Source: Acorus gramineus (lineage: Eukaryota > Streptophyta > Magnoliopsida > Acorales > Acoraceae). Taken from it: a DNA stretch of 64,000 bases. Of the stretch, positions 1 to 64,000 are shown piece after piece (position 1 is the stretch's first letter; each line of letters opens with the position of its first letter). A program made the position numbers and the translations under genes. The stretch spans positions 14,513,438 to 14,577,437 of the forward strand of contig CM060855.1 in assembly GCA_030737835.1 (NCBI GenBank), written 5' to 3'. The notes beneath the pieces are model-generated. The model was not told where the DNA came from, did no database searches, and worked only from the letters and a program-made list of their open reading frames with translations.

Positions 1-146
1 AAATGCAATGTGGGTAAATAATTTCTTTGGAATGTTGACACACATAATTAATCACGTTTTTGCAGCCTGGTTTACTATAGTACCGTTGTGGAGTATATGC
101 TTAATTAAATTTTTTATTTTTTTAAATAAAAATATGTATTGATTTA

Positions 147-377
147 GGTCCCGTTTGAAAATACTTAATTAAATTGATTTTGCTTTTAATTAAGTAGAAA
201 GCTAAAAAGTGTTATCAAATCATTTTAAAAGCTGATTTAATTAAAAAGTTATTTTCAGTTTTTTATGCAAAAATATTGATTTTTGAAAAACAAAAAAAAT
301 TCGTTTTCCAAGAATTAAATCTATTTAAGTCACTTTATTTAAAATCTTATTTTTCATACGTGTTTTCAAATGGAACT
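147..377. mobile_element. Tourist/PIF-like MITE, 231 bp
   Basis: The ends are inverted repeats: GGTCCCGTTTGAAAATAC on the left, and AGTTCCATTTGAAAACACG as the reverse complement of the right. They are flanked by a 3-bp TTA duplication (144-146 and 378-380). A TWA-type 3-bp duplication with G-rich ends fits PIF/Harbinger-derived MITEs. There is no coding capacity. A related end sequence occurs near 12540. Confidence 0.7.
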
Positions 378-660
378 TTAATGAATTATTTAAATATATA
401 TAATCCTTTAGATAGTTCTCAGAGTTGTTAGATGACAAAACGCTAAAAGCAGAACGGGTGCAATATAATAAAAAAATAATAATAAAGACCAAGCGCTTCT
501 AATCTATATGTTTTGTAGTGAAATTGGACCACAGACAATTAGCTGTAGAGAGAATCACGTTCTTATGATTTATATACATTGACAACCCATACGACAGCCT
601 ACAATTTGTTGGAACATGCGTACCACTTCGGGTATGGACCCAGAAAACAATCAATAGCAC

Positions 661-746
661 TTCATCCTGATTGCAACTCTATCCACAAATCCCTGAGTCG
701 AGGTTCATCCTGATTGCAACTCTATCCACAAATCTCTGGGTCGAGG
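661..746. repeat. 43-bp direct tandem duplication
   Basis: A segment beginning TTCATCCTGATTGCAACTC occurs twice head to tail with a 43-bp period and only a few substitutions. It lies in DNA (378-1292) where I see no gene. Confidence 0.75.
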
Positions 747-1292
747 TCCACTGCATTTCTTCTCGATCTGTCTGTTTATTCCAATCATCAAGGAGCTGCC
801 CGTGTTACCAACCTTTCATATTAGCTGGATCGGATACTTAATATCTGTATCTTATTCTAATTTTTTGATTCAGATCTCTTCATATACAAATATTTATTTT
901 GAATAATTTGAGATACTTAAATATTAACGTTAATTTAGGTACCACGAAAGAGAAGATAGTTTCTAGCCAGCCATAAGGCCCATTTGACATGTTTTGTATG
1001 GGGGGGGGGGGGTGTTCAGTTTGTAATCATGGAATAGGATGATGTGTACTAGATGAGAGTATGAGACCCCAGTAGAGTTCTCATTTTCCCGGTTTCATCA
1101 TTTCTTTTGTTTCTCTGTTTTGGGTACTCTCTTAATTTAATTAAGGACGGATGCCTACTATTCCCTTAAAAAACGTTAATTTGGATAATTAAGCGATATA
1201 TTAATTAGAGAAATATAAAAATTAAAAATTGATTTTTAAGGTTTATTCTTTTTTTAAGATATTATACATTGAAAATTTAATAGTAATAAAAT

Positions 1293-1738
1293 TAGGGCTG
1301 GTAAACGAGCCGAGCAGCTCGGGCTCAACTCGGTTAAAGCTCGTTCAAGCTCGTTCGATTAGACAAACGAGTCAAGCTTGAACAATTTTTAAAGTTCAGT
1401 TTGTAAACGAGCCGTGCCCGAGCTTAAACGAGCTCGTTTACTCAACAGAAAAAAGAGGAACGAGCCGAGCCCGAGCTTATGTTACTTTCATATGTATAAG
1501 GTATTGTAATTTGTGAAATGTGACTTCTCAAATGTTAAACAAGGTTTTTTTTTTAGCTAAACGAGCCCGAGCAGACCTTTGATTCGAGTTTCGACTTGGC
1601 TTATTTAACAAACGAGCCGAGCCGAGCTTCAACTGAGCTTTTCACGAGCCCAACGAGCCGAGCTTGAACACAAAATGAAGCTCGGTCCCGAGCCAAGCCT
1701 GGTCAGGCTCGGCCCGTTCGGCTCGTTTACCACCCCCA
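1293..1738. mobile_element. hAT-type foldback MITE, 446 bp
   Basis: The terminal repeats are TAGGGCTGGTAAACGAGCC on the left and TGGGGGTGGTAAACGAGCC as the reverse complement of the right. An exact 8-bp duplication AATAAAAT lies at 1285-1292 and 1739-1746, as hAT elements make. The inside is full of short CGAGCC/GAGCTCG words on both strands, so the whole element can fold back. There is no ORF. Confidence 0.85.
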
Positions 1739-3229
1739 AATAAAATGTATCATAATTGTGATTAATCATACAAAATAATAAATATGACCAATATATAACA
1801 TAAACATATATATTTTTATAATATATGTCGGGTGTGGATATTTTTCAGATCGAATAGACTGATATCCAAATCTGTATATCGAATATTTTTTATTTTTTTT
1901 AATATTGATTCAGATCATGTTTTTATTTTTTTAAATAATTGACGGACTTACTTTCATATTGCTTCTTAATTTATTTTTTTTCCTTGTTACGCTAAACCAC
2001 ATTATTGGAAGGCACAGCATATATCCTGAGTGCACAAAGACAAAAAGGACAGACTGTATGTTTGTATGTCATAAAAATTTAAGCCAAATACAATTTTTTA
2101 GTCATAAATTTAAAATTTGTATTGCTATGAAATATACACATACGGTAAAGATCACCGGTTCTAATGAATCAGATGATGCCATGTGTCTATCGATCAATGG
2201 ATAAGATAACATTGACTGCATTCGAACATTTGGGATAACTAGGTGGGAATATCATCCTCAATAAAACCAGGTGCCGATCATAACTCCTCGACTTTATTCC
2301 CTCCGAACCTTATGAGCACATAAGGGTCCAATGACAATTTAAAAAGGATAGGCCAGCAAGACAAGCAATAATGATCTCTGATTTCAACATCTAGGGGCAG
2401 AATAAAAAATTAGAGCAAGGGGGGTTAAAAGGTTAAAAGAACCAATAAGATAAATTATTATTTTTTTATAGATATATAATAAGTTAAGATGAAATTAAAT
2501 TAGTTGGATAATGATTGAGTCTTTAAAGTATGACGATCTATTCACATTGAAAGTTATTTTTTTACTTACTTTGTATTTAGTAATCTAGAATAATTTATAG
2601 AAAATCGAGAAAAAAAATGTTGAAATTTTATTATTCTCATCACAAAAAATAGAAAAAACAAAGCTTCAAATTTAAAAAAAAATGAATATGGAGAAACTAA
2701 TTGATAAAAAAAATACAAGAATATCCTTTTAAATCTATATTTAAAAAAAAAAACCCAACTTTCAAATTTTATGAGAAGACTTAATATAATAATGATGAAA
2801 AATCTAAATAAACAAAAAAAAAATCACTAAAACATCCAACCCCTAAATATCAGATACCAATATTCCCGTGAAAAACAAAAAGTTTCACATTTTTTAAAAA
2901 TCACCTACGACTCCAATTCTCAATGAGCACGGATACACTCAGCCTGTTTTATAACCTTATTTTCATTTACCACGTCTAAGTCTGTATATAGAATTGACTA
3001 ACATAATATATGTTCCACTACCTCCGCATACACTGTTAAGAAATAGTAAATAAAATATATGCATTTATTATATGTGAGTATGTGGGTCATTTCTATAAAA
3101 GATTAATATCTTTTTTTATGTTAGTATACACTTAAAAAAATATTATATGTATACATGCTAACTGGGATACAAATGAGACTACATTGACATTTTACAAATT
3201 CAAACTCACTCATTTTTATGATTTTTTTT
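1739..3229. other. AT-rich intergenic DNA, no gene seen
   Basis: Long A/T runs and short unrelated reading frames only. The 81-codon frame at 1959-2204 has no recognisable domain and no coding-like composition. Confidence 0.6.
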
Positions 3230-3978
3230 GGGTTTTTTGCATGTATACCATTCAAAAGTATGCTATTTAATTTTATACCACTCCAAATAACCTATTTATT
3301 TTTATACCATTGAAATATATATAACTTATGCATATTTACCATCCTAGTTAATTTTCATCCAAATTTTTATTAAAACCGTTAAAGTCTTGGAGAAATGTCT
3401 AAATTACCCTTCTTCTTCTTCTTTTTTGCATATTTTACCTTACCAAATACAATATTTATAAAAATAAAAAATATTCATTTTAACATGAAAATGATAAATT
3501 TAATCTAAAACCCAAAAAACATAAAAATTAATCATACAAACTATTTATTAGCGAAGACATAATAATTGTTAATACTTACATTGGTAAAAATAAAATAAAA
3601 TTATTTTAACAACAATTAATCATATATAATACAGAATGATAATTTAAAAAAAAAAATTAGATCTTGATTGAAAAAAAAAAGGAAAGAAAGGGTAAGGTTG
3701 AATGACTCACAATTGATTTGGAAAGAACAAAAAATTAATTAAGTTATTATGTTTAATTATTTACATTGTCACATATTATATGTTAAGGCTATTTTTGTCA
3801 TTTTTACCTTTTAGTTTATAAATTAACTATAGTTAAGGTTCATTTTGGTTAAAAATTATAAAAGAGGGGCACGTTTTTAAATTAACAAAAATTCTAATGG
3901 TATAAAAATAAATACGTTATTTGTGGTGGTATAAAAATAAATTTCATATTTTTTTATGGTATATATGCAAAAAAACCC
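3230..3978. mobile_element. Non-autonomous TIR element, 749 bp
   Basis: About 90 bp at each end are inverted copies, beginning GGGTTTTTTGCATGTATACC. They share repeated words such as TTTTTATACCA and AATAACSTATTTATTT. The flanks are T-runs (8 T left, 7 T right), so the duplication cannot be read with confidence. Fragments with the same end words occur at about 17210-17290 and 18340-18430. No coding capacity. Confidence 0.7.
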
Positions 3979-4229
3979 TTTTTTTAAATAAGATTTCATG
4001 TTGTCAAAATAACCTTGGTGAATTACTGTTTGAAACAATACACCTCAAAAAGGTTTAAAATGTTCATGAATGTTGTTCTGAAGGGTGTTCATGTAAAACT
4101 TCAAAAAATATATCATGCAAAAATACCCCCATAAAAGGGCAATGGTTGTTGATGGAATAGAATTTTAAAGGGGATATTTGATAAATATAATACTAGTTAG
4201 GGGTTTACATGCAAAAAACTTTCATTTGA

Positions 4230-4500
4230 GGAAGCACTCCACCCTTATTCAACCTGACAAGGATCAATCAAGAAGGTAATCATCCAGAGCGAAGGCTATG
4301 GAGGCAACATATTTTGTCGATTGGGGGATCATTTGATTACCCAAAACATTTGCCCCCACAACTTGGTGCCGTCCGTGGGAACGTAGACAAAAAAAAAAAA
4401 AACCATGTTCAATATGGCCAACATCCACAAAAATAACACTTTGGCGAACGCCGCCCTCCCAACAACCACTTCTGTTGCAGCCAAGGCTGAAACATTACAG
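4230..4500 (+). mobile_element. LTR-retrotransposon remnant with primer-binding site
   Basis: TTGGTGCCGTCCGTGGGA at 4363-4380 matches the typical junction and primer-binding region seen after the 5' LTR of plant Ty3/gypsy elements (TTGGYGCCGTCYGTGGGA). The upstream sequence reads like an LTR end. No gag frame follows, so this is a decayed fragment. Confidence 0.6.
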
Positions 4501-7107
4501 TTAATTGGGTTTTATCGATTTTGAGGGTAAACCAAAGAAGAATTCAACATGCACATGTTTGTTTGTTTTTATAATATGCTGTTATTTACACACATGTTTC
4601 TGTTTGCAGTTGTTTGTTTCACCTATGTGAAACTCTTTGATTTTATAAATTTAAAAAATATTATTTTTCAGGTACATGCATTAATATCAAATTATGAATA
4701 TAAAAAATATAATAACAATAAATAGATTAAAATTATTAATAAATTTTATTTAAAAAACATATAAGTCCCGAGTACCACACAATTTTTTTTCGCGTGTACC
4801 ACATTTTTTTGTCTGCCGACTTCCGTTTGGGGACTGGGATTGACTAATTAATGGTTTGATTCAAAAGTCGATAAATGGCATTTAATATTTTAGTTGAGCG
4901 ATTAGACTGGACCGCTAATGATCAATTCCAAATCCTATTGTTATTGTCTAGGTTCCTGAATGTAATCCACTACATGAACCTGATGTTAAGCATGACCAAT
5001 CAGAATACCTGCATTTGCCTTGTAGGTTTGAGACTCACATTTAGATACCATGATTTTCAAACAAATCCATGTAGATTTTAGATCCCTGTGCCCACTGTTT
5101 TTGCCCATGTATACTAGTGCTAGGAAGTTTGATAACACTCCATGTGACAGTGTCGTCCTTGTCCAGTCATTTGTAATTAAAAAAAAAAAAAAAGTTCACT
5201 AAAACGTAAATGGGGTGTGATATCAAAAAATTATTATGAAGTTTTTGCAAAAATTCATTCTTTAACAAATATCACATAGTTTAAGAGACAACTCATCCAA
5301 ACAACCAATAACCGACTCTCAAATGTATGCTGTTTTACCAATTGTTTGACTTATTTTTAAATTTAGTTTTTTTTTTTTAAAAAAAATAGATATTACTATT
5401 ACGATTTCATTTTTTATTTTGAAATACAATTTTCAAAGTTTTTATTTATTGTTGGCTTTTAAAAATCATCAAACCACAACTCAGATCCGTGGAACCCAAC
5501 CAGTGTGGTCGGGATTTTTAATTTTGAGTGCGAGTCAATTTCAAGTCATAATGATGTTTGATTAAAAGTGTTCTTAGATGATACATTGCATTTCATATCT
5601 TATGGTTAGAAAAATAAGCCTATAACCGTTTAAGGCATTGCTCATAAATGAAACAATGCTATCAAAGATGTAAACATAGCATAGCATGCAGATTTATTGT
5701 ATCGGGACAATCATCTTTTTTGTACCAATTAAAAGAGCGACATGTTGTCCCGCCCGTTTTTGGCATGTTGGACAGGGACAGGGACATCGCCCGTCCAAGG
5801 ACTGACGCAGCTTCGATTCCTTTGACCGCAGAAAAAATGGTGGAAAAGCCCTATGGGCTTATTATATGGGCCTTCGCCAAGCTGATACAAATCCATATCG
5901 AATTTCAGATCCATAGTCTCGGGTCCATATTGTTTTATTGGGGTGAGATCCGAGGAGAATGAGAAAGAGAGAGCGAGCATGTTCATTGATGGATCCATCC
6001 CTTCCCCTTCTTTTCCTAAGTTACCATACATTTTTTTTATGTATTAATATAATTTATTTTGAACAATCCAATAACCTAAAATTTAATCATCAAAATAATT
6101 GATCCAAATCAATATCTAAAGAGTCTTGCTACCCAAATCCCAATTCATAGGCCCCACTCACAAACCCCAATAGGTATCAACTTATCTTTGGATGCATGAT
6201 TGACTTTGACAAAAAGACAAAATCGATTTAATTTCCCACTCACAAACCCCAATAGGTTTGTTTTCGTCTTCCGTCCCTCTCACTGTCATTTAATTTCAAA
6301 ATCGATTGGTTTCCAAAATATTAACGCAACAATTGATACATTTCATCATTCTCTTTTTTTTCTTTTTTTTTTGTCTAAAAAATTGAAGAACATCAAGCAT
6401 TTTTGGGGATTTGATTTCAACCCGATTTATGAGAGTTTCTTCGTTCGATTGAATGTCCAATTGCAAATGATGGGTAAGAGATTTGTTTTCCCAATTTTTC
6501 GAATCAGACATGTTGTATTGCCGATTTATTCAAGTTTCTTCATCAGATTGAATGCCCAATTGCAAAAAATGGGTAAGAGATTAATCGGGGCGTAGAAGGG
6601 ATTAGAATATTGTTATTAGGGTAACACCGGGGTTTTATGTACAAAAATCTGGATCGAGTAGGTTCAACTGGTAGAGATGTGTTGTTATTGTTTGATATAG
6701 TGACAGTAATAGTTTAAATTTTTTTTAAAAAAAAAATGTGATGGGATCAATTTATCCCACCACATATAATGTGGGGCTGCCCCTGCGAGGAGCACATCAA
6801 GAGTAGTCGCTACGCTACTACGCGTCTTTATTTTTCTATTTTTCTTATTTTTAAGTACCCAAATTAGTGAATTTACTATTTTTAGTAATATTTAGATTTA
6901 TGATATTTGTATCATAACAAAATAAAATTGATCTTTATCAGTGAGTATCTAGGATCCCATAGTTATAACCAATTTTGGATTTTACTAATAATTTTTAATT
7001 TTCTCTTATTAGTATAAAAGGTAGACTTGTAATCCACGGCAGATTCAGTTTTTCATTAATAAAATTTAGAGATACTTTTTTTTCTGAGATTTAAAGTTAT
7101 GGTTTAA
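4501..7107. other. Intergenic DNA, no gene supported
   Basis: The frames at 4875-5081, 5648-5962/5729-6031 and 6200-6595 were inspected. None has a family motif, and several read through poly-T or simple sequence. Two similar 30-bp words near 6440-6580 suggest a small local duplication. Confidence 0.55.
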
Positions 7108-7584
7108 GGTCTAGTTTGGTAAAAGGATAAATTTTTAGAATAAGTTAGCCTAATTTATGAGGATAAAAAATCCACTATTTTTACCCAGATTTATATTTAT
7201 TAATGCTTTTTATTATCATCATTCTTTATGTTCTTATCATCAATCTTACATTTGGATCAAATATGTGATAATTTCATATTTTTTTAAAAAATACCAAATC
7301 TACCCTCTTATTAATGAGGAATTAATATTGTTTAGTGGAGCAGTTTTTTTTTTTTTTGGAAGGGTAGCCATAAATTCTATCCTAATTTCACAAAATAGGA
7401 ATAAAAAATTGGGACAAAGTTTATTTCACATTTTACTTAGAACAAATTATCCCCATTTTTTATCTCAAAATGTGGTCAATTACCCATACTTTATCCAATT
7501 TTTTATGCCATATGGGATAACAAGTGATTTAACCCAATTTTTTCCTTATCCCAACAACCTCTTATCCTCATGCTAAACTAGGCC
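7108..7584. mobile_element. Tourist/PIF-like MITE, copy 1 (477 bp)
   Basis: The ends read GGTCTAGTTTGG and CTAAACTAGGCC, flanked by a 3-bp TAA duplication (7105-7107, 7585-7587). The inside repeats the word GGATAA / TTATCC. The same family occurs at 55183-55680 with clear similarity along its length. The 139-codon frame inside is not a gene. Confidence 0.85.
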
Positions 7585-7821
7585 TAAGGATTTCAATATT
7601 GAGTAGATCGTTCTATATAGTTTTATACTGCATTATTAAAATGTTGATCATAAAATATAACCTAAATCGGCAATCTCTATTATTTTATAAAATAAATTTT
7701 TTTATCAATTAAATGTAGGAAATTGAATGCCATTGCAACACATTTATTTGCAATGGCGTTTTTTTTCTGTAAGTTTCAATGATGCACGATCTTAAGTTGC
7801 TTATAAGGATGACGACGAGAC

Positions 7822-8298
7822 TGTTGGGATTATGTCTCCATCCGGTGTATCTGGATTACCATGATAAAACCCTATTAGGGTGGGCACCTAATTGACAATT
7901 AATTAAGATTTGATCTTAATTAAGATATAAAGTGAATCTCCTAAAATCAGGGAAATAGATTTGTTTGTTACATATTTGTTTGTTAGGAGATTACTTAGAA
8001 AGAAAGTTATTTATTCATACAAATATTCTTTAGGATTTCAGGATAAAAATTGGCATAGCTAGCATAGAAAAAAATGTAGAGATCCATATAAGAGAGGGTT
8101 GAAGAGAGGGTAACTCCATGAAAGAGAGTTTGTAAGGCTTTTTGTATCTCAATTATTATAGTAAATTCTCAGTTTTTTGTCCTGTGGATATAGACCTAGG
8201 CCGAACCACGTTTTTTTGTGTTCTTCGTGTGATGGTGTTCCGTTCTTATATTCGATCTCGTGTTTTATTATGGACTTCCGCGTATTTGTTTCTCAACA
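7822..8298 (+). repeat. Left LTR, 477 bp
   Basis: Starts TG and ends CA. It shares the inverted word AATTAAGATTTGATCTTAATT and the end TTTGTTTCTCAACA with the right LTR. Confidence 0.92.
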
Positions 8299-8853
8299 AC
8301 TGATATCAGAGCTCCAGGGTGCGACCTAGGAGAACGAGATCTGAAGAACGATGAAACGACATGGGTTGGAGAAGACCAGCGATGTCATATCGAGGTACAT
8401 CACATCAAAGTTTTTACACAAAGAAGAAGAAATTTTTTTTTTATCAATGTGGCTGCGGGAGAAAAAAAAAAAAAAGGTTCGTGGTCGAGGATGAAAGACA
8501 ACAAACGTGTAATCCCTGATTACATGGGATTTGCATGAAGGGTGATGAAAATATATGTATATACACGGGTGACAGAGCATTGGAGCCGTGTATTATCATT
8601 GGTTGCATGGAGATATATGCATCCAGTGGTGCAAAAAAGAGGGCCATGAAGGCACCCGTGATGCAGTGACGTGGCAAAGGTGACGTGGGTGCAAGTGCGG
8701 GCCAAGGATGCAGGGTCACGTGTTGAGACACGAGCAAAGACGTGAGACGTGATGTGGCCACGACGAAGAGTGTGGAGTCATAATGCGAGGTAGGTGATGT
8801 CGACGCTCAGTTCATGCAGCAGAAGAAGATGGAACAATGCAACACAAAAAAGA

Positions 8854-9115
8854 CGTTTTGAACTCGGGTGGCGTCCCAGGTGATTCAGGTAAAAGCGAGT
8901 CCAGGTTCAAAGCTCACGAGCGCGTGGTGAAACTTGTTCAAGATGGAGTCCAGATCCTTCTTCAGAGACGCAACACAGAGGAGGAGGCGTTCTGAACTGA
9001 GGTGGCGTCCTAGGTGGTTCAGGTAAAATGCGAGTCCAGACATTTGGAACTCGCGAGCGCGTTGTGTAGCTTGTTTAAGGTGGAGTTCAAACGACCCTTC
9101 TTCAAAAACGCACAT
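8854..9115. repeat. 134-bp tandem duplication inside the LTR element
   Basis: CGTTTTGAACTCGGGTGGCG (8854) recurs as CGTTCTGAACTGAGGTGGCG (8988). The similarity continues through words like GCGAGTCCAG and GAGCGCG. The internal region is clearly more GC-rich than its surroundings. Confidence 0.8.
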
Positions 9116-9301
9116 AGAGCATGCGACAGATTCACATAATTACCAAGTCAAGATCACTTGGAGATGCAACAGTGTAGACTTCTGGAAGAAGAAAAGTTCT
9201 CCAGTCAAGTGGAGTTTGTAGAGCGAGGTGAAGACATCAACAGAAATCTTCAAGGGGTTCGTGGAAGTCAGAGTTTATCGAATTCGAGCCAAGGTGGAGA
9301 T

Positions 9302-9769
9302 TGTTGGGATTATGTCTCGATCCGGTGTATCAACATCGGATGGCCATGATGAAACCATATTAGGGTGGACACCTAATTGACAATTAATTAAGATTTGATC
9401 TTAATTAAGATATAATGTGAATCTCATAAAATCAGGGAAACAGATTTGTTTGTTAGGAGATTACTTAGAGAGGAAGTTACTTAGAGAGGTTGAGAGGGTT
9501 TAAGAGAGGATAACTCAACTATAAGGCTTTTTGTATGGATCTCTATATTTTTTTTTCTATGCTAGCCATGCTAATTTTACCCTGAAATTTTAGAGAGAGT
9601 TTATAAGGCTTTTTGTATCTCAACTATTATAGTGGATTCTCAATTTTTTACCCCGTGGATGTAGGCCTAGACTGAACTACTCTTTTTTGTGTTCTTTGTG
9701 TGATGGTGTTCCGTTCTTTTATTCGATCTCGTATTTTATTGTGGACTTCAACGTATTTGTTTCTCAACA
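9302..9769 (+). repeat. Right LTR, 468 bp
   Basis: Same ends as the left LTR; preceded by a purine-rich tract and followed by the GAGAC target duplication. Confidence 0.92.
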
Positions 9770-9774
9770 GAGAC

Positions 9775-10798
9775 TAAGTTAAAATGAGTTTAATCGATCT
9801 CAATCTCAAATTCGTTAATAAAATCTTATATTATTTTACCTTAAATTTAACCCAACGAGTTTTTAGAAAACTAAACTCATTTGGTCCTATCAAGGAAACT
9901 TTTCAATTTTTTAAACATTATTTAATTCATTATTAACTTATAAACTAAATAATTATTTATATTCATTATATTATATAATATTACTTAATACATGTTTTAT
10001 AATTGATTTTAATTATATATTATATCAATTTTCAAGGGTATAAACCCGTCTCATATTTTGATGAAACATAGTCGACTAGGACATGGCCAATTGTCTAAAA
10101 CCCCCACCCAACAAAGCTCTTAAAAATCATTTATTCATTGAATTTAATAAAATATATGATAAAATGTATTATTTTAATTAATCAATAAAAATTATCAATC
10201 CTTTTGATATTCCTATAAATGAAGTCTAAAATCTCTTTTACCTTAATCTCTAATCTAAAAAACATTTTAATTTTTAAAATTCAAACTTTTTTTTATTTTA
10301 TTAAAAATCTCTTTTCCTTGAATCAATCTAACTATAATTTAATAGGTATTTTAATTTTTAAAATTCAATTTTTTTTTATTAAATACATATAATATTGTAT
10401 AATATTTTAATTTAAATAATTATATGATATTATACATAAATCTATTTATAATAATATTATTAATAATAATAATATTATTAATAATGTACCAGATTAAAAC
10501 CATCTAAACTTTTTTATAAATACTAGGACCAAACCCGTCCCCCCCCTGTCCCGGTAAGGTTGGATCGAAGTGGGTTTCCATTTATTCCACATCACTGCCA
10601 TCTCTAGCCAAAAAAAAAAAAAAAAAACACAGAGAGAGAGAGAGAGAGAGGCTTTTGTTAATCACAACAAAACATAGTTATGCGAGCTGTATAAACCCAA
10701 AACAGAACAGAAAGAACTCTGAAACCAAACATTCACCCCCAGAGTACTCCCCTCAAACAAACCTACGAAACAGAGACGACGACAAACCACACCATAAC
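9775..10798. other. AT-rich spacer and 3' flank of the small HSP gene
   Basis: Contains an (AAT)n-like stretch near 10430-10485, a poly-A run ending near 10626 and a GA microsatellite at about 10629-10650. The last roughly 150 bp is probably the 3' untranslated region of the gene to the right. No other gene is seen. Confidence 0.55.
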
Positions 10799-11515
10799 CT
10801 AATCGATCTGAACATGGAAGACATCCTTCCTCTCCTCCTCCTTCATCCTCGGCACCACCACCTTCAGCACCCCGTTCTTCATCTCCGCCTTGATCTCGTC
10901 CAACTTGTAGGCGTCCGACGGCAACTCGATGCGGCTGCTGTACCTCCTCCTGGTGACCTCCTCAGCATCCGGCGACTCCTTCTCGCCTTCCCCCTTGATG
11001 ACCAGCATGTTCTGCTCCACCGACACCTTGACGTCCTCCTTCCCCAGCCCCGGCATGTCTAGCTTCAGGTGCAGGCCCTCCTCGTCCTCCCTCGCATTCC
11101 ATCCACGACTCCCCGCGCCGCGAATGGCCGACGAGAACGGGTTTTCCATGAACTGATCCATCAGGTTCAGGACCTGGCCGAGGCTCCTTGACGGATAGAG
11201 TGGATCAAACACATCTGCCATTAACGAAGAGAGTGAGCAAAACAGGGGAGAAGCTTCAGATTATGAATGAATTGGGGTTAGGTAATGACTACCGGGGAAG
11301 AGGCGGACGGCGGAGCGGTCGGGGCGTCGGTAGCCGTCGACGGCGGTGCAATCGTCGTCTGTGTCCTCGGGGCTGTGCATCTGGACGGAGGTGTTGAAGG
11401 ATCGGACAGAGGGGATCGCCGAGCGCAAAATGAGGGATGGTTGAGACCCGGAGAGGCTGCGAAGTAGGAGCTTCGAAGCGGAGGAACCCTTGGAGAGCAC
11501 CATCGAAGACGCCAT
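10799..11515 (-). CDS. Mitochondrial small heat shock protein (HSP20 family)
   Basis: An ATP-independent chaperone that binds unfolding proteins, here predicted in the mitochondrial matrix. Two exons, 11515-11293 and 11214-10799, separated by a 78-bp GT-AG intron in phase 1, give 212 residues, close to the usual 210 for plant mitochondrial sHSPs, which also carry an intron here. Residues 1-40 are rich in S, R and L with almost no acids, like a mitochondrial presequence. The family signature FDPLYPSRSLGQVLNLMDQF follows at about 77-96. The alpha-crystallin domain spans about 113-198, with MPGL (128-131) and GVLKVVVP (189-196). The start is the first ATG in frame. A TATA box and heat-shock elements lie 110-180 bp upstream, so heat induction is expected. 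A start at the exon-2 ATG (11221) would remove the presequence and is unlikely. Confidence 0.97.
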
Positions 11516-11625
11516 TGCTTACAAGATTGTTTCAGATAATAATGAGTGGATACCTTGCAGAGAACCTTTTTTTTTTTTTTTTTGGGTTTTCAGCTTTTCT
11601 TGCGATTTGGGATTTTGGGTTCTGG

Positions 11626-11632
11626 TTTTATA
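11626..11632 (-). promoter_or_regulatory. TATA box of the small HSP gene
   Basis: TATAAAA on the minus strand, about 110 bp upstream of the ATG at 11515 and about 45 bp from the nearest heat-shock element, the usual spacing in plant sHSP promoters. Confidence 0.8.
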
Positions 11633-11674
11633 CAGGGAGTGGAGTGGGTTTGCTTGGGGAGAAAGAAGGCTGGG

Positions 11675-11696
11675 GAAGCTTCTGGAGGTTCTAGAA
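11675..11696 (-). promoter_or_regulatory. Heat-shock element cluster
   Basis: GAAGCTTC (11675-11682), a degenerate GAG unit (11685-11687) and TTCTAGAA (11689-11696) form alternating nGAAn/nTTCn pentamers, the binding site of heat shock factors. One spacing is off by a base. The position just upstream of the TATA box supports function. Confidence 0.82.
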
Positions 11697-11803
11697 CGGT
11701 CTCGCGAATCGGGATGCCCGTTGTGCTTTATGGGTGAGAAAGACGAGCGTCTGATCTTGATCGTACGGACATATAAATTGGAGGTTTTGGAGGGCTTTTA
11801 AGT

Positions 11804-12000
11804 CCAGTGCGAACGATAAATTAACAGACGTTCCTTTTTCTTTTTCTTTGTTCTCTGGATCTTTCGAGGGTATTTTTTTTTTCTCAGGATGCCCTCGGCC
11901 TTCTTCCAAGCCTGGTTGGATACGGTCCAAAGCCCACAAATCCAACCCCCCAGGCCCCGGTTTGAGGCCAAAGGGATAAAAGTGTGACTAAAAAAGCGTT
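11804..12000. repeat. Diverged relative of the 15.4-16.8 kb tandem unit
   Basis: Words such as TTTTAAGT...GATAAATTAACAGAC, CTCAGGATGCCCTC, CTTCCAAGCCTGGTT, GTCCAAAGCCCA and GAGGCCAAAGG line up in order with the repeat unit at 15441-16819. The match resumes at about 12548-12623 (GTTAAAGGGTCGGCCC) after MITE insertions, and again beyond the hAT element at 14449. This is the distal 5' flank of the small HSP gene. Confidence 0.6.
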
Positions 12001-12039
12001 TCACAAATATTTAAATAAGATAATTTTATTTTTAATTAA

Positions 12040-12375
12040 AGTCTCATTTGATTACACCGTTTGGGGTAATTTTTATTTTTTAAAAAACTAAAATCGTGCA
12101 GTCAAACGGAACAGTTTTATTCAGAATCGAAAACTGGATTCCTTTTAATTTTTCTCTCAAAATTCGTGTTTTAAAAAGCTCAAAAACAACATTTTTTTTG
12201 TTGGAATCGATTTTTTAAATTGAAAAGTAATTTTCTCTGTCAAACATCAACTGTTTTCAAATATTGATTCCTGAATTAAAAAAAAAACATCCCAATAAAA
12301 TTTAAGGTCTAAAATCATCTTAAAAAATAACTTTATTTCAAAACTATTTTTCAATCTGTGTTTCCAAACGGACAC
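12040..12375. mobile_element. Tourist-like MITE, 336 bp
   Basis: The ends AGTCTCATTTGATTACAC and GTGTCCGTTTGGAAACAC (reverse complement of the right) are flanked by TAA on both sides (12037-12039, 12376-12378). A second, partial MITE end (ACTTTTTAAAAG to GTTTTCAAATGAACCC) follows to about 12560. Confidence 0.6.
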
Positions 12376-12623
12376 TAAGTAAAAATTTAAAAAGTATTGT
12401 TAAATACATCTGAAAAGTAAACTTAATTAAAAATTTACTTAAAATTTTTAAAAAAATTGTCACTTTTTAAAAAAACGCATAAAATGTACTTTTTCGGGAA
12501 TCAAGTCTATTTAAATTATTTTATTCAAAATTTTATTTTTTAAAAGTGTTTTCAAATGAACCCTAAGCCAGTTAAAGGGTCGGCCCAACCAGACCTATTG
12601 AGACATAAAGCCAGTCTTATAGG

Positions 12624-14439
12624 TAGTCCTGTCAACGGGGTGGACCCAGACCTGACTCGGGTTTGGGTCCGCGGGACCCGGATCTTGGATAGGACCCGAT
12701 GGACCCAAGAGAAAGCGCGGACCCGGGTCTGGACCTGAAGGATCCGGGTCGGACCCGGGTCGACCAGGTAGAATGAAAAGGGGAAACTTAGGTCGACATT
12801 TTTTGGCGATGACGATGAGGACGTCTCGTAGAGGCTGGTAGAGGCAGCGCATGGCGAAAACTCATCGTCATTGGAGCCGGATGCGTTGATCGGCAACCCC
12901 CTCGTAGACGTCAACTTCACCAGCGTCATCGTCCTGAAGTCACGACGGGCGGAGATCGCCCCCGTCGAGTTCCACACTGACGTCTCCCCTCTCTTCCTCA
13001 CCGCGCATATCGGATTTAGCCGGCCCTGAGAATTGTTTTTTTGTGACGGGGCCTAGGCAAACTTTTAAAGCGGGGCCCCATATACATTAAAAAAAATGTT
13101 CTTGACTATTTTTTTTATTTTAAGTTACAAATATTATAAAATTAGAAATACAGTATTATACAATCATTAAAATTAAAATCTCTTAAATAAAAATTTCTTG
13201 TAACAACTACATCAGAAAACACTTATAATAATCTATACAAAATTATATTAGTACTAAGATCAATAAAATAAAAAGATACAATAGCCAAAAAAAAAAGAAA
13301 ACAATAATTAAATAAATATCATTTGAAAATTATTTTTCTTGCATTTCGAGCAGAAAAAATACTCATTAAACTTGTATAATCAAGTTTTTCTATTTTGTTT
13401 TTTTCAATGGATAATAGAGCTAATCTATTTAATTTTTCTTGTGACATGGTAGATATATAAAGAGAAATAGTGGTTTGAATGCTTGAAGAATATGTCAGTG
13501 GGAGAAAAAGACGTTGGAGAGGTTTAGAGATGTAAAATGACATTGCTGAATAGATGGGAGGTTTATAGGGATTTGATGGAGGATGAGTTTTTAGATATTT
13601 TAATGGGGATGGTTGGAAAAAAAAATGGCTTGGGATAGCAATTGATAGGTTAGGTTTTCAGTTTTGGATACTTGGGGTATTCTGTTGGGCCTGGGCAGTG
13701 GGCCTTGTGGTGTGTAATGGTATGCGTCCATCTGTCCACCACCCATGCAACTAATTAAATGTTTTCTTTTCATGGGCTGATTGGGTTAAAAAAAAAAAAA
13801 AATTCATGGCTGATAGACTTAAACCTCTATAGGAATGGATGGGCTTGGAGCCCTCCCTAGATGGGGGCTCTAGGCAATGACCTTGGTGGCCTTTGTCCAG
13901 GGCCGGGCATTCAGATATCTTCCTGTGTTGAGGAAGCTCATCGTGATACATAGTAATCAAAACCCCGTTTGATTTTTTTTTATTTTTTTAGGGGTGGTTT
14001 TGGATTTGTTGAAAACCCCCTTTTGATTTCTCAATCCCTCTCTGTAGAGTCCGACTGATATTTCAAGATCCTCTGTGGGAGTGATCTCCACCGTTCATTG
14101 GTTTTTTGTTTTTGTTTTTTATTTGATGCCTTTTGATTTCTCAATCGTGATTCAGAGGACCGAATAAATATTATTTTATTAAAGTGTACATTTAATACAT
14201 ATATCAAACGGAAATATTAGCTACTAAATAAGGTCAAGACATAACATAAAATAGTATAGGGTCCAACAGGTCCATGGGATTGGATCGGGGTAGACCCCGA
14301 TCCATCCCGTTTAGATGATCGGATCCTTCAGGTCTTGTCCACATCGGGTCTCGGATCCTCCGAGTCAGGTATTTGACTCATTTTATCAGGTCGGATCCGG
14401 TTCAGATCTGGGTCGACCCGCAACCCATTGACAGATCTA
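12624..14439. mobile_element. hAT-type element, 1.8 kb, non-autonomous
   Basis: The inverted ends TAGTCCTGTCAACGGGGTGG and TAGATCTGTCAATGGGTTG (reverse complement of the right) are bordered by CTTATAGG (12616-12623) and CTTATAAGG (14440-14448), a near-perfect 8-bp duplication. The sequence left of it joins the sequence right of it in an uninterrupted paralogue at about 16290-16320, which is an empty site. The inside has arrays of GGACCCGG / GGATCCG words near both ends and another element nested at 13020-13904. No transposase frame is seen; the frame at 12552-13001 (-) runs through these GC-rich end repeats. Confidence 0.8.
13020..13904. mobile_element. Nested hAT-type element related to 31020-31777
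   Basis: The left end GCCGGCCCTGAG followed by GGGGCCTAGGC, and the right end CTCTAGGC...CAGGGCCGGGC, mirror the ends of the 758-bp element at 31020-31777. The flanking 8-mers (about TCGGATTT and TTCAGATA) match only partly, so the exact borders are uncertain. A/T-rich interior without coding capacity. Confidence 0.6.
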
Positions 14440-14467
14440 CTTATAAGGCCAAAACTCGACTTGGGCC

Positions 14468-14793
14468 TACTAACAAGTCATGCTGACCCAGACAGTAGAG
14501 ACATAAGCCTCGACCCGACCCCGACCCATGAGCCCGTCCACAAGTCTGGCCCATGGGGGCCTGGATAACTGGGGTAGATTTATCCTCATTGTCACTGTTT
14601 AGTCATATCAAAGTTCTTTTCATCCATTTTTACTAACAAGTCATGCTGACCCAGACAGTAGAGACATAAGCCTCGACCCGGCCCCGACCCATGAGCCCGT
14701 CCACAAGTCTGGCCCATGGGGGCCTGGATAACTGGGGTAGATTTCTCCTCATTGTCACTGTTTAGTCCTATCAAAGTTCTTTTCATCCATTTT
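14468..14793. repeat. 163-bp tandem duplication
   Basis: TACTAACAAGTCATGCTGAC starts both copies (14468 and 14631). The copies differ at only a few positions by eye, so the duplication is recent. A related TGCTAACAAGTCATGCTGA occurs at 16329 and 16796. Confidence 0.9.
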
Positions 14794-14799
14794 TATCCG

Positions 14800-15171
14800 C
14801 CATTTCCAGTTTAACCTTCTAAAGCAAATATAAGACAATTATATGCTTATTGTTTTTCAATTTATGTCATAGTGGTAAAACAAACATTTTTATGTTATTG
14901 TTACTCTATTGGTACATTCATACATGAAAGATAAAGTTTAATCTGATGAGTCATTAATGTTTAATCTATAGAGAAAAACTCTTTTTCATATTTCAGCATG
15001 TCTTCTTAAATTATTTGTTTTAAAAAATACACATATTTTAAATTAAATTTAAAATTTTACTTTGGACTGAATTTTGAGATATATAAATTGTTAAGGTTGT
15101 TTAGATTTGTTATTAGCCTAGGCTTAAGATTAGATATTGGATGAAGATGTTTCAAAAAAATTTAAAAATAG
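14800..15171. other. AT-rich spacer, no gene seen
   Basis: No repeat border, motif or reading frame worth naming. Confidence 0.5.
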
Positions 15172-15246
15172 GTCATTGATCAATCAGTGGTTAAAACTTG
15201 TGGCTGTTAATCACAAGGTTTATGGTTCAAGTCCTACTTCTAAAAG
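15172..15246 (+). pseudogene. Degenerate tRNA-Asn(GTT) relic
   Basis: The anticodon arm and 3' half remain recognisable: TTGTGGCTGTTAATCACAAG carries the GTT anticodon, followed by GGTTCAAGTCC (B box). The acceptor stem no longer pairs and the D arm is decayed. It lies 17 bp before the intact tRNA-Asp. Confidence 0.75.
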
Positions 15247-15262
15247 ATCCATTTTATAGAGA

Positions 15263-15334
15263 GTCGTTGTAGTATAGTGGTGAGTATTCCCGCCTGTCAC
15301 GCGGGTGACCCGGGTTCGATCCCCGGCAACGGCG
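15263..15334 (+). tRNA. tRNA-Asp(GTC)
   Basis: All 72 positions fit a nuclear plant tRNA-Asp. The acceptor stem GTCGTTG/CAACGGC pairs (with a T-G pair at 2-71). The D arm has AGTATAGTGG, the anticodon stem-loop is CCCGCCTGTCACGCGGG with GTC, and the T arm is CCGGGTTCGATCCCCGG. The discriminator base is G. No intron. A TTTT run follows immediately as a Pol III terminator. The A and B boxes are internal and intact, so it is probably functional. Confidence 0.97.
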
Positions 15335-15407
15335 TTTTATAGTTTATTATTTTCAGTTTTAGTTATATCTTCACAAGTATAAAAAACAGAAAAAGATAGA
15401 AGAACAA

Positions 15408-15465
15408 GCTGGAATAGCTCAGTTGGTTAACCACAAGGTCGGAGGTTCAAGCCCTCCTTCTAGCG
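15408..15465 (+). pseudogene. tRNA-Asn with a 16-nt internal deletion
   Basis: Both ends match plant tRNA-Asn (GCTGGAATAGCTCAGTTGG at the 5' end, GGAGGTTCAAGCCCTCC and TTCTAGCG at the 3' end). It is 58 nt instead of 74, and the anticodon stem-loop is gone. In the normal gene the missing stretch lies between two GTTA words; here only one GTTA remains, as expected from a deletion between short direct repeats. It cannot decode. A TTTT terminator follows. Confidence 0.9.
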
Positions 15466-16819
15466 TTTTATTTTTTAAATTTATCACATTTGTTTTCATG
15501 TGAGCTCTCTTCAAAGTTTTGGCAAAAAGTTTCACTGATGAAGACCTATGCTTTGTGTCCGTTTGTGAAGGGGACCCTCGTCTTTTTTAAGTATAGATAT
15601 TGATTAAATTAATAGACATTCTTTTCTTTTAGATCTTTGAGAGAGAGACTTCTCTCAAGATGCCCTCTTCCTTCCAAGTCTGGTTACCTGCTCTTAGATG
15701 TTCCTAGGCATGGGCTTACCCACCTTAAGAATTGGGAGACTTAAGCTAAGGATTAGTCTACAGTCCAAAACCCATAAGTCTGACCTCTCTGGCTTAAGGC
15801 CATAGCATTAAAACCTTGTTTAAACCCGTTAAAGGGTCGGCCCGACCTGACCTGTTGAGACATAAGAAGGAGGTTCAAGCCCTCCTTCTAGCGTTTTATT
15901 TTTTTAATTTGTCACATTTGTTTTCATGTGAGCTCTCTTCAAAGTTTTGGCAAAAAGTTTCACTGATGAAGACCTATGCTTTGTGTCCGTTTGTGAAGGG
16001 GACCCTCGTCTTTTTTAAGTATAGATATTGATTAAATTAATAGACATTCTTTTCTTTTAGATCTTTGAGAGAGAGACTTCTCTCAAGATGCCCTCTTCCT
16101 TCCAAGTCTGGTTACCTGCTCTTAGATGTTCCTAGGCATGGGCTTACCCACCTTAAGAATTGGGAGACTTAAGCTAAGGATTAGTCTACAGTCCAAAACC
16201 CATAAGTCTGACCTCTCTGGCTTAAGGCCATAGCATTAAAACCTTGTTTAAACCCGTTAAAGGGTCGGCCCGACCTGACCTGTTGAGACATAAGACCGGT
16301 CCTGTAGGGTCAAAACTCAACTCGAGATTGCTAACAAGTCATGCTGATGCAATTCTAGCGTTTTATTTTTTTAATTTGTCACATTTGTTTTCATGTGAGC
16401 TCTCTTCAAAGTTTTGGCAAAAAGTTTCACTGATGAAGACCTATGCTTTGTGTCCGTTTGTGAAGGGGACCCTCGTCTTTTTTAAGTATAGATATTGATT
16501 AAATTAATAGACATTCTTTTCTTTTAGATCTTTGAGAGAGAGACTTCTCTCAAGATGCCCTCTTCCTTCCAAGTCTGGTTACCTGCTCTTAGATGTTCCT
16601 AGGCATGGGCTTACCCACCTTAAGAATTGGGAGACTTAAGCTAAGGATTAGTCTACAGTCCAAAACCCATAAGTCTGACCTCTCTGGCTTAAGGCCATAG
16701 CATTAAAACCTTGTTTAAACCCGTTAAAGGGTCGGCCCGACCTGACCTGTTGAGACATAAGACCGGTCCTGTAGGGTCAAAACTCAACTCGAGATTGCTA
16801 ACAAGTCATGCTGATGCAA
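15441..16819. repeat. Three-copy tandem repeat (428 / 467 / 467 bp)
   Basis: The copies are at about 15441-15868, 15869-16352 and 16353-16819. The unit starts inside the T arm of the deleted tRNA-Asn (copies 1 and 2 begin GGAGGTTCAAGCCCTCC; copy 3 keeps only TTCTAGCG) and runs to a GTTAAAGGGTCGGCCCGACC segment. Copy 1 lacks the last part that copies 2 and 3 share. The copies are nearly identical by eye. The 71- and 84-codon frames in each copy are repeat artefacts. Confidence 0.95.
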
Positions 16820-16859
16820 ATGGTGGAGATATAAAGCTAGGCCCAGTTCACCCTCACTC

Positions 16860-17633
16860 TAAGGCCTGATACCGACCCATGGGCCAGTTTAAAGTGGACC
16901 CTTTCAAGTTAGTGGGCCCCACCCACAAATGCCCACATATTTTTTAAAAAATAGAGAACACCTATCCTCCCATTTTAAAAGCGGGGACAGTGTGTTCCCC
17001 CTTTGAAACCCTTATGTGGGGGAGGGTGGAACTAATATAGTTTTAAATTTTATAAAATAAAATATTATAGTTCGTGAAAGTAAATGTCAAAAAAATAAAA
17101 ATGAGAATATTTTGATCCTTTGACGTTATTTAAAGGAGTTGAACATTTAAAAAAAATTAAAAAACATAACTAGAGTGGTAAAGAATAAATATGTAAAAAA
17201 TTTAGAAATTTTAATGGTATAAAAAATGTAATTCATTGTTTTTAATGTTATAAAATTAAACATTATGTTTTTCGAGGGTATACATGCAGTTGCTTCTTCT
17301 CACTCTTGCCCCATCTCTATCCCCATATTTTCAATTTTTTCTTTAATCAAGAGAGTTTTTTATTTTCCTTCTTTAACTATGTTGAATTTTACCATTCTTC
17401 TTTTCTTTAAAGACTTTTCTATCTTTTAGTTGTCACGTTTAACACGTCTCCCCATTGCCCACGTGAATCACTTGGCCGGTAAGAAATTTTTTTATATCAA
17501 GTACATGACTAGTCAAATTAAAATGTTCGATAACAACAAGTATGATTTCTAATTGATTTTTGTCGTATGTTGCATTGTGGGGGCACATACATGAAGGGGC
17601 CAGTAAAAGTTGGAATAAGAAATTGAGATTTTT
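16860..17633. other. AT-rich spacer with decayed TIR-element ends
   Basis: Around 17210-17290 the words GGTATAAAAAATG and GGGTATACATGCAG match the end of the 3230-3978 element family. No gene is seen. Confidence 0.5.
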
Positions 17634-18069
17634 ATTTTAAGTCTCAGTAAACATGTATATTTAAATATTGATCTTTCATTTTTTGATATTTTTTTTTAGT
17701 CCTCATATTCAATCGTCTATTTGATTTTTAGTCCCTTTGTCAAACGTCCGTTCATACACCGTTAATTTGTGAAATATGATTTATTTTTAAATCCCTATAA
17801 ACTATGTTATTTAGTGATTAGTCCCTCCATTCTTTATTCTTTATATTTTACAGGGACCAATCACTAACTAACATAGTTTATAGGGACTTAAAATAAATCA
17901 GTTTATAGGGACGAAAAAATAAAATCACATTTTACAAATTAACATTGTATGGACGGACGTTTGACGGAGGGGCTAAAAACCAAATAGGCTTGAATATGGG
18001 GACTAAAAAAGAAATATCAAGAAGTGAGGGACCTATCCTTAAATATGCATGTTTACATAGACTTAAAAT
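17634..18069. mobile_element. Long foldback (hairpin) element, 436 bp
   Basis: The left and right halves are inverted copies over almost their full length, starting ATTTTAAGTCTCAGTAAACA and ending in its complement. The two arms meet near 17850 with hardly any loop. Repeated AGTCCCTATAAAC words occur in each arm. A transcript would form a hairpin stem of about 200 bp. There are no coding frames. Confidence 0.88.
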
Positions 18070-21000
18070 TAAATCCCTAAGAAATTTTATTTTATTTTTC
18101 CTATTTTAATATTAATAGCTACTTTGTCTTTTTTAAAAAATAGTTTTTTTAATTAATTTTTTTAATTATTTTAGATGAATTAAATCATTCTGATATAAGA
18201 TTTTGAACTCTATATATTTTTTCAACGTATTCCAAAATATAATAAAAATAAGGATGATTTAATCATTTCTCTATGATTTTTATGATGTCAATAAATTTTT
18301 TGATAAGACTTAAGCAATATAGCGAATATGCGTAATTTTTAAACATTTCAATGATATAAAATTAAATAGGTTATTTGTGATAATATAAAAATAAATAACA
18401 TGTTTGTTAGTGATATATATACAAAAAAAAAAAACTCATATGAAATATCTAATTATCAATATAGCAATAAATAAAATATAAAATTTGGATAAAAAAAAGT
18501 TAAAATGTATAACCAACTACCACAATATAAAGCAAGAGATAAAATACCTTTTCACATAGCTTAACAAGAAAATAAATAATAAATAAAATTTTAAAAAAAT
18601 TCCACAAAGGCAGATTAGGGAAAAGTTCTTGATATTGTCATCTCCCGTTCTTGGTGAGAAGGGACATATTTCTACAGGTAGCTTGCCTGAAAAGAAGCCT
18701 AACATCCATTCTACCAAATTCCCAGCTTTTTCCAGCAATATAAGGTTTTTTTTTTACCAACAAAATTTTTGAAAAAAAAAAAAGGCCATTAGTGGGTCCA
18801 TGACAAGAACATACACCAAACAACAGAAATTAAAGAAATTATGCCCCCAATCAAAACTTTCAATAATTGGACTGACCAACTACCATATTTTTGACCTCCC
18901 AAGGAGAACACTGGAGGAGATTGAAAGACAGCTGCTAAGAAATTTTTTGTGAGCATTTGTTACATTTAGTTTTTTTTATAATTTTAAATACAGTTATATA
19001 TATCTAGTTAGTCCTCTCCACTTACTATGATAAAGTATATGTTTCATTAAACATTTTTACATTTTTCTATAAATGATGTCATTTAATTTATTAAAGTATA
19101 TATTTTACCATTTATAAAAGTACATGTATCATTAAATAAAGTTTGTAAAACAGATTGAATGTAGCATTTTCCATTTTTTGCAGCATGTCACATAGCCCAT
19201 CATATTAATTGGAACATTATTTGTCTGCCAAAGAGTGAGTGAGAGGTCTTAGAATAAAAAGGGTTGTGGATTGGAACAATTAATCAGCTATGCTTTGGGA
19301 GCTGGCCACCAACCGAAGTTTCCTGGGCTAGTTTAGCACAAGGATAAGTAGTGGGATAATAGGTAATTGTGGAGATAAGTGATGGGAATAACAACATATC
19401 TCGATTGGTATAAAAAATAATTGGAATAATGTGCGGACAATTGTCACAATTTTGAAATGAAATGGGAGATTTTTTGTTCCACTTAAAAGTTGGAATAATA
19501 TTTATCCACATTTTTTTTTCAATTTTGATAAATGCGAATTTGAACAAAATTAATGAATTTTTTTTTTTAAATTAGGACAATTTATCCTCAAAACATTAAC
19601 TCATTGTCAAACTATCCCTTACAATTTTGATTGGATAAACATGAAACATATAAAAAGCGTTATCACACTTATGAGCCACTTGCACTCACTTTAACTATAT
19701 ATATACTCAATTATAAATTCTTTTACATATTTATAAATAATTCATATAATTCATTAGTATATATACTTTATTTTATAACGAAATATATATCTTATTAGAC
19801 GTACTATATACTATTTTTTTACAAAATAAAAAAGAGATACATATTGCATTTGCGGCTAGAATCTAGATCTAGTCTAACATGTTCAAAATTTGATAATAAC
19901 AAGTTATAGGAAATAGGATGTAGTTGGTCATCTTTAGGCTTGCATCCATTATGATTTTAAGGTCATTTCACCTCACTAAACTTTAATTAAATAAGATGTT
20001 TTGTGTTTGATTGATCGAGCGATCAACCAAAACATTTATTTCTGACGTTACCTGTGGTCTTTTGTACACTTCTGTTACTCATGTCAGGGGTGTGAGTTAG
20101 TCTTCTTTATTCTTTTTTATTCTTAGGTTATTATGTACCCCAAACAAGGGATCACTGTCCCTACCTTTTCTAATGATTTTATACACTTTGTGAGGTGAAA
20201 AATATGATTTTTTACATTTTAAGTACAAGAAGTACAAAGATTTAATCGAAGCATTTATATACTTCATTTCTATAAAGTTGCATATCGATATAATTTCATT
20301 CATTATTTTGTATAAAATATATACATATAAAAAAAAGTAAAAGCACATGAAAATTGAAAGAAAAAAATCATTAGCTTTTGTGGTAGGATCCTGAAACCAT
20401 GGTAGTGTTGTGGGATCAAAGCTTGTGGAAAGACTGATGAGATTAAATATTTGATTTTGATGTCAAGTTGTGGTAGTGTCTCAATCACATTTGTATGCTC
20501 ATTAGGTCCCTCCTTGGAAAAAGAAAATCCCACCTAACTCACAAAGATCAGAAATGAAATGTGTGCGGTGGCTGCCACTTTTTAGTTTACAACCACTTTT
20601 TTTTTTCTTTTTTTATGAATTGGCTTAGATTAAGGATAAAATTGTCTCTTAATTATTAAGGATGGGATTTTATTGTAAATAGCATGTTGGTTAGGTATCT
20701 TAATCTTGACATTCACTCAAAATAAAAGATGTGGCTCTACAATGAGTCTTCACCTACCCTAATTAAACCTAAAGGATAAACCATGCTTATGTGGCCATTA
20801 ATAATGGTCTCTTGTGTCATTAACAGGCTCTTATTCATAATACTAAGACACTATTTGGTAATAGAACAACTCGGAATGAATGCCTGAATAATAATGCTAA
20901 AATGTCATTTTACCTTTGGGTTTGGGATGCCATTTAGGAATGAAAGTGGGAATGTCTCTCTCCTTTGGCCTCTAGTCCAATTGGTTTGAGGCATTAGATA

Positions 21001-21897
21001 GTCATCTATTTTTTATAATTGTGAGATGTAGATAAAAACGTTTTGAAATATATGTACAAGATTGTTAGAAAGGTATTTTGGTATATAAACCAAAGTACTT
21101 TGGTATCTAAAATTACTTTCATAAAAAAAGGTATTTTGGTATCTAAATCAGATTCTTTTTATCACCTACAATGTGCGAATCAAATAAAAATAATTAAATT
21201 GGGATAAAACTCTATTCAGGAAGTAAATAATCTAATGGAATTTATATGTTTGATAAAATGGTAACCAATAAAAGAACCTATCCAAAATAATGGCCTTTGG
21301 TCGAGTTAGTTGGTGGCATTCCAAAATATTTTGTTGTGTTAGTATTATCAACTTTCTATAATTATAACATAGATAAAGAGTTACGTTCTGAAGTATATGT
21401 AAAAGATTTATAAGAAAGGTTTTTTTATATCTAAATCAGATTTTTTTTATCACCTTCTACGTGCAACCAAATATAAAAAAATTAAATATAGATAAAAATA
21501 AATAGTTTAATGTAATTTATATCCTTCATAAAATGATTACTTATAAAAGAACCAATCCAAAATAATGGCATGAACCAAGACAAACTATCCTTTTAGGTCA
21601 GTTCATTTTTGTCAGTGAAAATGAAATAAATTGGTGGTGTTACACGATTTGACCTCCACCTAAAATTGTTACTCAATAATCATCCAGCTTTAAATTAAAC
21701 TATTGTTGTTATCATTTTATTTTTATTTTTTTAAAACCAAACAATTTTTTTTTATTTTAAAAATAAATATATTTGAACAGACCAAACAGAACCAGCAGAA
21801 TAACTCATTCCAGCTCCTACTCACCTCAGATTCTGATTTCAATCTGGAAACTATTAGAAAACAGTAGATTGCAGAGGGGTTATTTGGATTTTTCTCT
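18070..21897. other. AT-rich intergenic DNA with MITE traces, no gene
   Basis: Contains a decayed TIR-element end at 18340-18430, a Tourist-like copy near 19325-19620, and a loose direct duplication (about 20930-21180 versus 21270-21460, both with TTTATAATT...GAAATATATGTA words). Frames at 18517-18823, 19284-19547 and 20097-20533 have no recognisable domain. Confidence 0.5.
19325..19620. mobile_element. Probable Tourist-like MITE
   Basis: The left end GGGCTAGTTTAGCACAAGGAT mirrors a right end whose complement reads AGGGATAGTTTGACAATGAG. The interior has GGATAA/TTATCC words like the MITEs at 7108 and 55183. No clean target duplication. Confidence 0.45.
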
Positions 21898-22079
21898 ATT
21901 TATAAAGGGCCCGTCTATCCCCACCAAACAATTTTCTTATCCCACCACCGACCAAAACAAAAAACCCAAAACATCACATTTGATTTTTTAGTGGCTAACC
22001 CCACCAAGGACATCTCTTCCCACCAACAAGAACTATATACTATTGCTGTTCCCACCTCCACCAGTGAGAATAAAACACT

Positions 22080-23155
22080 CAACATGAGGCATGTGAAATT
22101 CAGACTGTTCGACCGGAATGAGTCGTAGGTTTGTAGTATGGGCGACTGAAACAGGTCGAACACCTTCAAAACACAGGCATGTGAAATTCAGACCGTTCGA
22201 CCTAAATGAGTCGTAGGTTTGTGATATGGGCGACTGAAACCGGTCGAACACCTTCAAAACAAAGGCATGTGAAATTCAGACCGTTCGACCGGAATGAGTC
22301 GTAGGTTTGTGGTACGGGCGACTGAAACAGGTCGAACACCTTCAAAACACAGGCATGTGAAATTCAGACCGTTCGACCGGAATGAGTCGTAGGTTTTTCG
22401 TATGGGCGACTGAAACCGGTCGAACACCTTCAAAACACAGGCATGTGAAATTCAGACCGTTCGACCGGAATGAGTCGTAGGTTTGTGGTATGGGCGACTG
22501 AAACCGGTCGAACACCTTCAAAACTGAGGCATGTGAAATTCAGACCGTTCGACCGGAATGAGTCGTAGGTTTGTGGTATGGGCGACTGAAACCGGTCGAA
22601 CACCTTCAAAACACAGGGATGTTTGGATTCAGACCGTTCGACCGGAATGAGTCGTAGTTTGTGGTATGGGCGACTGAAACCGGTCGAACACCTTCAAAAC
22701 ACAGGCATGTGAAATTCAGACCGTTCGACCGGACTGAGTCATAGGTTTGTGTTATGGGCGACTGAAACCGGTCGAACACCTTCAAAACACAGGCATGTGA
22801 AATTCAAACCGTTCGACCTGTATAAGTCGTATGTTTATGATATGGGCGACTGAAACCGGTCGAACACTTTCAAAACACAGGCATGTGAAATTCAGACCGT
22901 TCGACCCGAATGAGTCGTATATTTATGGTATGGGCGACTGAAACCGGTCGAACACTTTCAAAACACAGGCATGTGAAATTCAAACCGATCGACCCGAAGC
23001 AGTCGTAGGTGTATGATATGGGCGACTGAAACCGGTCGAACACATTCAAAACACAGGCATTTGAAATTCACATCGTTCGACCCGAATTCGTCGTACGTTT
23101 AGGATATGGACGACTGAAAGTGGGCGAATACTTATGACCGGAATGAGTCGTATGT
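22080..23155. repeat. 88-bp tandem array, about 12 copies
   Basis: The word GGCATGTGAAATTCAGACC recurs at exactly 88-bp steps from 22088 to 23056 (22088, 22176, 22264, 22352, 22440 and so on). Each unit contains GTTCGACCGG and, 35 bp later, its exact inverted copy CCGGTCGAAC. Inside that lies a second, nearly perfect pair TGAGTCG/CGACTGA, so every unit can fold into a hairpin with a 17-nt loop. Copies decay toward 23000, and a few degenerate units run on to about 23275. Frames inside are artefacts. Confidence 0.95.
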
Positions 23156-23605
23156 TTTGGTTAAGGAGGTCGAACCAGTGAAACAAGTCGAGTAAAAAAC
23201 CAGTCTCACCCAGTTCGACCAGAATGAGTCGTAATCATTGGTTATGGGTGACCATTAGTGGTCGAACAAAGTCGAGGACCCACTAAACATTCGTGACAGT
23301 GATGTATGCAGAAGTAACATATTAAACCTAAAAAATATTGTGGCTTAAGAGAGGCTAAAACCATCAATGAAGAAATAATGTGAACCCTGAAAGCAAAGTC
23401 AAAGAAGCAAATTCATGTCGTATTTAATTGGATGGACATCCAAAAAACACCCACTTTTGTCTACACAAAATAACAGGTTACATACTAGCTTTCGCTAACA
23501 CATTCGACCATTGATGAAAATGCTTAAACCTGTCAAACTATAAAAAAAAAAAGTACATAAACAACCAAAACATGACACTGTTTTTTTTTACATCAACAAG
23601 CAATG

Positions 23606-24559
23606 TCAAATCCTGCGATCATGCTTCCTATGTTTGGACCTTCGCTCCAATACAGGTGAGTGAGGGAGGGGTGTCCCGTGTTGGAGGAAATTCATCGTGC
23701 CTTCAATAATAGGCCTTTGGACCGATGTGAAGGTGCTTCCCCTATCAAGTAAATCTTCAAGAAACTGACATGCAGTTGTGACACGCTGTATGAATGAAAT
23801 GTAGGGTCAGTTCTAAACATAACATTTCCAGGTTATGAGAAACCATCAATAAAATAAGTGAGAATTTATTACCGAGAGTAGGTCAGAAGAGGTACTGCCC
23901 CTGTTAAACAGTCTCTTGTTTTGGGGGTTTTGTAAGATTATATGACTGATCTTTGGAAACCACCCCAAGTAATCTGGGACTGCATCCCATGGCATTTTGG
24001 CACGGTCTCCCCTGGTGGCTGCACCTAGTAGGTAATCCTCCCATTGCTCAAGTACTTCCACGCTACCAGGATAATCAGCTTTGTAACTGGTAGCGCTACG
24101 ATGCCTTCTCACATTTGAACGGGGTCGGATTGGTGCTCTGGGGATGCATTGAACATGGCCAAGCTGTCGAAGTACCCTGTCTGGCAGATAGGGTTCAAAT
24201 ATCACATTGACACAAAGACACCCCTTGAAGAAGGCGTAGTCCGGGAGCGGTCTACGTTCTCGGACTGATCGATATGGATCAAACTCTACCTGAATGAAAT
24301 AAAAAAATGTGACTGCATTTTACAATTTAAGTATATAACAAATAGAAAAGAAGTAAAACATTACTTGCTCGGCCGTGGTCATATCTAGAATCTCCCGAAT
24401 GATATCAACTGAATTATTCGGCAACCCAGGTGCATTACGACAGTTGGTCCATCGATTAGAACGAGGGGCATCTTCCGTATACTCTCGATTCGGTGCTGGA
24501 CTGAGAAAGGCAAAGTGCTCGTACACCCATGACTTCTTAGTTGCAAATTCTCTTGTCAA
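23606..24559 (-). pseudogene. PMD (aminotransferase-like plant mobile domain) gene, 3' part
   Basis: Three exons with clean GT-AG junctions can be joined: up to about 24559-24365, then 24289-23873 (phase 0), then 23785-23606 with a stop. Motifs in order are SWVYEHF with a following P-R-RW, VEFDPYRSVRERRPLPDY, EPYLPDRVLRQLGHVQCIP and a basic tail RRSKHRKHDRRI. This order (W-Y/W-E-HF, RW, then a PxRVxRQxG block before IP) is typical of the C-terminal half of plant-mobile-domain proteins, such as the MAIN/MAIL group and 'phosphatase 7 long form' homologues. The N-terminal half is missing, with an in-frame stop just upstream at about 24560. Lies wholly inside the MULE, so it is a captured or element-borne fragment. 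Function as a protein is unlikely. Confidence 0.72.
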
Positions 24560-24562
24560 TCA

Positions 24563-25660
24563 TTGAGCTATGGATCCAAGCCCACAATCTCCCTTAATAG
24601 TTTGTATGAATGACCATATTTTCCTCCTATTCTGTTTTTATTTATGTTCCAGCTTTATTGATCTACTGGCATATAAAAGATGCATTCTTATTTTGCCAAT
24701 TGCCATACACTTAAGCTGCTTAGCTAGTCATTATTAAACTCATATATGCCACTCAAGATATAAATAAGGATGTACAGATGCAAATTGCATGACTTTGAAT
24801 GTTCCAACTCCCTTAAAATCTGTTTACAAGTGCATCTAAACAACTCAAAATAATGTAAATATAGTTGTATAATATTTTTACAATGGAAATTAGATGTATA
24901 TATTGTTATGTCACATGAATTCATCAGAAAAATATCTAGAAGGATAATGGCACTCAATTCAACAGTGCACAACAAATTATCTGCCTTGCTTGGCAAAACC
25001 CAAGAACACATTTCGTGAAACCGATTTAAATACATTGGCACAAATAGCATACTCACCAAGCAATCCTCATATAATAACAACAAAACAAGCAAAAAACAAT
25101 AGTTACCTTGATACCCAAGTAATATTTCAACCCCAAAAACACACAAATAAAAAACAAAACAAACATTAATCAATCACAACACACAACACTGGCATAAAAA
25201 GAAATTCAAGAAAAAAAAGAGTTTTTTTTTTTAAAAAAAAGAACCTAAAATGGGGGTCTCCTTTGAAATGGGTTGCGTTGTGGGAACCTCTCAGTTTTTG
25301 CTCTCCTCCCATGATGAACGGCAACACATGTAGGGCATGGGACCCCAATTTTTAGTTTTATAACAGTGACTTTTATGTTGCTTCTATTAAATCTGTATAG
25401 TATTGTGTTGTCCCAACTCATTTTTCATTCACCCAATTGTCCAGACACACACATGAGTACCCTATCTTTTTTTTCCCCAAATACAAGGAGGGGCCTGAGC
25501 CCCTGCTTGTCTTCAGGTGGCTCCGTGCCTATCGAAGGCTCAAGCTTATTTCAGATAAAAAAAAGAAGAGAAGAGAAGTACCTGAAGAGGGTGCGGAAAT
25601 GAAAACACGGCCTTTGTTTTTTTTTGGTCGGAGGAAATGGTGGTCGTTGACGGAGTGATC
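24563..25660. other. MULE interior without recognisable genes
   Basis: AT-rich filler. The 149-codon minus-strand frame at 24724-25173 is cysteine- and leucine-rich but shows no domain. No upstream PMD exon was found here. Confidence 0.5.
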
Positions 25661-25882
25661 GATCTTCGCCGGCGGCACAGGACGACGGCAGGCGGCACGG
25701 GACGAAGACAGGCGGCACCAGGTAGTGGTTGGAGGTCAACAGGAGTGGTGAGTCGGGAGAAAGAGGAGATCGATCTTCGCCGGCGGCACAGGACGACGGC
25801 AGGCGGCACGGGACGAAGACAGGCTGCACCAGGGAGTGGTTGGAGGTCAACAGGAGTGGTGAGTCGGGAGAAAGAGGAGATT
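25661..25882. repeat. 111-bp GC-rich tandem duplication near the MULE right end
   Basis: GATCTTCGCCGGCGGCACAG begins both copies (25661 and 25772). The pair is nearly identical. It produces overlapping long frames on both strands, none of them gene-like. Its position resembles the GC-rich 5' region of a gene reading leftward. Confidence 0.9.
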
Positions 25883-26072
25883 TCGAAATGAGATGGGCTC
25901 AGGGAAGAGAGAGAGAGGTTTTTGAAAAGGGAGAAAAGTGGGATTAGATTTTCAGGGAAGATATATTTATCTCATGGTGGGCTCAGTCACTTAGTAAGTT
26001 GTAGGTGGTGGGTAGAGATTACTGGTGTATTAAGAAAATATGTTGGTGGGGATAGACGGGCCCATTTATAAA

Positions 26073-26894
26073 TGGTCCATCAGAGGGAAGAGTTCACTCA
26101 ATAGGTCCAAAAAGAGTATTCACCCATTTTAGCCCCTCTTTGAAATGGGAATATGATTTATTCTTGAGTATATATTTATTCTGACATAAGTGAGTATAAA
26201 TAAAGATAAAGTGATTTTGTATTTTGTTATGTTTTGAATTATTCTCGTTGATAAACGTAAAAATAAATATTTTGTTGTTTGAGTAAAATGTGAATAAAGT
26301 ATGGATAAGAATTTATAAAATGTGAAAAAATAATTATAGCTGTTTTGACATGTGATTTATAAGAGGTGATGACAGTGAGCCCACATATTCTTTGGATGGA
26401 ATAACCTATGATAACTTTAAATCCATTGATTGGTTAAAATCCATATACCACTTTATAGAAATTTATTCTGAATAAAATAATCCAAAATATACCAGACAAA
26501 CAAACATGTTAAAACTTCTATTCCTGTCAATACCAGGTTATCCGAGGGCTTATTTCCGTTCCAAACGGGAGCTTAGAATGAAAAAAAAAAAGCTTTTAAA
26601 CAAATACATGAAGACTTGCAACAACCCCTACCACCAGAAGCGGCTCAACAAATTGCTAACAAGCACACAAGGGGAAAATAGTTATTAACAAACTCCTCCC
26701 ATTAGATATAGGCATATAGAAGCATCTTTTGCTTTATTTCTCTCTCAAAAGGGTTCCAAACACGTTTCATTTGTTCAGGTATACTTGCACCAGTTATAAT
26801 TAAATAATACAACAAAAACCCCAGCAAATACAATAAGTTGATAAATAGAGGGTAGGTCACTGATTAAAATTCCGAGCACACTAACTTCCCTCCT
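26073..26894. other. Spacer and 3' flank of the DAHP synthase gene
   Basis: AT-rich, with no gene. The last 100-200 bp is probably the 3' untranslated region of the minus-strand gene that ends at 26895. Confidence 0.5.
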
Positions 26895-30278
<3,384 letters not shown>

Positions 30279-30411
30279 TGTTTTCTTGTTTTTCTTCTTT
30301 TCTTTCTCTCAATCTGTCTCTGATTCTTTGGAGCTGATTGAGAGAGTGAAAAAGAAGATGTTTTGATTGTTGGGGAGGCCCTGAAGAAGGAAGAGGAGAC
30401 AATGAGAGGGG

Positions 30412-30418
30412 TTTTATA
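30412..30418 (-). promoter_or_regulatory. TATA box of the DAHP synthase gene
   Basis: CCTATAAAACC on the minus strand, about 135 bp before the ATG. That leaves a 5' untranslated region of about 100 bp, which is pyrimidine/AG-rich. Confidence 0.65.
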
Positions 30419-31019
30419 GGGGGGTTAGGTTCTTGAGGAACCCAAGATGGAATGGACGACTGAACGAGGGGGTTGGTGAGATGGGGGGGTAGTTGAAGGG
30501 GGAGAAAGGAGGGGTACTTTGGGAAGGAAGTGGAGAGAAGTTTTTAGGGAATTTTTTAAGGTGGGGGGAGTTACTAGGGGTTTTTTTTGGTATATTTTGG
30601 GAATTTGAGGGTTGCCGGGAAAGTGGAGTCGGTGGCTGATAGGCATGGAAATTTTTGAGAGCAGTCTCACCTAACTCCATGGCTTCATTTTTTTTCCTCC
30701 CAGCCGGCTGAACGCAAGCTGAGCTGAAACTTCAAGAATATGAAATGGTTTTTGTTTGGATCTGAGTCGGTCAAATAATTGATAGGTTAGATATTTATAC
30801 CAATGTTAAGCATTCGTAGGGTCTATTTTTTGTTGTACAATCGTGGAATGTCATGTGTCAATCATCTGATTGATATACCCATCTGTTCGGATCGCCTCCC
30901 TCGATCAGACCCACCGATCTGCTTGACCAAACGCCTGAGTTTATGGATCACATTCAAACCCGTTCACACGGACAAGTCATCGAGTACTACTGATAAAGTT
31001 GGATCCTCTCATCCTCTGG
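30419..31019. other. Upstream region of the DAHP synthase gene
   Basis: A strongly G-rich (plus strand) block to about 30640 is followed by unremarkable DNA. Frames at 30414-30680 (-) are proline/serine-rich shadows of this base bias. No gene. Confidence 0.5.
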
Positions 31020-31777
31020 CAGGGCCGGCCCTGAGATAAGAAAATCTAAGTGGGGCCCTAGGCCAACTCATAAAATGGGGCCCTATATATGTATATCAAA
31101 ATTTTTGAGTTAATGTTTTAATCATGTTAGTAATAAAAAGATCAAAACTAAGCAAAAAAACTCATCGAGTTCTTCTTTAAAAAGAACAAAAATCACAAAA
31201 ATAAGATCATTTCTTTTATAGAAAATAAATAAATCCCTATAAAATAGAGTATACTAAAAATATATTAAATATATAAAGATACAGATGAAATTTTTTAAAA
31301 ATCACAAAAAAATACTTTTCATAATGATGCCAACAAAGATTACATTTTCAAATAAAACTTATAAATTTAAATTTAAAATAAATAGGAAGACATATTCAAA
31401 TTATTTTTTTAAAAAAATTAATTTTAGAGTGTTGTTACACATAGTTTTTATTCCAGCCTCAATTCCAGTCTCATATGCGTCGATGGAAAATTATCAAATC
31501 GTATACTAACCTTAGCAATGCATATATGCTATTTATTAGAGGTATATACTTCACTTATTGTAAAAACATGTATCTTATTAGATGATGTATACTATTTTAA
31601 AAAAATTCAAAACACTTTTAAATTGAATTTAGGGCTACAAAATGGACTGGATGTAAAATTATTATTAAGTTTAATTTCAAAAGTTTAATATAAAAAAAAA
31701 TCTTGAATTTGGGGGCCCTCTTTCAAGAAGAGGCCCTAGGCGGTCGCCTACCGGGCTTATACTCAGGGCCGGCCATG
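31020..31777. mobile_element. hAT-type non-autonomous element, 758 bp
   Basis: Begins CAGGGCCGGCCCTGAG; the reverse complement of its right end is CATGGCCGGCCCTGAG, a 16-bp inverted repeat with one mismatch. The 8-bp duplication TCCTCTGG is perfect (31012-31019, 31778-31785). GGGGCCCTAGGCC near the left and GAGGCCCTAGGCGG near the right extend the symmetry. A smaller element with GTGTTGTTACA...CCAGCCTCAATTCCAG words, related to 57291-57556, appears to be nested at about 31425-31670. No coding frame. Confidence 0.93.
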
Positions 31778-32138
31778 TCCTCTGGTCCATAAAAGTTATG
31801 AGCAGGAGTTTCAGGTGATTAATGAGGGAGATAGTAACCGGAAACAGGGAAAATAAATATGGATATATTGGAACAAAATAGGTAAGTAATTCCTTCTTTG
31901 ATTCCTGTCACCGAAAAATATCTATTATTGATTTGATTGTCGGAGGACTACACCAGACTTCCAAAGAAAGAAAGAACTATGTCAAAGCCTTCCTGGAGGC
32001 GGGGATCCCATTTCCTCACCACCAAGGTCTCTCTTTCACGCTCATCAAAGGCAACAATTAAGAAGGAGGACATTTGAACCTCTATCCTTCCATTCAGAAT
32101 TCATCCTCACAGTTTTGTGCTATTTGTAAAAAACACAG

Positions 32139-33240
32139 ATGAAAGGTCAAATGGTCCTCACCCACAACAATGTTGCTTCGATAAATGTCGGTTTCACTGC
32201 TAGAGTTTCACAAGCCACAAATGCAACCATATTGGATCCCCCTCAAAACCCCTCTGGGCTGCTGCAGAGGCTCGAAGAAGCTAGAAGATTAGCAGATGAG
32301 ACCAACAAGCGGGTGGTCGAATATCAAGCCACCACTGAGGTGGTTCGACGCGAGAACGAATGGCTCTACAATGATCCACATGATGTTCCACATTTGAGTA
32401 CCGATGAGGTCCTTGACTCCAATAGCAAGTCAACCTACCGTAGAATACACATCCCGAGAGATCTTCTGACACAATGAGTTCAAAGAGACCCTATGAGGAG
32501 AACTCGAGTGAAAGGATAATCTCCTCAAGGAGATGGGTCAGAGACTTCATAACATGACGCCTTGCACTTTAACTGAGATAGTTCTCCAAGAAACATGCAC
32601 CACCCACCTATCTCCCTTCACAATAGACATCATCACGGCTCAAAAACCCCCAAAGTTTGTTTTCCCTCAGTTCAAACTATATGAGAGGAAAACACCTGAC
32701 CCCACAAAACACATCTACCATGCACTATCAATAAAAGATATTGCAAAAAATTGAAGATGATGCTCTCATATGCAAGGTTTTCCCCCCAAAATCTCGGTGG
32801 GCTTGTATTGGCCAATCAGCTCAATCAACAGCTTCACGTAGTTGTATGAGACTTTTATTAGCCATTATGTCTGCAAAATCCAACCAAATAAAGATGTCGC
32901 AAATGTTTTTGGGATGAGCTAAACCAAGGTAGAAAATTTAAAGATTTCATGGCTTGCAACAGCCAGACCACTGCTATGGCTTTATGGTCCAGACATTTGC
33001 CTTCTAGGAAGCTCTATGAATCACTTGCTTAAAGGCCTCCCTACATCATGATTGGTGTTCTCGCTTGGCAAACAGTTACATTATGTTCGAGGAGGACATC
33101 GCCTTCTCATTCTGAAAGGCTGCCGAACTCGTGATGGTAAGTGGAGGCTCCATGTAACAACTATAATTTTTAATTTTCTTCTTGCTAATTTTCAAGGAGA
33201 TTTTAATATTCAAAAATTAGATATTAGTGATTGGTAGCAA
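32139..33240 (+). mobile_element. Decayed Ty3/gypsy gag fragment
   Basis: Several short frames in series resemble plant gypsy gag. First comes a coiled-coil-like stretch LLQRLEEARRLADETNKRV. Next is SPFTIDI...PPKFVFPQFKLYERKTPDPTKHI, the usual 'PFT..I...P..F..P....Y.G..DP..HI' block. Then come pieces resembling the Retrotrans_gag core (ICKVFPP about 32776, RKFKDFMA about 32933). Stops and frameshifts break it into at least three parts. No protease, RT or LTR is seen next to it. Confidence 0.65.
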
Positions 33241-33959
33241 TCCTCGTTCCATAAGATTTTCAATAAATGTTTCATATCAAAGATCAACGTTGAATTAATT
33301 AAGTTATGGTTGATTTAATATGTCATGTTAAATTGGAGGAGTGGTTGAGGGTCAACTAACCATATAATCCACCCATTTTTGCCTTGTTTTTTGTCAGCTA
33401 ACCAGAGTTAGCCGTCCAGTTCTTCCCAATTTTATTTTCCGTTGGATGATCAAGACAAAAAAAAAATGAGTAAATAAAAAACCAATAAAATGAATGACCA
33501 AGGTTGAACAAAAGCATATATTGTAGACAACAAGGAAATTAAAAATTTAACTAGGAAATCATGTGAAATGAAAACACCCAACGCAGAAGCTCTCCAAATT
33601 AAAACTAGACCAATCCTAAAAACAAAAAAAAAATAAAATCATTTTTCTCTATCACTAATCTAATTTATTCAACTTTCACTTTGTTAATGATAAAAAAAGA
33701 CCAGATATGGCAATTCCTTGAAAAAGTAAAAAACAGTTGCATGATGCATAAAGGCATAATTTGATAATATGCCATAAACCCAGATATATGACATGCCAGA
33801 TGATTAAGATCATTTTTTTCATCAAAATTGTTAAAGATTTGCTAGACAAAGGTAAACAAAGATCAAGCTAATGACCTTCAACAAACCCAAAAAAAAAGAT
33901 ATATGGGAGAGGAGGATGACATAGTGTTTTATGACTTGGGGCAGAGATCGGCAGATGGC

Positions 33960-34300
33960 CATCTTCTTGGGCAAAGTGTTGGGCTTATATCTTGCATTCC
34001 GGTTTTCTAGATCATCAAGGAAGAATTACAATAAAGGAGTTTCTCATAGTCGACCCTATGACTAAAAATGTGGGTCATTATGGTTATCTATTGGATTAGC
34101 TATATATAGTCCTTTTGTGAGTTAGATTTTCTCATACAATTGAGAGGCCACTGTAGGGTTTGAGAGGGAGAGACAGATTTTGTAGCCACATCAAACAAGG
34201 TTTCTATTCTAGAAAATTTAATATCTCTCTTCCCTCTCTATGGATGTAGGCAACCTTTGTCAAACCACGTATCTTTTTGTGGTTTTGTGTTTCTTTTTGT
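33960..34300 (+). mobile_element. Possible solo or truncated LTR
   Basis: Ends with a phrase (ATGGATGTAGGCAACC...CAAACCACGTATC, TTTGTGGTTTTGTGTTTC) that resembles the 3' part of the LTR at 7822-8298 (GTGGATATAGACC...CGAACCACG, TTTTGTGTTC), plus an AGAGGGAGAGA tract. Borders and duplication not found. Confidence 0.4.
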
Positions 34301-36989
34301 TTTTCAATTCTTTGATCCGTGGCATGATATTTTTTCAACACAGTATTTTTATAGTATTTTAATTATGCTTCTAAGTGTAATAATGAATGGTTTTAATATC
34401 ATTTTTCAAGTCATTTTCATAGATGTTTCACTGTTTTAATTTTAATATTTTTGGATGTTTTTTAAAGTGTTTTCATTTATGTTTTTGTATGGGAAAGAGT
34501 GGGTACGAGTTTGGTTCGATTGGGTATTAAATCCGGATAAAAAAATGAGTTGTATATGGTTTTGGGGCATGGTAGGATTTGGGTGAATTAGGGTAGCCAA
34601 TCCTAGGACTATCGATTGAAATATATTATCCGACCACTGATAGCTGACCATCTTGGGTGATTGAATCTGGGGAGCCTACCCCAGATAGAATATTGACTAT
34701 ATTTATGTGTGTGTGGATTATGGTTATCATAATCTCAGAGTTACTATATTTTACAATAATGTATTTTTATAAATTTATATGAATGAAAAAATATAGTAAC
34801 TTTGAGATTTAATTTAGGAATCGCACCAGATTCTACGCGGGGCATTACAGAATAATTGTTTGACAACATGGTCAAATTAATGATGAATGATCATTCGGTC
34901 TCTAATCTTTCAAAGTACTATTAACCTTTGCATGATCTTCTTCTTCATCCAAATTGACTACTTCAGGAAATGGAACTAGGTGAACCATCTCTCATTCTTC
35001 TTTAGGGTGTCGATTTTTTGTTTGATCGATTCTTTTTGATATTGTCAAAATGAGTCAAACAAAAGAGATCAGGCCTATATTATTGTATAGATCCAAGGAT
35101 CCAGTCAGCAATACAAATAATTTATTAGGGTTAGAAAAATCAATACTAAACATGCGAATGATCATATATTACATTGGACATGAAAGAAATCTTTCGGAAG
35201 AGATACCCAAAGTCATTTTCTCAAACATCAAATCTAGAAATTTGATATGAGAAATTTTTTTGTTGCATTTGCCAAAGACGACATCATTTTTGTGATATCC
35301 AATAATTCTCAATCGATAACACAAATGATGAAGACTCCAAGCGAGATGCAAGAGAATGGACTTGCAAAATAGTATACATTCTATGACGATCAAGTTGGTA
35401 TCATATAGAAAAATGTATATTTTGTATTACCCCCTTCTTGTGATCATGCCTATTTATAATGGCTTTGAACATTGATTTAAATCTTTAAATCCCAAAAGTC
35501 TGACATTTTAATGAAGAGACAAATCTGCCACATTAATAGACTAATTTTAAATTTTTATACTAGGATATGTATTTAAATCCTAATAAATTATATAATGTCA
35601 TTCCCTTAATGACACCAATAATATGGGTAATTAACCAACGTATCAATCATTATTTGAGTATGATTTTTTGGCTCCTACAAGACACGATGGAGATTATCAA
35701 TAGAATCAGGAGGGAGAGAGTAAAAAGTAAAAACTATCATTGAAAAGGATGGGTCTAGTAAAAAAAATGCACATTAAGTTTTCTCAACCCCATTTATAAT
35801 TCTGATGTTTTAATTTTTTTAAACATATATTTAATTAATGATATACATTTTTATTAAAAAAAAAATAGATATTCATATGATTTGATTACATATTTTTATA
35901 TTTTAAAAATAAAATATATACTCTAATATTGAAATATAACTATATTTATATTGATTTAATTTATTGTCTTTGTAAAGTGATTACTGCAAAATTGGACGGT
36001 CAGGTAGAGACTAAAGAGGGGTCAAGCCAAGCCCAACCGAGCCGAGCCGAAACTTAATGGGTAGGGCCAGGTCAACATGCCCGGCTTGTCCTGATGAAAC
36101 AGTGGACCCGTTGAAAATCCAATATTTAAAGCAAAAAAGGTTATTGTCGTTTACCTACCACTAACAGAGCTTCATTTTCAATGCCCGCCACTTTGAACTC
36201 GCACGCTGTCTCAGGTCTCAACAACTACACTCGCACGTGTCAATTCGCACTCGGCAGAACAACCGCCTCCCACGTGTTCCTCTTTCTTTTTAGTAGGGAC
36301 CACCCCCCACTCTCTATTTACAATAAACTCACTACTAATGACCAAATTTTTTGCTTTAAAAAAAATAAATCAAATTTTAAAATCTTTTAAGTTCCTGGTT
36401 GGATGGAAAAATATATGAAAATAAAACTAAAAAATTGTTTGTTTGTATCAAATAAAAAGGTATGATCATATTAAAATAAATGAGAATAAATCGTTATTGG
36501 TATTATATGCTCTTTCTATAATTACGTTATTCATTCAAATCTATTCCACTAATATAAAAGGAACACACGTGTTAGCACATATCATTACCTCTATTACATA
36601 AGAGGATCATTATGTCAAATCAAATTTTTATCTTTTATAAATTTTTATTCAAATCTTATTTATTTTTTATCCACAACTTATTCATTATCAGTTATACAAC
36701 AAAACTTTATTATTGCATTTATCAATGAGAATAGTTAAAAACACAATCAAGCAAAAATAATTTATTCTTTATCTATACTAGAATAGTTATCTATCACAAA
36801 ATAACTTATGTCACTACCCAAATAGATTCTTAAGAGCTTGTTTAATGGAGAGGGATAAGTGATAAGATGGAAAAAATAAATATGAAAACAAGTGAGAAAC
36901 AAATAATTTATATGAATTGTTATAAAATATAATTAGGATAAAATACATATAATTGCTTTTAAATGAAAATTTTAAAGATAAAATAAATG
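34301..36989. other. Intergenic DNA, no gene seen
   Basis: Short frames at 34442-34651, 35050-35393 and 36181-36390 lack recognisable motifs. The sequence is AT-rich with simple runs. Confidence 0.5.
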
Positions 36990-37260
36990 GTTTTTTATTT
37001 TTAAGTCCCCACAAACCATTATATTTAGTGATCGATCCTTCACTTTTCGTATTTGGATTTTAATCCCCAGATTTAAATGATAGTTCCTTTTTAGTCCCTG
37101 AGAGGGACCTATCCATAAATTATTTAGTTTTCTTTTTAGTCCCTTAGAGGGATCTATCCATGAATTATCCTTTAAATCCAGGGACTAAAATCTAAATACG
37201 AAGAAGAAATGGATCAATTACTAAATATGATGGTCTGTGGAGATTTAAAAATAAAAAACC
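36990..37260. mobile_element. Foldback element, about 270 bp
   Basis: The left arm TTTTTAAGTCCCCACAAACC...GTATTTGGATTTTAATCCC is mirrored by the right arm GGGACTAAAATCTAAATACG...GGTCTGTGGAGATTTAAAAA. The centre has a short duplicated word TTTTTAGTCCC.AGAGGGA. It resembles the foldback at 17634-18069 in its AGTCCC/AGGGAC wording and may sit inside an older Tourist-like element (about 36840-37380). Confidence 0.8.
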
Positions 37261-37782
37261 CTAAAATAAAAGTTACCCATCCTCATTTGACAAATGTGAA
37301 TATGTAAAATTGAAGAAAGTTTTTAACCCTAAAAATGAGGATAATTTATGTTTAAAATCTTATTTCAGTGTCAAACTAACCTAAAAGTCGTTTCAGTGGT
37401 GATAAGACACAAGTTAATGCACAAATTTCATTTAATTAAATTTGGTTCATAAAAGCTATTAACTTTGGTTCATAAAAGCTGTTGACATAAAATTGGCAGT
37501 GGATTAAAGCAAGGAGCTAGTGATATTTTCTTTTCTTAATACATATGGTTTAGTGCATAAGATTTGGGACTTCTCAAGTCTATCGTTTAGTTGTGATGGA
37601 ATCAAATCGACTTGAAGAACTCTCCAGCTAGTTTTCTTTGATAACGCCATCAATGATATTTCTTAAAAAGACAAACGGTAACGCGCACTTTTAGTCACAT
37701 TCATCTGAATTTACACATGAGTCACCTAACCAGCACATGTTCCTCCACATCGCTTTCGGAGTTTTAAAAAAACAACGAAAAA

Positions 37783-38316
37783 GGAAAAATCTATATAACC
37801 CCGTGTAAACCAACTGAAATGAAATTCGTATAACCCTTTAACTTTTCATGAAGTTCATATATAACCCCCTATAAACACCTATATAAATCCAAATAATCCT
37901 GTAAGTTAAATTTTTATTGATGGATAAAAAATATTTTGTTTGGTTTTAACCCTTACAAAAAACACAGCATATCTAAAACTCCCTACAATGTGTTAAAAAT
38001 GTAAAAAATCATATGTAAACAATTTTTTTACCTCTCTAAATAAGGTTTTATAATTTATTCAAATGGACAAATTCATCATTTATAAATGTTTTTTCATATT
38101 TTTAGCACAATCCAGGAGGCTTTGGTATATTGAGTTTTCAATCAGGGTTAACCAAATAGAATTTTCATAAAATATTCTTTATTTGTCAACAGAAATTTAA
38201 TTTAAGAAGTTATTTGAATTTACACAAGTGTTTTCATAGGATTATATAGATTTTAAAAAAAATCAAATGATTATATAGATTTATGATAATTTACAATGGG
38301 TTATTTGAATTTTCCC
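37783..38316. mobile_element. TIR element related to 57042-57833
   Basis: The left end GGAAAAATCTATATAACCCC and the right end GGTTATTTGAATTTTCCC are inverted. The same ordered words (ATATAACCCC, CACCTATATAAATC, AATTTAATTTA...AGTTATTTG) occur in the element at 57042. No coding capacity. Confidence 0.65.
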
Positions 38317-38386
38317 AAAATAAAATGACACGTGGAAACCCCTTACATAAAGTGAAGGAATTTGAGTGGTTGAAGTTCTTATAAGT

Positions 38387-38475
38387 TATTTGGACTCTTT
38401 CTCGATTTGTATGAGTCATTCTTGCACAGCGGCCATGCTAATCTTTTTATAGTGTTCCAAATTTATCGGATTCTA
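38387..38475 (-). pseudogene. U6 snRNA pseudogene
   Basis: Read on the minus strand: ATCCGATAAATTTGGAAC, AAGATTAGCATGGCC, GTGCAAGAATGAC and ACAAATCGAGAAAGAGTCC follow the order of plant U6 from about nucleotide 15 to the 3' end, with roughly 15-20% changes. The 5' stem-loop (GTCCCTTCGGGGAC) is missing. No upstream USE (RTCCCACATCG) or TATA box is present at U6 spacing, and the 3' T-run is lost. Probably a dead retro-copy or decayed gene. Confidence 0.88.
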
Positions 38476-38479
38476 GGAT

Positions 38480-41400
38480 GAGTCACAGATGCAAGTCTCT
38501 GTTTCACCTAATAATATAAACTTCACCCAACATCAAGCTTCGTGACTCGTGAGACAAACCATGCAACGTTGCAATAGCCACAGTTGTCTCACAACAAAAA
38601 GAAATCGTGCTTTGACAATGCCAAAAGATGAAAATTTCTTTCAGAAAGAATAGGAAATCAGATCAGAGTCAGAGAACATATGATCAAAAGATAATCACCC
38701 AGTGTATCACAAAGATCACAAGCAAACAAGAGCTGTAATTTTCAATATCTCAAAAGTTGAAAGAAAACCTCACAGAGATGAGAGAGCAATCACCCAGTTA
38801 TCACCAAATAGATTAATAAAACTCAAGCAAACAATAATTTTCTGTATTTCAATAATTGGAAAGAAAACCTAACATTTCCTCTAGATGCAAACCACAACCA
38901 ACCCCCGTATAACAGGGTGTAGATACATAAATTCACAGATATCCATGGAGATACAAGTAAACCATGTTTTTTCTTTTTCCAATGTGAGTATTCAAATTAG
39001 ACACAGTATCTATTGACTATTATTAATTGACTATTATTAATACATATATCGATTGGAAATGTCAGGTATGTCCATTCACCCAAACCGATTTGGATCAGAA
39101 TTATTTTTGGCGTGACTCAGCAGAATATATAGTATTTCAAGAGATGCAAATCATATTGTTGCACCTAGGCAGCTTCCCTTAGCTAAGAATTGCTTAGCAT
39201 TAGCATTGTTCAAAGTAGGTTGGTTTCCATCATTTGTCGCCACCTTATGTTCAGTAATGTGCCATAACATTTGCTATACTTTGAAGATCTATACTTCCAG
39301 CAAAACAGTGCCATTAAACTTATCTAAAGCATGCCCACCTCAGCTGGCCAAAACAGTGCCATTAAACTTGCTAAAGTACGATCGCAGATCAGTTGGCATG
39401 ACTTTCAGTCATGCAAATTAACAAATTTAAGCTACAGACATTTTGATGATAAAAATAAACATGAAGCACACAAAATGTAGCGGCCAAACATGAAACCTAA
39501 TAATTTAAATAAATTCTCGAGCACCTCAAGCTTTAAAGTATGGGACAAAAAAAATGAACTTTAATTTTGTGCAAAACATGGAAAGAGACCTGCTTAATAG
39601 AGCTCTGATTAGAATGTCCATCCACTTTTAACATTCAGAAGCTCTAAGTATGCCCATTCTGTCATTCAGCTATGCACTGTTTTATAGCCTTTAGTGCCCA
39701 TAAGAAAATCATGGGTTGGTGAAAAAATAGGCTGAGAAATAAAAGTGGAAATGATGGAGAAGCTCTTTTGAGATTGACTACCATTGCAGAGTATTCTTTT
39801 AACCATTCAATTGACCCATGATATCTCAAATTTTGGCCAAGTCCACTCAAAGCAATCCTCTCTAACCAAGCAGAAACTGTCAAAGGGCTACAATTGTTTC
39901 ATAGCCTTTGTGGAATGGAGAAACGCTGCAATTCTTCTTTCCATGTTCTATTTCTTTCTTACACATGCATCTCTGGGAATGCCACATGTAGAAATGCATA
40001 TAGAGAAATTCTTGGAAAGAGAAGAATGAAACAGTAGAAGCCTGCTTGAACATGAGGCTTATATTAGAGACATCTATAAATGCAGCATGGCTCAGTTAAG
40101 CTTAAATAAGGCAAGAAGCACAAAATGGAAAATAGGCATATGGGATGATTATTCAATAGATGTCGATGAGTTATTCACCACCACCAATTTCCACTTCCAA
40201 ACCGATAAGGTACAGCAATTATCTTCACTTTCATGAGGTAGTACTTTGACAATTGTTTTTTGTGGGAATAAAGCCATTTGAGACAATTTGCATCTTTCAA
40301 AGTCAAAGAGTGACGTAAAAAGGTGTCATTTTTTTTTCAAATCAATGACAGGTAAACCAAAATTATGTCTATCTATTTTCAAATCGTTCTGCATAGTACT
40401 AGATGTGTGCTGTTGGAGATCCTGATATATGTTTACAAAACCGGATTTCATAAACCTAATGATGAATGGATGTTGCAAGTCTAGGATGGAACAATACAAT
40501 ACCTGATTTTGTTTAAAGGAGCTTTGTGGGATCTTCAACAGGAAACTGTGGGTAGGTTGATGGAGAACTGATGGCATTTAATATACAGAAGAAGTGGAGA
40601 CAAAAGAGGCTGAGTCTGAATTCTGAAGGGGAAACACCAAAGGGATTTATGTGCATGCAGGAAGGAATGTAACTAAAAACTATTGATAATCTAAGATTGA
40701 ACAAACAAATATGGTTCAATAAGATCCAGAACACTAATGCAGATTAGCCAGAATCTGATTTAGAGGTTAAGATGATAGGTTAATTATGTCATTCAATTAA
40801 TGAATACAATGTCCAATTGCAACATTTAACATTGATGCTAGCATTAGGTTTTGTTCAAGAATCATAGTGGATCGCAATTCCTGCCTTTTATTTTTTGAGT
40901 GGCTAATATTCTTTAGCTAATATCTCGCTTCTCTGCTTGTTGTGGCATCACCACTTGCACTCCTCATACTAACTACACTAAAGCTTTCAACAACCAAAAA
41001 TCTCTCTCAATTGCAGAATCCTTTAGGGAACCATGGACTTCGGGCTAATATGGACAAGAATAGAACTTAGTGATCTATGGCAGACTATAGGTTCGTATGG
41101 CATTTTCAGAACAGTCATAATCTTAGGTTCTACATGTTGAAATATAAATTTTTTTCATTTCAGAAAAATTGTCTTCTAAAAACAATCTCTAAAAAAAGTC
41201 TCCCTGACTTGATTAATCCTCCAACTCCCAATATTCCAAATTCATTCCACATCCATGCAACCAGGAGAAAAAAACACATCAATTTAAATGACCTAATTCA
41301 TAAACAAAGAAAATAGTGTAACTCTATTCCAAACCCCTTTATGGAAGACCTCAAGAAAATCCCACATGGCTTGCACTGGTTTATGCCACATGGAGCACGC

Positions 41401-41690
41401 AAATTTAATGTGTGTGTGATGTTGGGCAAAGCAGGGATAATCATCCATTCCGTGTTATACGCGCCATGGGGAGATTTCACACAGTTTTATGCATGAACAC
41501 TTAGCTCTGACTACAAGGCATTACATGGTGTAAGCATGGGGAGGTTTTCCTATTGCTTTATAGGGACGATCTCATCTCCTCCCTTTTATTTTAGATCCCC
41601 ATGTGCTAAGACCCTCCCCGTAATCCCATTTCTCAGCAATCTTCAGAACCTTACCCTTCTCACGGGCTCCTTTCTAAAGAAGGATAGTTT
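38480..41690. other. Long stretch without a recognisable gene
   Basis: Many frames of 60-83 codons exist (for example 39206-39421, 39784-40029, 40326-40734, 41077-41316), but none shows a domain, and no exon series could be built. A short duplicated phrase (AAAACAGTGCCATTAAACTT, 39301 and 39348) is present. Confidence 0.5.
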
Positions 41691-41699
41691 ACTAAGTCT

Positions 41700-42330
41700 A
41701 TTGGAAATGGGTCAAACACAATAAAAATAATAACAATGAAAAGAGAGGGAAACAGAACATAAGAGTCCTCCACTCCAAAACTCATGGGCTTTAACAGATC
41801 CTAACAGAAAACCCAAGCTTCACTCAACAGACAATAGGCCCTCCAATTCTACAACCACCCTGTCTTGAGAACATGATGTACCACTCTCATAGGAAGTAAA
41901 CCAAAATGGTCAAAGCATTTTTATTTTCACAGTTTTTTGCTATTAAACGGCCTGTCATTTCTTGTGAACCAAATACTCGCAAAAAACAAGGTAGCATGAG
42001 GATGAACTTCCCTGTCTTTCTTTTATCTCCATTCTTCACTTGGCTACTAAAGCATTGAAACGTGGATCAAATAGATGCCTCCCTTTGTACAATGGTTTTT
42101 TTTTTTTCTAAAAAGCAACAGTGCTTGTGGAATCTTGTTGGCTTGCCTCAAGTCAACACAACATATCCCAGACCTTTCCCCTGAACTGACAGTTGATGAA
42201 AAAATTATCTGCATCTTCTTCAACTCCACATAGCTGATAAACCATGTTCCTGGCAGGGAACCAAGCAGCCCTCTATTTTTTTTTTTTTCAACACCTTGCT
42301 AAGACTTGTATCTACACATGCTTTAATTTT
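41700..42330 (-). mobile_element. LINE (L1-type) 3' fragment, minus strand
   Basis: On the minus strand, CGVEEDADNFFINCQFRGKVWD (written in part: 42240-42170) is the RT-associated zinc-knuckle pattern C..C..xED..HxF..C.xxxxxW, though with substitutions. About 120 nt on, FFASIWFTRNDRPF resembles the 'WAIWKERNDRxF' block near the end of plant LINE ORF2. Frames are broken. Borders uncertain. Confidence 0.6.
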
Positions 42331-42689
42331 CATCTGACTTCAACATAAAGGACCCTCTGAGCAGCATAACATTAATTGCACCTGCTCCTTTAACATCTTC
42401 GCACTGAAAACAATCCTCAAAATCCCGTTCACCATCAAATCATGTTTCTCTTCAAACAACGGCCACTTTCATTTCGTCTCTTAAAAATCTTCTACAGCAC
42501 TTTCATCAAAAAAAAAAAAAACTTCTACAGCAGGTTTGACCACTACAGTGTCTGCCTCCACTCCAATCCTACCATCTGGGTGGAAGAGCCGCCACCTCAG
42601 CTTAGGAGGAAAGCTAACATTGCTTCAGTCAGTAATATACTAATATCGAATATCCCACTGTTCTATCCCTCTAATTCCGCATCATATGT

Positions 42690-44071
42690 GGAGTGCTCAG
42701 CAAGCTGGAATTGATTCGCCGAAGGTTATTTTGCTCCGGCGCTGATCAGGAGGAAGAGCAGGCCGTGTATGGTCAAAAGGAAATGGGTATGCCAACACAA
42801 ATCAATGGGAGGGCTCCGCATCCTCAGTTTGGATACGCTCTTTGGAGATGGGTTGCAGACAAAGACACTTTGGGTCCAACTATTCAAAGATAGATACGGG
42901 TGTGCCCAGGCCACAGCATACATGCCGCTCATATCACATAATGCCCCCTTCCTTTGTCAAAGCATGGTTCGATCAAGGAGAGCAGTTTGAGTCGAATTAA
43001 GGTCCCTTTGTCACCAATTAGCGGAGATTTTTCGAGTCTCGGAGTGGAAGGACGGGGCGACTCAATCTTTCTAGGACGAGAGTGAGATGGAAGGTATTGA
43101 AGCCTTCCCTCACACAGAAACCTCTGCCATGAGGAGATTGACATCCTTGCATCAATACTCAATGTACCACAGGAAAACCCAATCAGCTGCGACTACCTGG
43201 ACTGACCCGACTGGGATTTCAGACCCCGGGTTGGCTACTCAGTTCATGAAGGTTGAAAAGGATGTTTGGAACATCCCACTGAATCCACTAACGTCATCCA
43301 AAGTTAAGGAAATTTGGGGACCATTCATCCCATTAAAGGTGAAAGCATTACTGTACCAAAATCGCATCCTTACGAAGGAATACATTGCCAAATGGAAATC
43401 TGGGGGGACTCAAGCATGTACATCCTTTGTCGTGTTAGCTCGGAATTCATCTACCACCTCTTGTGCGGTTGTGCCAATGTCCTGTAGCACAAAGGCTGTG
43501 GGCGGCACTGGATGTAACTTCTTCCCTTAGGGCAGGGTTCCAAAACACATTCGAAATGTGGCAGAAGGCTAAACAATTATCTGAGGCAGATGATGAAAGC
43601 ATCACGACGAGGTTGATTTTGCCGCTCATCTTGGCAGGAATCTGAGTAAATTGGCTCTTGTGTAACCTATCGGTCTTCACAACACAGAAGTTCCACTTCA
43701 AGAACTTGTGAGATCTCATGTAGAGCTTGGTGAAGGAGGGAGACGTTCATTGCGGGCACCAGGCGCATTACTTTTGAGGGGGGATGCATACTTTTGGGGG
43801 GGGGGGGGGGGCATGAGGCATAGGGGGCTCACATTAGGATCCCCATCAGGTAGATGCTTCTTCATGGGTGGGGGGGGGGGGGGGAGGGGAGTGATTTTTT
43901 TTCCCCTTTTATTGGCCTTTGTTATTGCGCTATGGTTGTTTTTTTTCCATTGGGTGATCATGCATGATCACTGCCTCTGCTCTCTTCTCCCTCTCTTCAT
44001 CTTCAGACATTCGGAATATTGTAACATCCACATATTTAATATACTTAGTGTACCATTACTCAAAAAAAAAA
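42690..44071 (+). mobile_element. LINE (L1-type) 3' fragment with poly-A tail, plus strand
   Basis: KRKWVCQHKSMGGLRILSL (from about 42772) matches the end of the RT region ('W..lC.pK..GGLGi..l'). Then FGDGLQTKTLWVQLFKDRYG corresponds to 'KW.WR....LW...i..kyg'. IWGPFIPLKVKALLYQNRIL and CRVSSEFIYHLLCGC (about 43428) form the zf-RVT block. Stops and shifts separate the pieces. The 3' end is AATATACTTAGTGTACC followed by a 10-A tail at 44062-44071, like plant L1 tails. Two long G-runs at 43797-43812 and 43869-43884 lie in its 3' part. Confidence 0.72.
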
Positions 44072-46304
44072 GATGCCTATTTCTAGATTCTCATACTACA
44101 AGGGTTCACCCACTCTAGAAAATACAACCGAATTCGTCCAACACAATGATGACTCCAATATGGACTACATACATGGAAGACAGTTTCATTTCTGGATAAA
44201 CCAAAGTCCAAAGACACAATGAACATCAAGATCTGGGAGACTTCAGCTCCTTTGCTTATGTCCCTTTCTTCCTCAACTTTCTTCCTGTTTCCGATTGCCG
44301 CTTCAGGTCATTGAAGTCACATCATAGGTTTGAAACTTCTCTTAGCATCCTCCAAACAGATTTGCAGGAGCAGCATTTAACAAAGACGAGTACATTAGCT
44401 CCATCATCTGTGTTAATTGTTGCGACTGCCATATTAACCCTCATGTTCTTCATATAGATTCCCCATAACGAGAAGAAGCCTAATGGTGATGTAACCATGG
44501 TTGGGGTTGAGCAATAAAAAACCTATGTCTGCTTGCACTAGAGAGAGGGGAAGGAGAGTTTGATGAGAATTTTTTACATTGGAACTTGGAAGATGTGTCC
44601 TCTTTCACGCTGATTTACGAGAAAATGATTTATGACAGCCTGCTAGCAATTAAGCTATGGTACCAAGACAATAAAGTGAATCATGTAATATCCTTAATGT
44701 CCACCAGGATGGGATCTGGGGTAGAGAATCTGTGATGGGCTAATTTGCTAGATTGGAAGATGCTTTAGTTCACATTGATTAATGAGAAAAATGTATAAAT
44801 TAACAAGTGTAAAACGAGCAGGGGTGTATACTGTTAATGATGTAAAATGGGTTCTCTAAAACACGCTTATGGACAAGTTTTTAATATACATGATCATACA
44901 TCTCCCGTGGGAAACAAAGAAACCTTCGCAATAGAGTGATGTAAGGTGAAGTTCTTTACATTTAAAGACAACTCCACGTGCTTGAATGACACACTTAAAT
45001 AAAATTATTTTATTCAACCAACTTTTCAAACCTTTGGAAGTAAAATCTTTTCAAATCAAAATTGTTATTAAACCTGAAGTAAAATCTATTGATCCAATTT
45101 TTCCCTCTCTACTCCCTCCACAATTAGGGAAGGATGCTGGAAGAGGTTGAAGAGATAAATGTGAGAATGGATTCAAAGGCAAGATGGTCATTTAAAAGGG
45201 ACTATATGTCTTTTATGTGCTTTCAAAGACTTATATGAGTGTTTAATTCATATGGATGGAATATTATGATAATGTGCTCCTAAATTGGATGAAAATTTAA
45301 CTCAATGACTAAATTGACTAACCATAACAGTTTAAAAGATGTGTATCTCAGACCCCAAGTTTGTAAGGACTGACGTAGGATTATGCATGTTTACAAGGAA
45401 CTTGATTGCTAGTAGAATGATTCCTAATAAGTAAATCCATCCACAATAATAACACGAATGAAATGGGGCCTAAAGAACATATCTGTAATGACATGAACAA
45501 ATGGGCCTAAAGGATTTATTTATCTCTTGAACATTATGATGTATAAATTTTGGACTTCTTGTGAAAAAAAATTTGCATAAATTATGGTTAGTAAAATTTA
45601 GTATTCATAATTAACTGGAATATGTTAATAACCAGTGTTAGCAAACACTGGAAATCAGAAAATGCTTTCCAGCAAGAATCTTGAAAAATCTTAAAAAAAT
45701 CTCATGCGTAATAAGATTACAACGTAAAAGATTTCACATTTCTTGTGTTTTCAATGGATTAACGTTTTATAATGAAACAAATGAGTCATAGGTATTCTCA
45801 ACATACAGGCATCCTTGTACATCTTTAAATCTTTGGATTAATCACCTGGAAAACATCAGGCAAATGCAACTAGCTAGACAAAATCAAACCCGATCAATAA
45901 AATCTAGCTAAAAATAAACATAATCATCACCTGGTTGCAATGAGCATTCAGCTGAGGATACTGGTCATAACTGCTGCTTATGCATGTATTATTTCAAAGA
46001 AAGTAAGAGAAACATAGAGATCAACTCATGTTAGCAGACATTATTGGTACATCATCTACAGCTGTAAGCTGTTACAGGTCTGCAACTCCTACTTCAACAC
46101 TAAATAAAGCACAAACATCAGGTGTAGATTGAAAAAACGGAGACTTGCTGACATCTTCGATTGTCAATGCAATTGAAGAAATCATAACCGATCTAAATTG
46201 CGGGGAAAATATTTCTAAGCTTATGGACAATTTCCATTAAATATATGTACCACTAGAGAGGAAATAAAGAACCTTATTTTCTGCGGTCACCAGGGTAGAA
46301 TCAA
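44072..46304. other. Intergenic DNA and 3' flank of the trihelix gene
   Basis: No gene or element recognised. The part nearest 46305 is likely 3' untranslated region of the minus-strand gene. Confidence 0.5.
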
Positions 46305-47105
46305 TCAACCCCTCTTTGCTAACCCAAATGTGAGGGCATCGCTGATCTGACGGAAGGAGTCGAGGATCATTCGCGTCTTCTCCGTCTCCATAGCCATTCG
46401 ATCCTTCTCCGCCTCCCTCATCATCTCCAACCGCTCCCTCTCCACCCTCACAAACCCCTCCCCAAAACTCCGGACAACCGAAGCCAGCCGCCCCATCGGA
46501 GTCGCCGAACCACCACCGTCCAATCTCCTCCTCTTCTGAACCATCGAATTGACCAGCACGCCAGGCCTCGAAGTCCGATCCCCGCTCGCTGCAGTCCTCA
46601 ATATATAATCGACTGAACGAGTGTTACTGACATCTTCGTCTTCATCATCATCATCGTCGCTGTCGGGGTCATCAGGGCCGTCGATCATGGGATGGGCAGC
46701 CGAGATGGGGAGGGGACCACGGGCGAGGAGGTCCATGCGGTCGAAGTAGGGCCAGGGGGAGGGGACGGTCAGCTGCTTCTCGGTGCGGTAGCGCTTGCGG
46801 AGTTTCTCGAGCTTGTGGCGGCACTGAGTGCCGGTCCTGGTCGGAGCGGCGCCGCCTCGGCGGGCGGAGACGGAGGCGGCGATCTCGTCCCACTGGCTTG
46901 ACTTTAGAGGACCGCGGTTGACGGAGAACCACTTCTCCTGGTACGCGTCGATCAGGTGGACCGTCTCCGCGTCGGACCACGGTGAGGGCGATGGCCTCTT
47001 CTCTGACGGCGGAGGCGGCCGCGGCTGCTGCTGTTGCTGCTCCGATTGTGATGGGACGGTTACGGCTACCGGTTCTAGGGATGCGGGCTCCGGTGCCATT
47101 GTCAC
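46305..47105 (-). CDS. Trihelix transcription factor, ASIL/ENAP (SIP1-clade) type
   Basis: A single-exon gene of 266 residues. Nuclear DNA-binding protein; relatives bind GT-type elements, and ENAP/ASIL members act mostly as repressors or chromatin cofactors. An N-terminal P/Q-rich region contains a Q5 run (23-27). The trihelix domain is at about 41-110: PWSDAETVHLIDAYQEKWF, SSQWDEIAASVSAR and TGTQCRHKLEKLRKRYRTEK, with conserved W43 and W72. PWPYFDRMDLL (117-127) follows, as in the subfamily. An acidic run of D/E (139-148), a basic KRRR patch (191-194, likely nuclear localisation) and a C-terminal helix rich in R, E, K and M (210-260, coiled coil) complete the layout. The ATG at 47105 is the first in frame; a second Met follows at residue 3. 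GC content is well above the surroundings, as for the other host genes. Appears intact. Confidence 0.95.
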   Translation of the reverse strand: MTMAPEPASLEPVAVTVPSQSEQQQQQPRPPPPSEKRPSPSPWSDAETVHLIDAYQEKWFSVNRGPLKSSQWDEIAASVSARRGGAAPTRTGTQCRHKLEKLRKRYRTEKQLTVPSPWPYFDRMDLLARGPLPISAAHPMIDGPDDPDSDDDDDEDEDVSNTRSVDYILRTAASGDRTSRPGVLVNSMVQKRRRLDGGGSATPMGRLASVVRSFGEGFVRVERERLEMMREAEKDRMAMETEKTRMILDSFRQISDALTFGLAKRG

Positions 47106-47309
47106 ATTAGGAGTCTTTTGGAGCTAGATTTGGGTCTTGGAGATCTCGTCAAAGTTTTCACCATCGGTAGGTGCTCCGAGTCATGAAAGTGGGAGAAGCT
47201 CGTGAAACGCGTTTCGTCGTTGAATAGAATTTGGAAATCATTTCTGATCTGATGTTAATTTATATCTGTCTATATTAAGCTTTCAATTATCTAAAAAAAA
47301 AAAAAAAAA

Positions 47310-47365
47310 GGAGAAATTAATTAGGGGTCCTGACCCTATCTTCATAATAACAATAAGTCCCTGTT
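47310..47365 (+). repeat. Left terminal inverted repeat of MULE 2
   Basis: Matches the complement of 54466-54522 with a few substitutions and a 1-bp gap; similarity fades after AATAACAATAARTCCCTG. Confidence 0.85.
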
Positions 47366-47529
47366 TTAAATTTTCTTTAGGTCCCTCAGTTAGTGGTTGT
47401 ATTTTGTTTAGGTCCTTCCATCTTTTTTCTATCCAATCTATTGTTTTTATTCCTCTTTTACCCTCAACTCAACCTAACGTGCTTTCTCCTTCTCCGCCAA
47501 CATCTCTCTTTCTCTCCCAAAACTCAACA

Positions 47530-47760
47530 TAAGGTGAGAATGTGATACCACCTCCACCAGCCCCCTCTACCGTGCCTCCTGCGCCCCACATTGCGTCCCC
47601 CAACCGCCTCCCACCCCATCCCGCGACCCCGTCCGCGCCTCCCACCCCCTCCGACGACCCCATCCGCGATCCCCACCCCCTCCGACGACCCCATCCGCCA
47701 CCCCCATCCCCTCCCGCGACCCCGACCTCCCCCCACACCCAATCTTGACCACGGATGTTG
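47530..47760. repeat. GC-rich, C-biased low-complexity block
   Basis: Repeats of about 30 bp built on CCTCCGACGACCCCATCCGC occur at least twice, producing overlapping P-rich and G-rich frames on both strands. Probably the 5' non-coding region of the transposase gene, not a protein gene. Confidence 0.7.
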
Positions 47761-48359
47761 CCCCGGACCCGGATCGATTGGTTCTCATTCCTTCATCACC
47801 AATGTATGTTTTTATTAAATGTTCAAAGCAATATTTTATTCTTTTTTATAGTTTTCAATGTTATAGTGTTGATTTTATGCATCTTAGATGTTTGTATAAA
47901 TGTTCATAAACTGGAGAGTTTTTAGAAATATGAAAGTGTAAGGGTGTACACAGTGCGCTTATCAGTGTACACATACAGTACATGACATAGTGTGCGATGA
48001 TTTTCAGTTTTATGTAGTCATGCATGTTCTGAAATTATGAAATTTTTAAAGTTTCACTCTTCATATAATTGTATATATTTTTGAACTAAGAGATTCTCAA
48101 AGTGTGAATATTAATAGTGTGCACAGTGAACCTAACAATGTACATTGAGTACATTGTGTGTTTTCTATGCTTATTAGGCAATGTGTATGCATGTTACAAT
48201 ATGATGAAAACAAAAAATATGTTCTTTTTATAACAAGAGATTATTGTCAGTTTATGTGTGAAAAATGGTTGAATGTAATTGCATGTTATAATAAGTTACT
48301 AACATGAAATTCATGTTAATTGCCTTTTAATTTGCAGATTAATTTATCATTGTTGAAGA

Positions 48360-50142
48360 ATGGAACCAATCATGGCTGCTTGTACATATATGGGAGATGC
48401 CGAGGTAGTTAGTATATGTAGAACAACAACGTATGCTTACATTGTCAATGAATTAGTGGAAAGATGGGGGTTCGATGCGGCCAAAGTTATTATGAAGTAT
48501 GAAATTCCAGGGAAAACAATGATTAAACCCACTATTGGGAACGATAAGGCCGTAGAGAAGATGTACGACATCCATAAGATGTGTGGGGCTATGGTAGTCG
48601 AAATCTATGTTACCCTCAATGATGGACAAACTTGTGACGGAGATGAAGGAATAAGGTAAAAATATGTTATACTCTTTCATAGTCATTTCGTAAGAATTTT
48701 ATTAGTGTACACAGATTACTAATAGTGTACATAGACAGTGATAAAATTTTGTATATATTATTATACCTAATGCATCCCATAATTGAAATGAATTGCAGGA
48801 TGTCCAACACAGTCCAAATGAACATGACAAATACTGCACCTACATCTTGTAGTATGGTCACCCAAGGGGAAGCCATTTGCGGGAGTACGTCAAGTGGGAT
48901 GCTCACAAGTTTTTGGGATAACTGCATTCATTCAATCAATCAACAGTTTGAAGATGTCGAAGAATTTCGAATTCAGCTGACCAATTATGCCATAGCACAT
49001 TCATTTGATTTTGAGTACGTGAAGAATGACAGAGTAAGGGTGACAGTTAAGTGTAAGATTCCTTCATGTGGATGGCGTGTACATTGCTCTAGAGTGGGGT
49101 TGGGTCCTTACTTTCAAATCAAGACGATGAACAACGTTCACTCATGTGGTGGAGGAATATCAACAAACGGTCATCCTAGAGCATCACGAAGATGGGTGGG
49201 TGAGATTACAAGAAAGAAGTTTATAGATTCTCCGTTATATCGACCTCGCGATATAGTGAAGGACGTATTTAGAGATTATGGCATCAATTTACCTTACCAC
49301 AAGGCATGGCATGGAAAAGAGATAGCTTGTAAGGATTTGCATGGAGATGAAGCACTTTCATTTGATCATCTCCGATGGTATGCTACAGCGGTAATGAATA
49401 CGAATCCTGGAAGCTACGTGGAGTTGGAATGCACTCCTGAAGATCATAGATTTCGAAGAGTATTTGTAAGTTTTGGTGCTGTAATTGCTGGCTTTGAGAC
49501 TGGGTGTAGGCCCATGTTGTTTTTAGATGGAACATTTTTAAAATCTAAGTACCAAGGTATTTTGCTTGCGATCATTGCTAAGAATGGGAATGACGGTTTT
49601 TTTCCATTAGCATTTTCAGTTGTGGATCAAGAGACAGAAGATAATTGGGCATGGACATTAACATGCTTACGAGGGATCATATCTTCAGATCGAAGAATCA
49701 CATTCATTTCTGATAGGGGTAAGGGTTTAATGTCAGCTGTCCCTTCAGTCTTTCCAGACTCATATCATTCTCATTGTTTACGACATTTGAAGATGAATTT
49801 TAAAGAGACGATCACTGGGAAATTCAATATTTCTGTTAGAAGGAAATTGCTTCAACTACTAGATGCTGCAGCTTATGGATTGAGAATTGAAGATTACAGA
49901 AAAGTCATAGCCGAATGCGGTGTTTTTCTCAACAAGCTGCAAAGTGGGTTGAAGATTCTGATCCAGACCATTGGGCAAATGCCCTATTTCCAGGGGAAAG
50001 ATATGGAGAATTGTACTCTAACTGTGCTGAGTCTTTCATCGTCTTTGGCAGACAAGAACCTCTTCCCTTGATAATTTCTTCGTTTCTCTGTGAGGACCTG
50101 CAAATTATAATACATGAAAAATGGCTATATTATTTCACTTAA
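48360..50142 (+). pseudogene. MULE (Mutator-like) transposase, frameshifted
   Basis: Exon 1 (48360-48655, 98 codons plus 2 nt) encodes the N-terminal PB1-like domain found in plant MULE transposases (ending near EIYVTLNDGQ). A 143-bp GT-AG intron joins it in phase to exon 2 at 48799. Exon 2 has the MuDR-type zinc-binding region (RVRVTVKCKIPSCGWRVHCS, then H and C). The catalytic core follows: LFLDGTFLKSKYQG (first Asp) and FISDRGKGL (second Asp), with CLRHL downstream. Near 49915 the frame shifts: the expected block WVEDSDPDHWANALFPGERYG and SNCAESF continue in another frame (49915-50142). The family's C-terminal SWIM zinc finger is absent. Hence a broken, shortened transposase that ends 65 bp before the oppositely oriented PMD gene ends. 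Confidence 0.92.
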
Positions 50143-50207
50143 TTTCTGTATTTTTAAGCAAAGATTGTATTTTGCTTACCTTTCTCTTTGGGATTTTAAA
50201 TAGTACA

Positions 50208-52660
50208 TTAGTCATTTTTTTTCCTCTTTGGTGATGGGGGGGTCAACAACAACACCTCAGTTTCTTGCACTACATTATCCATTGCCTTGAGCAACTCCTT
50301 CTTCACAGCTCCATGGTAGTATGGAGACCGCAGTAAATAAGATGACATCCTGTTTCTCCTCTTCAATCTCTCAACATAGGAGGCTTTTTTTGGAACCCCC
50401 TGAATGATCCCTTCATCAGGATTCTGACTGAAAGGAATGACAGAAAACACTTGTGGCACCAATTCTAATGACCCTTCGTTGGGATCCTGACTGAATGGAA
50501 CAATGGATAAGTCCATCTCTTGGGAGCTAACATCCACAATGCTATAGGGTTCTTTGTCAAACCCATCCTCACTAGCTCCACCTATGACATCATGCCCACC
50601 TGACTCATCTACACCATCAAATTCGCATCTCTTAATTATGTAGTATTCATCATTTTCAGAGGCCTCCTCCTCCCCTTCTTTCAAGTTTTGTTCTTCTTCT
50701 CCCCCCTCTTCTCCCTCCCCTAGTTTTTTCAGTAGTTCCTCGTCCTCCTTCTTCTGAAGCTCTTTAGATAGCTGGGCATTTTGAGCCGTCAACAACTCCA
50801 CCTTTGACTTAAGCACCTCCATCTCTCCCTTCATCTTTTTTAGTTTCTTCCTTAGTCTATTTCCTCCGTAATGACGAAGTGACCCCAATTTCCTCTTCAA
50901 TGAGATAGAGGGAACCGCACTAGCCAATCTCCTACATCTTTTTAGCTCTTGTGGTTGTTGTTCATCCTCCTCCTTCCAATAATTCAAGGGAGTGTTCCTC
51001 CCCTTCATTTTATCCATCCTTCCCCCATAGAGGAGCCATCTCTCTCCATCATCAACCTTGAGGGCTGTCATAACCTACAACACAAAAGGAAATCTATGTC
51101 AGTATTATACAGAGTAGATCAGGTCATATATAGTAGTGTACACATTTGAATTAGTAATGTACAAATGTGCTCAATCAGTGTGCACAGAAGATAATAATGT
51201 ACATCTTTAGTGTACAGATGTCTTCAAGCAGTGCACACAGATGACTTAATAGTGTACATATTTGAAATAATAGTGTACACATTTTAAATAACAGTGTACT
51301 ATTTCAGATAATTTGAATAAGTTTACATATGTATGCATAACAGTTCATATATATACTTCAGTGATTATGAGTTATTTACCTCAGCCGCGGTTACCCTGAA
51401 GGGGTCAGCATTTTTCTCCCCCCTTCTCCTCTTCAGTTTCATCGCCCACTTGAATAATCGTGGGGAGACATAGTGAGCTGTAGGCATCCATCTAGTTGTT
51501 CTTGTGTGCTCGTAGAACCAAGCCTATAAAAATTATTTCATTAATTCTTGTGACAAATTAATAATTAAAAAAACATATAAATTTTTTCAAGTGATGTGAT
51601 ACTTACACAGAGGACCGCGGTGCAACCAAAAACGTATCCCATTGATGATTTGGAATATTGGCCCTCGTCCCTCATTGTTATGCAGGCCCGTTGTTTCCGT
51701 ACGCCCTCCATCAGTTGATCGCGGATGGCAACGGACCATGCATACTTCCATGTGGATTTCAGATTATCCAACAATCCTAAAAGAGGTATTGGGCAATTGT
51801 AGTGTCCAATCGGAAACAGAAACGACGCAAATATGAAAGCTATCCAAAGTCTCACAAAATCTTGGATGTCTTTAGGGTCGTCGGAGTTCATCAAGTAAGA
51901 CATACTTTCCTTCAAGGCTGCCCTGGTGATGATGGAAGTATCACTGAAGAACCGCTTCTTGATTTTGGACTTTGTAGATGATGAGTTCAAGTTAGGGGTC
52001 TCCCCAAAGGCTGGCAGCCCTATGATCAGGGCAACATCTTCGGCAGTCAAAGATATCGGCTGCCCACCTATCTCGAAGAAATCTCCATCAGATTTGTAGC
52101 TGCTAACGATGACATCAAGTAACTCTGACTGGAACTGTATCCTCGGAATATTAACCAAAATATTGAATGGTGTCTTCTTCATCAATCTTCTGTGGCATTC
52201 TCTGACTTCCATCCCATCCATGGCAGTTATGTAATAGATTGGGAAGCACCTATGCTGCACCAGCATCGATTTGGGTAGAAAGGGTTTCACCGTCCCTATT
52301 ATAAGATAGTACCAAAGAGTTAATAGTGTACAAAAGTATGTTAAGAGTGTACAAAGCCACTTCAATGGTGTGCAGAGGTCATTTTAACAGTGTACACATG
52401 TGTTTTAATCTTGTACAGTGCATGTAATAAGAGTTTACCTTGTTCCTTTTTATTCCTCATGGTGGATGGCTTCGATTTGGACTTCGTATTAGTGGATGAC
52501 TTGGGTTTGGACTTTTCCCGAGTCTTCGTGGGATTTCGAGGATCTCTTGATGTTATGCCCGAGTCTTCCTAGTAGAGGTAAAAGGATCATCCTCTTTAGA
52601 GACTAGTGCTTTTTGGTTTCGAGGACTTCGTCGTGGTGTGATTTTCTGCGGACGAGCCAT
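50208..52660 (-). pseudogene. PMD/DUF1985-like element-borne gene, four exons, frameshift in exon 1
   Basis: Exons are 52660-52439, 52295-51607, 51523-51380 and 51074-50208, with GT-AG borders; junctions 2-3 and 3-4 are phase 0, and 1-2 would be phase 1. Exon 1 starts MARPQKITPRRSPRNQ and is very basic, but its length requires a 1-nt shift near 52560 to connect, so it is damaged or my start is wrong. Exon 2 has ECHRRLMKKTPFNILVNIP and EIGGQPISLTAEDVALIIGL, the 'LT.EDVALI.GLP..G' signature of plant-mobile-domain/DUF1985 proteins. Exons 2-3 join as FGCTAVLC-AWFYEHT...RW. Exon 4 has a K/L coiled coil (about 75-115 of the exon), an acidic E-rich run, two copies of a PFSQxPxEG word and a basic end SPKRKKND. 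No enzyme motif is seen. Function unknown; such genes are known passengers or accessory genes of plant transposons. Confidence 0.8.
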
Positions 52661-52765
52661 TATGTTTCAACCTAACAACATGAAAAAAAATGTTAGAAAA
52701 AGTGGTGAACAGTCCCTCATACTACATAATTAGAATAATGATTTATCAGTGTACATATAGAGCAT

Positions 52766-53145
52766 AACAGTGTATCAAAGAAGCATAATAATGTACAGGA
52801 AGAGAATAACGGTGTACAAAAAAAAGGAATTTGGGAAATAACAAATTTGGAAAAGAAATACAAAACATAAGCCAAATATTTAGAAATATAACAGAGATCT
52901 TTGATAATAAATGTTTAAAGAATTAGCATGGAGTCACTAACTGTTTTTCTTTTTGATAACAGTGTATCAAAGAAGCATTAACAATGTACAGGAAGAGAAT
53001 AACGGTGTACAAAAAAAAAGAATGAATTTGGAAAAAAAAAATTTGGAAAAGAAATGCAAAACATAAGCCAAATATTTGAAAATATAACAGAGATCGTTGA
53101 TGATAAATGTTTAAAGAATTAGCATTGAGTCACTAACTCGTTTTC
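52766..53145. repeat. 202-bp tandem duplication in MULE 2
   Basis: AACAGTGTATCAAAGAAGCA begins copies at 52766 and 52968. Both run through AACATAAGCCAAATATTT to GAGTCACTAACT with small indels. Contains three AGTGTACA-like words per copy. Confidence 0.9.
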
Positions 53146-54400
53146 TTTTATATCAAAAAATAGAATAATGAATTCATCTAACAATGTCTTCATTCGGACT
53201 TGAGTCATTAACTATTGAGGGGGCATATATGTAGGCTTTTGTTTTAAAATCATGGTTTTCTTACATATATTGTTATGGTTATATTTAAATATGTAAGGGA
53301 AGGCTTTTAAAAAAATGGTTTTGAGTTTCAGCCGCAGATGCTACAAGAGAACGTGGGTAAGGCTTCTTATCAACCAGCATTTGGGTTCTTCAGATGAACA
53401 TCTGTTCTTTGTTCTTGAGCAAAAGAAATATAGAAAATGATTAACATCAACAAACACTTTGCATATAAAATGTGTTACATGGTCATCTTTATATCAGAAG
53501 CAATGCAATATAAACGAACGAAAACATAAAAAATGATATGAACATGAACTCGAAAGCTAAAATCAAGGTGAACAACCGAGAGACCATAGTCACAAATTTG
53601 GGGAGGGATATGGATCATGTTCGGTTCGAATCGGATTATTCGGGGAGGGATACGGAAAAAAATTCAGAAAAATTTGGAAATCTAAAAATAGTGTATATTC
53701 ATAACATAAGAATGAAAATATACAAATATGCATCATAATCATAAAATCAAATTCAAGATGTCAAATTCAAGAATCATGTAAGTATAATAATTAAATTAGA
53801 AAACAAACAAATGTGATCAATTAACCATTTCACTTATTGATTCATCCATGAAGCACAAGCCTCTTCATCCACCTTCTTCACACACAAATAATCAAACAGT
53901 TGACATGCAAGATATGATTTTCACACACATTCAACACAAACCACTACCCTCACCAACACACACCAAAATCTCACATAAAGACTTTCTCAAACATCTCTAA
54001 TGCACTAACCAATCAATCTCCACGCACTAAATCATATCTCCAAATTGAAATTGAAATCTACAATAACCAAAAACAAATATCAATGACCCACTACAAGAAA
54101 GAGAGAGAGACAAACGGGGGGGTTCTTCGCCGCCGATTCGACCTCCCTGAACACCGTCCAACAAACGGGGTTTTTTGCCAGCCGATTCGACCTCCCCTTC
54201 TTTGCCGTCCGACACCTCCCTTCGAGATTCCGGTCCGATTCCGGTCCTTCGCAGGTAAAATAGGGGAGGAGAGTGGAGATGGGGGGAGGGGGTGGGACTA
54301 GGGTTTAAACAAGGGAGGAGAGTGGTCAAAATATTTTGGAGGGAGAGGGTTTTAAGTGGGAGGGGTATAAAGGGGATTTCCCATGACTGTTAGTAACTCT
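53146..54400. other. MULE 2 right interior, no gene
   Basis: AT-rich DNA, then a GC-richer block at 54100-54330 next to the right end, a likely promoter or 5' region by analogy with the other side. The frames there (54027-54329, 54083-54301) are opposite-strand shadows of biased sequence. Confidence 0.5.
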
Positions 54401-54465
54401 GTTAGTTTGAGGGACCCAAAGATAATAGATTTTGAGTTTAGGGACTTATCATTATTGTAAAATAA

Positions 54466-54522
54466 TCCAGGGATTTATTGTTATTATGGAGATAGGGTCA
54501 GGGACCCCTAATTAATTTTCCC
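54466..54522 (-). repeat. Right terminal inverted repeat of MULE 2
   Basis: Complement of the left end, including TTATTGTTATTATGGAGATA and GACCCCTAATTAATTTTCCC. Confidence 0.85.
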
Positions 54523-55182
54523 AAAAAAAAATGATGAATCTGATTGGTATTTATATTAAAAAAAAATCAGAAATATCCCCTCTTCGAATATTTTGAGTGC
54601 GGATATAAATACAAGTGTATCCGATCTAAAAAATATTTGTATTTGACATATATTATAAAAATATATATATGCTTATATTATATATTTTCATATTTATTAT
54701 CTTGTATTATTAATAACAATTATGATACATTATATTACTATTAGATTTTCAATGCATGATATTCAAAAGACATAATAAACCTTAAAATCTCAATTTCACG
54801 TCTCTCTAAAATATCACTTAATTATCAAAATTTATGTTAATATTTAATTTTAATTTTAATTTTCACATGTCCATATGAAAAATCCATACACGAAGAGACC
54901 CAAATTTGAAAGTATCAAATGATTCGGATATGATATGTTAATCATATCTTTTCCGTTAAGAGGTTTATCTATATCTATATCATTGTAGAATGGTGCCAGT
55001 TGCGGAAAAATTGACCCCTAAACTCTTTCAGTACTGATTTAACCAAAGCTCGATTAGCTTGAAAATAAATAAAAAATAAAAATAAAAAAGAGCGAACTCT
55101 AGCAAAAGGGTCATCAGGAGAGAGCGTATAAAAATGTTTATACCGTTTTCCTTGCTACAAAGACACTGACACTAGTCCCAAT

Positions 55183-55680
55183 GGCCTAGTTTGATAAAGA
55201 GATAAATTTTAAGGATAAGTTAGCCTAATTTATAGGGATAAAAAAACTACTATTTTTTATCCAGATTTGCATTTGGTAATGTTTTTTATTATCCTCATTT
55301 TTTGTATTCTTATCCTCAATCTTGTATTTGGATCAAATATGGGATAACATCAAAAAAAAAATTTAAATATCAGATCTACCATTCTTATTAACGGGGTATT
55401 AATAATGTTTGATAGAACAAATTCTTTTTTTTATTGGTTTTTTTTTTTTTTAAATGGTAGTCATAAATGTTATCCCAATTTTACAAAATAGGGATAAAAA
55501 ATTATAATAAAGTCTGTTCTATATTTTACCTAGAACAAACTATCCTCATTTTTTATCTCAAAATGTGGACAATTGTCCATGCTTTATTCTCTTCTTTTTT
55601 TAATGCCATATGGGATAACGACTTATTTAACCCAATTTTTTTCCTTATCCCAACCCTTTATTTCCATGTCAAATTAGGCC
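55183..55680. mobile_element. Tourist/PIF-like MITE, copy 2 (498 bp)
   Basis: The ends GGCCTAGTTTGATAAAG and (complement of right) GGCCTAATTTGACATGG are flanked by a 3-bp AAT duplication (55180-55182, 55681-55683). Similar along its length to 7108-7584, including GATAAGTTAGCCTAATTTAT and CTTATCCCAAC. Confidence 0.85.
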
Positions 55681-55683
55681 AAT

Positions 55684-57041
55684 GTGTATATGATATGTGG
55701 GACAATATATATTTATAATGATAGCATAGATTATATTAAAATATAGAATTAGTTAAAATATTAATTTGTGAAATTTAAAAAAAGACATATTTGATGAATA
55801 TATCACATTATCATTTAACATCTTAATATAAAATCAAAGATAATTAATCTATCTATTATTTACCCAAAAGTGTTTGTTTTCATGTTTGTTCTTTCATGTG
55901 TAAAATTTTTATTTTTTAATTTTATCTTGATTTATTTATCTATCTTTCATTTTAAATTAAAAGGTAAGAATGAAAAATACATATTTTAGTATTTTAGTAG
56001 TTAATATGAGTTATCCATCAAATCTTAGTATATTGAATAAATGATGATGATCGTGTCACATTATCATTTTTTATTTTTTTATTTGTTATTAGATTTAGAT
56101 TGAGTTAATCATATAATATAAGTAATAAATAGATAATTTCGAGTGAAATATGAGTTTTAACGTTTGAGTTTACTTTTCATTATGCAATAGCCACTATTTT
56201 TGGGAAACATATATGTTTAACAATGTATTTTAATATAATGTTTAATATTATCAATTTATCTAAGTCGATAAATATCAATATAATAAATATTTGAATATAT
56301 AGTTATGACTGGTGAAATATATCTAACCCTTTTTATGAAAATTTTGAATATTTTATAAGAATATAAAAATAATTCATGAAATGATTTTTAAAATAGAAAT
56401 AAAAAATACAAAAGATTTACGGAAATCTATCTCTTATCTACCCAAAAGTGCTTATTCTCATGTATAACATTTTCATTTTTCAATTTTAGCTTGATTTATT
56501 TATCATATTTGATTTTAAATTAAAGTATAAGAATGAAAAATATATATTTTAATATTGTATTAGATAATATGAGATATTAATCAAATATATCTTTTCAATA
56601 TCTATCTATATTAATGATATATTGAATGAATGGTGGTGATTATGCCATATCATCATTTTTTTTATTAGATTTAGATTGAGATAACTATGGAATATATGTG
56701 ATAATTAGATAATTTCGAATGAAATATGAGTTTGAACTTATTTTTGATAGTTTCAATGTTTGTACTTATTTTTTATCGTGCAATATAGTCATTTTGAGAA
56801 GCATATATTTCATATAAGTACATATTAAAAGCTATTTCCAACAAGCCATAGATCACCCCAATTGGAGTTATACTTGAAAAGTTATGAATTTTCAAAGAAT
56901 TTTGAGAATAATTTAATTATTAGTTTTTTTTTCTATATATACCTTTATAAAATCACATTTTAGTAAAATATCTCTGATAATTTGTTATTTTTAATAATAT
57001 TATTCAAAATTGTTTAAATTGTACATGAAATCAATTTTTTA
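55684..57041. other. Very AT-rich DNA with an internal direct repeat, no gene
   Basis: A loose duplication of about 590 bp pairs 55850-56130 with 56440-56720 (TACCCAAAAGTG, AATTTTATCTTGATTTATTTATC, AAGAATGAAAAATA, TTAGATTTAGATTGAG in the same order). No coding frame. Confidence 0.65.
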
Positions 57042-57833
57042 GGGGAAAATCCATAATCCATATAACCCCGTGACTTTTCTTAAAATCCATATAACCTCCT
57101 GAAAACACCTAGTAAATCTAAATAACCCCCTGAATAAAATTTTTGTTTATAGATGATGAATATTGTCAATGTTATATTTGATTAATCCTGGTAGAAAATA
57201 CAATATAAAAAAACCCTATAATGTGAGAAAAATGTGGAAAATTTTCTATAAATGACGATTTAAACCCTCCCCCCGATAGGATTTTATAATGGGTGTTGTT
57301 ACACCCAGATCCATTTCTAGCCCCAATTTCAACCCTATATGCATCGATAGAAAATTAACGACGTATATGCTCACGTTAACAAGGCATATGCTTTGAAATT
57401 TGTTTTTTACATTTTCTATAAATGTATCCATGCAATTTACTAAAATATATGCTTTATTTTTTATAAAAGCATGTATCACAATAGATGAGGTATAATATTT
57501 TAAAAAAAATTCAAAACACATGTAGACTGGAATTGAGGCTGGACGTAACATTATCATTTTATAATATATCTAAAGAGGGTAAAATCATTATTTTTATAGG
57601 ATTTTTCACATTTTTAAAACATTGTAGTGGTTTTTTTTTTTGTACATTGTGTTTTCATTCAAGGTTAACCAAATGAAATATTCGTAAAATATTCATCATC
57701 TATTAACGAAAATTTTATTCAGGGTTTATTTAGATTTACAAGGTGTTTTTAAGGGGTATGTGGATTTTCAGAAAAGTTAAGGGGTTATATGGATTTTAGT
57801 CAGATATCAGGGGATTGTGTATGGATTTTTCCC
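57042..57833. mobile_element. TIR element with a nested MITE
   Basis: The left GGGGAAAATCCATAATCC...CCATATAACCCC is mirrored by the right GGGGTTATATGGATTTTAG...GTATGGATTTTTCCC. It is related to 37783-38316. The copy is interrupted by the element at 57291-57556. Confidence 0.75.
57291..57556. mobile_element. Nested MITE with 9-bp duplication
   Basis: Flanked by an exact 9-bp duplication TTTTATAAT (57282-57290, 57557-57565). The ends share TGTTAC and CCAG in inverted order (GGGTGTTGTTACACCCAG; complement of right TGATAATGTTACGTCCAG). Similar sequence occurs inside the hAT element near 31425-31670 and loosely at 59190-59420. The 103-codon minus-strand frame overlapping it is not a gene. A 9-bp duplication points to a Mutator-type origin. 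Confidence 0.75.
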
Positions 57834-58285
57834 TTTTTATTTTTTTATTTATTTGAGCGATATTGTTGGTTTAAGAATTTCAAATAAGATATTTTTAAAA
57901 TATAGGGTTGGTTGAGGGGTACACGTGTAAACACTAATTTTCAATTGTAATATCTCATTTATGTATAATTTCATAACAAAAATTTTCAAACGATTTATTT
58001 AATTATTATTCAAATTTTTATAATATCATTTATTTATATATAATATGGTATATTATATAGCATATATAAATGAATTGAAAAAAAAAATAGGATATTGATT
58101 ATAGACAACTTTTTAAAAATATTTTTTTTATTTTCACATATATCTTGTATAAGAGAAGACTAGTAATAACTAAAGATAAATTGAGAAAATGAAAATGTTA
58201 TATAAAAATATACTTGAAAACTTAAACACTTTTTGGCAATATGATAGATAGGTTGACCCGTGTTAGTGCCTTCGATTAATACATT
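57834..58285. other. AT-rich spacer, no gene
   Basis: Nothing recognisable. Confidence 0.5.
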
Positions 58286-59588
58286 GGGTGCCTCTAATTG
58301 CACACTTCAAATTGGGGTGCACACCCCTCATAAACGGATAGTGTACAAAAGATCCATTTATAATCGGATCACGTGCACGCCCTATTATTTGGTTTTTATA
58401 TCGACAATGTTTGTGTCGCGGGCTTCAGAAAACTGAACCCGTAGCTTCTGGAACCTTCACGACATTATTAGTGTCGATATTAGGTATTTATGTCGACAAT
58501 GCATGTATCGCGGGGCTCAGAAAACTGAACCCGTAGCATTTGGAACCTTCGCGATACTATCAGTGTCGATATTAGGTATTTATGTCGACAATGCTTGTGT
58601 CGCGGGGTTTAGAAAACTGAACCCTTAGTATCTAGAACCTTCGTGACACTATCAGTGTCGATATTTGGTATTTTATATCGACAGTGCATGAAAAATAAAA
58701 GAACACGAATCACATTTTGAAAACTAAATGAATAACATCCATATCTCAAAAGCAAATAATTCCACACATTTTAACATACAAATAAGAATGACATTCAACA
58801 AAATCTAACAAACATCTACATATCAAAAAAATAAAAATAACTTCACAATTTCAATCACACAAAAACCCTATTCACCAAGACATAAAGAAACACATGGATG
58901 CAGCAAAAAAAAAAAAAGAAGCACATTTCATCACTCTCTTCTTCTCATTTTTCACAAAATCTTTCCCTCTCACTAAATCAAACAAACAAACAAACAAATC
59001 CTTCCCAAAACAATGGATTTCTCCATAGAAAATCATCAACAATAACATCAGCTCCAACAATATCTTGGAATTGTCAACGGTGAAGGTATGCACGGAAAGG
59101 ATGATGACGGCGAGCAAGAGAGGGGACGACGAGAGGGGGATCCACGACGAGAGGGGTGAGAGGTTTAGGGTTTCTTCAGGAGCGCTGATACACGCAGTCC
59201 TTTTTGCAGCCCTATACACTACGATAACGTAGTATATAATGCACTATCATAATGTATGTGTTCTATCATAGTATATGACCCAATTTTTTTTTAATTTTTT
59301 TACTATGAAAAAAAATATATTAATGTATCTCAGTATATACTTCAGTTCATATAACAGCATGTACTTCAAATGGTGAGTGTATGATTTAAAAAATAAAAGA
59401 AAAATGGAATGGACTGCAATTGATGCTGCAATGGGGCTGTGTATCTTTTTCCTTTATTTGATGGTCTGCATTGAAAATTAAGTGCCCCACATAAATATGA
59501 GGGTTGTTTAAAGAATTTGAGTGTGATATGATAGGTGTGTAAAAAAAGGGTGTGCTCCCCGATTTGTGGAGTGTAATAAGAGGCACCC
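58286..59588. mobile_element. TIR element 3, 1.3 kb, probably Mutator-like
   Basis: The left GGGTGCCTCTAATTGCACAC is mirrored by the right, whose complement starts GGGTGCCTCTTATTACACTC; the similarity runs about 45 bp. The flanking 9-mers TAATACATT (58277-58285) and TCGTACATT (59589-59597) agree at 7 of 9 positions, suggesting an old 9-bp duplication. Inside are a 92-bp array, a poly-A-rich part, a GA-rich coding-like block at 59090-59165 and a nested MITE-like piece. No complete gene. Confidence 0.75.
58401..58690. repeat. 92-bp tandem array, three copies plus a partial
   Basis: TCGACAATG-type words recur at 58401, 58493, 58585 and 58678 (92-93-bp steps). Each unit has TGTCGACA/ATCGACA at one end and TGTCGATA at the other, and GTGTCGCG against CGTGACAC further in, so single units can fold. 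The shared phrase AGAAAACTGAACCC lies in the loop. Confidence 0.9.
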
Positions 59589-59777
59589 TCGTACATTTCC
59601 TATTGGGGGTGGGTCGAAACGATGAAAAAGTCACTCGATCGGACGGCTAAAAATAATCCGTCCTAGTTGTCCTTTGCGCCGCGAAACACCGATCCATCAA
59701 CGGTTATGCGATGGTCCCTTCCAATCGACATAAACGAGAGAGTCCCAGTAGCAATCGCCATATCTCCTCTTTCTCCA

Positions 59778-61481
59778 ATGTCCGTCGCTGCTTCCCCTCG
59801 ATATCCGTCACTGAAGAACCCTCTCTCCCATCGATTCGGCTGTTCCCTCATCCATGGATCAAACCTTCTTAAGTTCCCAATCTCGACTTCACCAATTGAA
59901 ACAACACTCCGCTTGGATTCCTTCCATCCGAATTCCCCTCCCCTCGTGACAGTCCGTCGACGCGTCACGGTGTTCGTCTCTTCCGCTGGTATGATTCGCT
60001 GAACCTAATTTTTCTTTATTCGAATTTGATAGTCTTCTTGTATATGATGAAGTTGATTGTTGAAGATGAGGGCGTGGGGGACCGACCGTGGCAGAGATTG
60101 GACTTCAGTAAGCTCTTGGACGCCGTGATTTGGCTGTCAGAGTTCCTCTGCATCTCTTTTTCGGTGGTCTTGTCGGCCGGGTATCTAATAGCGGCTATCA
60201 CCTCTGAATCGGAGAAGGTTGCGATTAAGGATAAGTATGTGGCCGGCATTTTGCTTGCTCTGGCTGGTGCGGTAGCTATTGGAAAGTGGATCCAGCAGAG
60301 GCAGTGGCAGAGGGTTTGTAGTGGTGGAAGATTAGGGTTTCCGAGTGGTGGTGGTGGTGGTTTGAGTTTGAATGTTGTTGAGAGGATTGAAAGACTTGAG
60401 GATGATGTGAGGAATTCAACGACGGTTATCAGGGTGCTCTCGAGGCAACTTGAAAAGTTGGGGGTTCGGTTTAGGGTCACGAGGAAGTCAATGAAGGAGC
60501 CACTTGCTGAGGTAAGACGATAGAGTCTGTTTCTATTTTTGTATTTTATATGTTTAGTTCTGTTATATGGTATGTTGAGCAGATTCATCCAGTGTTACAT
60601 GTAGGTATTTAAACTGGAATCAATAATGAGTTTCACATGGTAAATTGTGTGTAGAATTTTGTGACGTGAATTGTTATAAGATGCAAGAGTTACATAGAAG
60701 TGCTAAAGCATTGTAACAAACAAGGATGCTGCCCAAAGTATGGCTAAAGTGTGTATCTAGTTTCTTGAGAATCTTTTTTTTTTTTTAGCTGAAGGTGAAC
60801 ACTGTATTATGATTAAAAAAAAAATGGTACAAGGACTGAGTGAGACAAATATGCTAGAGAGGAAAGAAACAAAAAATAACATGAAGAAACCGGAATACCA
60901 TACGGACTCGTAAGTCAGGTAGTCGCGAAACATGAATAACAATACAATGTTGGCCGTATGATCCGAGTGATGCAATGGGCACCCGCCTTTTCATTCATCC
61001 ACCTAATATGTACTTTTAGAGGACAACCACAACAAGCTTGAAATTCTGAATGCCCACACAAAATGGTCCATATAGTTGTAGAGTAGCTTCATATGAAATG
61101 GGCAAATCTATATTTAATTCGTTAAACTTTTGTGGAGATGTTCCTCATTCAAATCGCTAAATCTACATGGAGTGTGTAATACTTAATCTTGGAGAATGTG
61201 GACAATCATAATTGTGAACTCTTTTTATGATCCTCAAAGAATCTACATTGGTTTAAAACAATGAATGAAAACCATATTTGCTTTGATTACAACTTGCTGC
61301 TAGCACTCGTTAGGCAAAGGAAACCTTATTAGTTCATCAGCATTGAAGCATATTTTATGTGTGTTTGCAGACTGCAGCTCTGTCACAGAAGAATTCTGAG
61401 GCCACTCGAGCACTTGCAATACAAGAAGACATTCTTGAAAAGGAGCTAGGTGAAATCCAAAAGGTCTTGCTGGCAATGCAG
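59778..61481 (+). CDS. Predicted organelle membrane protein with coiled coils (5' part of gene)
   Basis: I do not recognise the family. Exons: 59778-59988, 60066-60511 and 61371-61481, with GT-AG borders and consistent phases (1, then 0), give at least 256 residues. More exons probably lie beyond the window, since exon 3 ends at a perfect donor (CAG/GTGAGT). Residues 1-65 are rich in S, P and R and poor in acids, like a plastid or mitochondrial presequence. Hydrophobic segments at about 91-115 and 129-143 are likely membrane spans. A G5 run follows, then heptad-like segments VVERIERLEDDVRNSTTVI (about 178-196) and AIQEDILEKELGEIQKVLLA predict coiled coils. ATG 59706 is an alternative start. 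The acceptor could be 60032/60033 instead, but that intron would be only 44 bp, so 60065/60066 (77 bp) is preferred. Confidence 0.72.
60772..60980 (-). mobile_element. Possible LINE 3' tail in intron 2
   Basis: On the minus strand the sequence ends AATACAGTGTTCACCTTCAG followed by a run of A, the usual look of a plant LINE 3' end. No ORF2 motif remains and no flanking duplication was found. Confidence 0.4.
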
Positions 61482-61800
61482 GTGAGTCTCAGATGGTCAG
61501 CTGACTTCAAGTAAAATTTTATAATATTTTGTATCAATCTAAATTAAAAAAAGTTCACTATTGAACATAGCATGCTAATATTAACCAGCAACGTGCAATT
61601 GTATAATGTCTCATATTAATGTTAATTATTGTGGGGTTCCCGAAATCTCTGGAGTTGGTCCTGTGCATTTCAAATCTTCTGTAAATTTTCATGCTTGAAA
61701 AGCAGTTGTTGCCATTCTCCATCAATTTTTAGACTTTGATAAAGTTTGTTGTCATTCTTGCATGTTGATTAAGAAACACCTGATATATCTTTTCTTTGTT

Positions 61801-62457
61801 ATCCATCAAAATTTTCCTGCCATCTGCATGGATCAAATGGTCAGATCCTTATTTGTGCTTTTTTCTTTTGGTAATACCCAAAAAAAAAAAATCTTCTAAA
61901 GTCAAGGAATGCCCAAATCAATATTTTTAAAGAATTCTACTTCAAATGTTATAACAATCTTTGATCTAAAATGGCTGAAGACCCTTATCTCATCTAATCT
62001 TTAAATTCTCTTCCTCAATGCCTGTTAAGATCCTTTGAATCCTCTCCCAAACAATAAAATGCCCTCTAAAATATTTATTTATGGAAGAGTAAGGATGCCA
62101 ATATAATATAGATTGAAGTTATCCGTTAAAATTTTCCTTCCATCTGCATGGATCTCATGGTTGGATCCTTATTTATGCCTTTTTTCTTTTAGGAAAAATA
62201 CCCCAAAAATTTACCTTCTAAAGTTTAGGAATGCCCAAATCAACTTTTTTAAAGAATTCTACTGCAAATGTTATGTTTAACAACCTTGGATGTAAAATGG
62301 CTGAAGTACCATTATCTCATCTAATCTTTAAAATCTCTCAATGCATGTTAAGATGCTTTGAATCCTCTCCCAAACAATAAAAAACCTCTTTTCTTTAGAA
62401 AATAAAAATAAATTCTCCATAGAAGAATAAGATGCCAATATAATCTAGATTGAAGTT
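61801..62457. repeat. 320-bp tandem duplication
   Basis: ATCCATCAAAATTTTCCTGC (61801) and ATCCGTTAAAATTTTCCTTC (62121) begin two copies. Both share TGGCTGAAG, TCTCATCTAATCTTTAAA and end GATTGAAGTT. Diverged by roughly a tenth plus indels. Lies downstream of exon 3 of the gene at 59778, presumably in an intron. Confidence 0.88.
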
Positions 62458-62539
62458 GAATTCATATCCTTCACTTCTTTGGATTGAAATATGACAACTG
62501 TACTGGGTTGGGTTCACATGCAATGTATATAGTGAGTGA

Positions 62540-62710
62540 AATGCACATGGGGTTGGCTTTTTGGCTAGAGCCATAGTTTTTCTCCTCATAGGTCTCGAGT
62601 TCAAATCCCTCCGAGCATACTCTATGCACATGGCTTGTGGGCAATTGTGCACATCCGGGGTTTTCCCCAACTAACATTGGGATTCCTCATCGTCAGTAAA
62701 AGGTCTATAG
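62540..62710 (+). mobile_element. Probable SINE (tRNA-like promoter)
   Basis: GGTCTCGAGTTCAAATCCC resembles a Pol III B box (GGTTCRANYCC). An A-box-like TTTTTGGCTAGAGCCATAG lies about 40 bp upstream. Downstream CATCCGGGGTTTTCCCC and a short end without an ORF fit plant tRNA-derived SINEs. The tail and duplication are not clear. Confidence 0.5.
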
Positions 62711-63814
62711 TGATGGCACGATGCATGAGTAGACGAAAACACAAAGAAATATGACAACAATGTCAATGTTGGGTGTCGGGTACTGATTTTTGATCTAGTA
62801 CTCAGAAATACAAAAAACCAGCATAATGATCCTTCTCAAATAATAAATTATTCTTATGTTTTGTTATGTTTCTCGAATGAGTAGAGGGTGTAAAACATCT
62901 TAAATATGGGTAAGACATGGTTTAAGGATTGGATGGGATAAGCTTAGTTCAGTCATTTTTTATGACAAGTTTGTTAAAGAATATTTTCTTAGTAAGTTTT
63001 TGAAAACCACTGATTTAAGCGTTAACTTTAGAAGATTTTTAGGTATTTTTTGTTTTCTTCATGTGTAGTGACATGACATTTTAAGTCCATGTTTTGTCTT
63101 GCTCTATGTAATTTTTGAAATGATTTTTATAACATTATGCAGAATTGGTCCTTTTATCAGTTGTTTAACTTTTGCACTGTCAGTGCTACCTTTTCTGTGA
63201 TTACAGTAACGGTGTCAGCCTGTTAGGTAAAAAAAAAATTAATCCTTTTGGTACTTGTGGAGGTGTGTGAAAATGATTCTCTTGATACGTGTGTCACCTC
63301 GTCGATGAGCATGCTGGTTTCTCAAAACATTTAATTGCAAGTTAGTTTGTGATGTCTCTTTGCTGATTTTTCAGTTGTTTAATTTCTCTTGATACATTTG
63401 TTAGGAGATTCAGTATATTGGCTTGTGCCTTGAATTCGGGGCAATGTTTGTCTACACTTATGCATGAGGGCCCATTTGATAGCAAACTGGTGTCTTGTTG
63501 CTAGTTTGGTGAAACGGAGACCTTACCTTGGTTACTGTGTCTTGTTTAGCTAAACTGAGTGTTCATGAGATGTTTGGTGTGTATTGGACACTGAGGTAAG
63601 GAAATGCTTATATTGGAACACAGGGCTAGGTGGGCCGTTGAAATAATAAATGAAGTAGTAGTTTGTTCCCCAATGAAAAGAGAGCATGAGAGAAAAACAA
63701 TCGGAACTGGAAAGGTGTCTTAGTAAACCTCAAAAACTTTGTTCGAGTAAACCACCTGAAAAGGGTCCTGACTTTAGCAAAGAAAAGGGTCCTTGACTTT
63801 AGCAAAACTAAAGA

Positions 63815-63845
<31 letters not shown>

Positions 63846-64000
63846 TCCAGGGAAATCAGAAATAAAAGAAAAAGACCACAATGAAGACAGGCCAGTAGAC
63901 GAGCTTTCTACTTCCTGTAATCCCTACTAAAGTTTAACAAAACAGCAATCTGAGAAGTAATCACTGCCAACATTACAGCAACAAGTAGATATTATGACTT
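62711..64000. other. Presumed intron or 3' continuation of the right-end gene
   Basis: No further exon could be recognised by homology. A CT/AC dinucleotide microsatellite lies at 63815-63845. Confidence 0.45.
63815..63845. repeat. Compound (CT)n(AC)n microsatellite
   Basis: About ten CT units followed directly by about six AC units. Confidence 0.95.

Follow-up and report, generated by a model that had tools for sequence, protein, structure and literature searches.

A TIR-type MULE family of Acorus gramineus with a DUF1985-Ulp1-like second gene and a one-strand, 21-bp-phased word array, likely encoding its own anti-silencing factor

The window analysed here, a stretch of 64,000 nucleotides of the Acorus gramineus genome (contig CM060855.1, assembly GCA_030737835.1), contains at 47310-54522 a TIR-type MULE in which a mudrA-type transposase gene on the plus strand and a spliced second gene on the minus strand lie tail to tail. 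The ends of the element read GGAGAAATTAATTAGGGG.. and ..CCCCTAATTAATTTTCCC, and its genes and borders are placed as follows.

47310..47360, plus strand: left TIR (about 51 bp), preceded by nine A at 47301-47309 that match the right flank; full copy C9b has a perfect 65-bp TIR
48360..48655, plus strand: transposase exon 1, an ORF with a GT border; same ORF in C9b and C2a
48799..50038, plus strand: transposase exon 2 with MuDR DBD and MULE DDE, with a frameshift close to the end and truncated by the deletion
50036..50038, no strand: deletion junction, about 2.8 kb of the full copies being absent, from the comparison with C9b 2651-5446
50208..51074, minus strand: second gene exon 4 (ORF, exon borders), with a coiled coil seen by eye, an acidic stretch and a basic end
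51380..51523, minus strand: second gene exon 3, from its splice borders
51607..52295, minus strand: second gene exon 2, DUF1985/PMD-like domain, from exon borders, Pfam, genome matches and selection
52439..52660, minus strand: second gene exon 1, basic N-terminus, out of frame relative to C9b
54472..54522, minus strand: right TIR, followed by nine A at 54523-54531

The TIRs match over 51 bp at 94% in the window copy and over 65 bp at 100% in C9b. Runs of nine A on both sides of the window copy fit a 9-bp duplication and are weak proof alone; among six full copies inspected by eye, four (C11, C7a, C9b and C32) carry exact 9-bp TSDs, C2a carries one of 8 bp and C3 has none. The transposase of the window copy matches PF10551 (E 6e-20) and PF03108 (E 2e-16), and a SWIM domain is found in that of full copy C2a. 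Compared with the full copies, the window copy is a deletion derivative that has lost the transposase C-terminus with its SWIM domain, together with the C48 and 3' exons of the second gene. A preliminary description of the locus had recognized an element with two genes, and its TIRs, transposase, GT..AG minus-strand exons and convergent layout all stand; however, the transposase carries a frameshift and is cut short, and the second gene is incomplete because the C48 exons are absent and exon 1 meets a stop where C9b reads through. The 65 bp given there as the distance from the second gene to the transposase 3' end is not a real gap, as it was produced by the deletion. The window copy is a decayed, non-autonomous member of a TIR-type MULE family. 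Absent from the preliminary description were the deletion, the C48 domain and the strand-biased target array.

Domain exon 2 of the second gene has at least 151 matching stretches in the genome, from 100% down to 25% identity, among the best 150 of 445 candidates scored (some loci give two stretches), which is not the pattern of a single host locus. Of ten close copies, chosen because the exon is present, nine have the transposase next to it, again convergent, and the tenth, C10, shows no transposase in the 11.7 kb examined. Purifying selection acts on the exon between clades (pS 0.75-0.79, pN 0.24-0.25); since dN/dS between close copies ranges from 0.18 to 0.92, constraint is clear only at that greater distance. 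These features bear on the idea that the second gene is a host gene fragment captured at random, in the manner of a Pack-MULE. MULEs often capture gene pieces, as stated in the passages of PMC2528002 relevant here, and 30 of the 40 best TIR matches have no listed exon match within 12 kb; against this, the number and divergence of the matches, the presence of both genes in nine of the ten exon-chosen copies and the selection between clades make such a capture extremely improbable. The sequence comparisons thereby support the view, already put forward in the preliminary description, that the second gene is a true element gene. The expectation that it should accompany other copies of the TIR holds in part: among the best 40 of 608 TIR candidates, 10 have a listed exon match (best 150 of 445) within 12 kb. 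MULE families usually include geneless or deleted copies; such copies, or ones whose exon is unlisted, may account for the TIR matches without a listed second-gene exon.

What the second gene encodes is seen best outside the window copy. The mobile-domain signature first noted there is present as a weak match, with 19.5 bits for PMD (PF10536; Pfam cut-off 34.9) and 17 bits for DUF1985 (cut-off 35.1), both below their thresholds. Instead of a DUF1985-Ulp1 factor, the product could be a plant mobile domain protein like MAIN/MAIL1 with a role in host silencing or in transposition: of the two weak matches in the window copy PMD scores higher, two clade D relatives reach 24.7 and 28.3 bits, and at E<=0.01 PMD is matched by six of the seven family members that were aligned. 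DUF1985 is matched by six of the seven equally, and none of the seven attains the PMD cut-off of 34.9 (best 28.3 bits, E 1.3e-6), whereas the clade C relative L059, at 32% identity and connected to the window exon at E 1e-29, exceeds that of DUF1985 (43.9 vs 35.1 bits). Furthermore, the fuller copies, which have the convergent layout too, combine the DUF1985-like domain and a coiled-coil/acidic region with a C-terminal Ulp1-type C48 peptidase, an architecture that fits the KIU genes. The MAIN/MAIL1 reading is for these reasons quite unlikely, and the PMD label is not the best fit.

The C48 domain is well defined in C9b, where the joined exons match PF02902 (E 2.5e-23) and SENP1 (9e-12) and retain the His, Gln and Cys positions that we take to be catalytic. 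Its His and Cys exons occur in nine of the ten close copies, and L059 carries C48-like exons scoring 20.1 bits against a cut-off of 20.7. The usual Ulp1 catalytic Asp is Asn in 10 of 10 loci matched by a search pattern that allowed either residue (YNSM in nine, YNSL in L059), and peptidase activity is therefore uncertain. As for exon 4, the acidic and coiled-coil character proposed at first is visible by eye, in a segment that we presume to be a coiled coil from its general features, and no Pfam family is found above cut-off in the window copy. A predicted structure of the DUF1985-like exon, computed for the window copy alone, was set aside (pLDDT 38, pTM 0.29).

The non-coding DNA of the element is marked by a single short word, AGTGTAC, at the following places.

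47943..47970, plus strand: upstream of the transposase, AGTGTAC at 47964 and, 21 bp away, a one-mismatch form at 47943
48704..48730, plus strand: two AGTGTAC in the transposase intron (48704, 48724)
51135..51299, plus strand: AGTGTAC and one-mismatch words in 21-bp ladders, second-gene intron 3 (51135, 51156, 51177; 51209, 51230, 51251, 51272, 51293)
52325..52395, plus strand: three AGTGTAC in second-gene intron 1 (52325, 52346, 52389)
52748..53010, plus strand: ladders of AGTGTAC and its one-mismatch forms, second-gene upstream region (52748, 52769, 52790, 52811; 52961, 52983, 53004)

The exact word occurs 12 times on one strand of the window copy and 0 times on the other, with 12 of 12 outside exons; 500 shuffles gave a mean of 0.26 and a maximum of 3. 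It is the most strand-biased 7-mer of the full copies, six of which hold 142 against 3 by strand, with 0 of the 142 in tblastn-defined exons. Pairs of the word in seven copies, the window copy included, are spaced by 21 (46 pairs), 42 (24), 63 (14) and 84 bp (8), and genome-wide 888 pairs lie at 20-22 bp vs 1091 at 8-38 bp, an excess of about 40-fold per spacing. Three of three inspected array loci outside the earlier matches proved to be relatives or derivatives of the family, and a geneless 1.03-kb element (L063:880-1907) retains similar TIRs, a 9-bp TSD seen by eye and the array. When the first 100 listed AGTGTAC pairs were merged by hand into 54 clusters and compared with the best 40 of 608 TIR and the best 150 of 445 exon candidates, 9 of the 54 had a listed exon or TIR match no more than 12 kb away.

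Ac and Spm elements have subterminal repeats bound by their transposase, and the ladders could likewise be transposase binding sites to which the second gene is unrelated. The motif is indeed strand-biased and kept within the family, and the geneless L063 retains TIRs and array. The words, however, are spread through introns, intergenic and upstream DNA: in the window copy 655 bp separate the left end from the first exact one, and about 1.8 kb lie between the last one and the right end. The tandem arrays of a full copy are found in introns and in the space between the genes. Clade C of the second protein also has another word, the clades being defined by that protein and not by the transposase. 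This origin of the ladders is unlikely, and the AGTGTAC repeats are probably read by the second-gene protein.

The comparison of clades also bears on whether the arrays are neutral tandem repeats expanded by slippage, their 21-bp period a chance property of the first repeat. The motif does occur in tandem-repeat units of 21, 42, 94 and 156 bp, as slippage would have it. Nevertheless, in corresponding introns clades A and B have the same word on the same strand and in the same 21-bp phase, even though the four introns sampled otherwise align at or just above shuffled level and synonymous sites approach saturation in the comparison with the 60% clade. In 13 loci of relatives with 56-74% identity, the same strand holds 58 words and the opposite one 3; within this set the exact word occurs once in L028 and is missing from L029. 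A change of word to AATGTAC in these last two is only a candidate, because minus-strand C-to-T decay would give the same change. In the two clade C loci, L059 and L061, AGTGTAC is absent, and TTACA is phased at 20-22 bp in 5 and 10 pairs, respectively, against a shuffle maximum of 2; genome-wide, TTACA triples number 2403 in phase vs 227 at 25-27 bp, with the reversed control likewise raised in phase (824 vs 253). Thus the word differs between related clades along with the protein, AGTGTAC in A and B and TTACA in the two loci of C, and the phase is the same. In clade D (26% identity) both loci, L060 and L062, show no phased word and no 21-bp phasing. With a different word kept in the same phase in clade C and the complete avoidance of exons by the 142 words, slippage is a very unlikely explanation.

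We consider it likely that this MULE family itself codes for a sequence-specific anti-silencing factor of the VANC/KIU type; the factor would have a target code of its own, bind DNA and bring about demethylation. Intact copies would supply the second-gene protein, which may oligomerise via its coiled coil and bind, in introns and in intergenic and upstream DNA, the one-orientation AGTGTAC words, many of which follow one another at 21 bp, or two turns of the helix. The bound protein would remove or prevent silent chromatin, the Ulp1 domain perhaps stripping SUMO from silencing proteins. Transposase expression would thus be enabled, and copies could be mobilised in trans, including deletion derivatives and geneless miniature elements. 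The suggestion in the preliminary description that the protein might act against silencing points the right way. The DUF1985-Ulp1 architecture of fuller copies is the one described for Kaonashi and VANC (KIU) genes.

A broader reading, towards which we lean only slightly, is that one genome contains several private, phase-locked anti-silencing codes. Each DUF1985-Ulp1 clade would read its own word (AGTGTAC, TTACA, perhaps AATGTAC and CAGTGTR) every two helical turns on one strand, and geneless miniature elements with no more than TIRs and a ladder would survive as parasites of another element's anti-silencing protein; the 21-bp spacing, set by the oligomer, would be invariant while the word drifts. 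A helical periodicity is said to figure in the work of Sasaki on VANC evolution in eudicots, which appeared in EMBO J in 2022. The proportions of 9 in 54 clusters and 10 in 40 TIR matches near a listed partner slightly lower our confidence in both the broader reading and the anti-silencing factor itself. The signature of one word on one strand in 21-bp steps can be scanned for in any genome, and two clades with different words in the same phase would make the recognition code of DUF1985 approachable by comparison. Additionally, the geneless element with its array suggests how non-autonomous copies may remain mobile.

How transposons counter silencing in a sequence-specific way is understood from the VANDALs of Arabidopsis, and the same anatomy is now found in a TIR-type MULE family. 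Among the titles and abstract openings listed on VANC/VANDAL, DUF1985/PMD/ULP-MULE and AGTGTACA-transposon subjects, no earlier report of the array appears. Published VANC proteins carry DUF1985 and have short, one-orientation motifs at high density in non-coding regions, namely AGTTGTAC/AGTTGTCC for VANC6 and YAGTATTAY for VANC21, according to the relevant passages of Hosaka 2017 (PMC5735166). AGTGTAC equals the AC-type VANC6 motif AGTTGTAC minus one T. In the VANC6 and VANC21 systems, as far as that account goes, the words similarly lie in introns, upstream and intergenic DNA, in the same orientation, and the targets form one-orientation tandem repeats as in the AGTGTAC family; the 21-bp phase is not met in the sections of it that deal with these two proteins. 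The figure 5 legend of the same paper marks DUF1985 and DUF287 in VANC proteins, whereas here a DUF1985-like domain is joined to C48 (PMC5735166). Melon and grapevine MULEs with ULP1 differ further: in the portion of PMC2528002 that treats them, the ULP sequence follows the transposase, in either orientation and in elements with and without TIRs, and is regarded as transduplicated, with no target array described. The proteins of the MAIN/MAIL1 group (PF10536) show weak similarity in the same region, below the family cut-off, and here that region stands with C48 inside a MULE. Arabidopsis VANDALs and KI-MULEs are described as non-TIR, in contrast to the 51-65 bp TIRs of the AGTGTAC family, and the KIU VANDALs have a different word from the AGTGTAC of this family and the TTACA of its sister clade. 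Nonetheless, the KIU VANDALs (Kaonashi) likewise have a MULE second gene with Ulp1 and short non-coding target words, and the Ulp1 gene of KI-MULEs is reversed relative to mudrA, as here, in the parts of these accounts that concern them (PMC13317346, PMC5735166, PMC2528002).

The Mutator-like element at 47310-54522 is bounded by terminal inverted repeats (TIRs) of 51 bp with 94% identity, against 65 bp and 100% in C9b, a full copy from the same genome used as reference (locus L047), and a run of nine A lies at either side. Its plus-strand transposase is of the mudrA type (Pfam PF10551, E 6e-20; PF03108, E 2e-16). The spliced second gene of the preliminary description was borne out by its exon borders:

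Minus strand, window copy: second gene, four exons with GT..AG borders

The PMD/DUF1985 signature proposed for its domain exon (exon 2, 51607..52295) is present in Pfam matches that are weak and fall below both cut-offs (PMD 19.5 bits, cut-off 34.9; DUF1985 17 bits, cut-off 35.1). A trihelix-like ORF (by eye; window 46305-47123, minus strand) begins 187 bp from the element's left end, and the insertion may thus lie immediately upstream of a host gene. The full copy also carries a subterminal GC-rich minisatellite with a 31-bp unit on the transposase side (L047:1304-1438), and a similar CCCACCCCCTCCGACGACC repeat is found in the window near 47590-47720.

The copy in the window is damaged: about 2.8 kb of the full copies is absent from it. 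In blastn, the element aligns up to its position 2729, which falls at C9b 2650, and alignment resumes from position 2727 at C9b 5447. This deletion removed the 3' exons of the second gene together with the C-terminus of the transposase, where the SWIM finger lies. The 65-bp gap described between the two genes does exist, but in this comparison it is the deletion scar. The reading frame of the transposase is also disrupted towards its end, where a 376-residue match gives way to one in a different frame; in the second gene, exon 1 has a stop codon at a point where C9b stays open. Such a copy could be a target of the second protein, but hardly its source.

Ten close copies were fetched on the basis of carrying the domain exon. 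In nine of these exon-chosen copies the transposase and the second gene stand together in convergent orientation, the recurrence of both genes that the preliminary description proposed to look for; the transposase was not found in C10 within the 11.7 kb fetched, and is present in part only in C43. The two C48 exons sought, those with the His and the Cys, were found in nine of the ten, C6a being the copy in which they were not found. Six copies have both ends within the fetched stretch and are 9.7-10.7 kb long; their 9-bp target duplications, judged by eye, are exact in four, while one copy shows 8 bp and another none. The full second protein is predicted to comprise a basic N-terminus, a DUF1985-like domain, a coiled coil with an acidic stretch (by eye) and an Ulp1-type peptidase. 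Joined together, C9b's C48 exons give matches to PF02902 (E 2.5e-23) and to human SENP1 (PDB; 9e-12), with His, Gln and Cys kept. Asn replaces the usual catalytic Asp at all ten loci that matched a pattern allowing either residue, nine reading YNSM (e.g. L047) and one YNSL (L059, clade C), a change that makes Ulp1 activity uncertain. Exon 1 of C9b further contains a 177-bp tandem duplication (97% match; L047:8819-9171), single in the window copy, that doubles the basic peptide and is reminiscent of VANC proteins, in which peptides repeated in tandem have been reported (PMC5735166).

A protein search of the genome with the domain exon gave at least 151 matches, two at some loci, with scoring of the best 150 of 445 candidates. 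Of those listed, at least 12, counting the window, span 222 or more of the 229 residues with an identity of 90% or higher, and others fall into tiers near 74, 60, 32 and 26%; we regard the second gene as a gene family in this genome. Compared with five 60%-tier members, the window copy gives pS 0.75-0.79 and pN 0.24-0.25; dN/dS is 0.17 against the 74% member and 0.18-0.92 among close copies, as in decaying copies. At E<=0.01, DUF1985 and PMD are each matched by six of seven aligned members, none of which reaches the PMD cut-off; the clade C relative L059 (32% identity) scores 43.9 bits for DUF1985, above the cut-off. The proposed TIR search gave a divided answer: among the best 40 of 608 TIR candidates, 10 lie within 12 kb of one of the 150 domain-exon matches listed, but 30 have none listed. 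These 30 may be geneless, deleted or beside an unlisted exon, and a large part of the TIR family may lack the genes or be reduced by deletion. Elsewhere in the genome, two equal partial plastid rbcL matches lie 312 kb apart (G000:C10:4666240 and C10:4977956); they probably represent nuclear insertions of plastid DNA, which may have been duplicated.

The word AGTGTAC occurs in the window element 12 times on the plus strand and never on the minus strand, always outside exons; over 500 shuffles the mean count was 0.26 and the highest 3. No other 7-mer of the full copies has a stronger strand bias: six of these copies hold the word 142 times on one strand versus 3 on the other, all 142 outside tblastn-defined coding stretches. 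One-mismatch forms in the window element number 36 versus 13 by strand, with 5 of the 36 in exons, and 21-bp ladders appear, for example:

51209, 51230, 51251, 51272, 51293: 21-bp ladder in the window, one mismatch allowed
52748, 52769, 52790, 52811: 21-bp ladder in the window, one mismatch allowed

Pair spacings across seven copies are most frequent at 21, then 42, 63 and 84 bp, with smaller peaks (e.g. 135, 156), and Tandem Repeats Finder reported AGTGTAC-bearing units of 21, 42, 94 and 156 bp in one full copy. Throughout the 399-Mb assembly, 888 pairs lie 20-22 bp apart (reversed-word control, 113) and 1091 lie 8-38 bp apart (control, 791), that is, about 296 at each of three in-phase spacings versus about 7 at each of the other 28.

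Thirteen loci of 56-74% relatives hold 58 exact words in the element's plus orientation versus 3 opposite. Four sampled word-bearing introns scored 142-173 against the window intron, where shuffled maxima were 130-180 and a close copy scored 599; the persistence of the words in introns aligning at or just above the shuffled level points to maintenance of word, strand and phase. Two of the 13 loci, L028 and L029, form a sub-clade (about 80% identity to its sisters) that mostly carries AATGTAC (8 and 7, versus 1 and 0 AGTGTAC), partly in 21-bp ladders; whether by word change or C-to-T decay, this is a lead only, as is the CAGTGT variant with a freer last base in L022 and L031. AGTGTAC is absent from both clade C loci (L059, L061). 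With long open frames masked, 5-mers ranked by pairs at lag 20-22 and 60 shuffles over all words, the top clade C word was TTACA, with 5 pairs in L059 and 10 in L061 (shuffle maximum 2), against 2 and 5 over the remaining 28 lags between 8 and 38, and strand counts of 18 versus 7 and 24 versus 3. Over the whole genome, TTACA triples occur 2403 times at 20-22 bp, where the reversed control gives 824, and 227 times at 25-27 bp, where the control gives 253. The reversed word, ACATT, is thus itself enriched in phase; its triples may come from a second phased sequence or may belong to the same arrays. Neither clade D locus (L060, L062) had 20-22-bp phasing in the same scan. L060 (G000:C6:19285528-19291528) contains, on reverse strand 1-620, a repeat of about 128 bp with strand-biased TTACATA words that lack 21-bp phasing, perhaps an array of a different kind.

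Of 54 AGTGTAC clusters assembled from the first 100 pairs listed, only nine have an exon or TIR match, among those listed, no more than 12 kb away. Three array loci outside earlier matches were read: L064 and L065 retain parts of the second gene, the Cys exon of C48 in both, and L063 is geneless. The latter element (L063:880-1907; G000:C1:24571604-24574604) is 1.03 kb long, with similar TIRs, a 9-bp duplication TTTTATTTT (by eye), the array in its middle and no match to the five proteins searched. It is a miniature keeping only ends and array.

We propose that an intact copy makes the second protein, which would bind the phased words across the non-coding DNA of family members and lift silencing along the element, permitting transposase expression and movement; broken and geneless copies would also be mobilised. 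The 21-bp phase would put the words on one helix face, as expected for an oligomer, and the Ulp1 domain, if active despite the Asp-to-Asn change, may take SUMO off silencing proteins.

In Arabidopsis, VANC21 is described as sitting in non-coding regions of VANDAL21, and its motif YAGTATTAY as having high density and a single orientation; the domains DUF1985 and DUF287 are present in VANC proteins, VANC targets are often tandem repeats, and AGTTGTAC or AGTTGTCC is found in those of VANC6 (Hosaka et al. 2017, PMC5735166). Kaonashi (KIU) genes are reported to be VANC genes with an Ulp1 domain, and KIU-carrying Vandals to hypomethylate their own kind via motifs (2026 review, PMC13317346). Grapevine TIR- and non-TIR MULEs with ULP sequences have also been reported (Benjak et al. 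2008, PMC2528002). By its sequence features the Acorus family fits the VANC/KIU-type kind; it differs from the Arabidopsis VANDALs in having TIRs, and it also differs in its word, AGTGTAC.
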